Shown here: piece by piece, positions 1 to 64,000 of the stretch | Layout: each line of letters begins with the position of its first letter | Numbering within the stretch: position 1 is the first letter of the stretch | Assembly: GCF_011603255.1 (NCBI RefSeq) | Contig: NZ_JAANCM010000005.1 | Span: forward strand, 186,001-250,000 | DNA from: Ferranicluibacter rubi | GTDB lineage: Bacteria; Pseudomonadota; Alphaproteobacteria; Rhizobiales; Rhizobiaceae | Direction: 5' to 3' | DNA length: 64,000 nucleotides | Translations under genes and position numbers: made by a program | The notes under the pieces: generated by a model | The model's input: the letters and a program-made list of their open reading frames with translations, nothing else | Told to the model about the DNA's origin: nothing | Database searches by the model: none

Positions 1-2
1 TG

Positions 3-632
3 TTTCTCGACGAGATCGAGAGCATGGCGCCGGCGACGCAGGTGCAGATGCTGCGCGTGCTGGAAATGCGCGAGGTGACGCCGCTCGGCACCAACGAGGT
101 GCGCCCCGTCGATCTGCGGGTGGTGGCGGCGACGAAGGTGGACCTTGGCGATCCGCGGTCTCGCGGCGATTTTCGCGAGGATCTCTATTACCGGCTGAAT
201 GTCGTGACGCTGTCGATCCCGCCCTTGCGCGAGCGTCGCGACGATATTCCGCTGTTGTTCTCCACCTTCGCCGTCCGGGCCGCATCGCGCTTCAAGCGGG
301 ACGTGCCCGTCATGACCGATGCCGTGCGTCGCTATCTGGCCGAGCATGACTGGCCCGGCAATGTGCGCGAGCTTACCCATTTCGCCGAGCGGACCGTGCT
401 GGGTTTTTCGCCGGAGGGGACGTCTCCGGGCACGCTGGATGTGTCGGATACGGGAGCCGGTACGCTGCCGCAGCGGATGGACCGGATCGAGGCGGAGCTC
501 ATCCGCACGGCTCTTCGCGAGGCCGAGGGGGATGTGCAGCGGACGATCGAGGCGCTCGGTATTCCCCGCAAGACCTTCTACGACAAGCTCCAGCGATACG
601 GGATCGTCCGCAGCGACTTCGCCCGGAAATAA
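3..632 (+). CDS. dctD: Sigma-54-dependent response regulator, DctD-like (5' end outside window)
   Basis: Partial gene; about 209 C-terminal residues are visible. The frame is open from the first base and starts inside the AAA+ domain at FLDEIE, a Walker B segment. The sigma-54 activator signatures follow: [21 protein letters not shown] and WPGNVREL. The C-terminus is a Fis-type helix-turn-helix ([20 protein letters not shown]). Proteins of this class are phosphorylated by a sensor kinase, bind upstream activator sites and remodel sigma-54 RNA polymerase. The [12 protein letters not shown] ending is the form I associate with DctD, which controls C4-dicarboxylate uptake. The receiver domain and any partner dctB or dctA lie outside the window, so the exact paralogue is inferred. 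Confidence 0.8.
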
Positions 633-852
633 GGGTGCATCTTTCACCCCAAAAATGGGACGCATTAATGCGGCTTGAAGGATTCCGGAGGTAGTGTGGG
701 CCGGGATGCCGGTCGGGTCGCTGTTCCCACGGCCTTGCTCCGGTGTCCACCATCGCTTTCGTCACGCAGTCAGCCGTTCGGATGCCTGTTTCTCTATATT
801 TTCGACCCACGCACCTTTTTTGGGTTGCGGCGGTTCGCCATGAGGCGTGCCC

Positions 853-3639
853 ATGCTCAGAGTTCTCTCGTGCATCACAACGGAGCATGATTTGCGTCTG
901 GTTGTTTTTGCCGGTTTTCTGTGTCTCGTTTCCTGTGCTGCAGCCATGATGCTTCTGCAGCGCGCCCATCGTGCGGGTGGATATGTGCGGTGGATCTGGC
1001 TCGTCAGCGCCGGGACGTCCGGCGGTTTCGGCATCTGGGCGACGCATTTCGTCGCGATGCTGGCCTATGAGGCTTCGCTGGTTCTCGGCTACGAGCCGTC
1101 GCGCACGCTGCTGTCGCTTGCGATCTCGGTGACGACGACCTTTCTTGCGGTCGCGGTTGCCTCGTTGCTGACCGGCCGTCTGGCCTTCATCATGGCTGGC
1201 ATTCTGTTCGGTCTCGGCGTTTCCACGATGCACTTCGTCGGCATGACGGCCATCGAGTTTCCCGGCGCGATCCACTGGAATGCGACTCTCGTCTGGAGCG
1301 CCATTCTTCTTGCGGTACTGTTTTCGGTTCCCGGATTTGCGTGTGTGAGCCTTGGACGCCGGAGCCCAAAGCGTCTGGCCACTGCGGCAAGCCTTCTGAC
1401 GCTCGGCGTCGTCTCCATGCATTTCACCTCGATGGGTGGTGTTGTCATGACGCCGATGGCCGACTCGCCGCTCCCGTCGAACCTGCTGTCGCCGGCCCTT
1501 ATGGTCATCGTGATCGCCACGACCGCCTTGTCGCTGTTGTTTTCCGTTCTTGCTGCCGCTCTTTTCGCCAGCCGGTCCGAAAACGCGACCATGGCCATGA
1601 ACACGCGGTTCCGGCATCTCGTCCAGGGCGTCAGCGACTACGCGATCTACCTGCTCGATCCCTCGGGTCGGGTAACCAACTGGAACGTCGGCGCGCAGCG
1701 CATGAAGGGCTATGCCGACGGCGAGATCGTCGGCAAGAACTTTGCCGTCTTCTACTCCGAAGACGAACGCGCGAACGGCGCGCCCGAACACGCTCTGCGC
1801 ACGGCGCTTAGCACGGGCAAGTTCGAGACGGAGGGATGGCGGTATCGCAAGGATGGTACGGCGTTCTGGGCGTCCGTCGTGATCGACCCGATCTACGACG
1901 AGCACAACGATCATATCGGCTTTGCCAAGATCACGCGCGACTGTACCGAAGCCAAGGACAGCGCGGCACGGCTGCTCGACGTCACCAACAATCTCTCGAT
2001 TGCGCTGAACACCATGGGGCACGGGATCGCACTTTTCGACGCGAACGAGCGGCTGATTCTGCACAACGAACTCTTCCGCGAGATCATCGAGTTTCCCCGC
2101 TCGTTGGACATTGTCGGGCGGACCTTCCATTCGCTCTGTTACGAGCGTTTCAAGACCGACCAGACCGGATCGCATGACGCGGACGGGCTGTACGAGCAGC
2201 ATCGCGCACTGTTTATGGCCCCCGGTGGGGGCGAAACAGCGCGGGAGGTGGCGAGCGGACGGACGATCCGCACGGTACACCGACCGACGGGCGATGGGTC
2301 CTTCGTCATGACGCTCGAAGACATCACCGCGCGTGTGGATGCCGAGGAAAAGATCCGGCATCTCGCCCGGCACGATGCCCTGACGGGCCTTGCCAACCGG
2401 CACCAGTTCGGCGAGCGGCTCGACGCCGCGATCGAGACTGTCAGCGGCTCGGAGAAAGTCGCGGCCATCTGCATCGACCTCGACGATTTCAAGGAAATCA
2501 ACGACCGCTACGGCCATGCGATGGGCGACAAGGTGCTTTATGCGCTGGCGAGCCGGATGCAGAAACTCATGGGCGAGCACGAGGCCGTCGGACGCTTCGG
2601 CGGGGACGAGTTCGTTGCCTTCAAGCGTTTCGTTCAGGAAAAGGACCTCGAGGATTTCATCGGCCGCCTTTTTCGGGCGCTGACCGAGCGGATCGTCATC
2701 GATGAGACGGAGATCCTGCCCGGCGCCAGCATCGGCGTGTCGGTCTATCCCTCGGACGCCGCGGACCGCGAGAAGCTGCTGAACAATGCCGACATGGCGA
2801 TGTATCGCTCCAAGGCGCAGCCGGAACAGCGCATCAGCTTCTACGAAGCCGCGATGGACGAGGCTGCGCGCGAACGTCGCGCCATGGGCCGCGATCTCGG
2901 CGTTGCGCTTGAGGAGAGGCAGTTCTTTCTCGTCTATCAGGTGCAGAAGTCGGCGAGGACGCGTGAGACGACCGGATACGAAGTGCTGCTGCGCTGGCGG
3001 CATCCGCAGCGCGGGCTGATCTCGCCGGCGACCTTTATTCCGATTGCGGAAGAATGCGGGCTCATCTCCCCGATCGGCGACTGGGTGCTCGAAGAGGCCT
3101 GTCGCGAAGCCGTTGCCTGGGGTCTCGGTCACAAGATCGCAGTCAACCTGTCGCCGCTGCAGCTCGGGGATGTCTCGCTTGTGGACAAGGTCCGCTCCGT
3201 CCTGCTGCGGACGGGTCTTCCGCCGTCGCGATTGGAGTTGGAGGTCACGGAAAGCGCCATTATCGGCGACAAGGGCAGGGCACTCCATATTCTCCGCCAG
3301 ATCCGTGCAATGGGCGTGATGATCGCGATCGATGATTTCGGAACAGGGTATTCCTCGCTGGAAACGCTGCGGGTATTTCCGTTCGACAAGATCAAGCTCG
3401 ACCGAAGCTTCGTCAACGAACTGGACGGCCGGCAGTCGAAGGCCTTCATCCGAGCCATCGTTGCACTCGGCAAGAGCCTCGATGTGACCATCCTTGCCGA
3501 AGGCGCGGAGACGGAGGAGCAGCTCCACGTCCTGGTTGCGGAGGGCTGCGACGAGGTGCAGGGCTTCCTGTTCGGCCGTCCATGCCCCATCGAAAACCTT
3601 CAGGACCGATCGTTCGACCTCCCGGCGCTTACGGCCTGA
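853..3639 (+). CDS. MHYT-PAS-PAS-GGDEF-EAL cyclic-di-GMP turnover protein
   Basis: About 928 residues. The N-terminal 245 residues form a seven-helix MHYT sensor with repeated Met-His motifs (ATHFVAM, MHFVGM, MHFTSM), proposed in this family to bind metal or gas at the membrane. A PAS/PAC domain (about 255-375) and a second PAS-like domain (about 378-495) follow. The GGDEF domain has an intact RFGGDEF near residue 583, but I see no RxxD inhibitory site just upstream. The EAL domain begins with EVL in place of EAL near residue 710 and keeps DDFGTGYSS, KLDRSF and the QGFLFGRP end. Both synthesis and hydrolysis of c-di-GMP look possible. A GTG at 847 precedes this ATG; I prefer the ATG. The gene stands alone and ends at a strong terminator. 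Confidence 0.9.
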   Translation: MLRVLSCITTEHDLRLVVFAGFLCLVSCAAAMMLLQRAHRAGGYVRWIWLVSAGTSGGFGIWATHFVAMLAYEASLVLGYEPSRTLLSLAISVTTTFLAVAVASLLTGRLAFIMAGILFGLGVSTMHFVGMTAIEFPGAIHWNATLVWSAILLAVLFSVPGFACVSLGRRSPKRLATAASLLTLGVVSMHFTSMGGVVMTPMADSPLPSNLLSPALMVIVIATTALSLLFSVLAAALFASRSENATMAMNTRFRHLVQGVSDYAIYLLDPSGRVTNWNVGAQRMKGYADGEIVGKNFAVFYSEDERANGAPEHALRTALSTGKFETEGWRYRKDGTAFWASVVIDPIYDEHNDHIGFAKITRDCTEAKDSAARLLDVTNNLSIALNTMGHGIALFDANERLILHNELFREIIEFPRSLDIVGRTFHSLCYERFKTDQTGSHDADGLYEQHRALFMAPGGGETAREVASGRTIRTVHRPTGDGSFVMTLEDITARVDAEEKIRHLARHDALTGLANRHQFGERLDAAIETVSGSEKVAAICIDLDDFKEINDRYGHAMGDKVLYALASRMQKLMGEHEAVGRFGGDEFVAFKRFVQEKDLEDFIGRLFRALTERIVIDETEILPGASIGVSVYPSDAADREKLLNNADMAMYRSKAQPEQRISFYEAAMDEAARERRAMGRDLGVALEERQFFLVYQVQKSARTRETTGYEVLLRWRHPQRGLISPATFIPIAEECGLISPIGDWVLEEACREAVAWGLGHKIAVNLSPLQLGDVSLVDKVRSVLLRTGLPPSRLELEVTESAIIGDKGRALHILRQIRAMGVMIAIDDFGTGYSSLETLRVFPFDKIKLDRSFVNELDGRQSKAFIRAIVALGKSLDVTILAEGAETEEQLHVLVAEGCDEVQGFLFGRPCPIENLQDRSFDLPALTA

Positions 3640-3750
3640 CGCCGGTCGCGTCGAACGTCAGGTTTCGGTTGACGTGCAGAAGGGCGGGAGAAGGAGGGGC
3701 AAGCACCCGACAAAGCTCGTTACCGCCGAGGTGCAGTCGTCACGACGCCA

Positions 3751-3779
3751 AAAGGCCCGGTGCAGCACCGGGCCTTTTT
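3751..3779. terminator. Bidirectional intrinsic terminator
   Basis: A perfect stem AAAGGCCCGGTG / CACCGGGCCTTT with a CAG loop is followed by a T run on the plus strand and, read from the other side, by TTTT. It lies between the convergent GGDEF/EAL gene and the chemoreceptor gene and can serve both. Confidence 0.9.
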
Positions 3780-3813
3780 GTTCAACCATTCGGGAAGCCT
3801 CCAGCCTTGACGC

Positions 3814-5526
3814 TCAGGCGGTCTTTCGAAAGGCCGACGTCTCGATGTGACGTGCCGGCTTGGCGGCAGCGGGCTCGCGGGTGGTGCTGTTGTGGTTGAG
3901 CTGGAAGCGGCAGACGAGGTCGGCGAGCGTGGCCGCGCCCTGTGCGAGCGTATGGCTCAGTTCGGTCGTGCGGGCCACCATGGTCGCGTTCTGTTGCGTC
4001 ATGCCGTCGAGGCTGTTGACCGAGGCGCTGATGTCGCCAAGGCCGGTGGTCTGCTCGGATGCGGCGGCGGCGATGGCGTCGATGTTCTCGTTGATCGAAG
4101 CGACGAACACCTCGATTTCCGTCAGAGCCCGTCCGGTATCGCCGACGAGGCGGACGCCGTCCACGACTTCCCGTGAGGCGTTCGAGATCAGATCCTTGAT
4201 TTCCTTTGCCGCACGCGCCGTGCGCTGGGCCAGCTCACGCACTTCCTGCGCGACCACGGCAAAGCCGCGACCGGCTTCGCCGGCCCGGGCCGCCTCAACG
4301 CCTGCGTTCAATGCCAGCAGGTTGGTCTGGAACGCGATCTCGTCGATGACGCCGATGATGTGCCCGATGGAGGATGAAGCGGTTTCGATGCGCTGCATGG
4401 CGGCAACGGTGTCGCCGACGACGGTCACGGAGCGGCCGGCCTGTTCCTTGGCCTGCTTCACGAGATTGCGCGTATCCTGCACGCGCTCGTTCGACTGGCG
4501 CACGGTGATGGTGATCTGCTCCAGCGCAGCCGACGTTTCCTCGAGCGCCGCGGCCTGTTCACGGGTGTGCTGCGCGAGGATGCCGGACGCCTCACGCATG
4601 GTGTGGCTATGGCCGTTGAGGTTTTCCGTCTGCCCGAGAACATTCACCAGCGTCTGCTGGAAGCCGCCGATCGACATATTGAAGTCGTGACGCAGCTGCT
4701 CGAACTCCCGCGTGAACGGACGGTCGAGTGTCTCGCTGATATTGGCCTGTGCAAGGCGCCCGAGACCGGCCCCCAGCTCCTCGATGGCGCGAACCCGTTC
4801 TGTCATGTCGGTCGCGAACTTCACAACCTTCACCACCCGGCCGCTTTCATCCACGATCGGATTATAGGTCGCCTGAATATGAACCCTTCGGCCATTTTTG
4901 CCGAGGCGCAGGAACTGGTCGGTCACGAACGCGCCGCCGGCGAGCTGCTCCCAGAACGTCCTGTAGGCTGCCGACTGGACGTAGGCAGGTTCGCAGAACA
5001 TGGCATGGTGCTGGCCGACGATCTCCTCCAGCCGATATCCGAGCACGGAGAGGAAGTTCTCGTTTGCCGTGACGATGTGACCGTCCGGCGTGAATTCGAT
5101 GACGGCCTGCGCACGCGACAAGGCCTCGAGCTTGCCATTGTCGCTCAGGCTCTTGATCTTCGATGCCGTAATGTCCGTTGCGAACTTCACGACCTTGACC
5201 GGTCGCTTTCCTTTGAAGACGGGGTTGTAGGAGGCCTCGATCCAGACTTCGCGTCCGCCTTTGCCCAGGCGCTTGTACTGCGCCTGCTGGAACTTGCCCT
5301 TGGCGAGCGCCTGCCAGAAGGCCGCATAGGCCGGTGAGCGTGCTTCCTCCGGCATGACGAACATGCTGTGATGGCGACCCACGATCTCGCTAGAGTCATA
5401 ACCGATGGCGCGGCAGAAATTGGCATTCCCGCGAAGGATCTTCCCCGTGAGGTCGAATTCGATGATCGCTTGCGATTGATCGAGCGCCTGAAGGATGGCA
5501 CCGTCAGATGAAGAAAAGAGAGACAT
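3814..5526 (-). CDS. Soluble methyl-accepting chemotaxis protein with two PAS domains
   Basis: 570 residues with no signal peptide or membrane helix, so this is a cytoplasmic chemoreceptor. Two PAS/PAC repeats (about 10-118 and 130-240) resemble each other closely, as in EIVGRHHSMF and EIVGQHHAMF, each ending in VVKFATD. A linker leads to the MCP signalling domain with the conserved hairpin tip (DEIAFQTNLLALNAGVEAARAGE) around residues 395-425, which docks CheA and CheW. It probably senses an internal redox or metabolic ligand through the PAS domains, like the cytosolic McpY/IcpA-type receptors of rhizobia. No other chemotaxis gene is nearby. The C-terminus lacks an obvious CheR-binding pentapeptide. 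Confidence 0.92.
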   Translation of the reverse strand: MSLFSSSDGAILQALDQSQAIIEFDLTGKILRGNANFCRAIGYDSSEIVGRHHSMFVMPEEARSPAYAAFWQALAKGKFQQAQYKRLGKGGREVWIEASYNPVFKGKRPVKVVKFATDITASKIKSLSDNGKLEALSRAQAVIEFTPDGHIVTANENFLSVLGYRLEEIVGQHHAMFCEPAYVQSAAYRTFWEQLAGGAFVTDQFLRLGKNGRRVHIQATYNPIVDESGRVVKVVKFATDMTERVRAIEELGAGLGRLAQANISETLDRPFTREFEQLRHDFNMSIGGFQQTLVNVLGQTENLNGHSHTMREASGILAQHTREQAAALEETSAALEQITITVRQSNERVQDTRNLVKQAKEQAGRSVTVVGDTVAAMQRIETASSSIGHIIGVIDEIAFQTNLLALNAGVEAARAGEAGRGFAVVAQEVRELAQRTARAAKEIKDLISNASREVVDGVRLVGDTGRALTEIEVFVASINENIDAIAAAASEQTTGLGDISASVNSLDGMTQQNATMVARTTELSHTLAQGAATLADLVCRFQLNHNSTTREPAAAKPARHIETSAFRKTA

Positions 5527-5842
5527 ACGGCCGGTTCGCTTTTTTAGATGACGATCATATTATTCCCCGAAAATAGGGTGCCATATGTAAATTATCCTTA
5601 AAGTACTGGCGGTTCCCAATGCTTCGGGACAAGAATTCCCCAGTTGTGAGACTTAGGCTTCTCTTCGCATCTTCAGGTCATTACGAATAGGTTCGACAGT
5701 CATCCTAAGTTGCGGGCAGGATTGTTCCCTCGACGGTCCTGTTTTTGGGGCGTGCATCTTACAAAAGTGTTCTTCCCATCTCTTGTCTCGGATGAACAAG
5801 CACTCCACATGTAAAGTAACACTAACACAGGAGTGGCTTTTG
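5527..5842. other. Divergent intergenic region (316 bp)
   Basis: A relatively AT-rich spacer between the divergently transcribed chemoreceptor and DUF4112 genes. It must contain both promoters, but I see no convincing operator, riboswitch or small gene in it. Confidence 0.4.
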
Positions 5843-6250
5843 ATGGCGACGACAGCATATGCAGCCGATTTTGCCGAAGCGGCCGGCGATGTCGGCCGTG
5901 TCGAGCAATTGCGGCGGTTGCGCCGGCTTGCCAAGCTCGCCCGCATCATGGATACGGCCGTCGGCATTCCGGGGACGCGGTTCCGGTTCGGCGCCGACGC
6001 ACTGCTCGGGCTCGTTCCCGTGTTCGGTGATGCGACCGGTGCGATCATCGGTCTTGCCATCGTCAACGAGGGCCGCAGGCTGGGTCTTCCCAAGCGCAAG
6101 ATCGCGCGGATGCTCTACAATCTCGGCGTGGACGCGACGATCGGCGCCGTGCCGCTGGTGGGTGATGCGTTCGACATCTACTTCAAGGCGCACAAGAGGA
6201 ATATCCGCGTGATCATGGACCATTTCGCGCTGACCGAAAACGATCTTTGA
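5843..6250 (+). CDS. DUF4112 domain protein
   Basis: 135 residues from the ATG at 5843, which has AGGAG nine bases upstream; a longer frame from 5783 has no such site. The protein has the DUF4112 pattern: a short basic helix, then LVPVFGDATGAIIGLAI and VGDAFDIYFKAHKRN, with two hydrophobic stretches that may sit in the membrane. The family is common in Proteobacteria and has no assigned function. It is followed at once by a perfect inverted repeat and a 68-residue gene. Confidence 0.8.
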   Translation: MATTAYAADFAEAAGDVGRVEQLRRLRRLAKLARIMDTAVGIPGTRFRFGADALLGLVPVFGDATGAIIGLAIVNEGRRLGLPKRKIARMLYNLGVDATIGAVPLVGDAFDIYFKAHKRNIRVIMDHFALTENDL

Positions 6251-6302
6251 CCGATCGATCTAATTCGCGCCATCGACTTTCCCAGACATATTGCGAACAA
6301 AA

Positions 6303-6331
6303 AATGGAACCAGTTTCGATCTGGTTCCATT
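6303..6331. repeat. Perfect inverted repeat, hairpin
   Basis: ATGGAACCAG and CTGGTTCCAT are perfect complements around the 7-base loop TTTCGAT, extended by one A-T pair. On the plus strand there is no T tract after it. On the minus strand it is followed by TTTTTTGTT, so it is shaped as a terminator for leftward transcripts although no leftward gene directly precedes it. Confidence 0.75.
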
Positions 6332-6364
6332 CCGGGGAGTCTGAAAATCATAGGAGAAGAGATC

Positions 6365-6571
6365 ATGTCCATGCAGAAGCCGGCTACTGCGGTCGCTGAA
6401 CCGAACGTCGTAACAGCGCAGGAAGCGCTGGAACCGCTTTTCGTGAAGCTGGAAGTGGAAGCCGATGCGCGTCTGATCCGGGCTGCTGTCAGCGCGGGCT
6501 GGACGGCAGAGGAGGCCGTCGCAGCCATCGACGATCTGCGCCGTCAGGACATGGAGCCTTCCCGCCACTGA
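6365..6571 (+). CDS. Small hypothetical protein (68 aa)
   Basis: I do not recognise the family. The start has AGGAGA about nine bases upstream. The product is acidic and alanine-rich and predicted largely helical, with the core EALEPLFVKLEVEADARLIR followed by AGWTAEEAVAAIDDLRR, which could fold as a small helical bundle. It has no membrane segment or cysteine. It lies downstream of the DUF4112 gene and ends at a bidirectional terminator. Codon use matches its neighbours, so it is probably real. Confidence 0.65.
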   Translation: MSMQKPATAVAEPNVVTAQEALEPLFVKLEVEADARLIRAAVSAGWTAEEAVAAIDDLRRQDMEPSRH

Positions 6572-6626
6572 TGGCTTTTCTTTCGCACGATCCGGGCAGG
6601 GCTTTTCGTCTCGCTCTTCATGTCAA

Positions 6627-6653
6627 AAAGGCCGGGTGATATCCCCGGCCTTT
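6627..6653. terminator. Bidirectional intrinsic terminator
   Basis: Stem AAAGGCCGGG / CCCGGCCTTT with loop TGATAT. T-rich tails lie on both sides (TTTGTC rightward, TTTTTGAC leftward). It separates the convergent 68-residue and 67-residue genes. Confidence 0.85.
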
Positions 6654-6699
6654 GTCGTTCGAATGATGGCCCGTTATTTCCGGGGCTCGATACTTGGCA

Positions 6700-6903
6700 C
6701 TAGTGCTGCGTATCCGACTGCGGCTCCGAATAGTCCCAGTTCTTCCGAGCGAACTGAATGGCTGCCGCTTCTGCGCTTTCCTTCGTGTTGAAGCGCTCTA
6801 CAAGCACATGGCTTCTATCGCGGCATTGGAGCAGGACTGTTCCGCTTCTGAAGTCGTATTGCACTTTCAGATGACCTGACGTTTCCATCATCATTCCTCC
6901 CAT
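6700..6903 (-). CDS. Small hypothetical protein (up to 67 aa)
   Basis: The family is not recognised. The sequence reads as a small alpha/beta protein: a hydrophobic strand (GTVLLQCRDRSHVLV), then a helix (TKESAEAAAIQFARKN). Several in-frame ATGs cluster at the start; the third of the internal ATG triplet (6888) has GGAGGA six bases upstream and may be the true start, giving 62 residues. It converges on the preceding gene across a shared terminator. Confidence 0.55.
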   Translation of the reverse strand: MGGMMMETSGHLKVQYDFRSGTVLLQCRDRSHVLVERFNTKESAEAAAIQFARKNWDYSEPQSDTQH

Positions 6904-7127
6904 AGGCGTCGGCGACTCCTCATCGCATCTCTAAATGTAAGCCAAGGACCGGCAGGCGCAAGGAAACTTAACCGTAAAACTCTTCACGGTTTCATGATCT
7001 CCACCATGCTCGCCGAGCAGGTGCGTGTTTTGGAATTCGTTTACTTCCCTGTTTCACCCTAAATTTAAAGTGGTGACTTACGTTGTGCCGAAGCGCCGGG
7101 AGACATGGCGCGGGTAGGGCTGTCATC

Positions 7128-8495
7128 ATGTTCAAGCGTTTTTTCGTCGATCGTTCCGGCAATCTTGCCATTATCGGGGCTCTGTCGCTGATGCCGCTGC
7201 TGGGCACGGCCGGGCTGGCGCTCGACGTGACGCACGCGATCAAGGTCAAGACCAGGCTGCAATGGGCGGCGGACGCCGCGGTGGTCGGGTCGATCACCGA
7301 CAAGTCGGCCGGCGTCGCCCAGGCCATGGCCATGACGGCGGACGGTTCCGTCAGCGTGAGCGAGAGCGAGGCGCGCAGTATCTTCGCCGCACAGATGGCG
7401 GACGGGACGGCAATCGATCTGCCGAGCAAGGCGGCGGGGAAGTCTGACCCCGAAGACCTCGAGGAGACTGCACGAACCTTCAACGTCAGCGTCGTGAAGT
7501 CCGGCCGCGACATCAACGTGTCGGCGACGTTTTCTACGCTCGTGCCGACCACGTTCATGAAGATCTTCGGCAAGGACACCATTGAGGTGGATGGCATCGC
7601 GAAGGCGACCTTCCAGTCGAACTCCTTCATGGATTTCTATATGCTGCTCGACAACACACCGTCCATGGGCGTCGGCGCGACGCCTGAGGATGTGGACAAG
7701 CTGATCGCTGCAACCAAGAACCAGGCGGATTCAGGCTCGCGCAACTGCGCCTTCGCTTGCCACATCGTTTCGGAAAAAGGCGTTGCCGACAAGAACAGCA
7801 ATTATTTCGTCGCCCGAAAGGTCGGTGCCACCATCCGCATCGATGTCGTGGCAAAGGCCGTTGCGGCGCTGACGAAGGAGGCAGAGAAGACCGAGACCTA
7901 TCCGAACCAGTACCGCATGGCGGCCTATACGTTCGGGCAGAAAGCGGAGGACGCCGACCTTTATGAAGTCTCCAGCCTCACCGACGACCTGAAGGACATC
8001 CAGACGAAGGCCGATACCATCTCGCTGATGAGCATCCCGTTTCAAGGCTACAACAACGACCAGATCACCAGCTTCGACAAGGCGCTGACGCGGATGAACA
8101 GTGAAATTCCGGCGCCGGGTGACGGCTCGAGCCCTGCCAAGGCGGAGAAGGTCGTCTATTTCGTCGCCGATGGCGTCGGCGATAGCTACAAGCCGGCCGG
8201 TTGCACGAAGAAGGTTACGGGCGGTCGCTGCCAGGAGCCGATCGACGTCACCTATTGCAAGACGCTCAAGGATCGCGGCATCAAGATCGCCGTGCTCTAC
8301 ACAACCTACCTGCCGCTGCCCACGAACAGCTGGTACAATACGTGGATCAAGCCGTTCCAGCCGGAAATCGGCAGCAAGATGCAGGCCTGCGCATCGCCAG
8401 GCCTCTATTTCGAGGTCAGCCCGTCGCAGGGTATCGAGTCGGCGATGAAGGCGCTTTTCGTCAAGATCATTCGCAGTCCGCGCCTTACGAGCTGA
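7128..8495 (+). CDS. TadE/TadG-like protein with von Willebrand A domain
   Basis: About 455 residues from the ATG at 7128. The N-terminus is the TadE/G pilin-like form: a short basic stretch, then DRSGNLAIIGALSLMPLLG and one hydrophobic helix ending near residue 35. A periplasmic vWA-like domain follows, with the metal-site variant DNTPS in place of DxSxS near residue 178, and a later VYFVADGVGD strand. TadG proteins belong to Tad/Flp tight-adherence pilus systems, but no tadA, cpaB or flp gene is present in the window, so this is an orphan copy. The C-terminal part contains several cysteines (CAFACH, CTKK, CQEP, CASPG) that could form disulfides outside the inner membrane. Confidence 0.82.
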   Translation: MFKRFFVDRSGNLAIIGALSLMPLLGTAGLALDVTHAIKVKTRLQWAADAAVVGSITDKSAGVAQAMAMTADGSVSVSESEARSIFAAQMADGTAIDLPSKAAGKSDPEDLEETARTFNVSVVKSGRDINVSATFSTLVPTTFMKIFGKDTIEVDGIAKATFQSNSFMDFYMLLDNTPSMGVGATPEDVDKLIAATKNQADSGSRNCAFACHIVSEKGVADKNSNYFVARKVGATIRIDVVAKAVAALTKEAEKTETYPNQYRMAAYTFGQKAEDADLYEVSSLTDDLKDIQTKADTISLMSIPFQGYNNDQITSFDKALTRMNSEIPAPGDGSSPAKAEKVVYFVADGVGDSYKPAGCTKKVTGGRCQEPIDVTYCKTLKDRGIKIAVLYTTYLPLPTNSWYNTWIKPFQPEIGSKMQACASPGLYFEVSPSQGIESAMKALFVKIIRSPRLTS

Positions 8496-8668
8496 ACGGA
8501 GCTTCTCTCGGAAACAGCCAGCCCATCGGTGTCGCGGCGCTCCTCTGTACATTTGCTGTCGGAGGGATTAAGAGATCGCCATGGTATGGGCCGCAGCGTG
8601 CGGTCCTCAAGGCATGTGCGCATCACTTTGCGCACGCTGCACGGTTCGAACTTCCGAGAGACAAACAT

Positions 8669-10543
8669 ATGACAGAATTCGCAGGGGTCGTTCCGGCGAT
8701 CGCCGAGGCGTTGACCAAACGCGGCTATTCCACCCTGACGCCGGTCCAGGCCGCCGTCATCGAAGCGGAAATGTCGGGTCGCGACGCGCTCGTCTCCGCC
8801 CAGACCGGCTCCGGCAAGACCGTCGCCTTCGGGCTGGCGCTCGCGTCGACGCTGCTGGATGGCGCAGATCGCTTTGGCTCGGCGAGCAAGCCGTTGGCCG
8901 TCGTCGTCGCCCCGACCCGTGAACTGGCACTTCAGGTCCAGCGCGAACTCGAATGGCTTTACGAGATGACCGGCGCCGTCATCGCCGCCTCGGTCGGCGG
9001 TATGGACATCCGCACGGAGCGCCGCGCGCTCGATCGCGGTGCGCATATCGTCGTGGGTACACCTGGCCGTCTCTGCGACCATGTTCGTCGCAGTGCGCTC
9101 GATCTCTCCGCCTGCCGGGCCATCGTTCTCGACGAAGCCGACGAGATGCTCGATCTCGGCTTCCGCGAAGACCTCGAATTTCTGCTGGAGACGGCACCGG
9201 CCGATCGCCGCACGCTGATGTTCTCGGCCACGGTGCCGAAGTCCATTGCCACACTTGCCAAGAACTATCAGCGCGATGCACTGCGGATCTCGACGCAGGC
9301 CGAGGCCAAGCAGCATCTCGACATCGACTACCGTGCGCTCGTCGTCGTTCCCTCGGACCGCGAAAACGCGATCATCAACGTACTGCGCTATTATGAGGCG
9401 AAGAACGCGCTGGTGTTCTGCTCGACCCGCGCGGCCGTCAACCACCTGACCGCGCGCTTCAACAATCGCGGCTTTTCGGTCGTGGCCCTTTCGGGCGAGC
9501 TCAGCCAGAGCGAGCGGACGCATGCGCTGCAGGCCATGCGCGACGGTCGCGCCCGCGTCTGCATCGCGACCGACGTGGCTGCCCGCGGGATCGACCTTCC
9601 CGGCCTCGAACTCGTCATCCATGCCGACTTGCCAACCAACCCGGACACGCTGCTGCACCGCAGCGGCCGTACCGGCCGGGCAGGGCGCAGGGGTGTCAGC
9701 GCCATCATCGTGACCTCCAATGCCCGCCGCAAGGCCGAGCGGCTGCTGCGCGACGCGCGCATCGAAGCCGTCTGGGCCAAGCCCCCGTCGGCTGATGAAG
9801 TCTCGCAGAAGGACGACGAGCGCATTCTCTCCGATGCCGCGCTCAACGATCCGATCCGCGAAGAAGAAACGGCTTTCGTCCAGCAGGTCCTGTCGGGCTT
9901 CAGCGCCGAACAGGTTGCGGCAGCCTTCGTGCGCCTCGCGCGTGCCGGCCGTTCCGCGCCGGAAGACATCATCGATACGCCGGCCTTTCAGCCATCCGGT
10001 GCGTCATCCGGTCAGGCATCCGGGGACCGCGGTCCTCGGCCGGAACGGTCCGAACCGCGTGCCCCGCGTGGCGATTTCGGCGATGCCGTCTGGTTCTCCA
10101 TCTCTGCCGGTCGCAAGCAGAATGTCGAGCCGCGCTGGCTGATCCCGATGCTCTGCCGCATCGGCCGCATCACCAAGCAGGAAATCGGCGCCATCAAGAT
10201 GATGCCGGAGAACACGTTCGTCGAGATCGCGCGCGAATTCTCCGACAGCTTCGTCGAGGCGCTGGGACCCAAGCGCATGCTCGAAAAGGGCATTACCGTG
10301 ACCCAGCTCGACAGCGCGCCGGATCTGTCCGCCGCACCGCGCAAGCCGTTCGTCCGCAAGGACAATGCTGGGCCTTCGGACAGCAAACCGCGTTGGAAGG
10401 AAGGCGGCGAAAGCGCTGACCGGCCGGACAGCAAGCCCTGGGCCAAGAAGGCGGCCAAGCCCGGCTTCTCGAAGTCCGGCCCAAAGCCGACGGACGACGG
10501 CAGCAAGCCCGCCAAGAAGCCTTTCAAGAAAAAGGCGTACTGA
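8669..10543 (+). CDS. DEAD-box RNA helicase with DbpA-type RNA-binding domain
   Basis: 624 residues from the ATG at 8669; the frame is open further upstream, but helicase homology begins here. Motifs in order: AQTGSGKT (I), PTRELALQ (Ia), TPGR (Ib), DEADEM (II), SAT (III), ARGID and HRSGRTGRAG (V and VI). A DbpA-like RNA-binding fold follows (about residues 470-545: WFSISAGRKQNVEPRWLIPM). The last 75 residues are low-complexity and lysine-rich (KPAKKPFKKK). The DbpA fold in known helicases recognises a 23S rRNA hairpin, suggesting a role in ribosome assembly or cold adaptation. The 170-bp leader is long. A terminator follows the stop. Confidence 0.93.
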   Translation: MTEFAGVVPAIAEALTKRGYSTLTPVQAAVIEAEMSGRDALVSAQTGSGKTVAFGLALASTLLDGADRFGSASKPLAVVVAPTRELALQVQRELEWLYEMTGAVIAASVGGMDIRTERRALDRGAHIVVGTPGRLCDHVRRSALDLSACRAIVLDEADEMLDLGFREDLEFLLETAPADRRTLMFSATVPKSIATLAKNYQRDALRISTQAEAKQHLDIDYRALVVVPSDRENAIINVLRYYEAKNALVFCSTRAAVNHLTARFNNRGFSVVALSGELSQSERTHALQAMRDGRARVCIATDVAARGIDLPGLELVIHADLPTNPDTLLHRSGRTGRAGRRGVSAIIVTSNARRKAERLLRDARIEAVWAKPPSADEVSQKDDERILSDAALNDPIREEETAFVQQVLSGFSAEQVAAAFVRLARAGRSAPEDIIDTPAFQPSGASSGQASGDRGPRPERSEPRAPRGDFGDAVWFSISAGRKQNVEPRWLIPMLCRIGRITKQEIGAIKMMPENTFVEIAREFSDSFVEALGPKRMLEKGITVTQLDSAPDLSAAPRKPFVRKDNAGPSDSKPRWKEGGESADRPDSKPWAKKAAKPGFSKSGPKPTDDGSKPAKKPFKKKAY

Positions 10544-10547
10544 TCAG

Positions 10548-10583
10548 AAAAGGGCTCCGGCGAACATCGCCGGAGCCCTTTTT
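10548..10583. terminator. Bidirectional intrinsic terminator
   Basis: Stem AAAAGGGCTCCGGCG / CGCCGGAGCCCTTTT with loop AACAT and T tracts on both sides. It separates the helicase gene from the convergent molybdoenzyme gene. Confidence 0.93.
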
Positions 10584-10605
10584 CTTTCGGTCGATTGAGG
10601 TTTCC

Positions 10606-11280
10606 TCAATCGTCGGAATAGCGCTGCTCGCGCCAGGGGTCGCCCAGCATGTGGTAGCCATTCTTCTCCCAGAAGCCGGCGCGATCGCCGGTCATGAACT
10701 CGATCTTCGTCAGCCATTTCGCGCTCTTCCAGAGATAGAGATGCGGCACGATGAGGCGGGCGGGTGCGCCGTGCTCGCGCGTCAGCGGCTGCCCCTCCCA
10801 GTCGGTGGCGAGAAGCGCATGTTCGCTCGCGAAATCGGCGAGTGGCAGGTTTGTCGTATAGCCGTCATAGCTCGTGAGCATGACATAGGCCGCCTCGGGC
10901 TTCGGTATGACCAAGTCCAGCAGATCATGCGTCGAGACGCCCTTCCAGTTGTTGTCGTATCGCGACCACGTCGTGACGCAATGAATGTCCGACAGGAATT
11001 TGCTCTGCGGCAGGGCTTTCAATTGCGCCCAGTCCAGCGTCACGGGGTTTTCGACAGCGCCTTTCAACGTCAAAGACCAGCTTGCTGTCTCGATCATCGG
11101 ATGCTGGCCGAGGTCGAGCACGGGCCAGTTCTTGACGAGATGCTGGCCCGGCGGCAGCCGGTCGGTCTCCGACCGCGAGACCTGTCCGGTCAGAAACTTG
11201 CCTTCCTCCGCCCAACGGCGCTTGGAGCGGGTCAGTTTGGTGTCGTCGGAAGGATCTTCCGGGGAATTGATATCCGACAT
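10606..11280 (-). CDS. Sulfite-oxidase-like molybdopterin oxidoreductase
   Basis: 224 residues from the ATG at 11280, which has AGGAG just upstream. The fold is that of the oxidoreductase molybdopterin-binding domain. The conserved cysteine in HCVTTWSRYDNNWKG would coordinate molybdenum, and WPVLDLG, YTTNLPLAD and GAPARLIVPHLY are typical of the cytosolic YuiH-like branch. There is no Tat or Sec signal and no dimerisation domain, so it is shorter than true sulfite oxidase and is not periplasmic MsrP. The substrate is unknown. It is transcribed alone. Confidence 0.87.
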   Translation of the reverse strand: MSDINSPEDPSDDTKLTRSKRRWAEEGKFLTGQVSRSETDRLPPGQHLVKNWPVLDLGQHPMIETASWSLTLKGAVENPVTLDWAQLKALPQSKFLSDIHCVTTWSRYDNNWKGVSTHDLLDLVIPKPEAAYVMLTSYDGYTTNLPLADFASEHALLATDWEGQPLTREHGAPARLIVPHLYLWKSAKWLTKIEFMTGDRAGFWEKNGYHMLGDPWREQRYSDD

Positions 11281-11356
11281 GTCGTGCTCCTGACCGCGCT
11301 CTTCGTGACTGTATGGTCGTCCGTCCCTTATGCTTTCGTCAAGAGACGATGCCCGA

Positions 11357-11614
11357 TCAAGCCGGCGCCTTGGTTGTCGCCAAAATGCCGGCCTCGCGTG
11401 CCGCGGCCATGAAGGATGCCTGCGCCTTGCGGGGGCTGAGGATGCCGTCGAGGGCATCCATGCAATGCTGGAGCGCGATGCGATAGGCTCTGCCGGCTTG
11501 TCCCGCGGGCCAGCCTCGCAGGAACTCAAGCGCATCCCAGGCAGACGCGATGGTAAATTCCTGGCTCTGCTGGAGAATGATCCGGACCGGTTTCGGAAAA
11601 TGCTTGTAACTCAT
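11357..11614 (-). CDS. DUF982 domain protein
   Basis: 85 residues from the internal ATG at 11614 (MSYKHFPKPVRI). The frame extends upstream to 11689 without a better start. The sequence has the DUF982 pattern seen in many copies in rhizobial genomes: a beta hairpin, then a helix with WDALEFLRGWPAG and an AYRIALQHCMDALDG helix. No function is assigned to the family. It lies between the molybdoenzyme gene and gntR on the same strand and is probably transcribed alone. Confidence 0.78.
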   Translation of the reverse strand: MSYKHFPKPVRIILQQSQEFTIASAWDALEFLRGWPAGQAGRAYRIALQHCMDALDGILSPRKAQASFMAAAREAGILATTKAPA

Positions 11615-11739
11615 ACGCGCCTCGCATGCTGTCTGTCGTGCGCGTGCAAAACTCGTTGCGGGGATTTTGGTTCCGCTTTCGATTAACAAAAAATCTTGAA
11701 GAAAATCAGATGGTTGTTGATCGATATTTCTTTCCCGTC

Positions 11740-12474
11740 TTAGGGGAGAAGAACGTCGCGAAGCTCGTTGGCGCGGCGGATGCGCAGGTCGAGATCGGCC
11801 TCGATATGGCGAATATGGTGCACCATCAGGCGGTTGGCGCGGTCGAGCTGGCCGGCTTCGATGGCGTCGACGATTTCGGTGTGCTCGCTGTGGCCACAGC
11901 TTGAGACCGTGGATTGTCCGTAGAGCGAGATGACGAGGGAGGAGCGCGCGATGAGCTCGTCCATGAAGCGCTGCATCACGGCGTTTCCGGTCATGGCGGC
12001 GATCATCAGGTGGAAGTCTCCGGATGCCTTGATCTCCGCCCGACGGGCGCTCTGTCCGCGCTCGCTCATCAACCGGCCTTCATCGACCAGTTGCTCGCGA
12101 AGCTGCCGGAAATGCGACGGCGTCATGTGGCGCGCGGCCTCCGTCAGAATACCGGGCTCGATGATGCGGCGGGTTGCGAAAATCTGGCGCGCTTCTTCCG
12201 GCGACGGGTTGGCGACGAAGGCGCCGCGATTGCGCTCGACGGTGACGAGACCTTCGTGCACGAGCGCCTGAAGGGCGCCGCGCACCAGCGTTCGGCTGAC
12301 ATTGAACAGGGCGCCGACATCCGTCTCCGTCAGCTTCGTCCCCGGCATCAGGCGTCGGTCGACGATCGCGTCGCGGATGGCGTCGCGAATGGCACGCTGG
12401 CTGCCGTCGATCCCGTTGCCATCGGCGTCAGGTCTGGCGATCAGGGTTTCCGGTTTCGTCTGGCGGCTGTTCAT
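11740..12474 (-). CDS. GntR/FadR-family transcriptional regulator
   Basis: 244 residues. The N-terminal winged helix contains LTETDVGALFNVSRTLVRGALQ and VERNRGAFV. The C-terminal FCD ligand-binding domain contains the metal-binding pattern with FHLMIAAM and HTEIVDAIEAGQLDRANRLMVHHI. It is divergent from the ABC transporter operon that starts at 12720, and a GntR-like half-palindromic site lies between them. It most likely controls that operon and its own transcription in response to the transported substrate or a catabolite. Confidence 0.9.
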   Translation of the reverse strand: MNSRQTKPETLIARPDADGNGIDGSQRAIRDAIRDAIVDRRLMPGTKLTETDVGALFNVSRTLVRGALQALVHEGLVTVERNRGAFVANPSPEEARQIFATRRIIEPGILTEAARHMTPSHFRQLREQLVDEGRLMSERGQSARRAEIKASGDFHLMIAAMTGNAVMQRFMDELIARSSLVISLYGQSTVSSCGHSEHTEIVDAIEAGQLDRANRLMVHHIRHIEADLDLRIRRANELRDVLLP

Positions 12475-12540
12475 GGTTGCCTAATCTAATGCAAATGACC
12501 GCGGGACAGAAGGCCCATTCGTATCCAGGACGGAGCTCGA

Positions 12541-12550
12541 TTGTATACGA
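12541..12550. promoter_or_regulatory. Candidate GntR operator
   Basis: TTGTATACGA, centred on the palindrome GTATAC, differs by one base from the TTGTATACAA form bound by several FCD-type GntR regulators. It lies in the 245-bp space between gntR and the transporter operon. Confidence 0.5.
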
Positions 12551-12719
12551 TCTGGCGGATTATTTTGCACAATAGATGAAAAAATAGGCGGATTCTGGAG
12601 GCTGAATGTGCGTGAGCCTAAAGGTTTCGGCAGTTTTCTTTTAGAAACAGTCCCCTAACGGCTGCCCGACGAACTGGCACGGTTGATGCATTCTCTGCAT
12701 TACGACAGGGGAACCCATC

Positions 12720-13808
12720 ATGACCAAAGCGGCAGAGATCGACATCGTATCCGTTTCCAAGATCTATGGAAGCACCACGGCCGTCCATTCCATCAGCCTC
12801 AAGATCCCATCTGGCAGCTATTGCTGCTTTCTTGGGCCGTCCGGCTGCGGCAAAACCTCGACGCTTCGGATGATCGCCGGGCATGAGACGATTTCCTCGG
12901 GCGATATCCGGCTGGGCAATACCGTCGTGACCGACCTGCCGCCGGCTAAACGTGGCACGGCGATGATGTTCCAGTCCTACGCCCTGTTCCCGCATCTCGA
13001 CCTCATCGACAACGTGGCCTTCAGCCTGAAGATGAAGGGCGTGGAAAAGGACGAGCGCCGTGCGAAGGCGCTGGAGATGCTCACGCTGATGCAGATGGAG
13101 CCCTATGCCAACCGGCGTCCGGCCCAGCTTTCCGGCGGTCAGCAGCAGCGCGTGGCGCTCGCCCGCGCGCTGATCACAGACCCCGAAGCGCTGCTGCTCG
13201 ACGAGCCGCTGTCGGCGCTCGATCCGTTCCTCAAGATCCGCATGCGCGCCGAGCTGAAGAAGCTCCAGAAGAACCTCGGCATCACCTTCGTACATGTGAC
13301 GCACAGCCAGGAAGAGGCAATGGCGCTCGCCGACATCATCGTCATCATGAGCGACGGGCGCATCGAGCAGGCGGCCAGTCCGCGCGAGGTGTTCGAGCGG
13401 CCGGCAACCGCTTTCGTCGCGCGCTTCATGGGCGATCACAACGTGCTGACCGGTCGTGTGGTTTCCAGCGCCGACGGCGTGCTGACGCTGCAGGTGCCGG
13501 AGGGGCAGACCTTCACCGTTGCGGGCGAGGGGCGGGAGGCGGGGTCGCCGATCGACATCGGCATCCGCACCGATCGCGTCCGGCTTTCGGAGCCGAGCGA
13601 GAAGACGCTCGGCTTCAACGGCGTCGTTTCCAACGTCGAGTATCGCGGCGCCTCGGTGAAGATCACCGTCATGGGGGCCGGTTCCGAGGATTTCACCGTC
13701 ATCGCCACCGATGCGGATTATTTCGAAAAACCTGTCGCCGTGGGCGATGCGGTTTCCCTGAGTTGGGGCCTGGAGGATGCTGTCCTCCTGGGTGCCATGG
13801 CTGCCTGA
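12720..13808 (+). CDS. ABC transporter ATP-binding protein, PotA-like
   Basis: 362 residues. Walker A is GPSGCGKTS, the signature is LSGGQQQRVALARAL, Walker B is LLLDEP and the switch histidine lies in VHVTHSQEEA. A C-terminal TOBE domain (about 250-355) places it in the spermidine/putrescine/iron importer class. It is the first gene of an operon with a binding protein, two permeases, a racemase-like enzyme and probably an amine oxidase. The encoded system imports a small organic solute, plausibly a nitrogenous compound given the downstream enzymes. Confidence 0.93.
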   Translation: MTKAAEIDIVSVSKIYGSTTAVHSISLKIPSGSYCCFLGPSGCGKTSTLRMIAGHETISSGDIRLGNTVVTDLPPAKRGTAMMFQSYALFPHLDLIDNVAFSLKMKGVEKDERRAKALEMLTLMQMEPYANRRPAQLSGGQQQRVALARALITDPEALLLDEPLSALDPFLKIRMRAELKKLQKNLGITFVHVTHSQEEAMALADIIVIMSDGRIEQAASPREVFERPATAFVARFMGDHNVLTGRVVSSADGVLTLQVPEGQTFTVAGEGREAGSPIDIGIRTDRVRLSEPSEKTLGFNGVVSNVEYRGASVKITVMGAGSEDFTVIATDADYFEKPVAVGDAVSLSWGLEDAVLLGAMAA

Positions 13809-13855
13809 CCTGCCAGAACAAAGACCTGTCTAACCAGAATAAAAGGGAACAGACT

Positions 13856-15151
13856 ATGACCGAGATCAAGAGCACGAAGAAGGCGACCGGCATTAGCCGT
13901 CGCGCATTGATGAAGACAGGGGCTGCGGCCGTCGGCGCCATTGCCGGCTCCGGCGCGATCACCGGTTTCCCGACCATCTGGGCGCAGAACCCCATCACGC
14001 TGCGCCAGTTCGGCACGGGCGTTTCCAACATCAATGCCATCGCCGAGAAGTGCAAGGCCGACCTCGGCATCACGCTCGAGATGACGGCGACCGACTCGGA
14101 TGCCGCAGCCCAGCGCGCCGTGACGCAGCCCGACAGCTACGACATCGCCGACATCGAATACTGGATCCTGAAGAAGGTGTTCCCGTCCGGCGTCATCCAG
14201 CCGATGGAAATTTCCAAGCTGAAATATTACGACCAGATCGTGCCCCTGTTCAAGACGGGCAAGCTGACGCCGGACAGCGTCATCGCGCAGGGCACCGCAC
14301 CGCACACGGTCGGTTTCGTGGAAAAAGCTGGCGACAAGACGTTCGCCAAGTCCGAAACCGGTCTCTTCACGATGGTTCCGACCATCTACAATGCCGACAC
14401 GCTCGGCATCCGCCCGGACCTCGTCGGCCGCGAGATCACGTCCTGGGCCGACATCATGGACCCGGCCTTCAAGGGCAAGACCTCGATCCTCAACATTCCC
14501 TCGATCGGTATCATGGATGCCGCGATGATCATGGAAGCGCTCGGCAACATCAAATATGCCGACAAGGGCAACATGACCAAGGCGGAAATCGACGCGACGA
14601 TCGACTTCCTGATCAAGGCGAAGCAGGACGGCCAGTTCCGCGCCTTCTGGAAGTCGTTCGACGAGTCGGTCAACCTGATGGCGTCGGGCGAAGTCGTCAT
14701 CCAGTCCATGTGGTCGCCGGCCGTCGCCGCCGTCCGCTCCAAGGGCATCGCCTGCAAGTACCAGCCGCTCAAGGAAGGCTACCGCTCGTGGGGCGGGGGT
14801 CTCGGTCTTGCCGCGCATCTTCAGGGCGCGCAGCTGGATGCGGCCTATGAATACATCAACTGGTACACGTCCGGCTGGGTCGGCGGCTATCTCAACCGGC
14901 AGGGCTACTACTCCGCCGCCATGGACACGGCGAAGAAGTTCATGACCGAGGACGAATGGGGCTACTGGATCGAAGGCAAGGCCGCTCAGGGCGACATCAT
15001 GTCCCCGGAAGGCAAAGTCATGGAAAAGGCCGGCGCCGTGCGCGATGGCGGCTCCTTCCAGGAACGCATGGGCAAGGTCGCCTGCTGGAACTCCGTGATG
15101 GACGAGGACCGCTACATGGTTCGTCGCTGGAACGAGTTCATCGCTGCTTGA
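13856..15151 (+). CDS. ABC transporter substrate-binding protein (Tat-exported), PotD-like
   Basis: 431 residues from the ATG at 13856. The N-terminus carries a twin-arginine signal (SRRALMK, then a hydrophobic stretch ending at FPTIWA-QN). The mature protein has the two-lobed periplasmic binding fold of the spermidine/putrescine class (IADIEYWILKKV, TMVPTIYNADTLG, VVIQSMWSPAVAAVRSKG, INWYTSGWVGGYLNRQGYYSA). Tat export is common for this branch in rhizobia. The ligand cannot be read from the sequence. It is followed by a palindromic element before the permease genes. Confidence 0.92.
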   Translation: MTEIKSTKKATGISRRALMKTGAAAVGAIAGSGAITGFPTIWAQNPITLRQFGTGVSNINAIAEKCKADLGITLEMTATDSDAAAQRAVTQPDSYDIADIEYWILKKVFPSGVIQPMEISKLKYYDQIVPLFKTGKLTPDSVIAQGTAPHTVGFVEKAGDKTFAKSETGLFTMVPTIYNADTLGIRPDLVGREITSWADIMDPAFKGKTSILNIPSIGIMDAAMIMEALGNIKYADKGNMTKAEIDATIDFLIKAKQDGQFRAFWKSFDESVNLMASGEVVIQSMWSPAVAAVRSKGIACKYQPLKEGYRSWGGGLGLAAHLQGAQLDAAYEYINWYTSGWVGGYLNRQGYYSAAMDTAKKFMTEDEWGYWIEGKAAQGDIMSPEGKVMEKAGAVRDGGSFQERMGKVACWNSVMDEDRYMVRRWNEFIAA

Positions 15152-15178
15152 TGCGGTGCGGTGGGCCGGAGAGAAGAA

Positions 15179-15357
15179 AGACCCTCTCTGGCCTACCGGC
15201 CATCTCCCCCACAAGGGGGGAGAAGACTCGCAGCAATGCCGCCACCCGGCGACGGGATTATTCAAAGCGTGTAGTGCCGTTCATTTCGAAACGAGCGGAC
15301 TGCTCCGGGTTTTCTCCTCCCTTGTGGGGGAGATGCCCGGCAGGGCAGAGAGGGTCT
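15179..15357. repeat. RIME-like intergenic palindromic element
   Basis: Two inverted arms of 45 bp (15179-15223 and 15313-15357) match at 41 positions and enclose about 89 bp. Each arm contains its own small hairpin, TGGCC-TACC-GGCCA on the left and TGCCC-TGCC-GGGCA in the other arm's complement, and the differences keep the pairing. The CATCTCCCCCACAAGGG core is the kind repeated between genes in Rhizobium and Sinorhizobium. Its position between binding protein and permeases could stabilise the upstream mRNA or lower permease expression. Confidence 0.8.
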
Positions 15358-15398
15358 TAGCTCCAAGCTGACCCACGTATAACGGAGACGACCGCACC

Positions 15399-16313
15399 AT
15401 GGTGAGCATCGCTGAAAGCAATTCCCCACCAGGCGCAAAGGTGCGCATTCCGAAAACATTTCGCCTGCCGCCGCGGGCCGTATCCTACCTGCAGTCGGCG
15501 CCACTGATCGCCATCCTCGGCTTCTTCTTCCTTTTGCCCATCCTGATGATCCTGATCGTCAGCTTCTGGGACTACGACTTTGCCGGCCTCTACCCGGATT
15601 TCCTCACCCTGAACTACGAGGAGACGCTGGGGTCCTGGGTCACGTGGAAGACCTATCTGAACACCCTGAAATACACGGTCGCCGTCTGGGCGCTGACGAC
15701 CTTTATCGGCTTCTGGGTCGCCTATTTCCTCGCCTTCCACATCCGCACGACGACCATGCAGATGGTGCTGTTTCTCGTCTGCACCGTGCCGTTCCTCACC
15801 TCCAACATCATCCGCATGATCTCGTGGATTCCGGTTCTCGGGCGCAACGGGCTGGTCAATTCGACGCTGATCGAGATGGGGATCATTCCGGCGCCCATCG
15901 AATGGTTGCTCTATTCCGATTTCGCCGTGGTGCTGGCCATGGTGCATCTCAACACGCTGTTCATGGTCACGCCGATTTTCAACACGCTGATGCGGATCGA
16001 CAAATCGCTGATCGAGGCGGCGCGGGATGCGGGCGCCACCGGCTGGCAGATCCTCTGGAACGTCATCATTCCGCTTGCCAAGCCCGGCATTGCCATCGGC
16101 TCGATCTTCGTTGTCACGCTGGTGATGGCGGATTTCTCGACGGTGCAGGTCATGTCCGGCGGGCAGAGCGCGTCGGTGGCGTTGATGATGCGCAACCAGA
16201 TGTCGCTGCTGCAATATCCTGCCGCCGCCGCCAATGCCGTCGTGCTGCTGATCGTCGTGCTCCTGATGGTGGCTGCGATCCTGCGCGTCGTCGATATCCG
16301 CAAGGAGCTTTGA
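15399..16313 (+). CDS. ABC transporter permease, PotB-like
   Basis: 304 residues with six predicted membrane helices. The inner-membrane EAA loop reads EAARDAGATGWQILWNVIIPLAKPGI and would contact the ATPase. It belongs to the spermidine/putrescine permease family, first of the two subunits. Its stop is one base away from the start of the second permease gene, so translation is probably coupled. It lies downstream of the palindromic element. Confidence 0.93.
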   Translation: MVSIAESNSPPGAKVRIPKTFRLPPRAVSYLQSAPLIAILGFFFLLPILMILIVSFWDYDFAGLYPDFLTLNYEETLGSWVTWKTYLNTLKYTVAVWALTTFIGFWVAYFLAFHIRTTTMQMVLFLVCTVPFLTSNIIRMISWIPVLGRNGLVNSTLIEMGIIPAPIEWLLYSDFAVVLAMVHLNTLFMVTPIFNTLMRIDKSLIEAARDAGATGWQILWNVIIPLAKPGIAIGSIFVVTLVMADFSTVQVMSGGQSASVALMMRNQMSLLQYPAAAANAVVLLIVVLLMVAAILRVVDIRKEL

Positions 16314-16314
16314 G

Positions 16315-17136
16315 ATGAGCCACGAGAAACGCACCTTCGAATTCTACGTGCTCGCCGCCTTCTTCGCGCTGTTCGTGCTCTTCCTCTACGGCCCGCTTTC
16401 GGCAGTCCTCATCCTGTCCTTCCAGGGACCGAACGGCGGATTGACCTTCCCGATGAACGGGGTATCGCTGCGCTGGTTCTACAATCTGTTCGAGCAGCAG
16501 GCGGTCGGCAATTTCGGCTCGTCGTTCCGGCGGTCCTTCTCGCTCGGCATTATGGTCATGGTCGTCAACGTGCTGGTGTCACTGCTGGCGGGCCTTGCTT
16601 TCCGGCGGAAGTTTCGCGGTTCCACCACGCTGTTCTACCTCACGGTTGCCAGCCTCGTCGTGCCCTCCATCATCATCTCGCTCGGCATCGGCGTCGTGTT
16701 CCAGCAGTTCGGGCTGAAGCCCGCCTGGTACTCCTCGGCCTTCGGCGCGCACCTCACCTGGACGTTGCCCTTCGGCGTGCTGATCATGTTCGCGGTGTTC
16801 AACCGGTTCTCGCCGGCCTATGAGGAAGCGGCGCGCGACCTTGGGGCGAGCTCCTGGCAGACGTTCCGGCATGTCGTGCTGCCGATGATCGCGCCGAGCC
16901 TCATCGGCGTCGGCCTCTTCGGCTTCACGCTGTCCTATGACGAGTTCGCCCGCACGCTGATGACATCGGGCACCTACAACACGCTGCCGCTCGAAATCTA
17001 CGGCATGACCACGAACGTCACCACGCCGGTGCTCTATGCGCTCGGCACCGTCACCACCGTCTTCTCCTTCACCGTCATTTTGCTGGCGCTTGGCATCATC
17101 CTTATGCTCGACCGCAAGCAGGCAAAGCTGGTCTGA
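16315..17136 (+). CDS. ABC transporter permease, PotC-like
   Basis: 273 residues with six predicted membrane helices. The EAA motif is EEAARDLGASSWQTFRHVVLPMIAPS. It is the partner of the preceding permease, forming the heterodimeric channel of the importer. The gene continues into the racemase-like gene after only eight bases, showing a common transcript. Confidence 0.93.
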   Translation: MSHEKRTFEFYVLAAFFALFVLFLYGPLSAVLILSFQGPNGGLTFPMNGVSLRWFYNLFEQQAVGNFGSSFRRSFSLGIMVMVVNVLVSLLAGLAFRRKFRGSTTLFYLTVASLVVPSIIISLGIGVVFQQFGLKPAWYSSAFGAHLTWTLPFGVLIMFAVFNRFSPAYEEAARDLGASSWQTFRHVVLPMIAPSLIGVGLFGFTLSYDEFARTLMTSGTYNTLPLEIYGMTTNVTTPVLYALGTVTTVFSFTVILLALGIILMLDRKQAKLV

Positions 17137-17144
17137 TCCCTCGC

Positions 17145-17885
17145 ATGCGCATCCTCGTCGTCAATCCGAACACCACCATTTCCATGACCGAAAAGGCGGC
17201 CGAGGCGGCCCGCCTCGTCGCTGCCACCGGCACGGAGATCATCGCCGCCACGGCCGCGATGGGGCCCGCCTCGATCGAGGGACATTATGACGGCGCGCTC
17301 GCTCTGCCGGGCCTGCTCGATGCGATCCGGGAGGGCGAGGCGGCCGGCGCGCAAGCCGCCGTCATCGCCTGTTTCGACGATACGGGGCTCGACGCCGCCC
17401 GGTCGCTCGCCTCCATTCCCGTGCTCGGGCTCTGCGAAAGCGCGCTGGTCACGGCCGGCTTCCTCGCGCAACGCTTCACCGTCGTCACCACGCTGGAGCG
17501 CTCCCGCGTGCTGCTCGAGAACCTGACGCGTCATTATGGCTTCGGGGGGCGTGCCAAGGTTCGCGCGGCCGATATTCCCGTGCTCGACCTGGAGAAGGAG
17601 GGCTCGGGTGCTCTCGACAAGCTCCGCCACCAGATCGAAAGGGCGCTTGCCGAAGACGGCGCCGAGGCCATCGTGCTCGGCTGTGCGGGAATGGCAGATC
17701 TCGCCTACGAGCTACAATCCATTTATCGTGTGCCGGTGGTCGACGGTGTTTCGGCTGCCGTCAAGCAGGCCGAGGCGCTGATCGCCCAGCGGCTGACGAC
17801 CAGCAAGCGCGGCTCTTACGCTGCACCCTTGGCGAAGCCCTATTCCGGGATGCTCAGTGGTTTTGCACCCGCGGCGTCTGTCTGA
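17145..17885 (+). CDS. Asp/Glu/hydantoin racemase family protein
   Basis: 246 residues. VVNPNTT at the N-terminus and the two active-site cysteines in VIACFDDTGLDAA (about residue 78) and VLGCAGM (about residue 183) mark the hydantoin/allantoin racemase branch of the Asp/Glu racemase family, which uses two cysteines and no cofactor. The first cysteine motif is FDDTG rather than the more usual FGDPG. Its place directly after the permeases suggests that it acts on the imported compound, for example a 5-substituted hydantoin or another chiral nitrogen compound. No hydantoinase or carbamoylase is present, so the substrate stays open. Confidence 0.85.
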   Translation: MRILVVNPNTTISMTEKAAEAARLVAATGTEIIAATAAMGPASIEGHYDGALALPGLLDAIREGEAAGAQAAVIACFDDTGLDAARSLASIPVLGLCESALVTAGFLAQRFTVVTTLERSRVLLENLTRHYGFGGRAKVRAADIPVLDLEKEGSGALDKLRHQIERALAEDGAEAIVLGCAGMADLAYELQSIYRVPVVDGVSAAVKQAEALIAQRLTTSKRGSYAAPLAKPYSGMLSGFAPAASV

Positions 17886-18016
17886 TCGTCCCGATCTTCA
17901 GGGCCGTAAAGCCCATCCGACAAACCCACGCGCCGCATATTCTTTCGCGCCGTTCTTTCTATATTGTCCGAACGAAGGACCGGACCTGTGGTCCTCAGGC
18001 GGAAAAGAGGCGCGGC

Positions 18017-19318
18017 ATGGAACGGGATGCGGATGTGATCGTGGTCGGTGCCGGCTTTACGGGGCTGGCGGCTGCGCAGACGCTGGTGGATCGCGGGCTG
18101 TCGGTCGTCGTTCTGGAGGCTCGCGCCGAGGTCGGAGGGCGTGTCCGCTCATTCGAGACATCGGATGGGACGCGGCGGGATGCCGGCGGGCAGTTCATCT
18201 GCGACGACATGCCGGAGGTGATGGCGCTCGTACGGGAGGCCCGGCTGGAGATCGTCGAGAGCCGTTGGAAAGGTACTGCGAAGACGGTATCGGCGACACC
18301 TTCGAGACGTGCGTCGCACCGCGACAATCCCCTCTATGCAAGAATGGAGGCCGCTGATCCGGCCGACCCCGCACTGGCCGGCCTGTCCATTGCCGACTGG
18401 CTGGACGAACAGGATGCGACGGAGGAGGCGAAGCGGGAATTTCTCAGCATGGTGCACGGGCTCTGGTGCCTCCCGGCCGATATCATCCCCTTCTGGTATC
18501 TCGTCGACAGCGATCGTCGGAATACGGCCGAAGTGTCCGAGCTGCAATATTTCCTGAAGGACAGCGCCGCCTCGCTGGCCGATGCCATGGCCGCGCGCCT
18601 GCGTCCGCACGTCTTTCCGTCAACGCCTGTCGCCTCCATTCACCGGGATGAGCATCATGTCGTCGTAGAAACAGCCAAATGGCAGCTGACCGCGCGACAT
18701 GTGCTCGTTGCCGTGCCGCCGGTGCGCGCGCGCGATATCATCCAGCATCCGCCGCTGCCGGAGCCGCTTGCCCGGGCGCTCGGCTGCTGGCGGAGCGGGG
18801 CCGTGATCAAGATCCTGCTGCGCTATTCCGAACGGTTCTGGTCGCCGTCCGTGTCCTCTGGCGTCTCATGGGAGGGTGTCAGCGGGCTCTATGCGTTCGA
18901 CGTCAGCCAGGACGCGGAACATGCTGCCTTCGTGGTTTTCGTCGGCGGTCCGCTGGCCCTCGACTGGCGGGTGCGGGGCGCGGCGTTCATCGAGCGGACG
19001 GTGCGCGAGCGCATGGGCGCATTGCTGGGCACGGAAGCGCCGGAGCCTGTCGAATTCATCCTTCACGACTGGACGGACGACCGCTGGAGCGCTGGCGGAT
19101 ATAGCGATGTGATCGTCGATTTTGCCGCCCACGATGCAGAGACGCTTCTGCGGCAGGGCGTCGGCCGCGTTGCGTTTGCGAGTTCCGAGCTCTCTCCGGC
19201 CTTCCCGACCTATATCGAGGGAGCGATCGTGGCCGGACGGCTTGCAGCGGAGCGCATTGCGGATGCGCTGGCGATCGAAGACAAGGAGAGTGGAGGGCGT
19301 TTGAAGCAGGCGAACTGA
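18017..19318 (+). CDS. Flavin-dependent amine oxidase
   Basis: 433 residues. The N-terminal Rossmann motif VVGAGFTGLAAAQTL and the later VVLEARAEVGGRVRSF form the FAD-binding fingerprint of monoamine/polyamine oxidases. The C-terminal segment (YIEGAIVAGRLAAERIA) closes the FAD site. These enzymes oxidise primary or secondary amines to imine or aldehyde, giving peroxide and ammonia. It lacks an export signal. It is 131 bp downstream of the racemase-like gene on the same strand and may share its transcript or have its own promoter. Confidence 0.87.
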   Translation: MERDADVIVVGAGFTGLAAAQTLVDRGLSVVVLEARAEVGGRVRSFETSDGTRRDAGGQFICDDMPEVMALVREARLEIVESRWKGTAKTVSATPSRRASHRDNPLYARMEAADPADPALAGLSIADWLDEQDATEEAKREFLSMVHGLWCLPADIIPFWYLVDSDRRNTAEVSELQYFLKDSAASLADAMAARLRPHVFPSTPVASIHRDEHHVVVETAKWQLTARHVLVAVPPVRARDIIQHPPLPEPLARALGCWRSGAVIKILLRYSERFWSPSVSSGVSWEGVSGLYAFDVSQDAEHAAFVVFVGGPLALDWRVRGAAFIERTVRERMGALLGTEAPEPVEFILHDWTDDRWSAGGYSDVIVDFAAHDAETLLRQGVGRVAFASSELSPAFPTYIEGAIVAGRLAAERIADALAIEDKESGGRLKQAN

Positions 19319-19324
19319 CGCGTC

Positions 19325-20143
19325 TTATCTGTCGAAGAAGCCGGGGCGCAGCTTTTCACCGATCAGGCAATCCACCGCAGAGGGACTGGCAACTGGGATG
19401 GGACGAAGCCGCGGCTGACGCCCGCTGACCTCCATCACGAGCTTCTGCCGGATGGCGACGCCGAAGTCTTCCGGATTGTGGATCGGCAGTACGAAAGCGC
19501 CGGGGCCGCCGATGACGCAGTCGCCGTAATAGCGGTCGAGCCGGACGCCGACGCCGGTCGGGCGGATGATGATGGCGAGGCCGTTGACGATGATTCCGCT
19601 GCGAACCGCCATGTCCCGGGCGGGCAGAACCGGCGGACCGAGATTGTTGGGACCGTCGCCTGAAACATCGATGACGCGGCGCTGGCCGTTGAAGGCATTT
19701 GTGTCGATCATCCCCGTGGCGTAGGTCAGCGCATTGGAAATCGAGGTGCCACGGCGGGTGGTGACGGGCCGGGCGGCGATCTCGTCTGCAAAGGCGGCAG
19801 CGTCCTCGGCGCTGGAAATCAGGTGCCAGTCCACGCGCGAGCTTTCGTTGACGCTGCCGGCCCACTCGAAATAGCTGATGGCTATCTCGCCGATCAGCCC
19901 GCCGCGAACGGCGTCGATGAATTCCTTGTGGCGCAAGGCGTCGAGATAGCCGGCGCGCTGGATGCGGGCTTCCTCCAGATCCATCGATCCCGACATGTCG
20001 ACGGCAAGAACCAGCTCGACATCCACGTCTCGGCGCCCAAGCGCCGCGATGGTCGTTATGTGGGTCATGTCGGTTGTGGAAGCGGCGGATGGGAGCCCTT
20101 GACTGGAAAGGCCCATCAGCAATGCAATTCCCGCCAAGATCAT
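19325..20143 (-). CDS. DUF1194 von Willebrand A domain protein, exported
   Basis: 272 residues from the ATG at 20143. A signal peptide (ILAGIALLMGLSSQGLPSAA) leads to a DUF1194/vWA domain with an intact metal site, VDMSGSMD, plus RRGTSISNAL and VIDVSGDGPNN. It is expected in the periplasm, where vWA domains mediate metal-dependent binding. The function of the family is unknown. It ends seven bases from the convergent amine oxidase gene and is divergent from the glycosidase gene. Confidence 0.85.
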   Translation of the reverse strand: MILAGIALLMGLSSQGLPSAASTTDMTHITTIAALGRRDVDVELVLAVDMSGSMDLEEARIQRAGYLDALRHKEFIDAVRGGLIGEIAISYFEWAGSVNESSRVDWHLISSAEDAAAFADEIAARPVTTRRGTSISNALTYATGMIDTNAFNGQRRVIDVSGDGPNNLGPPVLPARDMAVRSGIIVNGLAIIIRPTGVGVRLDRYYGDCVIGGPGAFVLPIHNPEDFGVAIRQKLVMEVSGRQPRLRPIPVASPSAVDCLIGEKLRPGFFDR

Positions 20144-20304
20144 GTCATCCAATCCCCGCTTCGCACCGTAGAGGCGAACATTAACACAACGGGTGATGGC
20201 GGCGACCGGTAAGCGGCTGCAGGACTTCAACACTCGGTGAGGATAAGAATTTCTGGGTATGAGAGACGAGACACGCGCCGCGTGACCGCTCGCGAGGAGT
20301 TGCA

Positions 20305-21594
20305 ATGCTTTTCAAGGATACGACCGACGCCGGGCTGATCGACAGATTCCAGCTGGGCGCGTTTCGGTACTTCATGCGGTATACGCATCCGGAAACGGGT
20401 CTCGTTGCCGACAGCTCGCAGGAAGGCTCGCCGGCCAGCATCGCCGCGACCGGCTTCGGCCTGTCGGCGCTGCCCGTCGGTGTCGAGCGCGACTGGCTGT
20501 CCCGTGAGGATGCGGCGCAGCGGGCGCTGAAAACGTTGCGCTTCCTGCGCGATAGCGAGCAGAGCCGCGACACGCTGGCCACCGGCTATAAGGGGCTCTA
20601 CTACCACTTCCTGGACATGAAGACCGGACGTCGGGCGTGGCGGAGCGAGATCTCGCTGATCGACAGCGCGCTGCTGATCGCCGGCGCCATCACGGTCGGT
20701 ACGTATTTCTCAGAGAACACGCCGGCGGAAAAGGAAATCCGGGATATTGCCGATATGGTCTATGCCCGTGCCAACTGGGCCTGGGCGCTGGACGAGCAGG
20801 ATACGCTGGCGCTTGGCTGGAAGCCGCGCAGCGGTTTCCTTCCCTATCGCTGGCATGGGTATAGCGAGGCGGTCATTTTGTACACGCTGGCGCTGTCCTC
20901 GCCGTCCTACCCGATCCCGGCCAAGAGCTATTTCGCCTTCGGCAACCAGTGCGACTGGAAGGAGGCTCTGGGCAAGCCGTTCCTCTATGCAGGACCGCTG
21001 TTCATCCATTTGTTCTCCCATGCCTGGATCGACTTCCGGGGCATCCGTGATGCGGCAATGGTGGAGCATGACAGCGATTACTTCCAGAATACCCGCCTCG
21101 CCATCGATCTGCAGCGTGACTACGCGGAGCGAAACCCGCACTCCTTTGTGGGCTACGGCGCGGATTGCTGGGGGCTGACCGCCTGCGACGGGCCTGAGCG
21201 TTCGCGGCGTTTGCGGGATGGTCGCCAGCAGAATTTTTCGGGCTATGCCGCGCGTGGCGCGCCGTTCGGCCCGGATGACGGGACACTGGCGCCCTGGGCG
21301 CCCCTTTCCTGCCTGCCGTTCGACGAAAAAGCGGCGCTTTCCGCGACGCGGCATATCCTCGAGACCTATCCGGGTGTGGTCGAGGAAGACGGGTTCATCG
21401 GCAGCTTCAATCCGAGCGTACCGGCCCGCACGGCGGAGGGCTGGATGAACACGCGGCGGATCGGGCTCGACCAGGGCATTCTGCTGATGATGATCGAGAA
21501 CCACAGGACCGGCTTCTTCTGGAACCTGCTGCGCCAGTCGGTTCCGATCCGGCGCGGGCTGAAGCGCGCCGGTTTTGCGGGTGGGTGGTTGTAA
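20305..21594 (+). CDS. Glycoamylase-like (GH144-type) glycoside hydrolase
   Basis: 429 residues. It matches the bacterial glycoamylase-like domain: an (alpha/alpha)6 barrel with GLVADSS near the start, ATGFGLSALPVG, WRSEISLIDSALLIAGA, YRWHGYSEAVILYTLALSSP, FIHLFSHAWIDFRG and WGLTACDGP. Family GH144 members are endo-beta-1,2-glucanases; rhizobia make cyclic beta-1,2-glucans, so action on such glucans is a fair inference. No signal peptide is visible, so it appears cytoplasmic, which is unusual for this family. GAGGAG precedes the start. Confidence 0.82.
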   Translation: MLFKDTTDAGLIDRFQLGAFRYFMRYTHPETGLVADSSQEGSPASIAATGFGLSALPVGVERDWLSREDAAQRALKTLRFLRDSEQSRDTLATGYKGLYYHFLDMKTGRRAWRSEISLIDSALLIAGAITVGTYFSENTPAEKEIRDIADMVYARANWAWALDEQDTLALGWKPRSGFLPYRWHGYSEAVILYTLALSSPSYPIPAKSYFAFGNQCDWKEALGKPFLYAGPLFIHLFSHAWIDFRGIRDAAMVEHDSDYFQNTRLAIDLQRDYAERNPHSFVGYGADCWGLTACDGPERSRRLRDGRQQNFSGYAARGAPFGPDDGTLAPWAPLSCLPFDEKAALSATRHILETYPGVVEEDGFIGSFNPSVPARTAEGWMNTRRIGLDQGILLMMIENHRTGFFWNLLRQSVPIRRGLKRAGFAGGWL

Positions 21595-21641
21595 GTTCCA
21601 TATGATAATGCGGCCCACCGGGTAAGCGGGCCGCATGTCTG

Positions 21642-22400
21642 TCACGCCGTCTTGAGAAAGCGGTCGTTGATGGCGCCGGAGACGATGCCGAGGACGAGCC
21701 AGAAGGCCAGCGTCGTTGCCAGTGCCGCAACTGCGAATTCCGCGCCGAGAACGGCGGGAACCGAGCTCGCGATATCGCCGGGCTGGGGCGCGCCGTAGAT
21801 GTGGGGCAAAGCGAGGAGGACAAATCCTGCACCCTTCGCCACGATCTCCGGCCGCAGCGCGACCAGGCCGAGACCGAGGGCCGAGAGCGCCGTGGTGACA
21901 AGCCACCACGTCTGGCGATCGCCGAGGTCCGCGGCGGGGAAGCCGGGCAGTTCGGGCGGAAGGCCGAGAGCCGGAAGCATGTGGACCGAGAGCCAGCCGA
22001 GGGCACCCCAGGTGAGGCCGGTGCGCAAGGTCGGCGGGCTGCCGGTGAGAACGCCGATGCCGCCCAGAAGCAGCCCGAAGCCGGCGCCCGTCACCAGATT
22101 GGCCATCAGCGTCCCGGAGAAACGGCTCAAGCCGAACATGATGCCGCCATCCTCGTGCGCCTCGCCATCATGGGCATAGGCCGGCGTTACCGGCTGAAGC
22201 GCGGATGCGAGGGACTGGAGGAGCGATCTCGATTCGCGCGAGGAATGCTCGTGTGCCGTCGGTGTTTCGGGGGCAGGTTCGCCTTCATAGGTTTCCGCGT
22301 GGAGGATCAGGGGCACGACGCGGAGTTCTTGCGCGGCGGTCATGAAGAGGCCCGCGATGAGGCCGGCGCAGATGGCGGCCAGAAGTGTCTTGACGATCAT
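21642..22400 (-). CDS. cbtA: CbtA, membrane subunit of cobalt transporter
   Basis: 252 residues with five predicted membrane helices. A long periplasmic loop after the first helix is rich in histidine and acidic residues (TAHEHSS, AYAHDGEAHEDGG), suited to metal capture. It pairs with the CbtB gene upstream on the same strand, and a cobalamin riboswitch precedes both. CbtAB carries cobalt into cells for B12 synthesis. The 206-bp space between cbtB and cbtA contains a hairpin (AACGCAAG / CTTGCGTT, 22544-22573) that could adjust the expression of cbtA relative to cbtB. Confidence 0.9.
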   Translation of the reverse strand: MIVKTLLAAICAGLIAGLFMTAAQELRVVPLILHAETYEGEPAPETPTAHEHSSRESRSLLQSLASALQPVTPAYAHDGEAHEDGGIMFGLSRFSGTLMANLVTGAGFGLLLGGIGVLTGSPPTLRTGLTWGALGWLSVHMLPALGLPPELPGFPAADLGDRQTWWLVTTALSALGLGLVALRPEIVAKGAGFVLLALPHIYGAPQPGDIASSVPAVLGAEFAVAALATTLAFWLVLGIVSGAINDRFLKTA

Positions 22401-22606
22401 GGTTATACCTTTCGGAGCAACGCCTTATCGGCGTGCCCTCGTCCTGTGCATGTGTGGAATGATCCGATCCATCGGCACGACGATGCGCAGCGCGACCGGC
22501 GCGGTCGCACAGAGGCGGTCGCGTCGGGCATGCAGGCGTCAGCAACGCAAGGCCCGGTCACGGGGCTTGCGTTCGCCTGTCGCTTGAGAGATCGGGCCTG
22601 TTTACT

Positions 22607-22783
22607 CTAGTGGCAGGGAAAGCCGAACGAGTGGCGTACGTCGTGCGCGGTGTCGTGCAGCACGGCCGAATTGGCCAGACCGGCTCCGAACACGAGGAAC
22701 GCCCCGATGCAAAGGGAAAGGAGACCCGCGATCATGCGGTCATTGAGAGAAAGCGAAACGCCGGATGCGTTGGTAACAGCCAT
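22607..22783 (-). CDS. cbtB: CbtB, small cobalt transporter subunit
   Basis: 58 residues, too short for routine ORF lists. GGAGG lies seven bases upstream of the ATG. The protein has one membrane helix (IAGLLSLCIGAFLVFGAGLA) followed by the family's histidine-rich tail, HDTAHDVRHSFGFPCH, which is expected to bind cobalt. It is the first gene after the cobalamin riboswitch and is followed by cbtA. Confidence 0.92.
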   Translation of the reverse strand: MAVTNASGVSLSLNDRMIAGLLSLCIGAFLVFGAGLANSAVLHDTAHDVRHSFGFPCH

Positions 22784-22835
22784 GACAACCTCCGTGATGG
22801 CAACGTGGGACGTGTCCCACTCATTTGGGCGAAAT

Positions 22836-23030
22836 GCCCGACATCAATCGGCAGGTTTCCTGGCTCGCGGCGTCTGATGCCGGCTGGCATCGTCGGATCT
22901 TTCTCGCCTTCCCGCAGATCGGGGATATCCCCGTCACCACAGTGGCTTCTACCGGTTGCCCGGCATGAAAGACCCTGACCGCTCTACAGTCGCGGGGTCG
23001 GCCGTGATTGAGGTGCCGCACTGGGTCCAC
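22836..23030 (-). ncRNA. Cobalamin (AdoCbl) riboswitch
   Basis: On the minus strand the leader of cbtB contains the B12 box AGCCAGGAAACCTGCC (22851-22866) and other conserved pieces: CGCGACTGTAGAGCGG, GAAGCCACTG and GGGAAGGCG. A 7-bp hairpin GTGGGAC / GTCCCAC (22805-22820) lies between the aptamer and the GGAGG site of cbtB and is probably part of the expression platform. High cobalamin should switch off cobalt import. Confidence 0.93.
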
Positions 23031-23146
23031 CCGTCACGTTCCCATTTACTCCCCGGATGGTGTGGCATCCGGAGAACCTATTGATGAGCATCACTATGAC
23101 GCGTGCGGAACGGCTGTCAATCGGCCTGGCTCGCCTGTCGCTCAGA

Positions 23147-23626
23147 TCAAAGGGTGGCGGCAAGGGCCGCGAGCTGGTCGGCGCACTGGTTCCATCCCTC
23201 GTGAAAGCCCATCTGCTCATGCGCATCGCGGTCGGTCTTCGTCCAGTGGCGAACGCGGGCCGTGTAGCATGTGCCGCCATCCTCCGGTTCGAAGGTGATG
23301 ATGCCGGTCATGAAGGGCTTTTCCGACGGCGTCCATGCGTGGATGTAGGCGTCGGTGAAGACGATCTTCCGATCCTGCACGATGTCGAGATAGACGCCGC
23401 GATTGGGCATTTCCTCACCTTCCGGGCTCTTCATGACGATGAGGTTCGAGCCGCCGACGCGCAAATCGACCTCCGCCGTCGCGATCGTCCACGGTTTCGG
23501 CACGAACCATTGCTGGAGAAGAGCAGGCTCCGTCCAGCAGCGGAACAGCGCGTTCGGCGTGACATCGATGTGGCGGGTGATGACGAGGTCGCGATCGTCG
23601 GTGGGTTCTGTCATTGGCATAGGCAT
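23147..23626 (-). CDS. SRPBCC/AHSA1-family protein
   Basis: About 159 residues. It is an Activator-of-Hsp90-homologue-1-like START-fold protein: RHIDVTPNALFRCWTEPALLQQWF at the N-terminus, FTDAY, MTGIITFEPEDGGTCYTARVRHW and the C-terminal helix HEGWNQCADQLAALA. These small proteins bind hydrophobic ligands, and none of the residues indicate an enzyme. Three ATGs lie close together at the start; AGGA is eight bases before the second (23620). It is transcribed towards the riboswitch region and is probably monocistronic. Confidence 0.83.
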   Translation of the reverse strand: MPMPMTEPTDDRDLVITRHIDVTPNALFRCWTEPALLQQWFVPKPWTIATAEVDLRVGGSNLIVMKSPEGEEMPNRGVYLDIVQDRKIVFTDAYIHAWTPSEKPFMTGIITFEPEDGGTCYTARVRHWTKTDRDAHEQMGFHEGWNQCADQLAALAATL

Positions 23627-23712
23627 TGTCCTGAGGCGGCTCGTCTGCTTTGCCGAGTTTCCGTCATCCGGCGCCGACTGTCGAGGCCTTTGCGATCGGC
23701 TTCGAACACCGG

Positions 23713-24246
23713 TTACGGACCGGCGGGAGAGGACTGGATCTTGACGATCGCGGTGGTCCACTGCGGAGCCTCGGGCGGGCCGGTGCGTGGTGCCGGGAAG
23801 ACGAGAGAGGTGCGGAGCGGGGCGGAGTGACCCGGCGGGATGCGGGCGATGATCAGCGCGTCGTCGCGACCGATCGTGCGGCAGGCGCTGGACGGGCAAT
23901 CGTCGAGCGTGACGTCGAGGGTGAAATAGTCGAGGAAGGCGGTGCTGTCATTGTGGACCGTGCCGGTCACCACATAGCTGCTCGCGGGTGTGCTCTTTTC
24001 GAACTGAAGGTTTTCCAGCCGGACCTGGTTTTCCGCAATCGTGGCGAAAGACTGATTTGCGGTAACCGGCGACAGAGGCTCGGGCGGCCGGGCATTGTCA
24101 TCGGTCCACCATACGACGAAGGCACTGATGAGGCCGACAGCGACGAGCACCGAAAGTGCCGGCTCGGCCATCTTGCGAAACCGCTGGTCCCAGACGGCAA
24201 GCGCGACGACCACAAGGCTCGCGATCGCGAGCGAAATCCAAAGCAT
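23713..24246 (-). CDS. Hypothetical membrane-anchored protein
   Basis: 177 residues from the ATG at 24246, chosen because GGGAGG lies six bases upstream; an ATG at 24261 is less well placed. Two membrane helices occupy residues 1-47 (LWISLAIASLVVVALAVW and ALSVLVAVGLISAFVVWW). The rest looks like a periplasmic beta-sandwich with FLDYFTLDVTLDDCPSSACR, probably disulfide-bonded, and IPPGHSAPLRTSLVFP. I do not recognise a named family with confidence. It is divergent from the YciE-like gene. Confidence 0.7.
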   Translation of the reverse strand: MLWISLAIASLVVVALAVWDQRFRKMAEPALSVLVAVGLISAFVVWWTDDNARPPEPLSPVTANQSFATIAENQVRLENLQFEKSTPASSYVVTGTVHNDSTAFLDYFTLDVTLDDCPSSACRTIGRDDALIIARIPPGHSAPLRTSLVFPAPRTGPPEAPQWTTAIVKIQSSPAGP

Positions 24247-24418
24247 GAACTGCCTCCCCATGTATCTATATATAGGGACGACACGGCCGGGTTGAAAGCG
24301 CATGCGGTGAATCAAAAGGGGAACAAAGGTGAGATCGCCAAGTTCCTCAGCCGCAGAAACACCGTTTGAACCATCGCGGCGACAAACCTGTCCCGCGGAC
24401 CCGTGAAAGGATAGAACA

Positions 24419-24922
24419 ATGGCAGGAAAAGCACTCGAGGATCTGTTCCACGACATGCTCAAGGATGTCTACTACGCCGAAAAGAAGATTGCGAAGACGC
24501 TGCCGAAGATGGCCCGCGGCGCGCAGAGCCCGGACCTGAAGGCCGCTTTCGAAAAGCACCGCGAAGAAACCGAAGGCCAGATCGAACGCCTCCAGCAGGT
24601 TTTTGAAATCTTCGGTAAGCGCGCCACCGGCAAGACCTGTGCCGCCATCGAAGGCATCATCGAAGAAGGCGAGGAAGTTCTTGAGGAATTCAAGGGTTCC
24701 CCGGCCGTCGATGCCGGTCTGCTGGCCACGGCGCAGGCCGTCGAGCACTACGAAATGGCGCGCTACGGCACGCTGAAGACCTGGGCCGGCCTGCTCGGTC
24801 TCGACGAAGCCGTGAAGCTGCTCGACGAGACGCTGAAGCAGGAAGAAAAGACCGACGCCGACCTGACGAAGCTGTCCAAGGCCGTCAACGCCAGCGCCAT
24901 GGTCAAGGCGAAGGCTGCCTGA
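24419..24922 (+). CDS. YciE-like ferritin-fold protein (DUF892)
   Basis: 167 residues, a four-helix bundle of the DUF892/YciE family. Metal-ligand residues occur in LEDLFHDMLKDVYYAEKKI, HREETEGQIERL and AVEHYEMARYGTL. The family is related to ferritin-like diiron proteins and is induced by osmotic and general stress in many bacteria; its biochemical role is unproven. GGAAC at 24320 followed 16 bases later by AGTT is a weak match to an EcfG-type stress promoter, so stress control is a possibility only. A 14-bp perfect hairpin follows the gene. Confidence 0.9.
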   Translation: MAGKALEDLFHDMLKDVYYAEKKIAKTLPKMARGAQSPDLKAAFEKHREETEGQIERLQQVFEIFGKRATGKTCAAIEGIIEEGEEVLEEFKGSPAVDAGLLATAQAVEHYEMARYGTLKTWAGLLGLDEAVKLLDETLKQEEKTDADLTKLSKAVNASAMVKAKAA

Positions 24923-24943
24923 GCTTCAGGCTGATCGCCACGA

Positions 24944-24984
24944 ATGAGAACGCCGGCCGGATCACTCCGCGCCGGCGTTCTCAT
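24944..24984. terminator. Perfect inverted repeat, probable shared terminator
   Basis: ATGAGAACGCCGGC and GCCGGCGTTCTCAT are perfect complements around a 13-base loop. There is no T run, but the position between convergent genes (YciE-like and fhuP) fits termination or 3'-end stabilisation. Confidence 0.7.
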
Positions 24985-25000
24985 GTCGGCAAAAGCCGCG

Positions 25001-26125
25001 TTATTCCGTGAGGCTGATCCAGTAGGCGCCTTCGAACGGGACTGCGGCGAAGCGTGTGTTGATCTCGGCAAGCGTCGCCTTGGGGTCGAGATCGGCGAAG
25101 AGATCGGGCCGAAGCCAGTGGGCGAAGGCTTCTGCTGCCAGAATGTTGAGCGGCACCGCGTTGAAGAAATTCCACAGACCATGCACGCGTTTGTCGCGTA
25201 CGCCCTTGAGGTTGGCGAGGATGGGAGAGGTGACGACCTGCGCCAGCGTGCGTCTTGCTTCCTCATCCGCCACGCCGGGGCCGATGGAAAAGGTGCTGTA
25301 GGTGCCGCCGGGGGAGCCGGTGGCGATATAGACCTCGGGGTCGGCGCCGATCAGATATTCCGTGCTGACGATGCCGCCCTGGGCGGGCAGGTTGCCCTCC
25401 GCGATGTTCCGGCTGCCGGTAAGGCCGATGAAGGCGCCGAGACCGCCGGTGCCATAGGCGTAGCAGCACTTATCCGGGTTGGGGAAGGCATCCATCAAGA
25501 CCGTCGGGCCGGGCGCGGTCGCTTGTGCCACCCGGTCGCGGATGCGCTGCAGATGCGTCTCGTAGAAGGTCGCGAAATCTTCGGCCTGTGCCTCGCGGTC
25601 GAGCACGGTGCCCAGCAGGCGCATGGCGGAGGGCGTGTTCTTCAGCGCATCGCTGTTGAAATCGACCACGATGACGGGGACGCCCGTGCTTTCCAGATAG
25701 TCGATGGCGCGCTTGCCGAGTTCGGTATCGGCCTGCCAGTTCGCCATGATCGCGAGATCGGCCTTCAGCGACAGGATCGTCTCGAAGGACAGGCCGTCGC
25801 CCGTTCCGTCGCCGATTGTCGTAAGCTTTGCAATATCAGGAAACCGCTTCTCGAAAGCGGCATAGATTTCCGGGTTATCGCCCTTCATGTCGCCCGACCA
25901 GCCCACAAGCAGGCTGACCGGATCCGGATGGATGAGCGAGAGAGCGACGAGGTTGAAGCCGCTGCCGAGCAGGATCGCCTTCGGCTTCTCTTTGATCGTC
26001 ACGGTGCGCCCGATGGAATCGGTGACCGTCAATGGATAGGTGGACGCGCTTGCCGTGCCGGCCGAGAGAGCACCCAGAGCCAAGAGAAGACAGACGAGAA
26101 CGGCGAACAGGCGGCGGGAAAGCAT
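25001..26125 (-). CDS. fhuP: Iron-siderophore ABC transporter substrate-binding protein
   Basis: 374 residues with a Sec signal peptide (LFAVLVCLLLALGALSAGTASA). The fold is the single-helix-linked class III binding protein (PLTVTDSIGRTVTI, then DLAIMANWQ and AQGGIVSTEYLIGADPEVYIATG). It is the last gene of a three-gene operon, five bases after fhuF, with the receptor gene first. This order (receptor, FhuF reductase, FhuP) is that of the ferrichrome/ferrioxamine uptake genes of Sinorhizobium. Permease and ATPase genes are not in the window, so the system must use components encoded elsewhere. Confidence 0.87.
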   Translation of the reverse strand: MLSRRLFAVLVCLLLALGALSAGTASASTYPLTVTDSIGRTVTIKEKPKAILLGSGFNLVALSLIHPDPVSLLVGWSGDMKGDNPEIYAAFEKRFPDIAKLTTIGDGTGDGLSFETILSLKADLAIMANWQADTELGKRAIDYLESTGVPVIVVDFNSDALKNTPSAMRLLGTVLDREAQAEDFATFYETHLQRIRDRVAQATAPGPTVLMDAFPNPDKCCYAYGTGGLGAFIGLTGSRNIAEGNLPAQGGIVSTEYLIGADPEVYIATGSPGGTYSTFSIGPGVADEEARRTLAQVVTSPILANLKGVRDKRVHGLWNFFNAVPLNILAAEAFAHWLRPDLFADLDPKATLAEINTRFAAVPFEGAYWISLTE

Positions 26126-26130
26126 CGGTC

Positions 26131-26910
26131 TCAGTGTCCTTTTTGCGGGCCTTCGCCACGCTGGGCGGGCAAGGCGCAGAGCGCGCCACAGCTCGGAATG
26201 CCGGGGAGGAGGTAGCGCAGGCAGCAGACCTTGCGGCGACAGACGGTCTCGTCGCCCACGGGTTCATGCCGCAGACAGCCGCGAAAGGGGTTCGCCGTGC
26301 CATCGGCAAGGACCGGCTGCTCGAACAGCGGGCGGGAGGCCCACGCGTCGCTGCCGCTCGTCGGGGCCGTGGCGTTGAACGCGTAGTCGATGTAGACGGC
26401 CGCATTGTTCCAGGCGAGTTTCGGCGCCAGACCGGCGGCGGCTTTCATGGCCGCGACCACGGTGGCGAGATGCCGATGGACCAGAGGCACGACATAGCCA
26501 TCCGCGCCGTCCGCTGCATCGGCCTCGCGCCAGTCGCCTTCGGTTTCCAGCCCGAAGGCCCGCGGCAGGCCGTCTTCGGCGAGCGCGATCGTCATGCTGG
26601 TGAGATCGACCGGCAGGACGTAATCGGCCCGGCGCGCGACGATGAAGGGGATCGTCAGTCCGGCGAAGTAGTAGAGCGACCACATGGATGCGATCGCCCG
26701 CCGGTCGCTACCGCCATGGGTTTGCGCATAGCGATCGAGCGCTTCGGTGAAGGCCGGAGACGAAAAGAATCCGGCAAGGGGCAGCGCACCTTCCAGATCC
26801 CGCGACAGCATCATCTTTTCGCCGCACCAGGCATGCTCGCCGGTGAACACGGATTTCAGTTCCGGTGGCCGGAAGGCATCGTTTGGCGAAGAGGGAGGGG
26901 TCGGGATCAT
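26131..26910 (-). CDS. fhuF: Siderophore-iron reductase FhuF
   Basis: 259 residues. The C-terminus carries the cysteine pattern of FhuF, VCCLRYLLPGIPSCGALC, which binds an unusual [2Fe-2S] cluster. The upstream part has WSLYYFAGLTIPFIVARRADYVLPVD, typical of the ferric iron reductase domain. FhuF reduces iron bound to hydroxamate siderophores in the cytoplasm and so releases it. It lies between receptor and binding-protein genes with gaps of six and five bases. Confidence 0.92.
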   Translation of the reverse strand: MIPTPPSSPNDAFRPPELKSVFTGEHAWCGEKMMLSRDLEGALPLAGFFSSPAFTEALDRYAQTHGGSDRRAIASMWSLYYFAGLTIPFIVARRADYVLPVDLTSMTIALAEDGLPRAFGLETEGDWREADAADGADGYVVPLVHRHLATVVAAMKAAAGLAPKLAWNNAAVYIDYAFNATAPTSGSDAWASRPLFEQPVLADGTANPFRGCLRHEPVGDETVCRRKVCCLRYLLPGIPSCGALCALPAQRGEGPQKGH

Positions 26911-26916
26911 CCGGGC

Positions 26917-29094
26917 CTACCAGCTGTATTTCAGCGAGCCGATGACGGTGCGGCCCTGATCACGATAGCAGAAACCGCCCGAGCATACGGCATCGCGCCG
27001 GTCGAAAAGATTGGTGGCGTTGACCTGCAGCTTCAGCCCCTCGTATTTCTTGTCGATTGCGGCGAAATCGTAGTGGACGGCGGCATCGAACAGAACCCGC
27101 GACGAATTTTTCACCGTGTTGGTGTCGTTGCCGAAGCTCGAGCCGATGAAGCGCGCGCCAGCGCCGACGCCCAGCCCATGTGCGAACGTATCTTCCGGCA
27201 TGTCGTAGTTCGCCCAGACCGAGGCCATGTGCAACGGCACTGAAGAGACGAAATTGCCTTGGCTATCCGCCGGCCCCTCGATGATCTTCATATGCGTGTA
27301 GGTGTAGGACGCCGTCAGCGAGAGGCCGTTGTCGAGGCTGGTCGTCGCCTCCAGCTCCAGCCCACGCGACCGCAGCTTGCCGCGCTGGACCTGGATATTT
27401 TCAGGGCCCGTCGGCAGGTTGACGACTTCGTAATAGAGGCCGTTATCCTGATCGATGTTGAAGAGGGCGGCGGTCAGGAGCGTGTTGCTGTCGGGCAGCA
27501 GATATTTCACGCCGATTTCCTGCTGCTGGCTCTCCGTCGGGTCGAAGGGCCGGCGCGTTTCCTGATTGATGCCGGCATTGGGCGAGAAGGCGGTGGAGTA
27601 GCTGAGATAAGGCGCGAGGCCGAAATCGGTCTCGTAGGTCAGGCCGATTCGGCCGGAAAACGCCTTGTCGCGCTGCGACGTCGTGGTCGTGTCGCCGCTC
27701 GCCAGCACCGTGTCGTCGGTGTCCGTATTGACCCAGTCGTAGCGGCCGCCGAGCGTCAGTGTCCAGGCGTCGTAGCGGATCTGGTCCTGTACATAGGTGC
27801 CGATCTGCCACTGGTCCTGAACGGTTCGGGTGGAGAAGGGGATCGGGTCCACATCGCGCCCGGCATTCGGGTTGGCGGTGTCGAGCGGCGGTGCCGTTCC
27901 GGTGCCATCGAGCGAGCGGTAGCGCAGCTTCTGGAAGTCGAGGCCGAAGAGGAGCGTATGATCGAACGCGCCGGTCGCGAACTTCGCCTCGATCTGGTTG
28001 TCGATAACGCCGGCCGTCAGGCGCTCGTCGAAGGTGCCGGCGCTGCTGTCGAGCAAGGTCGGGTCGAGCGCGTTGGGCGCATAGGCGAAGGCGTAATCGG
28101 CATCGATGTTGAGGGTCGAGAGGCGGGCGTTCTGGCGGAAGACGAAGACGTCGTTCAGCCGGTGCTCGAACTCGTAGCCGATCCGCGCCTGCTTCTGGAC
28201 GGAATCGTTGAAATCCGGATTGCCGCCGAAGATGTCGGTGACTTTGCCGGTCAGCGGATCGTTGTAATAGGCGGCCGTGCCGCCCGATTTCGTGCGGGAA
28301 TACTCGCCGAGAATGGTGAGCTTGGTGTCCTCGTCCGGCTTCCATGTGATCGCGGGGGCGATATAGGCGCGATCGTCGGAAACGGAGACCTGTTCGGTAT
28401 CGGCATCGCGCAGCAGACCGGTCAGGCGGTAGTAGATCGGGTCGGTTTCGTTGATCGGACCGGAGAGATCGAACTGGCCCTGATAGCGCTGGTTCGTGCC
28501 ATATTGCAGCTCGACCTCGCGCAGCGGCTCGATCGTCGGGCGCTTGGTAATCAGGTTGTAGAGCCCGCCGGCGCCGGATGCGCCGTAGAGTGCGGAGGAG
28601 GGGCCACGGAGGATCGAGACGCCTTCGAGCCCATAGGGTTCCGTCTTGAAGAGCGAGGAGCCCGCGCCCGGCTGGCGCAGGTTGTCGCGGAAGATGCCGG
28701 TATAGGTGACATCGAAGCCACGGACGGAAAAGCTGTCGAAACGCGGATCGAAACCGAAGGCGCCGACGCGCGTGCCGGGCGTGTAGGCAAGGGTTTCCTG
28801 AAGCGACTGCGGATTGCGGTCTTCAAGTTGCGCGTCCGTGACCGAGGAGATGGATTGCGGGGTCTGGAGGAAGGGCGTGTCCGTCTTCGCGCCGGTGGCG
28901 CTCGCCGTGCCGACATAGCCTTCGCCCGTGATGACGCCGCCGCTGCCGCCAGTGACGACGATTTCCTCAAGCACTGTCGGCGCGCCCGTTGCTGCGTCCT
29001 GCGCCAAGGCAGCCGTGCCCGTCAGAGGCAAGGCGAGCGCCAGGATGGAGGTGCTGGTGACGAGGGCTGAGCGAAGCGGGAAACGGCGTGGCAT
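26917..29094 (-). CDS. fhuA2: TonB-dependent siderophore receptor
   Basis: 725 residues. A signal peptide (residues about 1-31) precedes a TonB-box-like LEEIVVTGG, a plug domain (about 60-180, with SVRGFD and LRGPSSALYG) and a 22-strand barrel ending in the aromatic terminus SLKYSW. The siderophore-receptor signatures QTPQSIS and DVTYTGIF agree with a hydroxamate receptor such as FhuA or FoxA. The FhuF and FhuP genes downstream support ferrichrome or ferrioxamine as ligand. Iron control is suggested by the upstream TGA-N9-TCA site. Confidence 0.92.
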   Translation of the reverse strand: MPRRFPLRSALVTSTSILALALPLTGTAALAQDAATGAPTVLEEIVVTGGSGGVITGEGYVGTASATGAKTDTPFLQTPQSISSVTDAQLEDRNPQSLQETLAYTPGTRVGAFGFDPRFDSFSVRGFDVTYTGIFRDNLRQPGAGSSLFKTEPYGLEGVSILRGPSSALYGASGAGGLYNLITKRPTIEPLREVELQYGTNQRYQGQFDLSGPINETDPIYYRLTGLLRDADTEQVSVSDDRAYIAPAITWKPDEDTKLTILGEYSRTKSGGTAAYYNDPLTGKVTDIFGGNPDFNDSVQKQARIGYEFEHRLNDVFVFRQNARLSTLNIDADYAFAYAPNALDPTLLDSSAGTFDERLTAGVIDNQIEAKFATGAFDHTLLFGLDFQKLRYRSLDGTGTAPPLDTANPNAGRDVDPIPFSTRTVQDQWQIGTYVQDQIRYDAWTLTLGGRYDWVNTDTDDTVLASGDTTTTSQRDKAFSGRIGLTYETDFGLAPYLSYSTAFSPNAGINQETRRPFDPTESQQQEIGVKYLLPDSNTLLTAALFNIDQDNGLYYEVVNLPTGPENIQVQRGKLRSRGLELEATTSLDNGLSLTASYTYTHMKIIEGPADSQGNFVSSVPLHMASVWANYDMPEDTFAHGLGVGAGARFIGSSFGNDTNTVKNSSRVLFDAAVHYDFAAIDKKYEGLKLQVNATNLFDRRDAVCSGGFCYRDQGRTVIGSLKYSW

Positions 29095-29150
29095 GCGAAC
29101 TATCTCTCGGTGAAAAGATGATTTTCACTATCAAGATTCTGCCGCAAAGA

Positions 29151-29191
29151 CAGCCATAAAACATGATTATTCCGATCATGTTTTATGGCTG
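29151..29191. promoter_or_regulatory. 17-bp perfect palindrome containing a RirA-type iron box
   Basis: CAGCCATAAAACATGAT and ATCATGTTTTATGGCTG are perfect complements around TATTCCG. At its centre is TGA-TTATTCCGA-TCA (29164-29178), an exact fit to the TGA-N9-TCA iron-responsive operator of RirA. It is 57 bp upstream of the receptor start. The same sequence could form a hairpin ending the msrA transcript. Confidence 0.75.
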
Positions 29192-29264
29192 TGGGAATTT
29201 CGCAACGCTCGGCTTACGGGGAACCGCCGTGGCACGAGCACCGGCAGCCGTTCCTAAGAGCCGT

Positions 29265-29996
29265 TCAGCCCTTGGCTTGCGAGACCAGTGCCGGCTTGTC
29301 GCGATAGGTCTTCGGGAACACAGTTTTGAGGTTCTCGATCTTCGGCAGGTCGTTGTAGACGATGTAGGGATAATCCGGGTTGAGCGTCAGAAAGTCCTGA
29401 TGATAGGCCTCGGCCGTGTAGAAGCCCTTCAGGTCGGCAACCTCCGTCACGACCTTGTCCGGAAAGACCTTTGCCTTGTCGAGCTGTGCGACATAGGCGT
29501 CCGCAACCTTCTTCTGCTCGGGGCTGAGCGTGAAGATGGCCGAGCGATACTGCGTGCCGTGATCGGGGCCCTGATAGTTCAGCTGCGTCGGATTGTGCGC
29601 GACCGAGAAGAAGATCTGGAGTAACTGGCCGTAGCTGACCTGCGAGGGATCATAGGTCACCTCGACGGCTTCCGCATGACCGGTCTTGCCGCCGCTGACG
29701 GTCTCGTATGACGCCGTTTCCTTCGCGCCGCCGGAATAGCCGGAGACGGCGTTGGTCACGCCCTTTACGTGCTGGAAGACGCCTTGCACACCCCAAAAAC
29801 AGCCGCCGGCAAAGACGGCCTTTTCGGTCTTGGCAGACGTGGTCTCATCGATGCTCGGCGGTGGAATGACCACGGCCTCTTCAGCGGCACCGGCGCGGAC
29901 GGCCGTGACGGCGATGATGAGGGCCGTCAGCGCGAAGGCGCCGAGAACGCCGCCTGTCAGGTTGCGGCGGAGATTGGAACGGGAGGTTTTCGACAT
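29265..29996 (-). CDS. msrA: Peptide methionine sulfoxide reductase MsrA, exported or membrane-anchored
   Basis: 243 residues. The catalytic motif AGGCFWGVQGVFQ supplies the active-site cysteine, with the family pattern VSGYSGG, HAEAVEVTYDP and GTQYRSAIF. It reduces methionine-S-sulfoxide in proteins. About 60 residues precede the catalytic domain, including one hydrophobic segment (GVLGAFALTALIIAVTAVRAGAA), so it probably acts in the periplasm, unlike the cytoplasmic MsrA of many bacteria. A candidate resolving cysteine is not evident near the C-terminus, so recycling may differ from E. coli MsrA. Confidence 0.92.
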   Translation of the reverse strand: MSKTSRSNLRRNLTGGVLGAFALTALIIAVTAVRAGAAEEAVVIPPPSIDETTSAKTEKAVFAGGCFWGVQGVFQHVKGVTNAVSGYSGGAKETASYETVSGGKTGHAEAVEVTYDPSQVSYGQLLQIFFSVAHNPTQLNYQGPDHGTQYRSAIFTLSPEQKKVADAYVAQLDKAKVFPDKVVTEVADLKGFYTAEAYHQDFLTLNPDYPYIVYNDLPKIENLKTVFPKTYRDKPALVSQAKG

Positions 29997-30388
29997 ACGG
30001 CAATCCCTGAGGGCGCGGATGGCTTAAGCGCCTGGCGACGCGCCGTGACGTTTTGGAAGTCTGCGCCGACAGTGAGCCGATCCTTGTCCGGCGTCAAATC
30101 GCGTTTTCGTGTAGTTTTCCGGTACGCGAGACATGATGACGATGGGAGCTGTCGATACGCCGATCTCCGTCCTTTTGCGTCTTGAACGGATACATGAACG
30201 AGCCGGAATAGCCGAGTCATTCGAATCGCTTGCGGCGGCGCGTTCATGCAAGAATTTGCAACCAAATTACGATTTCCTCTAAATTATTGGTTGCTAAATC
30301 TATGCGTTGGAGACAGATCTGTGCTGTCGGTGGGAGGAGAGGCATGTCCTCGTTCTGCGACATTTGATTTCAGAAGGGGCTATCTTTC
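29997..30388. other. Intergenic region upstream of aqpZ (392 bp) with short leader ORF
   Basis: It separates the divergent msrA and aqpZ genes. It contains the inverted repeat GCAACCAA / TTGGTTGC (30258-30265 and 30287-30294) in an AT-rich stretch, a possible operator, and a 7-codon frame (MSSFCDI, 30344-30367) with the strong Shine-Dalgarno GGGAGGAGAGG. No larger gene is convincing here. Confidence 0.45.
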
Positions 30389-31120
30389 ATGAGTAGAAAA
30401 CTTGCGGCCGAACTTTTCGGCACATTCTGGCTGGTCTTCGGCGGTTGCGGTAGCGCGGTGCTTGCTGCGGGCTTCCCGGCACTCGGCATCGGTTTCGTCG
30501 GCGTATCCCTGGCTTTCGGGTTGACCGTGATGACCATGGCCTATGCGGTCGGCGGCATTTCAGGCGGGCATTTCAATCCTGCCGTTTCGCTCGGTCTCGC
30601 CATCGCCGGACGGTTTAGCTGGAAGGAAATCCTGCCCTACTGGCTTGCCCAGGTCATCGGGGGCGTGGCCGGAGCCGCCGTGCTGTACGCGATCGCGGCG
30701 GGAAAGCCGGATTTCATTGCCGGCGGGTTCGCATCGAACGGTTTTGGGGCAAACTCACCGGGGGGCTATAGCCTGTTCGCGGCATTGGTGGTCGAGATCG
30801 TCCTGACGGCGGCATTCCTCATCATCATCCTGGGCGCCACGGCGCGGGCGGCGCCTGCCGGCTTCGCCCCGATCTCTATCGGGCTCGGGCTGACGCTGAT
30901 CCATCTGATCTCCATTCCGGTGACCAATACGTCGGTCAATCCCGCACGCTCGACCGCCGTCGCGTTCTTCGCCGAGAACGGCGCAACGAACCAGCTGTGG
31001 GTCTTCTGGTTTGCGCCTCTGGTCGGCGCGGCGATCGGCGCGTTGATCTGGAGATTCGTTCTGTCGCCCGGCGAGTCGCCGCGGGGAATCGGCCGCGAAG
31101 CCGGAAAGTCCGGCGCCTGA
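30389..31120 (+). CDS. aqpZ: Aquaporin Z
   Basis: 243 residues with six membrane helices and two pore half-helices. The NPA boxes are [11 protein letters not shown] and [11 protein letters not shown]. The R after the second NPA and the His in [10 protein letters not shown], with a small residue on the other wall, form the narrow selectivity filter of water-specific channels. It mediates rapid water flux across the inner membrane. AGGGG lies upstream of the ATG, and a short leader frame with a better ribosome site ends 21 bases before it. Confidence 0.95.
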
Positions 31121-31153
31121 CGACAGGCCGTGTGAAGACGAGATAGTGCTTGG

Positions 31154-31180
31154 GGCCCGCTGCCATTACGGCAGCGGGCC
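31154..31180. terminator. Intrinsic terminator between aqpZ and ribH
   Basis: Stem GGCCCGCTGCC / GGCAGCGGGCC with loop ATTAC, followed by TTCGTCTTGT. It lies between convergent genes. Confidence 0.85.
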
Positions 31181-31189
31181 TTCGTCTTG

Positions 31190-31687
<498 letters not shown>

Positions 31688-31771
31688 TCAAGGGTTAGCC
31701 GTTCGACGGGATCCCTTGGGCGAACACGCGGACATGGCGCAGCCTTGTCGGGCCGTGACCTGCCGTTTGCT

Positions 31772-31927
31772 CTCTTTCATCCGGACTATACCGTCGGCTC
31801 CGGAGTCACACCGGATCTGCTGACCTTCCTGCCGCCCGCCAACATGCGGGAGACCTGAAGCGCTCGCGGGCTCCAGGCATTGCCGCCTGTTACCGCCGGT
31901 GGGGAATTTCACCCCGCCCTGAGAACG
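31772..31927 (-). ncRNA. FMN riboswitch (RFN element)
   Basis: The minus-strand leader of ribH contains CTCAGGGCGGGGTGAAATTC, then CCCCACCGGCGGTAACAGG, a central pair of hairpins and the closing GGTATAGTCCGGATGAAAGAG. These are the conserved helices of the FMN aptamer. About 100 bases separate it from the ribH start, enough for the expression platform. Confidence 0.95.
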
Positions 31928-32003
31928 TACGATCGTGACTATAAGCACCTGCAGCAAACCGTCAAATCCGCTTTGTTTCGTGCGGACGGGTTTTTGAAGA
32001 AAA

Positions 32004-33065
32004 CTATTCCCTGACGATGAGAAGATCGCCCGCCGTGAAGCGCAGCGTCACCGTTTCCCCGATGGCCGGTGGCTTCAGGCCGGGATTGTTGAACATGTCG
32101 AACGAGATCACGCTGTCGGCGATCTTCATGCGGGTGCGGATGACCGAGCCGAGGAAGTTGGTGGCGATGACGGTGCCGGTCAGGGCGGTATCGCCCTTGG
32201 CATCGGGTGCAATGGAGCCGGCTTCCGGCCGGAGCGCCAGCGATATCGTATCGCCGGCCTTCGCGGCCCCGAGCGGTTCGCGCAGCGTGATGCCCTGATC
32301 ACCGATGACGATGCGATGGGTTGCGGGATCGACCACCTTGGCGTCGATCAGGTTCAGCGTTCCGACGAAGGAGGCGACGAAGCGGGTCGCGGGGCGATTG
32401 TAGATCTCGAAGGGCGTGCCGATCTGGTCGGCGCGTCCGCCATTCATGATGACGATCCGATCGGAGATCGACAGCGCCTCTTCCTGGTCGTGCGTGACGA
32501 AGACGGTGGTGATGCCCAGCTGCTGCTGGATCATGCGGATCTCCTCGCGCAGCGAAACACGGATCTTGGCGTCGAGCGCCGAAAGAGGCTCGTCCAGCAG
32601 GAGAACCTGCGGCTTGGGTGCGAGCGCCCGGGCCAGCGCCACGCGCTGCTGCTGCCCGCCCGACATCTGGTAGGGGTAGCGATCCGCCAGGTGCTCGAGG
32701 TGGATCAGCGCCAGCATCTCCTTGACGCGGCTGTCGATGTCGGCCTTCGGAGCGCCGGCGACCTTCAGGCCGAAGGCGACATTGTCGCGGACCGTCATGT
32801 TGGGAAACAGGGCATAGGCTTGGAACACCATGCCGATATTGCGCTGGTTGGGCTTCAGTTCGTTCTGGTTACGGCCGTTGATCATGATGGTGCCGGAGGA
32901 GGGCGTCTCGAAGCCGGCGATCATCCGCAGCACCGTCGTCTTGCCGCAACCGGACGGCCCGAGGAATGAGACGAACTCGCCCTTCTCGATCGCCATGTCG
33001 AAGTCGTGGACGACCTGCGTCTGGCCAAAGGATTTCCGGATGTGGGTCAGGGTAAGAAACGACAT
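32004..33065 (-). CDS. ABC transporter ATP-binding protein, PotA-like
   Basis: 353 residues from the ATG at 33065. Walker A is GPSGCGKTT, the signature is MSGGQQQRVALARAL, Walker B is VLLLDEP, and the His switch is in FVTHDQEEAL. A TOBE domain occupies the C-terminal third. It is the last gene of a four-gene transporter operon (binding protein, two permeases, ATPase), starting 14 bases after the second permease. It powers import of a polyamine- or amino-acid-like solute. Confidence 0.93.
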   Translation of the reverse strand: MSFLTLTHIRKSFGQTQVVHDFDMAIEKGEFVSFLGPSGCGKTTVLRMIAGFETPSSGTIMINGRNQNELKPNQRNIGMVFQAYALFPNMTVRDNVAFGLKVAGAPKADIDSRVKEMLALIHLEHLADRYPYQMSGGQQQRVALARALAPKPQVLLLDEPLSALDAKIRVSLREEIRMIQQQLGITTVFVTHDQEEALSISDRIVIMNGGRADQIGTPFEIYNRPATRFVASFVGTLNLIDAKVVDPATHRIVIGDQGITLREPLGAAKAGDTISLALRPEAGSIAPDAKGDTALTGTVIATNFLGSVIRTRMKIADSVISFDMFNNPGLKPPAIGETVTLRFTAGDLLIVRE

Positions 33066-33079
33066 GGAGCCTGTGACCT

Positions 33080-33877
33080 TTATGCCTTGGCCGGGGCGGA
33101 CTTGCCAAAGCGCGAAACGAGATTGAGAAGGCCCATGGAGAGCCATGTGATGGAGAAGGCGATGACCGCGAGCGCCGATGGCTCATAGGCCTTGTTGGCG
33201 CCGACGAGCTGCAGGTAAGGGCCGAAGGCCGGGCGGTTGAGGAGGGCTGCCATGGTGAACTCGCCCATGACGATGGCGAGCGTGATGAAGGCACCCGAGA
33301 GCACGCCACTCATGACGTTCGGGAAGATGCAGCGGAAGAGGATGGTCGACCAGTTCGCGCCGAGGCTCTGGGCCGCCTCCGTCAGCGTACGGACGTCGAT
33401 GGCCCGCATGGCGGTGTCGACCGCCTTGTACATGTAGGGTAGCGACAGGGTGATGTAGGAGAACATCAGCAATATGTTCGTGCCCGTCGTCGAGCCGGTG
33501 AGCGGCAGGACGGACGAGGAGTTGTAAAGACGGAGATAGCCGAACACGATGACGATGGCGGGAATGACCAGCGGCAGCAGCGTGATGAACTCGACCACCG
33601 GCCGCATCTGCGGCAGGCGCAGGCGAACCCAGTAGGCCGTGGGGACCACCAGCAGCATGCCGAAGACGATGGTCAGCAGAGCCATCATCATGGAATAGCC
33701 GAAGGTCTCGCGGAACTGCATGTCCGAGAACACCGAGCGGTAGGCGTCGAAGGAATATTCGCCGCGGCGCATGCGCAGCGAAAATTCGAAGGTGCCGATC
33801 AGGGGAATGACGAAGTAGCTCGCCCCGATGGCCATGGCGATCCAGGCGCCGATGCGGTTCGTCTTCATTTCTGCCAC
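33080..33877 (-). CDS. ABC transporter permease, PotC-like
   Basis: 265 residues with six membrane helices; EAA loop LTEAAQSLGANWSTILFRCIFPNVMSG. It is the second permease of the operon and overlaps the end of the first by 13 bases, indicating translational coupling. Confidence 0.93.
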   Translation of the reverse strand: MAEMKTNRIGAWIAMAIGASYFVIPLIGTFEFSLRMRRGEYSFDAYRSVFSDMQFRETFGYSMMMALLTIVFGMLLVVPTAYWVRLRLPQMRPVVEFITLLPLVIPAIVIVFGYLRLYNSSSVLPLTGSTTGTNILLMFSYITLSLPYMYKAVDTAMRAIDVRTLTEAAQSLGANWSTILFRCIFPNVMSGVLSGAFITLAIVMGEFTMAALLNRPAFGPYLQLVGANKAYEPSALAVIAFSITWLSMGLLNLVSRFGKSAPAKA

Positions 33878-34770
33878 CTCTCAGCGCGCATGCGCAGCAT
33901 GAGATAAAGCACGTTGGAGACGCCGGTGATGACAATCATGCCGAGCGCGATGGCGTAACCCAGGTTCGGATTGTGCAGCACGTCGCCGCGGATCTGCGCG
34001 TAGAGCAGGATCGGCACGATGTTGAGCGAGCTGCCGGTGAGCGCATAGGCTGTGGCGATGGCGCCGAAGGCGTTGGCAAACAGCAGCAGCGTGGTGCCGA
34101 GCAGGCTCGGCCACAGGATCGGCAGGGCGACCATGGTCCAGTATTGCCGGTTCGTCGCGCCCAGGATCTCGGAGGCTTCGCGCCACTCCTTCTTCATACC
34201 GTCGAGCGCCGGCGTGAGGATGAGGACCATCAGCGGGATCTGGAAATACATATAGGTGAGCGTGAGGCCGGTGAAGCTCAGGAGATTGAAGCCGGTCGAA
34301 TAGAGGTTGAACCCGAACCAGTCGCGAAGGAGCACCGTCGCAAGACCCGTGCGGCCGAGGGTGGCAAGGAAGGCGAAGGCGAGGGGAACGCCCGCGAAGT
34401 TGGAGGCGACGCCGGAGAAGGTCAGAAGCGTCGAGCGCACCGAGGCCGGCAGTCCGCCGAGCACGACGGCCCAGGCAAGGAAGAAGCCGATGAACGCGCC
34501 ACCGAGGGCGGAGGCCAGCGAGATGCGGATCGAAATCCAGTAGGCGGACAGGATCGACGGGGTGAAAAGGTCGGAGATGTTCTTGAGCGTCAGCTGGCCG
34601 TCCGGCGTGAAGAAGGCGCCGATGACGAGGTAGAATGTCGGCGCCAGCAGGAAGAGAAACGCAAAGAGCATAAATGGCGCGATGCCCAGCCAGTCGATGA
34701 TCCGGTCCTTGTTGATGGTCGGGCCCGATTTCGGTATCGGCGCTGTCACTGTGCGGATCGGTTGGCTCAT
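33865..34770 (-). CDS. ABC transporter permease, PotB-like
   Basis: 301 residues from the ATG at 34770 (MSQPIRTVTAPIPKSG); the frame is open upstream but arginine-rich and unlike the family. Six helices follow a 30-residue cytoplasmic tail. The EAA loop reads REASEILGATNRQYWTMVALPILWPS. It forms the channel with the overlapping PotC-like subunit. The 92-bp space before it, after the binding-protein gene, contains a small hairpin (CTCCGCG / CGCGGAG, 34808-34825), a usual feature where the binding protein is made in excess. Confidence 0.9.
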   Translation of the reverse strand: MSQPIRTVTAPIPKSGPTINKDRIIDWLGIAPFMLFAFLFLLAPTFYLVIGAFFTPDGQLTLKNISDLFTPSILSAYWISIRISLASALGGAFIGFFLAWAVVLGGLPASVRSTLLTFSGVASNFAGVPLAFAFLATLGRTGLATVLLRDWFGFNLYSTGFNLLSFTGLTLTYMYFQIPLMVLILTPALDGMKKEWREASEILGATNRQYWTMVALPILWPSLLGTTLLLFANAFGAIATAYALTGSSLNIVPILLYAQIRGDVLHNPNLGYAIALGMIVITGVSNVLYLMLRMRAERWQK

Positions 34771-34862
34771 CGGCGAGCTTTCGTTCGGGAGGGCGTATCG
34801 GAAGCCCCTCCGCGCGAACGCGGAGAGGCGGGGTTTAGAGGTCCTACGACCGGTAGAGTGTC

Positions 34863-35966
34863 TTACTGGACGTTGGCGCCGACGACGCCGTCCCACTTGC
34901 CGGTGATCTCGGTCTTGCCGGCAGCCTGCTCGTCGAGCGTCGGGAACACGGCCTTTTCATAGGCAGCGGCCGGCGGCAGCTTGTCTAGCATTTCCTTCGG
35001 GATCTTGTTGTTCTTGGCAAGATCGTTGAAGCGGATCGGGTGGCAATAGCCCTTCAGCCAGCCGAGCTGACCTTCGTCGGAATACAGGTATTCCATCCAC
35101 AGCTTTGCAGCGTTCGGATGCGGTGCGAAGGCGGAAATGGCCTGCACGTAGACGCCGGCGACGACGCCGGTCGTGGGAACGACGACTTCGACCGGCGGGT
35201 TGCCGTTGAGGCTGTCGCGCCAGGAGAGACCGTTATAGTCCCAGGCAACGACGATCGGCGTGGAGCCCTGCGCAAGCGAGGCCGACTTGCCGATGACGGG
35301 CACGAGATTGCCGGCCTTGTTCAGTTCGCCGAAGTAGGAGAGGCCAGCGGTGCCAGCCTTCGTCGCGTCCGTTTCACCGGCAGCAAGGCCAGCGGCGTAG
35401 ACGGCCTGAACGGCCTGGTTGGAGGCGCGCGGATCGCCGGCCAGCGCGATGCTGTTGGCGTAATCGGACTTCTTCAGGTCCGCCCAGTCCTTCGGTACAT
35501 CCTTGACGATGTCGGTGTTCACGACGAAGGAGAGAACGCCGTAATAGTCGCCGTACCAGAAGCCGTCGGCATCCTTGGCGCTATCGGGGATCGAGTCCCA
35601 GGTGGAGACCTTGTAGGGCTGGATCAGGCCGTCGGCCTTGGCCGACGGGCCGAAGGATAGGCCCACGTCGATCACGTCGGGCGCCTGCGGGCCGGTGTTG
35701 CCCTTGTTGGCCTTGATGGCCTCGATCTCGTCGCCGGAGCCGGCGTCGGGGTTCAGTTCGTTGACTTCGAGACCGTACTTGGCCTTGAAGCCGGCGATGA
35801 CGTCGCCGTAGCCGCACCAGTTGTGCGGAAGCGCGATGGTGGTGAGCGTGCCTTCCTTCTTGGCGGCAGCGATCAGTTCTGCGCTCGGCTCGGCAGCGGC
35901 AAGCGCCGTGGAAGCGACGAGCATCGCCGATGTCAGCGACAGAAGGCGGTGGGTCTTTGACAGCAC
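34863..35966 (-). CDS. ABC transporter substrate-binding protein, PotD/AfuA-like
   Basis: 367 residues from a GTG at 35966, chosen because AAGGAGA lies five bases upstream and the predicted signal peptide (HRLLSLTSAMLVASTALAAAE) then starts close to the N-terminus; an upstream ATG at 36035 lacks this. The mature protein has the two-lobe fold of class II binding proteins (TTIALPHNWCGYGDVIAGF, GDYYGVLSFVVNTDIV, PIVVAWDYNGLSWRD). The ligand is unknown. It is the first gene of the operon and downstream of the RpiR regulator gene on the same strand. Confidence 0.9.
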   Translation of the reverse strand: MLSKTHRLLSLTSAMLVASTALAAAEPSAELIAAAKKEGTLTTIALPHNWCGYGDVIAGFKAKYGLEVNELNPDAGSGDEIEAIKANKGNTGPQAPDVIDVGLSFGPSAKADGLIQPYKVSTWDSIPDSAKDADGFWYGDYYGVLSFVVNTDIVKDVPKDWADLKKSDYANSIALAGDPRASNQAVQAVYAAGLAAGETDATKAGTAGLSYFGELNKAGNLVPVIGKSASLAQGSTPIVVAWDYNGLSWRDSLNGNPPVEVVVPTTGVVAGVYVQAISAFAPHPNAAKLWMEYLYSDEGQLGWLKGYCHPIRFNDLAKNNKIPKEMLDKLPPAAAYEKAVFPTLDEQAAGKTEITGKWDGVVGANVQ

Positions 35967-36086
35967 GAAAGTCTCCTTGGGTTTGTCAGGCCGGGGTTTC
36001 CGACCCGGTGGTTCAAGCTGATAGAGCGGCGTCATGAAGCTTCTATGACAGACGCGGTGGACAGTTTTACGCTTCGTCTCCCGGCT

Positions 36087-36110
36087 AAACCCCTGTATTT
36101 AGGGTTTTTT
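36087..36110. repeat. AT-rich hairpin between rpiR-type gene and transporter
   Basis: AAACCC and GGGTTT flank CTGTATTTA; six Ts follow on the plus strand. The genes on both sides are on the minus strand, where the tail is not T-rich, so it would be a weak terminator for the regulator gene. Confidence 0.4.
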
Positions 36111-36128
36111 GTTGCAGGGTTTCCGGTG

Positions 36129-37022
36129 TCATCCCTTTCTCTCCTGAAAAGGCTTGCGAAACAGCGGTGTCGCATCGAACAGGGTCTCCAGCGCCTTCAT
36201 CCGGTCGCGAGTCTCCTCCCAGATCGAGTTCTGGACCGCTTCGATCAGCGCCTCCACGGTGAAGAGGGTCACCACCGAGCTATCCCAGGCCGAAGGCGCC
36301 TCGATATGCACGCGGAAGACCTTTGCCGCAGACTTGGCGACGGGGGAGGACCACTGGTCGGTGAAAAGGATGATCTCCGCGCCACGGGAGCGGGCGGCCT
36401 TGGCCAGCGTCTCCAGTTCCTGCTCGTAGCGCCGGATGTCGAACACCACCAGCACGTCGCCCTTCTTCATGTCGAGAACGTAATGCGGCCAGGGGCTGGA
36501 GCCGGAGGCGATCAGCGTCACGCCGGCGCGGATGACCTGAAGATGGGTGAAGACATAGTCCGCTAGCGTGCGGGTGATGCGGCCGCCGATCAGGTAGACG
36601 CGCCGCTTCGGGTCGGCGATGAGCGCTGCCGCGCCATCGAAATCCTGCGTCTCCATCTGGGCGAGGGTGGCCCTGAGATTGTTGATGGTGGCGTCGGCGA
36701 AGCGGTTCAGGATGTGGGTGCCCGGCGCGTTGGTCGCCCAGCGGTCGTGTTTGCTGATCGGGTTCGAGATGGTCGCTTCCAGCTCCTGGTGCAGCCGGGC
36801 CTGAAAATCCGGGAAGCCGCGAAAACCGAGCTTCTGCACCATGCGCGCAACCGTCGGCGTCGACACGCCGGCGTTCTCGGCCACGGTCGTGATGCTGCCG
36901 AGCCCGGAAACGGGATAGTTGTCGAGCAACGTCTCCGCCAGCTGTCTCTCCGCCCGCGTCAGGGCGGTGAAGTTCGCGGCGATCACGTCCGACACCGTCT
37001 TGTGTGTTTCGGTGCTGATCAA
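36129..37022 (-). CDS. MurR/RpiR-family transcriptional regulator
   Basis: About 297 residues if the TTG at 37022 is used; it has AGGGG six bases upstream. ATGs at 37073 and 37094 extend the frame but the former sits inside a palindromic operator candidate. The N-terminal helix-turn-helix contains TVAENAGVSTPTVARMVQKLGF; the C-terminal SIS domain contains VYLIGGRITRTLADY and KKGDVLVVFDIRRYEQE, which would bind a phosphosugar or other small effector. It probably controls the adjacent transporter operon and the divergent N-formylglutamate amidohydrolase cluster. Confidence 0.87.
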   Translation of the reverse strand: MISTETHKTVSDVIAANFTALTRAERQLAETLLDNYPVSGLGSITTVAENAGVSTPTVARMVQKLGFRGFPDFQARLHQELEATISNPISKHDRWATNAPGTHILNRFADATINNLRATLAQMETQDFDGAAALIADPKRRVYLIGGRITRTLADYVFTHLQVIRAGVTLIASGSSPWPHYVLDMKKGDVLVVFDIRRYEQELETLAKAARSRGAEIILFTDQWSSPVAKSAAKVFRVHIEAPSAWDSSVVTLFTVEALIEAVQNSIWEETRDRMKALETLFDATPLFRKPFQERKG

Positions 37023-37056
37023 GATTTTCCCCTGAGACCGATCTCCGCCAGCCTTA

Positions 37057-37083
37057 TGTGACAGAGTAAACATCGCTGTCACA
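37057..37083. promoter_or_regulatory. Candidate RpiR operator
   Basis: TGTGACAG and CTGTCACA are perfect complements separated by 11 bases. The site lies between the regulator gene and the divergent catabolic genes, where autoregulation would be expected. Confidence 0.55.
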
Positions 37084-37177
37084 ATCGGAGTCAATGGGGT
37101 TCATGAAGAGATCGTTTCAGTTTGTAATTGACAGGTGCGAAATTGTGAAGAATTCTCTTCAGTAAGGGAGGCCTGCC

Positions 37178-37975
37178 ATGATGGTGGGCGCAGCGACGGA
37201 GCCGGGTGTGAGTGCTCTTCTGACTGCCGAGGATGGCGCGCCCGTCGCGCTGGAGAATGCGGATGCCGGTTCCCGCATCCTGCTCGTCTGCGAGCACGCA
37301 TCTCGCCGGCTCCCCCGGAGAATGGGGACGCTTGGGCTTTCGGCGGAGGCGCTGGAAAGCCACATCGCCTGGGACCCGGGCGCGCTTGCCGTTTGCCAGC
37401 TGCTGGCGGCCTCGCTTGATGCGATGCTGATCTACCAGCGTTTTTCCCGCCTCGTCTATGATTGCAATCGCCCCCCGGATTCGCCGGGCGCCATGCCGGC
37501 AGTCAGCGAGATTTTCGACATTCCGGGCAATGCAGCGCTTTCGGCGGCCGAACGGCTGGCGCGGACGGAGGCGATCTACAGTCCGTTCCGCAAGGGCTTG
37601 TCCGATCTCATCAAGACACGGGTTGCAAACCGTCGCCCGCCGGTTATCGTCACGATGCACTCCTTCACGCCGGTCTGGCACGGCCGGCCGCGGGAGGTGG
37701 AGGTGGGCATCCTGCACGACAGCGACAGTCGGCTTGCCGATGCGTTTCTGGCGGATGCTGCGGAGGACGATGCCTTCGTCACGCGTCGCAACGCGCCCTA
37801 CGGGCCGCAGGACGGGGTGACGCACACGCTGATCGAGCACGGCATTCATAATGGCCTGCTCAACGTCATGATCGAGATCCGCAACGATCTCATCGCAAGC
37901 AAAGACGGCCAGAGGGTCCTGGCCGGCTATATCGGGGATCATCTGGGCAAAGCCCTGATGCGCCTCGAACCATAA
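37178..37975 (+). CDS. N-formylglutamate amidohydrolase family protein
   Basis: 265 residues; GGGAGG six bases before the ATG. Family motifs are LLVCEHASRRLP, HIAWDPGAL, FSRLVYDCNRP, VTMHSFTPVWHG, VGILHDSD and LIEHGIHNGLLNVMIEIRNDL, containing the zinc-binding His and Glu residues. The enzyme class hydrolyses N-formylglutamate to formate and glutamate, or a related N-acyl glutamate. Here it opens a cluster with a permease, a glutamine-synthetase-like ligase and aldehyde and alcohol dehydrogenases rather than histidine-degradation genes, so its natural substrate may be a gamma-glutamyl or other acyl derivative. Confidence 0.88.
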   Translation: MMVGAATEPGVSALLTAEDGAPVALENADAGSRILLVCEHASRRLPRRMGTLGLSAEALESHIAWDPGALAVCQLLAASLDAMLIYQRFSRLVYDCNRPPDSPGAMPAVSEIFDIPGNAALSAAERLARTEAIYSPFRKGLSDLIKTRVANRRPPVIVTMHSFTPVWHGRPREVEVGILHDSDSRLADAFLADAAEDDAFVTRRNAPYGPQDGVTHTLIEHGIHNGLLNVMIEIRNDLIASKDGQRVLAGYIGDHLGKALMRLEP

Positions 37976-38190
37976 AAAGACCCGGGGAGCGGCATGTCCG
38001 CGGAGACCGTTCCCGCCTTGTTGGCGGGGGCACTGGCACGACTGCGTGAAGACCTCGAAACGAACCTGAAAAACGGGGCACACACGCAGCACGATCAAGC
38101 GTTGCAGCGCCCGTGCGCCTTCAAGGTTGCGCGCCGCTGTACCGGCATCCGGCAATACCGCCCGGCGCCGAGCGTTCAGAGGGGACCATC

Positions 38191-39774
38191 ATGCCTGACT
38201 ATAGTGACGTGGATAAGCACGCGGACCTTCAGGTCCTTCATTCCATGGGATACGCGCAGGAACTCGAGCGACGCATGAGTTCGTTCTCGAACTTCGCGGT
38301 GTCCTTCTCGATCATCTGCATTCTTTCCGGCGGTATCAACTCGCTGGCACAGGCGACAGCCGGGGCCGGCGGGGCCGCCATCGGCATCGGCTGGCCGATC
38401 GGCTGCTTCGTCTCCTTCGTCTTCGCCATGGCGATGGCGCAGATCTCCTCGGCCTATCCCACGGCCGGCGGCCTCTATCACTGGGGCTCGATCCTCGGAA
38501 ACCGCTTCACCGGCTGGCTGACCGCCTGGTTCAACCTGCTCGGCCTCGTCACCGTGCTCGGCGCCATCAATGTCGGCACCTATTATTTCTTCATGGGCAC
38601 CTTCGGCACGCCATATTTCGGCCTGGAGGACACGACCACGTTCCGCATCCTGTTCCTCGTGGTCATCACCGGCCTGCAGGCGCTGATCAACCACATGGGC
38701 ATCGGGCTGACGGCCAAGCTCACGGACTTTTCCGGCTACCTCATCTTCGTCACGGCCATCCTGCTGTCGCTGGCCTGCCTGATCGCAGCGGATAGCTTCG
38801 ATTTCGCCCGTCTCTTCACCTTCTCCAACTTCTCGGGTGCTGCCGGCGGCAATGTCTGGCCGGAAACGTCCTCCACCTGGGTGTTCCTGCTCGGCCTGCT
38901 TCTGCCGATCTACACGATCACCGGCTACGACGCTTCGGCCCATACGTCCGAGGAAACGGTGAAGGCTGCAACGGCGGTGCCGCGGGGGATGATCTCGTCA
39001 GTGCTCTGGTCGGCGCTCTTCGGCTATATCATGCTGTGCTCGTTCGTGCTGATGATCCCAGCGCAGGCGCCGCTGGCCGACGGAACGGTCGCCGACGGCA
39101 TGACGGCTGCTGCGTCGCAGGGCTGGAACGTGTTCTTCTGGTCGATGGACACGCAGATGAACCCGATCGTCAAGGACGTGCTCTATCTCGCGATCCTGTT
39201 GTGCCAGTGGCTCTGCGGCCTTGCGACCGTTACGTCGGTTTCCCGTATGATCTTCGCCTTCTCGCGTGACGGCGGCCTGCCGGCCTCCAAGGCTCTGGCC
39301 AAGGTCAGCCCGAAGTTCCGCACGCCTGTTGCGGCCATCTGGACGGGGTCGATCCTCTCGGTGCTCTTCGTCTGGGGCTCGTCGCTGATCACCATCGGCG
39401 AAACGCCGGTCTACACCATCGTCGTGTCCTGCACGGTCATCTTCCTGTTCTTCTCCTTCGCCATTCCGATCACGCTCGGCCTCTTTGCCTGGGGTACGTC
39501 GAAGTGGCCGGCACAGGGACCCTGGAATCTCGGCGAGGGCGTCTTCAAGCTCTTTGCCGGCCTGACGGTTCTGGCCATGATCCTGATCTTCGTTCTCGGC
39601 GTGCAGCCGCCGAACGGTCCGGCGCTCTACGTCACCGTCGGCTTCCTCGTGCTGACCGGCGTGATCTGGTTCGGCTTCGAGAAGCGCCGATTCCGCGGTC
39701 CGCCGATCGGCGAAGAGGTCAAGCGCCGCGCGGCCGAGATCGCCGCCGCCGAAAAGGCCGTGGGCCAGGCGTAA
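38191..39774 (+). CDS. APC-family amino acid permease
   Basis: 527 residues from the ATG at 38191 with AGAGGGG upstream. About twelve membrane helices; signatures include FSIICILSGGINSL, GWPIGCFVSFVFAMAMAQISSAYPTAGGLYHWG and GYDASAHTSEET. It resembles the BAT1/GabP-like branch that imports GABA, choline or other amino acids with protons. It lies between the amidohydrolase and ligase genes. A strong hairpin without T run (39791-39817) follows its stop. Confidence 0.92.
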   Translation: MPDYSDVDKHADLQVLHSMGYAQELERRMSSFSNFAVSFSIICILSGGINSLAQATAGAGGAAIGIGWPIGCFVSFVFAMAMAQISSAYPTAGGLYHWGSILGNRFTGWLTAWFNLLGLVTVLGAINVGTYYFFMGTFGTPYFGLEDTTTFRILFLVVITGLQALINHMGIGLTAKLTDFSGYLIFVTAILLSLACLIAADSFDFARLFTFSNFSGAAGGNVWPETSSTWVFLLGLLLPIYTITGYDASAHTSEETVKAATAVPRGMISSVLWSALFGYIMLCSFVLMIPAQAPLADGTVADGMTAAASQGWNVFFWSMDTQMNPIVKDVLYLAILLCQWLCGLATVTSVSRMIFAFSRDGGLPASKALAKVSPKFRTPVAAIWTGSILSVLFVWGSSLITIGETPVYTIVVSCTVIFLFFSFAIPITLGLFAWGTSKWPAQGPWNLGEGVFKLFAGLTVLAMILIFVLGVQPPNGPALYVTVGFLVLTGVIWFGFEKRRFRGPPIGEEVKRRAAEIAAAEKAVGQA

Positions 39775-39790
39775 CACCCTCTGCAAGCGA

Positions 39791-39817
39791 GGCGGCACCC
39801 GAAAGCCGGGTGCCGCC
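39791..39817 (+). repeat. Intercistronic hairpin
   Basis: GGCGGCACCCG and CGGGTGCCGCC pair perfectly around AAAGC. It lies in the 89-bp space between permease and ligase genes. Without a T tract it may stabilise or divide the transcript rather than end it. Confidence 0.7.
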
Positions 39818-39863
39818 GATGACAGACACCAACGCATTCCGAAAATCGCAGACAGGACGCCCG

Positions 39864-41228
39864 ATGACCTACTCGTTCGAAGAGCTGAAGACCGACGTTG
39901 CCGAAGGCCGTATCGATACGGTTCTTGCCTGCCAGATCGACATGCAGGGGCGGCTGATGGGGAAACGCTTTCAGGCCGAGTATTTCGTCGAGAGTGCATT
40001 TGAGGAAACGCATAGCTGCAACTACCTGCTCGCCACCGACCTCGAAATGGAGACGGTGACCGGATACAAGTCCACGAGCTGGGAGTCGGGCTATGGCGAC
40101 TATACGATGAAGCCGGATCTCGGCACGCTGCGCCGGATTCCGTGGCTCGAAGGTACGGCGCTGGTGCTCTGCGACGTGCTCGATCACCACACGCATCAGG
40201 AAGTCCCGCATTCGCCGCGCGCCATCCTCAAGCGGCAGGTCAAGCGGCTGGAAGCCATGGGGCTGAAGGCCTTCATGGCGAGCGAGCTCGAATTCTTCCT
40301 GTTCGACCAGACCTACGACCATGCGCGCCAAAGCGGCTATCGCGACCTGAAGCTCGCCAGCGGCTACAACGAGGACTACCACATCTTCCAGACCACCAAG
40401 GAAGAGGACGTGATGCGCGCCATCCGCAAGGGGCTGCAGGGCGCCGGCATTCCGGTCGAGAATTCCAAGGGCGAGGCGTCCTCCGGTCAGGAGGAGATCA
40501 ACGTTCGCTATGCCGAAGCGCTCGACATGGCCGACCGTCACGTCATCATCAAGAACGGCTGCAAGGAAATCGCCTGGGCGAAGGGCAAGGCGATCACCTT
40601 TCTCGCAAAGTGGCATATGAATGCGGCCGGCTCCTCTTCGCACATTCACCAGTCGCTCTGGAGCCTTGACGGCAAGACGCCGCATTTCTTCGACAAGCAA
40701 GGCGAGTACGGCATGTCGGAGACGATGCGGCACTACATTGCCGGTCTGCTGACGCATGCGGGCGAGATCACCTATTTCCTCGCGCCCTACATCAACTCCT
40801 ACAAGCGTTTCATGGCCGGGACGTTCGCGCCCACGAAGGCCGTCTGGTCGAAGGACAACCGCACGGCCGGTTATCGCCTCTGCGGCGAGGGCACGAAGGG
40901 CATCCGCATCGAGTGCCGCGTCGGCGGCTCCGACCTCAATCCCTATCTCGCCATGGCAGCGCTGCTGGCCGCAGGGATTGCCGGCATAGAGGGCAATCTG
41001 GAACTGGAGGCGCCGTTCGTGGGCGACGCCTATTCCGGCAAGGACATTCGCGAGATCCCGAAGACGCTGCGCCACGCGACCGACCTCATGACGAACTCGG
41101 CCATGCTGCGTCAGGCTTTCGGCGACGACGTGATCGATCACTATACCCGTGCCGGCACCTGGGAGCAGGAGGAATACGATCGCCGGGTCACGGACTGGGA
41201 GGTGGCGCGAGGTTTCGAGCGCGCGTGA
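39864..41228 (+). CDS. Glutamine-synthetase-family ligase (GlnT/PuuA-like)
   Basis: 454 residues from the ATG at 39864, which has AGGAC upstream; the ATG at 39819 has no ribosome site. Active-site motifs are present: ASELEFFLF, NVRYAEALDMADRHV, KWHMNAAGSSSHIHQSL, NSYKRFMAGTFAPTK and ECRVGGSDLNPYLA. The protein belongs to the branch that makes gamma-glutamyl amides of amines (PuuA-like) or acts as an alternative glutamine synthetase (GlnT). Neighbouring aldehyde dehydrogenase, PuuB-like oxidase and amidohydrolase genes favour gamma-glutamylation of an imported amine, with ATP. Confidence 0.9.
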   Translation: MTYSFEELKTDVAEGRIDTVLACQIDMQGRLMGKRFQAEYFVESAFEETHSCNYLLATDLEMETVTGYKSTSWESGYGDYTMKPDLGTLRRIPWLEGTALVLCDVLDHHTHQEVPHSPRAILKRQVKRLEAMGLKAFMASELEFFLFDQTYDHARQSGYRDLKLASGYNEDYHIFQTTKEEDVMRAIRKGLQGAGIPVENSKGEASSGQEEINVRYAEALDMADRHVIIKNGCKEIAWAKGKAITFLAKWHMNAAGSSSHIHQSLWSLDGKTPHFFDKQGEYGMSETMRHYIAGLLTHAGEITYFLAPYINSYKRFMAGTFAPTKAVWSKDNRTAGYRLCGEGTKGIRIECRVGGSDLNPYLAMAALLAAGIAGIEGNLELEAPFVGDAYSGKDIREIPKTLRHATDLMTNSAMLRQAFGDDVIDHYTRAGTWEQEEYDRRVTDWEVARGFERA

Positions 41229-41307
41229 GATTATCACAACATTGAGATAAGTGGTGACAATATCGCATCTTTGGTGTATTTTTCACATCATGATGCGGAG
41301 AATGTAC

Positions 41308-41733
41308 ATGGCGATCAATACTGTGTGGTTTCATGACAGGCTCAATACAAAAGGGAAATCCCTGCGGGATCTCGCGCGGTTTCTCGGGCTCGATCCCAGT
41401 GCCGTTTCGAGAATGTTGAAAGGAGAGCGGAAGATGACCGCGGAAGAGCAGGACCAGATCGCCGAGTTTCTGGGCGTCGGCATTCTTGATGTCGCGGCGC
41501 ATCGCCGTGGGGACCCGCAAGGCTTCCATGAGCATGGGTTCCGTGAAAGTATTCAGCAGGCTTATGTGCCGCAGGGCGGGCAAACGTCCCGCGTGCGTCT
41601 CGTCGAGTCTTCCGATCCCGCCTTCGTTCACCCGGCTTTCGGGTGCATGGTCGGAACCATGACGGTCCCTGACGATCTCGACCTCACCGCTCCGATGGAT
41701 GTCGAATGGAGCGATACGCTCTATAATGCGTAA
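41308..41733 (+). CDS. XRE-type HTH antitoxin
   Basis: 141 residues from the ATG at 41308, seven bases after GGAG. The N-terminal helix-turn-helix reads SLRDLARFLGLDPSAVSRMLKG. The C-terminal end, FGCMVGTMTVPDDLDLTAPMD, is the type of tail found in antitoxins paired with PIN toxins and likely wraps the toxin. The stop overlaps the PIN gene start by eight bases. The upstream region contains an AT-rich inverted repeat (TTATC / GATAA) that could be the autoregulatory operator. Confidence 0.82.
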   Translation: MAINTVWFHDRLNTKGKSLRDLARFLGLDPSAVSRMLKGERKMTAEEQDQIAEFLGVGILDVAAHRRGDPQGFHEHGFRESIQQAYVPQGGQTSRVRLVESSDPAFVHPAFGCMVGTMTVPDDLDLTAPMDVEWSDTLYNA

Positions 41734-42142
41734 CGAGATTCTTCTCGATACGTGCGCCGTCATCTGGATGGCGACCGGGCAACCGATGCGGCCGGAAGCG
41801 ATCGATGTGTTCAAGGCGGCCGGGAGCGGAAACGGGCGATTGTACGTCTCCGCGATCTCGGCCTGGGAGATTGGAATGCTGATGTCGCGCGGTCGGTTGC
41901 CGGCAACGAAGGATGCGTTGTCCTGGTTCAATGAGTTCGTCGCAGAGGGAGACATCACGGTCGAAGCAGCGTCGCCGGATATTCTGGTCGCGGCGTCTTA
42001 TCTTCCGTCGCTTGCGCACCGTGACCCTATCGATCGCATCATCATCGCGACGGCGCGCGAACGGGATCTGAGGATCGTTACGCGCGACCATGTCATTCTG
42101 GACTATGGTGCGCTTGGCAATGTGATGACGCTGGCCTGCTGA
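41726..42142 (+). CDS. PIN-domain toxin, VapC-like
   Basis: 138 residues. Acidic catalytic residues are placed as in VapC: D8 in LLDTCAVIW, E48 in SAISAWEIGML, D100/D103 in HRDPIDRIIIATA and D121 in IVTRDHVIL. Such enzymes are magnesium-dependent RNases that cut tRNA or rRNA and stop growth when freed from antitoxin. It overlaps the HTH antitoxin gene by eight bases, the usual arrangement of a type II pair. The pair sits between the ligase and dehydrogenase genes of a catabolic operon. Confidence 0.9.
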   Translation: MRNEILLDTCAVIWMATGQPMRPEAIDVFKAAGSGNGRLYVSAISAWEIGMLMSRGRLPATKDALSWFNEFVAEGDITVEAASPDILVAASYLPSLAHRDPIDRIIIATARERDLRIVTRDHVILDYGALGNVMTLAC

Positions 42143-42258
42143 CGCGTGCTTGCCGGGTTGATGATCTCCCAGCAGGCTTTCGTATTTGTATTTTCGTTTG
42201 TTGTCTCGAGACTTTGCTTTCCAGCTCGTCCCTGACAAATTTTATTCCGGAGACCCTG

Positions 42259-43644
42259 ATGACGATGATCCAATGCATTTCGCCGATCGACGGCTCGGTC
42301 TATGCCGAGCGCGAGGCCATGCCCTACGAGGCCGCTTCCCAGGCGGTCGCCCGTGCGCGAAAAGCGCAAAAGTCCTGGGCCAAGCGCCCGCTCGAAGAGC
42401 GGGTGCAGCTCGTGCTCAAGGGCGTGACGCGGCTGAACGAGATGGCGGCCGACGTTGTGCCGGAGCTTGCCTGGCAGATGGGCCGGCCGGTAAAGTATGG
42501 CGGCGAGTTCCGCGGATTCAACGAGCGCTCGAACTATGTCGCCTCCATCGCCGCCGACGCCATGAAGCCGATGGTGATCGAGGAGAGCGACCGCTTCGAG
42601 CGGCGGATCGTGCGCGAGCCGCACGGCGTCGTCTTCGTCATCGCGCCGTGGAACTACCCCTACATGACCGCGATCAACACGATCGCGCCGGCCTTGATGG
42701 CGGGCAATGTCGTGATCATCAAGCATGCCAGCCAGACGCTGCTCGTCGGCGAGCGCATGGTGCGCGCTTTCACCGAGGCCGGCATGCCGGAGGACGTGTT
42801 CCAGAACCTCTTCCTCGACCACGAGACGAGCGCGCGGCTGATCGCTGCCAAGAGCTTCGACTTCGTCAATTTCACCGGCTCCGTCGAGGGCGGCCGGTCG
42901 ATCGAGCGGGCAGCGGCGGGAACCTTCACCGGGCTCGGACTCGAACTGGGCGGCAAGGACCCGGGCTACGTCATGGAGGATGCCGACCTCGACGCCGCCG
43001 TGGATACGCTGATGGACGGTGCCACCTACAATTCCGGCCAGTGCTGCTGCGGCATCGAGCGCATCTATGTGCACGAAAGCCTCTACGACGATTTCGTCGA
43101 GAAGTCGGTCGCCTGGGTGTCGAACTACAAACTCGGTAATCCGCTCGATCCGGAAACGACGCTCGGGCCGATGGCCAACAAGCGCTTTGCCGCCGTCGTG
43201 CGGGCACAGGTCGCTGACGCGATCTCGAAGGGCGCGCGGGCGACGATCGATCCGAAGCTGTTCCCGGCGGATGACGGCGGCGCCTATCTCGCGCCGCAGA
43301 TCCTCGTCGATGTCGATCACTCCATGGAATTCATGACCGAGGAAACCTTCGGTCCCGCAGTCGGCATCATGAAGGTCAAGACCGATGCGGAGGCGCTCGC
43401 CCTGATGAACGACTGCAAATACGGGCTGACGGCCTCGCTGTGGACGCAGGACCCAGAGCGTGCGGCCGCCATCGGCGCCGAGATCGAGACGGGTACCGTC
43501 TTCATGAACCGTGCCGACTACCTCGATCCCGCGCTCTGCTGGACCGGCGTCAAGGAAACCGGCCGCGGCGGCTCGCTCTCCATCTTCGGCTTCCACAATC
43601 TGACCCGGCCAAAATCCTACCATCTGAAGAAAGTCACGGCATGA
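42259..43644 (+). CDS. NAD(P)-dependent aldehyde dehydrogenase
   Basis: 461 residues from the ATG at 42259 with CGGAGA upstream. The catalytic cysteine lies in NSGQCCCGIERIYVHE and the general-base glutamate in GLELGGKDP; the cofactor region has FVIAPWNYPYMT and FTGSVEGGRSI. It resembles succinate-semialdehyde/gamma-glutamyl-aldehyde dehydrogenases. Its stop overlaps the next start in ATGA, so the two are translationally coupled. In context it would oxidise the aldehyde formed from a gamma-glutamylated amine. Confidence 0.93.
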   Translation: MTMIQCISPIDGSVYAEREAMPYEAASQAVARARKAQKSWAKRPLEERVQLVLKGVTRLNEMAADVVPELAWQMGRPVKYGGEFRGFNERSNYVASIAADAMKPMVIEESDRFERRIVREPHGVVFVIAPWNYPYMTAINTIAPALMAGNVVIIKHASQTLLVGERMVRAFTEAGMPEDVFQNLFLDHETSARLIAAKSFDFVNFTGSVEGGRSIERAAAGTFTGLGLELGGKDPGYVMEDADLDAAVDTLMDGATYNSGQCCCGIERIYVHESLYDDFVEKSVAWVSNYKLGNPLDPETTLGPMANKRFAAVVRAQVADAISKGARATIDPKLFPADDGGAYLAPQILVDVDHSMEFMTEETFGPAVGIMKVKTDAEALALMNDCKYGLTASLWTQDPERAAAIGAEIETGTVFMNRADYLDPALCWTGVKETGRGGSLSIFGFHNLTRPKSYHLKKVTA

Positions 43645-44786
43645 CCATTACCGCTAACTGGAGCTACCCGACCGCCATCAAGTTCGGGGCAGGGCGCATC
43701 AAGGAACTCGCCGAGCATTGCAAGGCTGTGGGCATGAAGCGGCCGCTGCTCGTGACGGACCGCGGCCTCGCGCCGATGGCGATCACGCAGAATGCGCTGG
43801 ATCTTCTGGAGGCCGCCGGCCTCGGCCGCGCGATCTTTGCCGATGTCGATCCGAACCCCAACGACATCAACCTCGAAGCCGGGGTGAAGGCCTTCCACGA
43901 TGGCGGGCACGATGGCGTCGTGGCCTTCGGTGGCGGTTCCGGGCTCGACCTCGGCAAGGCCGTCGCCTTCATGGCCGGCCAGACACGGCCGGTCTGGGAT
44001 TTTGAGGATGTCGGCGACTGGTGGACACGGGCCTCCGTTTCCGGCATCGCACCGATCATCGCGGTGCCCACGACGGCGGGCACCGGCTCGGAGGTTGGTC
44101 GCGCCAGCGTCATCACCGATCACAAGACGCATACCAAGAAGGTCATCTTCCACCCCAAGTTCCTACCCGCCGTGACGATCTGCGATCCCGAACTCACCGT
44201 CGGCATGCCTCAGGTGATCACGGTCGGTACCGGCATGGATGCCTTTGCGCATTGCCTGGAGGCCTATTCCTCGCCGTTCTACCACCCGATGTCGCAGGGA
44301 ATCGCGCTCGAAGGCATGCGGCTCGTGAAGGATTACCTGCCGCGCGCCTTTGCCGATGGGCAGGATATCGAGGCCCGCGCCAACATGATGAGCGCCGCCG
44401 CCATGGGCGCCGTGGCGTTCCAGAAGGGCCTCGGTGCCATCCACGCGCTGTCGCATCCGGTGGGCGCTCTCTACAATACGCATCACGGCATGACCAACGC
44501 CGTCGTCATGCCGGCCGTGCTGCGCTTCAACCGGCCTGCCATCGAAGAGAAGATCGCCCGGGCCGCCGCTTATCTCGGCATCTCCGGCGGGTTCGACGGG
44601 TTCACCGATTATGTGCTCGACCTGCGATCGAGCCTCGGCGTTCCCGATGCACTCTCGGGTCTCGGGGTCGGTACCGACCAGATCGAGCGCATGGCCGAGA
44701 TGGCGATCGTCGATCCCACGGCCGGCGGCAACCCTGTCGAGTTGACGCTCGACGCGGCGCGGGCGCTGTTCATCGAAACGATCTGA
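43641..44786 (+). CDS. Iron-containing alcohol dehydrogenase
   Basis: 381 residues. The family III pattern is complete: GGGSGLDLGKA for NAD binding, PTTAGTGSEV, and metal ligands D and H in TGMDAFAHCLEAY, then AIHALSHPVGA and NTHHGMTNA. It overlaps the aldehyde dehydrogenase gene by four bases. Together they interconvert an alcohol, aldehyde and acid. A 15-bp perfect hairpin follows the gene. Confidence 0.93.
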   Translation: MTITANWSYPTAIKFGAGRIKELAEHCKAVGMKRPLLVTDRGLAPMAITQNALDLLEAAGLGRAIFADVDPNPNDINLEAGVKAFHDGGHDGVVAFGGGSGLDLGKAVAFMAGQTRPVWDFEDVGDWWTRASVSGIAPIIAVPTTAGTGSEVGRASVITDHKTHTKKVIFHPKFLPAVTICDPELTVGMPQVITVGTGMDAFAHCLEAYSSPFYHPMSQGIALEGMRLVKDYLPRAFADGQDIEARANMMSAAAMGAVAFQKGLGAIHALSHPVGALYNTHHGMTNAVVMPAVLRFNRPAIEEKIARAAAYLGISGGFDGFTDYVLDLRSSLGVPDALSGLGVGTDQIERMAEMAIVDPTAGGNPVELTLDAARALFIETI

Positions 44787-44796
44787 TGTCGAAATG

Positions 44797-44836
44797 CAGC
44801 CTGGCGCGAGCGTCTGCCGAAGCTCGCGCCAGGCTG
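44797..44836. terminator. Probable terminator after the alcohol dehydrogenase gene
   Basis: CAGCCTGGCGCGAGC and GCTCGCGCCAGGCTG pair perfectly around a 10-base loop. The tail is TCTCTC, not a full T run. Confidence 0.7.
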
Positions 44837-44862
44837 TCTCTCATTGGTTCTCGTATGGCATG

Positions 44863-44878
44863 TTAACACTTCGTTAAC
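44863..44878. promoter_or_regulatory. Candidate CtrA-binding site
   Basis: TTAA-CACTTCG-TTAAC fits the TTAA-N7-TTAA(C) consensus of the alphaproteobacterial cell-cycle regulator CtrA. A further GTTAACC lies about 20 bp downstream. It is about 95 bp upstream of the ParA-like gene. Confidence 0.5.
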
Positions 44879-44971
44879 CACGATTTGAAAGGTTCGGTTA
44901 ACCACAGCGGCTTCAGGGGCTGGAGCTGTTTGAGGGGCAAACCGGGGCTTTGCATCCCCAACGAGGTTTCC

Positions 44972-45664
44972 ATGCCAGTCATCACATTCGCCAACACCAA
45001 GGGCGGCGCGGGCAAGACCACCGCAGCACTCATTCTCGCAACCGAACTGGCACGCGCCGGTAACCGCGTGACGGTGCTCGACGCCGATCCGCAGCGCTGG
45101 ATTTCGACATGGCATGAGCTCTCGGGCCGCGTTCCGAATATCGATGTCATCTCGGAAATCACGATGGCGTCGATCCAGGGCCACATCATCGAGAACCGTG
45201 GAAATACCGACTATTTCATCATCGACCTCGCCGGCGCGCGCAACAGCCTGCTCGCAACCGCGATCGGCCTTTCCGACCACGTGCTGATCCCCATCCAGGG
45301 CTGTTCCATGGATGCCAAGGGCGGGGCGCAGGTTCTGGAACTGCTCGCCCAGCTGGAGAAGCAGGTCGGCGTGCGCATCGATCATTCCGTTGTGCTGACC
45401 CGGGTCAGCTCGCTGGTAACGACGCGGGCGCTGCAGGTGGTAAAGGTGCTTCTGGCCAGCCGCAACGTGCGCGTTCTGGAAACGCCCATTGTCGAGCGCG
45501 CGGCGTTCCGCGACGTGTTCGATTGCGGCGGCACGCTGCAGACCATGGACCCGGCCCGTGTCAGCAATCTTGACAAGGCGCGGGAGAATGCTCGCGTGTT
45601 TGCCGAGGAGGTCCGCCGCCTCGTTCCGCTCCACGTCACCCGCGCCTTCCGCCGCGCCGCCTGA
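44972..45664 (+). CDS. ParA-family ATPase, orphan
   Basis: 230 residues from the ATG at 44972; the upstream frame to 44885 is unlike the family. The deviant Walker A box KGGAGKTT at residues 10-17, the VLDADPQRW loop and DYFIIDLAG mark a small ParA/MinD-type ATPase. It resembles VirC1-like and other solo ParA proteins of rhizobia. No parB or parS is nearby, so it probably positions a protein cargo or another DNA region rather than partitioning a plasmid. A CtrA-like site upstream suggests cell-cycle control. Confidence 0.87.
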   Translation: MPVITFANTKGGAGKTTAALILATELARAGNRVTVLDADPQRWISTWHELSGRVPNIDVISEITMASIQGHIIENRGNTDYFIIDLAGARNSLLATAIGLSDHVLIPIQGCSMDAKGGAQVLELLAQLEKQVGVRIDHSVVLTRVSSLVTTRALQVVKVLLASRNVRVLETPIVERAAFRDVFDCGGTLQTMDPARVSNLDKARENARVFAEEVRRLVPLHVTRAFRRAA

Positions 45665-45701
45665 TCTGGCTCTCGGGACGGGCCGCTATCGGTGTCGCGT
45701 C

Positions 45702-47003
45702 CTAGAAGCGTCGGTCGATCAGGTGCTTGGCCTGTGCGCCGACATGGTAGAAGGCCGACTTCACCGTACGCAACGGATCAGGTGTGAGCGGCGTTTCGTC
45801 AAGTGGCATTGCATGGGTGCCGCCGGTGATGTGATGGGCGAGCGCCCGGCCGAACACGGTGCCGGGCGCGATGCCGCGGCCATTATAACCGCTGACCGAG
45901 AGAACATCGGGCGCCACCGTGTGCAGGCGGGGCAGGGCGTTGGTGGTCATGCCGATGCGGCCATCCCACCAATATTCGAAATCGACATCGCCGAGCTGCG
46001 GAAAGAGCGCCGTTAGCGAGCGCTTGGCAAAGGCCCGATGCGTGCCCGTCGCCAAGGCATCGAGACGGCCGATGCTGCCGAAGATCAGGCGGTTCTGCTG
46101 GTCCATGCGGAACGAGGTCATCACCATGCCGGTATCCCAGCACCCCTGCCGTTCCGGCAGGATCGTTGCCGCGACATTTGCCGAAAGCGGCTTCGTCGCG
46201 AACTGGAAATAGGGCAGGATCGTCAGCTCCGTCGTCGGCGCGCTCCAGGGCATGCCGTCGACGAGCGTGCCATAGGCATTGGTGGCGAGAACGACTTTTG
46301 GCGCGGTTACGCTACCGGCCGGGGTTTTCAACACCCAATCATTCCCTTGGCGGGTGGCGCCGGTCAGCGGCGTCTCGGTGAAGAGCCGAACGCCGGCTTT
46401 GACAGCCGCATGCGCCAGACCCCGCGCATAGGCCAGAGGCTGGATCGTGCCGGCGCGGCGGTCGAGAAGGCCGCCTGCGAAACCCTCGGCACCCGTCAGC
46501 TGGCGCGCGCGATCCGCATCGAGCACCTCCACCGGCGCGCCGAAGCCAGCCCACTGTGCCTGCCGATCGGTAATGTCGGCAAGACCTTCGGCACCCACGG
46601 CCATATGCAGCGTGCCGTTGCGAACGGCCTCGCACCGGATCTCGTGCCGGGCGATCAGATCGAAGACGAGCGCCGGACCATCGCCGAGCGCATGCAGCAG
46701 GCGCTCGCCGGGCTCCTTACCGAGCGAGGCAATGAGATCGGCCGGCTTCGTCCACATGCCCGCATTGACGAGCCCGACATTGCGTCCCGACCCGCCGAAG
46801 CCGATCATGCGCGCTTCGATGAGGACGACCTTCACGCCCTGTTCCGCAAGGTGCAGCGCGGCCGACAGGCCGGTGAAACCACCGCCGATCACGGCGACAT
46901 CTGCTGTCACATCCGCCTGCAGGGATGCGGTCTGCGGCGGGGGCGGTGCGGTCGCATGCCAGAGATTCGGCCCGATCTTGTAACGCGCGCGTTCATCCGC
47001 CAT
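45702..47003 (-). CDS. FAD-dependent oxidoreductase, PuuB/OrdL/DadA-like
   Basis: 433 residues. The dinucleotide motif VIGGGFTGLSAALHLAEQG, then GGSGRNVGLVNAG, and the C-terminal SGYNGRGIAPGTVFGRALA are typical of gamma-glutamylputrescine oxidase and related DAO-superfamily enzymes. It would oxidise a gamma-glutamylated amine to the aldehyde, releasing ammonia and peroxide. It converges on the ParA gene and lies about 0.9 kb from the alcohol dehydrogenase gene, close enough to belong functionally to the ligase/dehydrogenase cluster, although it is on the other strand. Confidence 0.9.
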   Translation of the reverse strand: MADERARYKIGPNLWHATAPPPPQTASLQADVTADVAVIGGGFTGLSAALHLAEQGVKVVLIEARMIGFGGSGRNVGLVNAGMWTKPADLIASLGKEPGERLLHALGDGPALVFDLIARHEIRCEAVRNGTLHMAVGAEGLADITDRQAQWAGFGAPVEVLDADRARQLTGAEGFAGGLLDRRAGTIQPLAYARGLAHAAVKAGVRLFTETPLTGATRQGNDWVLKTPAGSVTAPKVVLATNAYGTLVDGMPWSAPTTELTILPYFQFATKPLSANVAATILPERQGCWDTGMVMTSFRMDQQNRLIFGSIGRLDALATGTHRAFAKRSLTALFPQLGDVDFEYWWDGRIGMTTNALPRLHTVAPDVLSVSGYNGRGIAPGTVFGRALAHHITGGTHAMPLDETPLTPDPLRTVKSAFYHVGAQAKHLIDRRF

Positions 47004-47233
47004 GCGGCAATCCTTGTCGTATCGCTAGGTCGTTCACCGCAGAGATAACCGATCCCGCTTGCGTTGCGTCATGACAATAGCGGATGACGTGATGAGCCGG
47101 CGCGATCCGGGACGCTAACTGACCGAGGATCACCGCGAGATTTTGCGGGACGGTCGGATTTTCCAGACAATTCCGTTTTCCGAACACCGTCCGGGAGCCC
47201 TTTTTCCCGTCGATGCGGCAGACCGTCGACCGC

Positions 47234-48661
47234 CTATTCGAGGAATTCCACAGTCGTGCCGACGCTCACCATCTTGGCCAGTTCCGTTGCATCCCAGTTG
47301 GTCAGCCGCACACAGCCATGGCTCTGTGTTTTGCCGATCTTCGACGGTTCCGGCGTGCCGTGAATGCCGTAGGTCGGCTTCGACAGCGCGATCCAGACCG
47401 TGCCGACGGGGCCGTTGGGGCCGGGCTGCAGGGTCAGGACCTTGTCGTTTTCGCCCTGCTTGAAATTGATCTTCGGATTGTAGGTATAGCCGGGATTGAG
47501 CGCGATCCGGTCGACCTGCACGGTGCCGGAGGGTGACGGCGTATCCGACGAGCCGATCGTCGCGGGATAGGCCGCAATCAGCGCGCCCGCCTCGTCATAG
47601 GCGAACACCTGCTTGCGCGCCTTGTCGGCGACGACGCGTGTGACCTTGCCCGTCTTCGGTTCGCCTGGATTTATGACCTTGATGATCGTTCCGGGAATCG
47701 TGAAATCGACCCCGGGGTTCAGTTCGCGCAGATAGGCCTCGTCCATATGGAAGCGCTCGCCGAGCATTTCCGTCGTCGAGGTGAAGGACATGTGCGGAAG
47801 CAGAGCCTTGTGGGCGTAGTCTTCCGGAATCTCCGCGACATAAGGCCCTGCCGCATCCGCCGCCGTGATGGTGTAGCTGGTGATCGCGAGCCCGCCGCTG
47901 AGGCGCAGGCGCTCCAGCGTGTCTTCCGTATTGTTCGGATCGAGCGTTTCCCCCGTCGCCTGCTGCCAGGCTTCGATGGCCTTGGTGACGTTCGAGCCGT
48001 TCTTGCCGTCGATCACACCGGGAGAGAAGCCTTCCCGATCGAGGAAGACCTGCAATGCGGTGATTTCCGCGCTGGACTTGCTGGTGATCGCTGCCGCACG
48101 GGGCAGGGTGGTGCCTTGCGATGCCGTCGGCTGTTCCGGCGGCAGTGCGGCCATGTCGTTTTCGTCTTGCGGAGCGTCCTGGCCTGCGGTCGGAAGATCG
48201 CCCCGCTCGACGCCCGGCGGCACGAAGTTGCGGTAATCCGGCACGCCATTCGCGCCACCGCGCTGCCGAATATAAGGACGTTCGCCATAGGCCTCGTTTC
48301 CGAAGGTCCTGTCGCGGGAGGGCTGGCCGCCGAAAGCTTCGTCGCCATAGGGTTCCGCGCCGTAAGGATCCGGCGGCGGGCGGCGGCGGCCTTCGTTTGC
48401 GGCACGCGATCCCATGACCGTTGCAACGATGTTGCCCCAGTTATCGACCAGCACCGTGCGGCCGCGCGCATCGCGCATCACCCGCACGTCGCCGTTCTCG
48501 GGCACATAGTCGAGAATATCGCCTTGCGGCGTCACCAGAACCTGATCTGGAGACAGCGCGATGCGGGACTGCGCCGCAGCCGGTGTGGAAACCGGCATGA
48601 GGCCGGCCGCCACGAGGGCGGCCATGAGGAAAGAAGGGATACGTCTCGGAGCGATGGTCAC
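47234..48661 (-). CDS. L,D-transpeptidase with peptidoglycan-binding domain
   Basis: 475 residues. A Sec signal (FLMAALVAAGLMPVSTPAAAQ) is followed by a low-complexity linker rich in Pro, Tyr, Gly and Arg (about 85-170), a peptidoglycan-binding-like helical domain (about 200-250, LQVFLDREGFSPGVIDGK), a LysM-like segment (FHMDEAYLRELNPG) and the YkuD catalytic domain. The active site has YGIHGTP and SHGCVRLTN with the nucleophilic cysteine. It makes 3-3 cross-links or links proteins to peptidoglycan in the periplasm. Rhizobiales rely heavily on such enzymes for polar growth. Confidence 0.93.
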   Translation of the reverse strand: MTIAPRRIPSFLMAALVAAGLMPVSTPAAAQSRIALSPDQVLVTPQGDILDYVPENGDVRVMRDARGRTVLVDNWGNIVATVMGSRAANEGRRRPPPDPYGAEPYGDEAFGGQPSRDRTFGNEAYGERPYIRQRGGANGVPDYRNFVPPGVERGDLPTAGQDAPQDENDMAALPPEQPTASQGTTLPRAAAITSKSSAEITALQVFLDREGFSPGVIDGKNGSNVTKAIEAWQQATGETLDPNNTEDTLERLRLSGGLAITSYTITAADAAGPYVAEIPEDYAHKALLPHMSFTSTTEMLGERFHMDEAYLRELNPGVDFTIPGTIIKVINPGEPKTGKVTRVVADKARKQVFAYDEAGALIAAYPATIGSSDTPSPSGTVQVDRIALNPGYTYNPKINFKQGENDKVLTLQPGPNGPVGTVWIALSKPTYGIHGTPEPSKIGKTQSHGCVRLTNWDATELAKMVSVGTTVEFLE

Positions 48662-48822
48662 GACAAGAACCTGTTGATGGGCGGGCCGACCCGCGAGCTA
48701 CAAGCGGAATGGGACGTTAATATGAAAAGACTGAATTCAACGTTAAAGAACTGCTAACCATATGCCGGGCAAGACGGCCAACGGCAAGAGAGACGCTTCG
48801 AGCGTTCCGAAGAGGTGACGAT

Positions 48823-49668
48823 ATGCGCATGGACGGAAGCCACGACGGGAAAATCGTGACGCTGCTTCTCGATCCCGCATCGGCCATGGATGTCGCGGCG
48901 CTGGTGGTCGATGGTATCGATCTCTCGCCGGGCCACGCCATCCCCTCTGACGGCGATCCGCGCATCGACCAAGCGCTGAAAGGCTTTCTCTTCACCTGCG
49001 GTCCCGACCATATCCGGCACCCCGAGCCGACGGCGAACGGCGGACGCTATCCGTTGCATGGCTCCCTGTCCGGCACGCAGGTGCCGACGGAAACGCTGAC
49101 CGCGACGGAGAGCATGTGCGTTGCGATCGTCGATATCCGTCTCGCCGATGGCGGCAGCGCGCGACTGACGCGCAGATGGTCGATGACGCAAGGGGCCGTT
49201 CATCTCGAGGATCGAATCGAAAACATCGGCGGGGCGGCGTTCCCGCCCATGTGGATGTATCATCTGAACATCGCCGGTCGGTTTTTTGACGACAACACCC
49301 GCATCCGGGGAGACATGATTCCAGATGGGTCGCAGGGCTGGCGATTCGGGGATGACGAGAGCGCGCATGTGCTTTTTCCGGCGGTCGCTGATGATGGCTG
49401 GGCGAGGGTCGGCATCGGGCCGTTCCCGGCGCTGAGACATCGCATCCTTGAGGTCCGGTTCAAGACCGACGGCCTGCCGTTCCTGCAGATGTGGCGCTGC
49501 CAGCGCGGTGACGCCGATGTGGTCAGCATCGAGCCGGCATCGCACAGGATCGCCAAGCGTTCGGCGCTTTCCGAAAGCGGTGCGTTGTCCATGCTCATGC
49601 CGGGTGAGGCGATTGCCTATGAACTGATGTTCGGCCTCATTGATGACGCTTCGTCCGGCAAGGTGTGA
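48823..49668 (+). CDS. DUF4432/aldose-1-epimerase-like protein
   Basis: 281 residues, a galactose-mutarotase-like beta-sandwich. Features are GGRYPLHGSLSGTQV near residue 73-87, DRIENIGGAAFPPMWMYHLNI with the family histidine, and LPFLQMWRCQRGDADVVSIEPASHR. Members of this group bind sugars; whether this one catalyses anomer exchange is not shown. No export signal is present. It is divergent from the L,D-transpeptidase gene and not obviously part of an operon. Confidence 0.8.
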   Translation: MRMDGSHDGKIVTLLLDPASAMDVAALVVDGIDLSPGHAIPSDGDPRIDQALKGFLFTCGPDHIRHPEPTANGGRYPLHGSLSGTQVPTETLTATESMCVAIVDIRLADGGSARLTRRWSMTQGAVHLEDRIENIGGAAFPPMWMYHLNIAGRFFDDNTRIRGDMIPDGSQGWRFGDDESAHVLFPAVADDGWARVGIGPFPALRHRILEVRFKTDGLPFLQMWRCQRGDADVVSIEPASHRIAKRSALSESGALSMLMPGEAIAYELMFGLIDDASSGKV

Positions 49669-49744
49669 TTGACGTGCGCGGCAAAGGCGTCCTACATCTT
49701 CTTCAACGAAGGTTGCGGCACGCCGCGCGCCGAGGAGAACTTGC

Positions 49745-50086
49745 ATGGACGACATCCGCCCGATCAACGATGAATATTCTGTAACCGGCCAGATAACGGC
49801 CGCCGATCTCGACCAGATCAAGGCCTTGGGCTTCAAGTCGATCGTCTGCCACCGGCCCGATCACGAACAGCCCGGCCAGCCGGATTTTGCCGAGATCGAA
49901 CAGCGCGCGCATGCGCTGGGCATCGAAACGATGCACATCCCGGTCGGCCCTGCCGGCGTTACCGCTGACGCTGTTCACAAGATGGTCGATGCGCTCGATA
50001 CGTTCCAGCGCCCCATTCTCGGCTACTGCCGCTCCGGCGCGCGCTCGACCGCGGTTTACCAGCAGACGCAGCATATTCGCGGCTAA
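49745..50086 (+). CDS. TIGR01244/DUF442 phosphatase-like protein
   Basis: 113 residues. The fold is that of dual-specificity phosphatases; the signature loop GYCRSGARS is a C-x5-R active site, and FKSIVCHRPDHEQPGQPDF is typical of the DUF442 group. In related bacteria this domain is found alone or fused to Blh-type persulfide dioxygenases or SQR, so a role in sulfur transfer or sulfide handling is possible. It stands alone here; GAGGAG precedes the start. Confidence 0.85.
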   Translation: MDDIRPINDEYSVTGQITAADLDQIKALGFKSIVCHRPDHEQPGQPDFAEIEQRAHALGIETMHIPVGPAGVTADAVHKMVDALDTFQRPILGYCRSGARSTAVYQQTQHIRG

Positions 50087-50175
50087 GGTTGCTGGATGAT
50101 TTTATCCTTAGACCGATTCCGGCTTAAGGAATTCTGCAGCGGGCGACGGGGGGCCTCCGGTGCCCCGCAACGTCC

Positions 50176-51126
50176 TCACGCAGCTGATGACTCGTCCCTT
50201 TTTTCAACGACACGCAGGCACCAGGCTGAAAAGTCGTCGATCGCCTGCTCCCTGATTGTGTCGTTCAGCGTCTCATGGCGCGCGCCCGGGTAAATGGTCG
50301 CCGTGACCTCTCGCAGCCCTGCTGTTTTCATCCGGGCCTGCAGCCACTGCATGGCCTTGCCCTTCTCTGTGGCCGGATCTTCTCCGCCGCCGACAAGGTT
50401 GATCGACATGCCGGGCGGCAACTGGCGGAGGCGGTCAGGCTGGGCGCCCGCGTAGCTCATGCGAAACAGGTCGATCCAGAGCGAAACCGTGACGTCGAAT
50501 CCACAAAGCGGGTCGGCGATATAGCGATCGACCTCTGCCGGGTCGTGCGAAAGCCAGTCCAGATCCGTTCTACGCGCCGGTATCGTCCGCGCCCACGTTC
50601 CAAACGAGAGGCGGTCCACGAGCGGGCTCGGAACGTCCGAGCCTTTTAACATGCGCTCGATGGCCAGCAATCCCTGCCCGAACCGGCCGGCGAGGCCCGG
50701 GTTGAAGTTGGCGTTCCAGACGGCGAGGCAGTCATAGAGCCCGGGCTCTGCTTCGGCTGCATTCAATGCGATCAGGCCCCCCATCGAGTGCCCGAAAAGG
50801 ATGACGGGAAGACCGGGATGACGTGAAACCGCATGGTTCCTGACGGCGGCAACATCCGCCAGAACCGCGCCGATCCCGTCATCGGGCGCAAATCTCCCCT
50901 GCAGGTGCGCAGCACTTCGCGTGGCGCCATGCCCGCGATGATCGTGCGTGTAGACCGCAAAGCCACGCGCCGCCATGGCCGCCGCGAAACTCTCGTACCG
51001 CCGAGCATGCTCTGCGAGACCATGGTTGATCAGAAGCACGCCGCGCGTCCCGCTGCTTGCAGCCATGTGGTAGAGCGCAAGATCCGCCCCGGACGGACTT
51101 GCGAGCCGACCCTCCTCGAATGCCAC
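50176..51126 (-). CDS. Alpha/beta hydrolase, monoacylglycerol-lipase/PldB-like
   Basis: 316 residues from a GTG at 51126, which has GGGGAGG eight bases upstream; the in-frame ATG at 51201 has no ribosome site. The nucleophile elbow is FGHSMGG, the oxyanion region INHGLAEHARRY, and the catalytic His is in YPGARHETLND. The sequence matches the serine aminopeptidase S33/lysophospholipase group. It likely cleaves an acylglycerol or lysophospholipid in the cytoplasm. Transcribed alone, towards the DUF442 gene. Confidence 0.88.
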   Translation of the reverse strand: MAFEEGRLASPSGADLALYHMAASSGTRGVLLINHGLAEHARRYESFAAAMAARGFAVYTHDHRGHGATRSAAHLQGRFAPDDGIGAVLADVAAVRNHAVSRHPGLPVILFGHSMGGLIALNAAEAEPGLYDCLAVWNANFNPGLAGRFGQGLLAIERMLKGSDVPSPLVDRLSFGTWARTIPARRTDLDWLSHDPAEVDRYIADPLCGFDVTVSLWIDLFRMSYAGAQPDRLRQLPPGMSINLVGGGEDPATEKGKAMQWLQARMKTAGLREVTATIYPGARHETLNDTIREQAIDDFSAWCLRVVEKRDESSAA

Positions 51127-51288
51127 TGTCACCACCTCCCCAAGCCGTCCCAGACCGCCACTATCCCGCCCGGAAACGGGTTCTGTCAATATGAGGATCA
51201 TCTAAAAAATTCGCCACCGTACATAAATCGTGCTTGCGTTATTCCTGTTTTAGTCCTCTATTGATCATGGTTTGTTCTGGAGGTTGAG

Positions 51289-52341
51289 ATGACGTCAACA
51301 TATATGGAAATGATGGTGATCGCTCTGAAGCGAGGGCTGCGCACCTTTCGTCCGGTGCTGGTATCCTGCGCCATCATCACGGCAAGTTGCGCTGCGTATG
51401 ATGTGCATGCCGCGGAGTTGGCTGCTCCTCAAGCGGCCATCGGACGGAATACGCCCCATCTTGCCGACAGCGCATCTCCTATCGGGGTATCCGGGATCCT
51501 TCCCAGCGCGACGCCAGCTCTCCCCGTTGCAGCGGAGACCTCACCGCCAACATTTGTTCGGATACAGCCTGATCCCTCCGTCACGCAGAAGGGCGAGACA
51601 CGTCAGTCGGCGCCCGGCAAAACCGGCTTCGTCCTCGGTCTCAGCTGGCTACCCGCCTTTTGCGAAACCAGAGCGAAGCGGCCTGAATGCGTTGGGCAAA
51701 GTACCGAGCGCGCGGACGGGACGCAACTGACACTCGCGGGGCTCTGGCCGGTCCGCAACAGCTTCTGCAAGGTCTCCGAGGCGCTACAGGCCGAGGATCG
51801 CAAGCGCGACTGGTTAGCCTTGCCGGCCGTACCACTGTCGGCGGATGTCGCGACCAAGCTTGCCGCTTCCATGCCGGGTACGGCCTCGGGCCTCGACCGT
51901 CATACATGGCTGCGCAGCGGCACCTGCCAGGTTCTCGATCCCGATGCGTATTTTTCCCTGCAGATCCGCTTGCTGGAGGCGGTCAACACGTCGGTTGTCG
52001 GCGCGCTGTTTCGAAGCCGGATTGGCAGCGACATCACCGAGGCCGAGGTTAAGGCGGCGTTCGATCAGAGTTTTGCGGCCGGAGCCGGGGATCGTATTCG
52101 TCTCCAGTGCCGGCAGGTCGGTGACCGTATGCTGGTCACGGGGCTGACGATCGGTCTCTCCGCGACGATGGAAGAGACGTCGGATCTTGGGGCCCTGATC
52201 CATGCGGCGGCGCCGACGCGTTCGCGCTGCAGTGGTGGCGTGGTGGATGCAGCCGGCCGGGTTCGTCCCGAACGTCAGGCCGTTGCTGGGCAAATGGCGC
52301 CCGGGGCGAGCGGGGCTGCCAAGCTGGTTGACGTTCGCTAG
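51289..52341 (+). CDS. Exported RNase T2 homologue with lost catalytic residues
   Basis: 350 residues; GGAGG five bases before the ATG. A basic N-terminus and hydrophobic segment (VLVSCAIITASCAAYDVHAAE) suggest export. A variable linker (about 45-112) precedes an RNase T2-like domain beginning GFVLGLSWLPAFCE. The first catalytic box, normally HGLWP, is AGLWP with Ala150. The second, normally HEWxKHGTC, is HTWLRSGTC: His205 is kept, but the Glu is Thr206 and the second His is Ser210. Cysteines in FCE, PEC, SFC, GTC, LQC and SRC are kept, so the fold is likely intact. It should not cleave RNA by the usual mechanism; a binding or inhibitory role is inferred. Confidence 0.75.
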   Translation: MTSTYMEMMVIALKRGLRTFRPVLVSCAIITASCAAYDVHAAELAAPQAAIGRNTPHLADSASPIGVSGILPSATPALPVAAETSPPTFVRIQPDPSVTQKGETRQSAPGKTGFVLGLSWLPAFCETRAKRPECVGQSTERADGTQLTLAGLWPVRNSFCKVSEALQAEDRKRDWLALPAVPLSADVATKLAASMPGTASGLDRHTWLRSGTCQVLDPDAYFSLQIRLLEAVNTSVVGALFRSRIGSDITEAEVKAAFDQSFAAGAGDRIRLQCRQVGDRMLVTGLTIGLSATMEETSDLGALIHAAAPTRSRCSGGVVDAAGRVRPERQAVAGQMAPGASGAAKLVDVR

Positions 52342-52492
52342 CGATGGCGCCCGGCGGCGGCCTCTGGCGCACGTCGGGCACGCGCTTCCGAAGGGCATGC
52401 GGGTGGAAATGACGGCGAGCGTCATTGCTCCCCCGGCGCAATTCGCCTACATAGCGGGCCAAATTCCAATTCCCGCGGAGCATTGATCGAGC

Positions 52493-54142
<1,650 letters not shown>

Positions 54143-54449
54143 GTGCTGGCTCGGTCGGATCGCTTTGAGCGTGCCGTTTCTTCGGGAGCGGCACGCCGAC
54201 AGTTGTCGAGTGTGTCGATTGCACGCGAGATAAGGCGTGACTCAGGCCAGACGTCATGTGCCTCTGGGTAAAGCTCATGCGTTGGATGTGAAGCACGGTG
54301 GTGACCTCGTAGGCGTATCGTTTGCATTGCGAGTGTTATTCGGCCTGTACCGCACGAATCTTCGATTGGAAACGATTTCAGGATAAACTTGCGCCAGTTG
54401 TAGAGTGTCGCGGCGTCCCTGAGCGCGTTATATATGACGCAGCAGCACT
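54143..54449. other. Intergenic region after ettA (307 bp)
   Basis: It contains the hairpin GCGTGCCG / CGGCACGC (54169-54176 and 54189-54196), a likely terminator for ettA, and a stretch less GC-biased than its surroundings. Short frames cross it, but none has a credible start or coding bias. Confidence 0.45.
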
Positions 54450-54965
54450 TTAGGGCGTGGGCCTCAAGCTCTGAATGTGGGTCGAAACTTGTCTTGCCAG
54501 TGCATCCGGGTGGGAAATCGCTGTGTCCAAGGTCAGATCGGGTGGCACGTCCCATGGCTCGTAGCGATGTGTCACGATCCGATCCCATGATGGTTTGACC
54601 AGGCCGATGACATCGCTTTGACGGGTTTCAGCGCGCCTCCGGTGTTCGTCGAGATCGCTGCAGATCAGGGCTACGTCGAGTGCCATTGTGCCTGTCTCTG
54701 CCGCAACGGACCGCCATGCCTTTCTGGATGCTTCGACCGGATTGACGCAATCGGCGACGACAATGTGGCCAAGACGAAGGTTGTCGGCGGCAATAGCTTG
54801 GGCGACGACATATCCGAGCGGACTATCTTCCTTATGACGGTGGTCGGAGTGGAGAGCATGCTCGATCGTGTCGATGCGGAGATGGACGGCGTGCAAATGG
54901 CGGCAAACGCGGGTTGCGATCGTCGTCTTTCCGATTCCTGGCAAACCTGAGAAAACGATAAGCAT
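54450..54965 (-). CDS. P-loop kinase-like ATPase
   Basis: 171 residues from the ATG at 54965 (a GTG at 54971 is possible). Walker A is FSGLPGIGKTTIA; LRIDTIEHAL and VVADCVNPVEASRKAWRSVA are typical of the AAA_33/zeta-toxin-like small-molecule kinases, and DLDEHRRRAETR gives the lid arginines. Such proteins phosphorylate sugars, antibiotics or nucleotides, and the acceptor cannot be predicted. Codon use is less biased than in neighbours, which may mean recent acquisition. Confidence 0.78.
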   Translation of the reverse strand: MLIVFSGLPGIGKTTIATRVCRHLHAVHLRIDTIEHALHSDHRHKEDSPLGYVVAQAIAADNLRLGHIVVADCVNPVEASRKAWRSVAAETGTMALDVALICSDLDEHRRRAETRQSDVIGLVKPSWDRIVTHRYEPWDVPPDLTLDTAISHPDALARQVSTHIQSLRPTP

Positions 54966-55083
54966 CGACACACCACGTGCTTTGGAGCCGGTTGGACAAC
55001 GTTAGTATCCTACGTTTCATGACCGTCCTGTCCATGACGGATATCGTCAAGCCCGTCTTTCCGCTTGCAGGCCTCCCATTTAT

Positions 55084-55105
55084 CACATAAACATATCTTT
55101 ATGTG
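55084..55105. promoter_or_regulatory. Candidate ArsR-family operator
   Basis: CACATAAA and TTTATGTG are perfect complements around CATATC, 14 bp before the start of the ArsR-methyltransferase gene. ArsR-type repressors bind such AT-rich palindromes, so autoregulation of this gene and metF is likely. Confidence 0.7.
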
Positions 55106-55119
55106 TTGATGGGAAGAGC

Positions 55120-56133
55120 ATGATAAACGAGACTGGATTGCGGCTGGATGAGGTGGTGGATGTGCTGAAGGCGGCGGGGGAGCCGACGCGCCTGCGATTG
55201 CTCGCTCTTCTGGCTGCCGGAGATCTGACGGTGACGGATCTGACCGAGATTCTCGGGCAGTCGCAGCCACGGATTTCCCGTCATCTCAAGCTCCTCACGG
55301 AAGCCGCCCTGATCGACCGCTATCAGGAAGGGGCCTGGGCGTATTTTCGCCTGAGGGGGCAGGGACAGAGTGTCGCGTTGGTCCGGCAGATCCTCGGCGC
55401 GGCGGATGGCGACGATGCCGTTCTCGCCCGCGATAGCGAGCGGCTGACCGCGCTGAAGCAGGCCCGGTCCGATCGTGCGCAGGCCTATTTCAGCCGCAAC
55501 GCTGCGGAGTGGGACGCCATGCGGCGGTTTCATGTGAGCGAAGCGGAGGTCGAGGCAGCGCTGGTTGCCGCCGTCGGGCCGGAGCCGGTCGAGAGCCTGC
55601 TCGATCTCGGGACAGGCACCGGACGTATCCTGCAGCTCTTTCAGGGTCTCTACCAGACCGCCACGGGCGTGGATGCAAGCCGGGACATGCTGGCGGTTGC
55701 ACGCGCCAACCTCGACCGCACCGGGGTCTCCACGGCCTCCGTGCGCCACGGCGATATCTTCAACCTGCCGCTCGATGGCCGTCAGTTCGATCTGGTGACG
55801 ATCCATCAGGTCCTCCATTTTCTCGAAGCGCCGGAAGCGGCGATCGAGGAGGCGGCGCGCCTGCTGGCGCCCGGTGGACGTCTGGCGATCGTCGATCTCG
55901 CGCCGCACGCGCTCGAGCATCTGCGGCAGGACCACGCCCATTTCCGCCTTGGGTTTTCCCACCAGATCATGGGGGAGTGGCTGGAGACATCCGGTCTTGC
56001 CGTCCAGCGCGTCATCGATCTCTCGCCGAAGGCGGCGCAGGATACGCCGCTCACCGTGACCATCTGGATCGCCGGCAAGCCCGCCGATTCCTCTGCCGAC
56101 CAGACCCGACGTCTTGCTTCAGGAGCCCGCTGA
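55120..56133 (+). CDS. ArsR-family regulator fused to SAM-dependent methyltransferase
   Basis: 337 residues. An ArsR winged helix (about 8-95, with GEPTRLRLLALLAAGDLTV and QSQPRISRHLKLLTEAALI) is joined to a class I methyltransferase domain (about 140-320, LLDLGTGTGRIL, GVDASRDML, and LVTIHQVLHFLEAPEAAI). The metal-binding cysteines of arsenic sensors are absent. Its stop abuts the metF start. This fusion next to metF is known in rhizobia; the methyltransferase domain is well placed to sense SAM or SAH and so link methionine-cycle state to metF expression. Confidence 0.93.
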   Translation: MINETGLRLDEVVDVLKAAGEPTRLRLLALLAAGDLTVTDLTEILGQSQPRISRHLKLLTEAALIDRYQEGAWAYFRLRGQGQSVALVRQILGAADGDDAVLARDSERLTALKQARSDRAQAYFSRNAAEWDAMRRFHVSEAEVEAALVAAVGPEPVESLLDLGTGTGRILQLFQGLYQTATGVDASRDMLAVARANLDRTGVSTASVRHGDIFNLPLDGRQFDLVTIHQVLHFLEAPEAAIEEAARLLAPGGRLAIVDLAPHALEHLRQDHAHFRLGFSHQIMGEWLETSGLAVQRVIDLSPKAAQDTPLTVTIWIAGKPADSSADQTRRLASGAR

Positions 56134-57048
56134 ATGTCCACCCGCACGCTTTATCCGGCCGAGCGCGGCGATCTGCGCCTCTCCTTCGAGTATTTTCCGC
56201 CGAAATCCGAGGAAATGGACGCGCAACTGACGCGGACGGCCGCGACCCTGAACGCGTATGCCCCGGAATTCGTCAGCGTCACCTATGGGGCGGGCGGCTC
56301 CACCAAGGCACGCTCGCTCACCACGGTTCGCCGCCTGATCGACGACTGTTCCATTCCGGGCACGGCGGCGCACCTCACCTGCGTCGGTGCGACGCGGGCC
56401 GAAGTCGATGCCGTCGTCGAGGAGTTCGCGGCGGCCGGTGTCCGGCATTTCGTGGCACTGCGCGGCGATCCGCAGGGCGGCATTGGTGCGCAGTACCAGC
56501 CCTTTCCGGATGGCTATGAGAATGCCGCGGCGCTCGTAGCTGCGCTTTCCCGCAGCGGCCGGTTCCAGATTTCGGTTTCCGCCTATCCCGAGAAGCATCC
56601 GGAAAGTTCGGATGTCGATGCCGATATCGATATGCTCAAGCGGAAGGTCGACAATGGCGCGACACGGGCCTTGACCCAGTTCTTCTTCGACAACAATGAC
56701 TTCGAGCGCTATCTGGAGCGTGTTCGCAAGGCCGGCATCTCGATACCCGTCGTTCCCGGCATCCTGCCGATCAATCAGTTCGGGCAGGTTTCGAAGTTTG
56801 CGGGTCTCTGTGGCGCGCGTATTCCCGAAGCCTTGTCGGCCCGGCTTGCTCATCTCGACGAGTCTCCGGAAGAGCGTTTCAAGGAGGCGACGCATATTGC
56901 GGCCGAGCAGATCGTGGATCTCGCGCGCCGCGGTGTTCGGGATTTTCATCTCTACACGATGAACCGCTCGCCGCTGATCACGGCCGTCTGCGATCTTGTG
57001 GGTTTCAAGCGTACGGATGAGGCAGTTGTCGAGGGTGCCGCTGCCTGA
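56134..57048 (+). CDS. metF: 5,10-methylenetetrahydrofolate reductase
   Basis: 304 residues, the TIM-barrel FAD enzyme that makes 5-methyl-THF for methionine synthesis. Motifs include LSFEYFPPKSEEMD with the catalytic Glu, SVTYGAGGSTKARSL, HLTCVGATR, ALRGDPQGG, TQFFFDNNDFERY and VPGILPI. It starts directly after the stop of the ArsR-methyltransferase gene (TGAATG), so translation is coupled. A strong terminator follows. Confidence 0.96.
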   Translation: MSTRTLYPAERGDLRLSFEYFPPKSEEMDAQLTRTAATLNAYAPEFVSVTYGAGGSTKARSLTTVRRLIDDCSIPGTAAHLTCVGATRAEVDAVVEEFAAAGVRHFVALRGDPQGGIGAQYQPFPDGYENAAALVAALSRSGRFQISVSAYPEKHPESSDVDADIDMLKRKVDNGATRALTQFFFDNNDFERYLERVRKAGISIPVVPGILPINQFGQVSKFAGLCGARIPEALSARLAHLDESPEERFKEATHIAAEQIVDLARRGVRDFHLYTMNRSPLITAVCDLVGFKRTDEAVVEGAAA

Positions 57049-57066
57049 AATTGAGCCCGGACGTAC

Positions 57067-57099
57067 AAAAGCCCTCGAAGGTTCATTTCGAGGGCTTTT
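57067..57099. terminator. Intrinsic terminator after metF
   Basis: AAAAGCCCTCGAA and TTCGAGGGCTTTT pair perfectly around GGTTCAT, with a T tract on both strands. Confidence 0.92.
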
Positions 57100-57109
57100 G
57101 CATGCCAGA

Positions 57110-57193
57110 TCAGGGAGACGATATCCTCCCGTCCCACGCTGAGAGTTTCCCGTCGGCCTCCATCCTCAAGGCCACCGGGATTTTCATCTCCTC
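57110..57193 (-). other. Structured region downstream of the microprotein gene
   Basis: On the minus strand, GAGGAG-ATG follows the microprotein stop and opens a 25-codon frame (MKIPVALRMEADGKLSAWDG...). The same stretch folds into two hairpins: CCCG-GT-GGCCT / AGGCC-GA-CGGG (57148-57180) and GGGAG / CTCCC (57113-57130). Either a second short peptide or a structured 3' RNA could be encoded. Confidence 0.35.
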
Positions 57194-57271
57194 CTAGATG
57201 AAGAGCATCATCGCAACGAATGCGAACGAGGCACCTATCATGAGAACATTCACGGACCGTGCGATTCCCAT
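57194..57271 (-). CDS. Single-pass membrane microprotein (25 aa)
   Basis: A 25-residue frame with the strong ribosome site GGAGGG four bases before the ATG. The product, starting MGIARSVNVLMIG and ending FVAMMLFI, has a short basic N-terminus and one hydrophobic helix to the C-terminus, as in known small membrane regulators. No family name is known to me. It is transcribed alone, opposite to metF. Confidence 0.55.
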   Translation of the reverse strand: MGIARSVNVLMIGASFAFVAMMLFI

Positions 57272-57524
57272 TCAACCCTCCAAGCGTTAACGCGTGAAAC
57301 ATAGGTTGAAAATGTCACACCTCCAAGGAAATCTTGTGCTGCACTGCGGTGCCTTGGGAAGCGGAAAGGTGCGCAAAAAGTCTAGGTCCTTGCGTTTGCT
57401 GATCTAATCCGCATTAACGGATTGTTCTCAGCTGTTAACAACTTCCTGCGCCAGGGCGATGATCGTTAACGCCTGCGGCCGAAATGCGACAGATCGGATG
57501 GCGATGTCCCGTGTCGCGTGATGT

Positions 57525-58463
57525 CTATGGCGTCCTGCTGCGGGCCAGCAGGCGCCCATCCAGCACGATCAGGCCGGCTGCAATCAGCGTCATGCCGCCG
57601 ATGTCTGTGGCGTCGAGACGCTCGCCGAGGAACACGAGCCCGAAGAGGAGGGCGCTCGGCGGCACCAGCAGGGTGACGAGCGAGGTATTCGTCGCGCCGG
57701 CCCGCGCCATGATCCGGAAGAACAGGATATAGCCGTAGGCGGTGGAGACGAGCGCCAGCGCGAGGATGGCGAGGATCGTCGTCAGCGGCGGCATCGCCAG
57801 CGTCCAAGGATGATCCGCCAGCAGCGAGACGGGCAGCATGATCAGGCTCGAGGCGGTCAACTGGCCGGCGGCGGTGACCGGAGGCGCGAGCGAACGGAAG
57901 CGGCGGCCATAAATGCCCGCAAGGCCATAGCTGACAGCGGCGCCGAGCGGCAGGAGCAAAGCCCAGAGCGGGATGCCAGCGGAGGTTGCGCCGAGATGGC
58001 CGAGAGCGCTCGGGCCGATGAGGAAGACCGTGCCGGCAAGGCCGAGTGCGGTGCCACCCAGTTTCCGCGGGCTCAGCTTCTCGTCGTCGGTCAGTGCGTG
58101 GGCAATCAGCACGGTCCAGATCGGCGTCGTCGCATTGAGGATGGAGGCGAGGCCGGCACCGATCTGCGTCTGCCCAAGGAAGATTAGGCTGTGCGGGATC
58201 GCATTGTTGATGAGCCCGAGGACGAGGAACGCACGCCACCGTGCGACGAGCTGGGCGTAGATGTCGAACCGGCCGCGAATGAAAAGATGGAGTGCTATCG
58301 CGGCAATGGAGACGCGCAGGAACACCAGCGTGAAGGCGGGAACGTGCTGAACGGCGATGCGGCCGAAGAAGAACGAGGCGCCCCAGATGAGCCCGAGCAG
58401 CGCCAAAAGGCCCCACGTAAGCGGCGTCATCCGCGTTTCCACCGGTGTCATTGCGATCGACAT
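57525..58463 (-). CDS. EamA/DMT-superfamily transporter
   Basis: 312 residues with ten membrane helices in two EamA repeats (about 15-145 and 165-300). Characteristic segments are WGASFFFGRIAVQHVPAFTLVFLRVSIAA in the first and VSTAYGYILFFRIMARAGATNTSLVTLLVPPSALLFG in the second. Members export amino acids or other metabolites; the substrate is unknown. GAGGGA lies six bases before the ATG. Confidence 0.92.
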   Translation of the reverse strand: MSIAMTPVETRMTPLTWGLLALLGLIWGASFFFGRIAVQHVPAFTLVFLRVSIAAIALHLFIRGRFDIYAQLVARWRAFLVLGLINNAIPHSLIFLGQTQIGAGLASILNATTPIWTVLIAHALTDDEKLSPRKLGGTALGLAGTVFLIGPSALGHLGATSAGIPLWALLLPLGAAVSYGLAGIYGRRFRSLAPPVTAAGQLTASSLIMLPVSLLADHPWTLAMPPLTTILAILALALVSTAYGYILFFRIMARAGATNTSLVTLLVPPSALLFGLVFLGERLDATDIGGMTLIAAGLIVLDGRLLARSRTP

Positions 58464-58818
58464 GCTGCGTCCCTCTTCCTAGCCTGAATGTCCGCTCCAA
58501 TATTTGTACGGCGGGACATGATGCTCCGGGCTGTAGCGTTTTGCATGTGCGTCCTCCACCCGTTTCTTGCGGTGCTCGGCAGGAAGGGCAGGAGCATCGG
58601 GCCGCCGATGTCCCGATGGGTTGACCTTGCCGGCTTGATGTCGATCATGACGGCATGTTCGCATCCGTTGCCGTATACCGGTGGCGCGCTGAGTCGATGC
58701 GCATGGACCGAGGGAGACGACGCTGCAGCCATTATCCGCCGCACACACGGCCGCAGAGGCGGCCGGTCATGGACAGGATCTTGTCTCGATCGCGCTGGTC
58801 ATCGCGGTAGCCGCCCTC

Positions 58819-60099
58819 ATGGGTCTGGGCTTTTTGCGACTGCGCCAGCCGCCGCTCGTCGGGTTCATCCTGGCCGGCGTCGCGCTGGGGCCGACAGGTC
58901 TCGGGTTCATCGCCGATAGCGCCAATGTGACGCTGCTGGCGGAGATGGGGGTGATCGTGCTCCTGTTCTTCATCGGCATGGAGCTCTCCATCCGCGCCTT
59001 CATCCTCAGTCTCCGGCAGGCCTTGCTGGTTGCAGGCGGGCAGATCGGTGTTTCCGTCGGGGTGGCCCTGCTGGTCTCGGCGATATCCGGCACGCCGTTT
59101 GCCGAAGGGCTCATTCTCGGTTTCGTGGTTGCGCTTTCGTCCACCGTCGTTGCGATGAAGATGCTCGACGATCGCGGGGAGCTGCGCAGCGAGACCGGCC
59201 GCATCGCCGTCGGCGTGCTGATCGCGCAGGATATTGCCGTCGTGCCAATGCTGATCCTCGTCACCAGCCTCGGCGGTGCGGATAGCGGTGAGATCGGGGT
59301 GCTGCAGATCGCGGTCAAGATGCTGCTTGCGATCGGGCTGCTTGGCGGTTTGCTTTGGTGGCTCGGGCGACGGGGTAAGCTGCGGCTGCCGTTCAGCGCG
59401 GCTATCGAGGACAAGGTGGAGATCCTGGCGTTGGGCGCGCTTGCCGTATGTTTTTCCGCCGCTGCTCTGTCGGGCGTTGCGGGCATGTCGCCGGCCTATG
59501 GCGCCTTTCTCGCCGGTATCGTTATCGGCAATTCGACGCTGCGGTCGCGGGTCATTCCGGTCATTGAGCCGATCCAGAGCGTGCTTCTCGTCGCCTTCTT
59601 CCTGTCGATCGGGCTTCTGATCGACCTGACCTTCATGGCCGAGCATCTGTTTCTGGTGCTCTCGCTGGCCATCGTGGTCATCGCGGCCAAGACGGTGCTG
59701 AACATCGCGCTGTTGCGCCGCACCGGTTCGCCGCCGCAGGTGGCGCTGGTAGCCGGGCTTTCCATGGCGCAGATCGGCGAATTCTCGTTCGTGCTGGCCG
59801 CCGCAGGGCTGTCGGCCGGGGCGCTCGATCTCGATGCCTATCGCATCGCCATCGCCGTTACGGCCCTGTCTCTGCTCGTGTCGCCGCTCTGGGTATCGAT
59901 CATGCATCGGCTGGACGGGCTGGCCGCCGAACACCGCGAGAGCTACCGCCATGCCTTTGCGATCGCCTATGCCCGGGAGCTTGCCGAGGTGTCGCGCGGC
60001 GGGGCGGCGCTGTTGGGGATCGGGCGGGCACTTCGCGTCCGCTATCGCGCGTTGCGGCTTGCCCGGCAGCATCGGCGTGATCGAGCTGACGGGGAGTGA
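58819..60099 (+). CDS. CPA2-family cation:proton antiporter (5' end uncertain)
   Basis: 426 residues from the first ATG. Eleven or more membrane helices; family segments include GVALGPTGLGFI, ALSSTVVAMKML, GVLIAQDIAVVPMLI with the transport-site acids, and YGAFLAGIVIGNS. It resembles the membrane part of KefB/RosB-type antiporters and lacks a TrkA-N domain. The frame stays open upstream to 58693 and reads HTAAEAAGHGQDLVSIALVIAVAA, which looks like the true first helix, yet has no ATG, GTG or TTG. A CTG at 58723 after AGGGAGA, or a frameshift, is possible. Confidence 0.87.
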   Translation: MGLGFLRLRQPPLVGFILAGVALGPTGLGFIADSANVTLLAEMGVIVLLFFIGMELSIRAFILSLRQALLVAGGQIGVSVGVALLVSAISGTPFAEGLILGFVVALSSTVVAMKMLDDRGELRSETGRIAVGVLIAQDIAVVPMLILVTSLGGADSGEIGVLQIAVKMLLAIGLLGGLLWWLGRRGKLRLPFSAAIEDKVEILALGALAVCFSAAALSGVAGMSPAYGAFLAGIVIGNSTLRSRVIPVIEPIQSVLLVAFFLSIGLLIDLTFMAEHLFLVLSLAIVVIAAKTVLNIALLRRTGSPPQVALVAGLSMAQIGEFSFVLAAAGLSAGALDLDAYRIAIAVTALSLLVSPLWVSIMHRLDGLAAEHRESYRHAFAIAYARELAEVSRGGAALLGIGRALRVRYRALRLARQHRRDRADGE

Positions 60100-60109
60100 T
60101 CGCATAACG

Positions 60110-60146
60110 CGAAACGCCGCGGTCGTTTCCAACACGCGGCGTTTCG
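60110..60146. terminator. Bidirectional hairpin between convergent genes
   Basis: CGAAACGCCGCG and CGCGGCGTTTCG pair perfectly across a 13-base loop. It sits between the antiporter and lytic transglycosylase genes. T runs are short. Confidence 0.75.
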
Positions 60147-60167
60147 GAGCCTCAGGATTGCAAGGGC

Positions 60168-61427
60168 TTACGGCAGGGCGTCGAGAACGGCCTGCGTCGC
60201 CCAGCCATCTGCGGGGATGCCGAGGCGCAGCTGTTCGCGCTGCAGCGCGGCGCGGGTGCCGGAGCCGAGAATGCCGTCGATCTTGCCGACGTCATGGCCG
60301 ATGGCGTCGAGCTTGGTCTGCAGCACCTTCATCTGCTCGTCGTTCAGGCCCTGGTCCGGGTTGCGTGCCTCATAGGGCGGCGCGCCGGCGAGGCGGGTGG
60401 CGAAGTAGGCGGCGGAGGTCGTGTAGATGAACGACTGGTTCCATTCGAGATAGATGTTGAAGTTCGGATAGGTCATGAACGCCACGCCCTTGCGGCCCTG
60501 CGGAATGACCACCGAGGCGGCGAGATCGCCGAACTGCGTGTTGCCGTCGCGCGGTTTTATGCCGAGTGCGAACCACTGTCCCGTGGTCATGCCCGGCTGC
60601 AGGCCCGTTTTCTCCCAGGGCAGATTCTCAGGCAGGGTGACTTCCTGGATCCATGGCTGTCCGGCGGTGTAGCCGAGGCTCTTGATGAACTTTGCCGCCG
60701 TCAGGATGGCGTCGGCCGAGCTTTCCTTCAGATTGACGTGGCCGTCGCCATCGCCATCGACGCCCTGCGCGATGATGTCTTCCGGCAGCATCTGGACCTG
60801 GCCGATCTCGCCGGCCCAGGCACCCGTCGTCGTCGCCGGATCGAGGTCGCCATGCTGAACCATCTCGATGGCGGCGATCAGCTGCGGGCGGAACATTTCC
60901 GGTCGGCGGCAGTCATGGGCGAGCGTGACCAGTGCGTTGCGGGTGTTGAAGTTGCCCTGCACGGCGCCGAAGTCGGTTTCCATCGCCCAGAAGGCGGTGA
61001 TGACAGGGGCGGGCACGCCATATTCCTGCTCGGCGCGGGCAAAGACGCTGGCATATTCCTTCATCTTCTTCGCGCCGATATCGAGCCGCGCCTTGCTGAC
61101 GGTGCGGTTGGAGAATTCCGCGAAGGTCTGCTTGAAGACGCCCTGCGCCCGGTCGCGGCCAAGCACTTTCTCATCGATGACGGCGCCGGCCAGCGCGCGA
61201 TCGACCACGTCGGCCGGAATGCCCTTGGCGACGGCTTCCGTCTTCACACCGCTGAGGAAGGCTGCCAGATCGCCGCCGCAGGGTGCTGCTGGTGCCGCAG
61301 CGGCCGGAGCCGCGACCGGCGGTGTCGCGGTCTGTGCCGATGCCGTTCCCGAAACGGCAGCCGACGTCATGAGCGCTAGCAAACTGGCGGTGACGAGGCG
61401 GGACGAGAGCGGGCGTGTGCTAGGCAT
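60168..61427 (-). CDS. Lytic murein transglycosylase, MltB-like, with PG-binding domain
   Basis: 419 residues from the ATG at 61427, which has AAGGA seven bases upstream. A signal peptide (LVTASLLALMTSAAVSGTASAQ) precedes the catalytic domain (about 55-340): ITAFWAMETDFGAVQG supplies the catalytic Glu, and GAWAGEIGQVQMLPEDI and FNIYLEWNQSFIY are typical of the SltB3/MltB group. A peptidoglycan-binding domain (about 355-417, LDAIGHDVGKIDGILGSGTRAAL) ends the protein. There is no lipobox, so it is soluble in the periplasm, cleaving glycan strands to anhydro-muropeptides. Confidence 0.94.
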   Translation of the reverse strand: MPSTRPLSSRLVTASLLALMTSAAVSGTASAQTATPPVAAPAAAAPAAPCGGDLAAFLSGVKTEAVAKGIPADVVDRALAGAVIDEKVLGRDRAQGVFKQTFAEFSNRTVSKARLDIGAKKMKEYASVFARAEQEYGVPAPVITAFWAMETDFGAVQGNFNTRNALVTLAHDCRRPEMFRPQLIAAIEMVQHGDLDPATTTGAWAGEIGQVQMLPEDIIAQGVDGDGDGHVNLKESSADAILTAAKFIKSLGYTAGQPWIQEVTLPENLPWEKTGLQPGMTTGQWFALGIKPRDGNTQFGDLAASVVIPQGRKGVAFMTYPNFNIYLEWNQSFIYTTSAAYFATRLAGAPPYEARNPDQGLNDEQMKVLQTKLDAIGHDVGKIDGILGSGTRAALQREQLRLGIPADGWATQAVLDALP

Positions 61428-61572
61428 AGGTGGGTCCTTCAAGACGGTTCGGGCAAGATGACGGCAAACAGAGGGCCGCCGGTCGCAGGACCGGCGGCGT
61501 CAGGCCGATTTCACACGGCAATAGGGCGGAATGAAGAGCGGCGGCCAACGAAAAGCAGCAGGCGCAGGGCCG

Positions 61573-62373
61573 TCAGTTTCCGGCCACCTGCTTCGGCTCG
61601 GAAACGGCCTTCACCCACTTGCGCCAGTTCTTCTCGGAACCTGCGAAGACGTTGATGTCGGTGTTTCCGGAAATGCCGGGGATCTGGCCGGTGCTGGTGT
61701 ACTGCCAGAAGGCCCAGCGGCGGTCCTTGTAGATTTCGACCGGATGCTTGGCGACGGAGCGCACCCAGAAGTGATGCTCGTTAAACTGCCCGACGAGATT
61801 GTCGCGGTGGAAATCGACGGAGGTATAGATGATCGGGCGCTTGCCGTAATAGGCCTCGAGCCGGTCCATGAAGCGCTTCATCTCGCTCTGGACGGTCAGC
61901 GGCGAGGGGCGGTAGCGGCAGGTCTTGGATTCGCCGTTCCACTCCACGTCCAGCACCGGCGGCAGGTGAACGGCGCTTCTGGGAACGTTGCGGATGAACC
62001 AGTCGGCCTGCTCGTCGGCTGTCGAGCAGAAGTAATAGAAATGATAGGGCGCGTAGGCGATGCCGGCCGCGCGGGCCTTCGGCCAGTATTCCGAGAAACG
62101 CGTATCGACCACGTCCTTGCCCTCGGTCGCCTTGATGAAGGCGAAGGACACGCCGGACTGCTTGACGGCTGCCCAGTCGATATCGCCCTGCCACTTGGAC
62201 ACGTCGATGCCGTGAATGCTGTGGTGCTGGGGCGTGCGATCACCGAAATCCTGCGGGTCCTTATCGTGGAAACGCGGCGGTATGGATGCCGTCTGTACGA
62301 GGTCGTAATCGGTGGACGTGCACGCAGACAGGAGCGTGACAAGCGGCAGAAGAGCGAGGAGCAGCCGGCGCAT
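61573..62373 (-). CDS. GH25 lysozyme-like lipoprotein
   Basis: 266 residues from the ATG at 62373. The N-terminus is a lipoprotein signal with lipobox LSAC. The GH25 barrel has GIDVSKWQGDIDW at its start, FAFIKATEGKDVVD, and LDVEWNGE with the catalytic acids, ending in WAFWQYTSTGQIPGI. It would hydrolyse the beta-1,4 bonds of peptidoglycan from the periplasmic face of a membrane. It is preceded by the lytic transglycosylase gene downstream on the same strand, though 145 bp apart. Confidence 0.93.
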   Translation of the reverse strand: MRRLLLALLPLVTLLSACTSTDYDLVQTASIPPRFHDKDPQDFGDRTPQHHSIHGIDVSKWQGDIDWAAVKQSGVSFAFIKATEGKDVVDTRFSEYWPKARAAGIAYAPYHFYYFCSTADEQADWFIRNVPRSAVHLPPVLDVEWNGESKTCRYRPSPLTVQSEMKRFMDRLEAYYGKRPIIYTSVDFHRDNLVGQFNEHHFWVRSVAKHPVEIYKDRRWAFWQYTSTGQIPGISGNTDINVFAGSEKNWRKWVKAVSEPKQVAGN

Positions 62374-62616
62374 GGAGTTCCCGTTCGTTGATGATGGAAC
62401 GTTGTGCCTCACCCGTGGCTGCCCATTCGTGCTGACCCCCCGGAGACCTTGAACCCCATTTTCATCATATCAACGTAAAAATTGGGTTAGTTTCAAGCCC
62501 TGATCGTAGCATAGCGTTCGTGGCTTGTGTCAGACGGCCCATTCGGACGGCTCGTTCCGGCGAGATTTCCGGCCTTCAGCTGCGTTTTGCACCGGTCCCG
62601 GCGGTTGGGAGAAATG

Positions 62617-63276
62617 TCATGTGCGCCGGCAGGTGATGAGCCAGGCATAGCCCCGGCCGATGGATCGGGTCGCGGTGACCATGCCGCGGGCATGAGCCTT
62701 CGCTGCGACGACCGACATTAGATGCGCCCGAGGCGTGACGTGGAAGCGGGTGAGCCAGGCCGTGAGGATGCGGCGGGCGATCGGCGGCAGGCCTTCCTGC
62801 TGGCCGAAATCCGCGATGTGCAGGGCGCCGCCCGGTGCGAGCGCGTCGAGCGCGGTCTCCACGGCCTTCTCCCAGTCGGGAATCATCGACAGGGCGTAGG
62901 AGATGACGACGTGGTCGAAACCCTCGACACCGAAGGCGCGTGCGTCGAAATCCGTGGCATCGGCCGTCTTCAAGGTCGCGTTTCTGCCGGCGAGCGCCTT
63001 CTCGGCGGATATGAGCATTTCCGTCGAAATATCGAGGCCATAAAGCTTTGCACGGGGGTAGCGTCTGGCAATCAGCGCCAGATTTCGCCCGGTGCCACAC
63101 CCCACTTCCAATACGCTGGCACCGCTTGCCGCGCCCAGCTCTTCTATGAGCGTATCCCGCCCGAAGAGGTAGTATTTGCGCGTGGCATCGTAGATGTGAC
63201 GCTGTGTCCGGTACATCCGGTCCATGCGACCGGCATGGGCGCTGTCGGAAACCATGGCGTCGCGCATGCGGCTCAC
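62617..63276 (-). CDS. btaB: Betaine-lipid N-methyltransferase BtaB
   Basis: 219 residues from a GTG at 63276 that overlaps the btaA stop (GTGA); an ATG at 63267 is an alternative. Class I methyltransferase with SVLEVGCGTGRNLALIA, YGLDISTEML and DHVVISYALSMIPDWEKAVE. Next to btaA this identifies BtaB, which trimethylates diacylglycerylhomoserine with SAM to make the betaine lipid DGTS. Rhizobia replace phospholipids by such lipids when phosphate is scarce. Confidence 0.92.
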   Translation of the reverse strand: MSRMRDAMVSDSAHAGRMDRMYRTQRHIYDATRKYYLFGRDTLIEELGAASGASVLEVGCGTGRNLALIARRYPRAKLYGLDISTEMLISAEKALAGRNATLKTADATDFDARAFGVEGFDHVVISYALSMIPDWEKAVETALDALAPGGALHIADFGQQEGLPPIARRILTAWLTRFHVTPRAHLMSVVAAKAHARGMVTATRSIGRGYAWLITCRRT

Positions 63277-64000
63277 GCCTGCCTGCGGTAGATGTGGAAG
63301 CCGCCGTAGATTGCCGAGCGGTCCTTGACGTTCAGGGCGCCAGACCTCGTGCGGTCGTAGTGCCAGTGTGAAAGCAGGCTTTCCGACACGCGGCCCTCGA
63401 GGATGCTGCGTTCGGCCGCGGTGCGGAAGATGACGACGGCGCCCGGAGCGGCGGTGCGGGTGATTTCGGTCCAGAGGTCGTTGAGCTGCTGGTCCGTCAT
63501 CCAGTCCTGTGCATCGAGAAGGACATAGCGATCCACCGTGCCCGGCTGCTTGCGCGCGAGGAGGTCGGTAAAGCTTTCGTGATGGACGTGCACCCGCTCC
63601 GCATTGTCGCGAATCGCCTCGTAGGCTTCCGGCTGGAGATGGAGCGGCAGCATGCCTTCGTGCGGCAAGGGGTAGCGGCGGCCGAAGGCCTGCCAGGCGA
63701 AGTAGTTGTGTCGAAGCGGGAAATGGCAGACGAGCTTTTCCAGCCGGTGGCGAAGCACCGGCGCCAACGTCTTCTCGGTGCTGAGGCTTGCCAGCTCGTC
63801 GAACTGCTGCGGCGGGATGCCGAGGCCGAAGAGGGAACTCTTGCGGCCCGTCAGCCAGCGGATCACAGGACGCTCGAACAGAGGCGCAAGGCGCTCGTCG
63901 AAGAACTGGCGTTGCTCGCGCAGGGAGCGGGTGGCGACAAGTTCGGAAGGATCGACGCCATGGGCGCGGGCCAGCATGTGGCTGAGCCAGATGAAGCGCC
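63273..64000 (-). CDS. btaA: S-adenosylmethionine:diacylglycerol 3-amino-3-carboxypropyl transferase BtaA (partial)
   Basis: The C-terminal 242 residues or so are visible; the 5' part lies beyond the window end, and the frame is still open at the last base (RFIWLSHMLARAHG). The DUF3419 pattern is clear: FFDERLAPLFERPVIRWLTGRKSSLFGLGIPP, HNYFAWQAFGRRY and VLLDAQDWM. BtaA moves the aminocarboxypropyl group of SAM to diacylglycerol, the first step of DGTS synthesis. A Pho box would be expected upstream, outside this window. Confidence 0.92.
   Translation of the reverse strand, partial: RFIWLSHMLARAHGVDPSELVATRSLREQRQFFDERLAPLFERPVIRWLTGRKSSLFGLGIPPQQFDELASLSTEKTLAPVLRHRLEKLVCHFPLRHNYFAWQAFGRRYPLPHEGMLPLHLQPEAYEAIRDNAERVHVHHESFTDLLARKQPGTVDRYVLLDAQDWMTDQQLNDLWTEITRTAAPGAVVIFRTAAERSILEGRVSESLLSHWHYDRTRSGALNVKDRSAIYGGFHIYRRQA

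Follow-up and report, generated by a model that had tools for sequence, protein, structure and literature searches.

The gene at positions 51289-52341 of the window, that is, of the whole 64,000-nucleotide stretch of DNA analysed here, encodes a T2-fold protein, called T2-A below, that lacks the catalytic residues of the T2 ribonucleases, and it belongs to a real, clade-wide and maintained bacterial T2 pseudoenzyme, found in a branch of soil- and root-dwelling bacteria with Sinorhizobium among them. As for what this protein does, the reading favoured here with moderate confidence is that T2-A is a DNA-damage-induced, exported pseudoenzyme, predicted to bind RNA without cutting it. A new, non-cutting job is probable because the residues that cut are lost, strong selection has been kept, and induction by damage is likely. 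A first-pass annotation had already proposed a maintained pseudoenzyme from this single copy; its clade-wide extent, the intact positional orthologues, a second T2 family (T2-B), the linker and a LexA-like site are new. The locus is made of the following parts.

50176-51201, minus strand: gene of a divergent alpha/beta hydrolase (Hydrolase_4), conserved upstream neighbour of T2-A
51233-51261, plus strand: candidate rhizobial sigma70 promoter, CTTGCG-N17-CTCTAT
51263-51277, plus strand: LexA-like site GATC-ATGGTTT-GTTC, 11 nt before the start codon of T2-A
51279-51283, plus strand: GGAGG, ribosome-binding site of T2-A
51289-52341, plus strand: T2-A, a T2-fold protein without T2 catalytic residues, presumably exported; 350 aa, ATG start
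51289-51414, plus strand: putative Sec-type signal peptide region, residues 1-42, read from the sequence and the genus alignment
51415-51612, plus strand: Pro/Ala/Ser-rich linker of T2-A, from the genus alignment
51613-52338, plus strand: T2 domain with C-terminal tail, the modelled part of T2-A
51736-51738, plus strand: box I (CAS I) position, His replaced by Ala150, codon GCG
51901-51927, plus strand: box II (CAS II), HTWLRSGTC, residues from H205, from the sequence and alignments
52141-52143, plus strand: Gly285 of T2-A, from the column comparison with intact orthologues
52493-54142, plus strand: ABC-F ATPase, conserved downstream neighbour of T2-A, with two ABC_tran stretches and ABC_tran_Xtn in Pfam; EttA-like is the name we presume for it

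As first described, the frame is full length and has a good ribosome-binding site; it runs for 350 amino acids without interruption. Its signal region, read by eye from the sequence, consists of KRGLR, a hydrophobic stretch and VHA-A. A lipoprotein signal was considered and rejected because the candidate lipobox Cys is replaced by Trp in the orthologue L040. The T2 homology, originally recognized from the two boxes, has been borne out by alignment and by structure prediction. The Pfam Ribonuclease_T2 profile (PF00445) matches T2-A at E 3.7e-9, above the family cut-off, and E. coli RNase I is its PDB sequence match (E 6e-15). An AF2 model of the domain, built with 47 sequences, reaches pLDDT 89 and pTM 0.84, with low confidence in the last 24 residues, and a Foldseek search with it returns RNase I first (E 1.7e-13, TM 0.70) and the plant RNase-related protein CalsepRRP at rank 14. 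Profile match and model place T2-A in the RNase T2 family as a fold; the score against the NCBIfam ribonuclease I model (E 7e-20, 71 bits) is far below the equivalog cut-off of 436.

In the accessible part of PMC7399046, three His and one Glu are named as critical in T2 RNases. Alignment to E. coli RNase I sets A150, T206 and S210 of the window protein opposite the catalytic His, Glu and His, and this backs the altered boxes read at first sight, AGLWP (GCG at 51736) and HTWLRSGTC. Within box II, His205 is kept, and Glu, Lys and the second His have become Thr206, Arg209 and Ser210; a weak alignment to a plant T2 RNase (1vcz, E 0.014) has H205 opposite His and R209 opposite Lys. The features of a T2 enzyme that the window protein retains are the first His of box II and the disulphide-type cysteines, and those that it lacks are the box I His and the Glu, Lys and second His of box II; catalysis is presumably absent. 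His205 is dispensable for the fold, since E. coli RNase I and the intact orthologue L101 have Tyr there.

Over the degenerate clade, the picture is one of a kept scaffold and a variable active site. The cysteines noted as conserved in this copy (125, 134, 160, 213, 274 and 314) are present in 66/66 distinct sequences. Position 206 is Q, T, M or V and position 210 is S, N, Y or H across the same 66 sequences, and position 150 carries five different replacements, found in 10/66. H205 (62/66), W153 (62/66) and an aromatic residue at 159 (66/66), which we take from work on RNase Rh to be binding residues, are largely retained; L043 (G006) is additionally without W153. Five domain columns that are at least 85% conserved in the intact set are flagged as lost in the degenerate one, namely 206, 209, 210, 285 and 319, together with the tail positions 324-325, which rest on few sequences. 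Residue 285 is Glu in 96% of the intact orthologues and Gly in 66/66 degenerate ones. Because Glu is kept there in most intact T2-A and T2-B proteins, and also in E. coli RNase I, Glu285 may belong to the active-site network. The mean net charge of the degenerate domains is +3.7 in the window's genus, +1.4 in Ensifer/Pararhizobium and +5.7 in the others, as against -3.1 for 79 intact domains; this basic charge could follow lineage-wide composition.

An orthologue of T2-A occurs in 7/7 genomes of the window's genus, and none has a stop. Five of them have Ala as the box I residue (AGLWP in four, AGLRP in one), another has Val and the last one Gln; box II reads H[TMV]WL[RM][SN]G[TS]C throughout the seven. 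Beyond the genus, HGLW[PR] with HQWL[RQ][SN]GTC is found in Ensifer and Sinorhizobium (S. meliloti, S. fredii, S. medicae, S. americanum and others) and in the Pararhizobium-type records (R. giardinii, R. herbae, Pararhizobium antarcticum). Both boxes are intact, as HGLWP with HEWxKHGTC or HEWxRHGTC, in the R. mesoamericanum, R. altiplani and R. cauense group, and also in Allorhizobium, Agrobacterium vitis, Aureimonas and Jiella. The search for orthologues with the same substitutions, recommended at the outset, has therefore a divided outcome: the box II loss is shared by several genera, but intact orthologues exist in others. The idea that this copy alone is degenerate is refuted by the losses across the genus and beyond it. 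Names of records do not match these groups: some of those labelled "Rhizobium sp." belong to the window's genus, others to the Pararhizobium-type or the near-degenerate group.

These counts rest on several samples. A family-wide search with T2-A gave matches in 165/247 genomes, a number that mixes T2-A and T2-B; 100 family stretches were read, with T2-A in 89, and the scan of named genomes used the best 80 of 393 relatives. "Intact" means a T2-A with both His and HGLWP, so that L120, with Gln in place of Glu, and L122, with Val in place of Lys, count as intact. One sequence, L078 (G060), with both His, Glu replaced by Gln and Lys by Met, was assigned to the degenerate set by hand; its box II, HQWLMHGTC, has the second His, kept or regained. 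A near-degenerate form keeps both His and has R, M, I, V or T for the Pro of HGLWP; it is represented by eight rows (L200, L057, L213, L216, L219, L055, L058 and L073), and one further Pro-lost sequence, L116, falls outside the clade. The eight Pro-lost domains have a mean net charge of +2.6. Gly285 was also seen in 4/8 of these rows and in at most about 4% of intact T2-A. Among the best 30 of 180 order-level genomes with a match, no degenerate T2-A was found outside the window's family; the 29 non-window loci of this set, 8 of them from that family, keep both His.

The order hydrolase, T2-A, EttA-like is present in the 7 rows of the genus, in 49/49 Ensifer/Pararhizobium rows and in 19/20 of the R. 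mesoamericanum group, the stretch of the remaining row, L192, ending early. Since this gene order is common to dead and intact forms, they are positional orthologues. For the same reason, the neighbours are uninformative on any new role: functional coupling of T2-A to the hydrolase or to the EttA-like ATPase was considered and discarded as not specific, for the intact loci share both.

Despite the lost catalytic residues, purifying selection on the T2 domain is strong. Under GY+F3X4, omega of the domain is 0.093 in the window's genus (6 sequences, the divergent L045 excluded), 0.061 in Ensifer/Sinorhizobium (31 sequences) and 0.106 in the Pararhizobium-type group (18 sequences); the intact R. 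mesoamericanum group (19 sequences) gives 0.075. When omega is set to 1 and kappa to its estimated value, lnL falls by 200 units in the genus, 1227 in Ensifer/Sinorhizobium, 548 in the Pararhizobium-type group and 890 in the intact R. mesoamericanum group. Pairwise dN/dS of the domain within the genus is 0.09-0.16 for the 15 pairs without L045 and 0.32-0.50 for the pairs with it. The N-terminal linker (residues about 43-108) evolves near-neutrally: pairwise dN/dS of signal peptide plus linker is 0.45-1.23 in the genus pairs with a value. Relaxed selection across the whole gene, which the first-pass annotation had named as a point against itself, is thus absent from the domain, but the signal peptide and linker do look relaxed. 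Its central claim, a maintained pseudoenzyme and not decay, stands: residue loss, purifying selection and clade-wide loss are all observed, with catalytic losses in 7/7 genomes of the genus and omega of 0.06-0.11 in three degenerate groups.

The history of these losses was followed on a tree of 64 chosen rows, 42 of them degenerate, from which the catalytic columns had been left out. The degenerate state requires 1 change on this tree, with a branch support of 49/85 and recovery in 47% of 200 bootstrap trees, so that a single ancient origin of the pseudoenzyme is compatible with it; His210 changes 2 times, Glu206 once and the box I His 3 times. Box II Glu, Lys and His were probably lost once, in the ancestor of the degenerate clade, and the box I His probably later, three times, in the window's genus, in L092 and in the pair L115/L121. 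The 8 Pro-lost rows adjoin the degenerate ones, and it is possible that they represent an early or intermediate stage of degeneration.

The second T2 family, T2-B, was found by profile searches in 26/26 genomes with a degenerate T2-A versus 2/56 with an intact one; the Fisher test of this link, 2e-19, ignores kinship and is therefore overstated. It is also present in 7/8 genomes with a Pro-lost T2-A (the eighth is that of L116, outside the clade), and near-degenerate genomes, where searched, also hold it. The named genomes, partly the same ones, give 10/10 for degenerate, 0/8 for intact and 1/1 for Pro-lost T2-A. The T2-B boxes, HGLWP and H[QE]WRKHG, were read in 19/26 surveyed and 10/10 named degenerate genomes; the loci L225 and L230 were counted by profile match only, their boxes not matching the regular expression. 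In the window's genome, T2-A and T2-B share 29% identity over residues 73-231 and lie on different contigs. T2-B may have made the catalytic activity of T2-A dispensable. Its presence is insufficient for the loss, since two genomes hold T2-B with an intact T2-A, and the association may reflect one event or kinship because a single clade unites the degenerate rows with most of the Pro-lost ones. T2-B proteins often have Gln for the box II Glu (HQWRKHGTC), with both His and Lys kept (L132-L139, L221-L268), and a crude pattern finds a lipobox-like motif near the frame start in several of them.

The promoter region adds a regulatory side to the story. The putative operator of T2-A is one change from GTTC-N7-GTTC, the alphaproteobacterial SOS box according to the accessible parts of PMC9578287, PMC3323433 and PMC12700426, and because of this mismatch it is of the weaker kind. 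It was evaluated with a LexA matrix of 36 sites from recA and lexA of 12 genomes, none of them a T2 site; recA contributes GTAC-N7-GTTC, and lexA two sites, GTTC-N7-GTTC and GTTC-N7-GTTT. The cut was set such that fewer than 0.05 sites are expected by chance in the 450-nt upstream stretch, and the background is conservative in that the T2-A sites are part of it. The window site scores 10.9, with 0.03 such sites expected by chance in 450 nt. The interval 51195-51295 contains no direct repeat of at least 8 nt, as expected for 4-nt half-sites. A scan for E. coli-type promoters gave no plus-strand match at the T2-A promoter, and the candidate at 51233-51261 relies on what we take to be the rhizobial sigma70 consensus.

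Upstream of T2-A, a matrix site is present at 89/94 clade loci: 6/7 in the genus, where the site of L045 scores just under the cut, 49/49 in Ensifer/Pararhizobium, 9/10 in other degenerate loci, 7/8 in Pro-lost and 18/20 in intact R. mesoamericanum-group loci, L199 (Agrobacterium vitis) being counted in the Allorhizobium set. The figures elsewhere are 0/7 for T2-A of Allorhizobium and relatives, 4/52 for other intact T2-A and 0/8 for T2-B; the upstreams of six neighbour genes give 6/269 at a score of 9.7 or more, taken over 250 nt versus 450 nt for T2-A and with starts set at the first Met of the frame. In Ensifer/Sinorhizobium, many of the sites are GTTC-N7-GTTT, like the second box of lexA itself, and most of those in the R. 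mesoamericanum group are exact GTTC-N7-GTTC. The matrix is an imperfect guide, since the exact sites of L198 and L217 score low on it.

Genome-wide pattern counts point in the same direction. The pattern GTTCNTGNWTTGTTY, chosen after the T2 and lexA sites had been seen, has 5 matches in S. meliloti and 0 for the controls, located at lexA, T2-A, a splB-like gene and two further places; G133, the genome with the T2-A of Rhizobium sp. CF122 (L204), has two matches, at T2-A and the splB-like gene. SplB and S. meliloti parE are SOS genes in the accessible part of PMC3323433. In the window's whole genome, GWWCNNNNTTTGTTC has 9 matches versus 2 for the reversed control, so that some of them must be chance; with gene names assigned by reading of sequence, they lie at recA, ssb/uvrA, recQ, a uvrD-like helicase, a ParD-like antitoxin gene, T2-A and three others. 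The T2-A site is a candidate operator of the GTTC-N7-GTTC class at the promoter, just upstream of the start codon, as in the alphaproteobacterial LexA regulon. T2-A is probably SOS-controlled through this putative operator and switched on by DNA damage. Its presence in intact, near-degenerate and degenerate loci is the reason why the SOS-type site seems older than the loss of catalysis, which it would have outlived.

How might these elements fit together? T2-A would descend from an RNase T2 whose intact form the Rhizobium mesoamericanum group still carries at this locus. The ancestor of Ensifer/Sinorhizobium, the Pararhizobium-type group and the window's genus would have lost Glu, Lys and His from box II, probably in one event, and the window's genus would later have lost the box I His as well; T2-B, with intact boxes, could supply RNase activity. 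Upon DNA damage, LexA would leave the putative site at 51263-51277 and T2-A would be made, exported and its disulphides oxidised. Its cleft, with H205, W153 and the aromatic residue 159 in a more basic domain, may hold RNA or a nucleotide without cutting it. That the SOS response induces such a non-cutting, exported RNA- or nucleotide-binding T2 protein across Ensifer, Sinorhizobium, the Pararhizobium-type group and the window's genus is put forward tentatively; if true, cleavage of RNA was never needed, or is needed no longer, for the SOS role of the T2 family.

Other explanations deserve to be weighed against this one. Instead of RNA, the target of T2-A might be a protein, with T2-A binding or regulating a T2 RNase, either the T2-B of its genome or a foreign one; regulation of active proteins by their inactive paralogues is a familiar theme (accessible part of PMC5201418), and a degenerate T2-A is always accompanied by T2-B (26/26). 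Such coexistence is, however, also expected if T2-B merely made the activity of T2-A dispensable, and the distance between the two proteins, their location on different contigs, the lack of a LexA-like site before T2-B (0/8) and the two family genomes outside the clade that pair T2-B with an intact T2-A all make a protein partner unlikely. Another possibility concerns the operator, which could be part of an ordinary promoter or belong to another regulator, with T2-A kept for an unrelated envelope role. The window copy is mismatched and coincides with the presumed start of transcription, the sequences of a clade have a common history, and the matrix has the flaw seen with L198 and L217; against this stand the many Ensifer/Sinorhizobium sites with the form of lexA's second box, the mostly exact sites of the R. 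mesoamericanum group, and the S. meliloti count of 5 matches against 0 in controls, lexA and the splB-like gene included, and we regard this reading as rather improbable.

There is far less to be said for a T2-A that is still an RNase, with chemistry reduced or rerouted, for example, via His205 and Arg209. His205 is kept, the change from Lys to Arg preserves the charge, and migrated catalytic residues are possible in some pseudoenzymes (accessible part of PMC10211241), but both catalytic box His and the Glu are gone from the window's protein, and positions 206, 210 and 150 vary over the clade, unlike a selected active site; residual cleavage is very unlikely. A decaying gene, open by chance, is hardly credible. 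The near-neutral signal peptide and linker and the loss of W153 in L043 would suit decay, but the domain omega of 0.093, the absence of stops from the 7/7 genus orthologues, the six Cys in 66/66 sequences and the sharing of the residue losses by several genera do not; the selection tests and the clade-wide losses rule out decay, and a sequencing artefact as well. Binding of RNA without cleavage, by a protein made upon DNA damage, is the reading retained.

T2 pseudoenzymes exist in plants, where CalsepRRP has lost its catalytic function and is yet kept, in a storage role. CalsepRRP (Calystegia sepium, PDB 1jy5) has a T2 fold like that of T2-A; it is a plant protein of independent origin, whereas T2-A is bacterial, clade-wide, located where the intact orthologue lies and preceded by an SOS-type site. 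RNase T2 proteins that have lost catalytic residues and presumably taken on new functions are also found in protostomes (accessible part of PMC4136927), but those are animal duplicates, and here it is the positional orthologue that is degenerate and another T2 family that is intact. The closest solved relative in both fold and sequence is E. coli RNase I (PDB 2ea1, 2pqy, 9iot), which has the same layout of boxes and cysteines; RNase I is an active enzyme, while in T2-A both catalytic His, the Glu and the Lys have been replaced in nature. In the 9iot chain, Phe occupies the two positions at which the window protein has lost its His, and the title of the entry describes a hibernating ribosome with an RNase I mutant; by analogy, this suggests that a T2 protein without the two box His can hold an RNA-rich target. 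Within the family, the T2-A proteins of R. mesoamericanum (L205) and R. altiplani (L206) share the locus, the fold family and the position of the LexA-like site with the window's copy, and differ in their intact HGLWP and HEWIKHGTC; no T2-B was found in these two genomes.

In the accessible parts of PMC9578287, PMC3323433 and PMC12700426, no T2 RNase is named among the LexA regulon genes, and the word "ribonuclease" does not appear in the main text of PMC3323433. Likewise, a search of open-access full texts found neither a bacterial T2 pseudoenzyme nor an SOS-controlled T2 protein. With a LexA-type site common to both forms, intact and dead, the SOS response would gain an exported T2 protein; if the favoured reading is right, the label "ribonuclease" is misleading for the T2-A gene of Ensifer/Sinorhizobium. 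Intact, graded and dead states coexist at one locus in named, cultivable genera, among them that of the laboratory model Sinorhizobium meliloti, and therefore the turn from RNase to pseudoenzyme can be traced step by step.

A few further observations concern LexA-like sites elsewhere. The divergent alpha/beta hydrolase gene starts 61 nt from the site in the interval 51201-51289 and may for this reason share LexA-type control. Upstream of three intact T2-A genes outside the clade (L091, L069 and L077) there are reverse-oriented LexA-like sites, of the recA type, GTAC-N7-GTTC, in L091 and L069; they may represent independent SOS control. Four other loci with the pattern (L338, L339, L343 and L344) belong to the window's genome: the GATC variant precedes the gene of a SirB1-like exported protein and also the ParD-like antitoxin gene with its ParE-like toxin gene, and the remaining two matches are found near glmM and before a small ORF, all gene names being read from the sequence.
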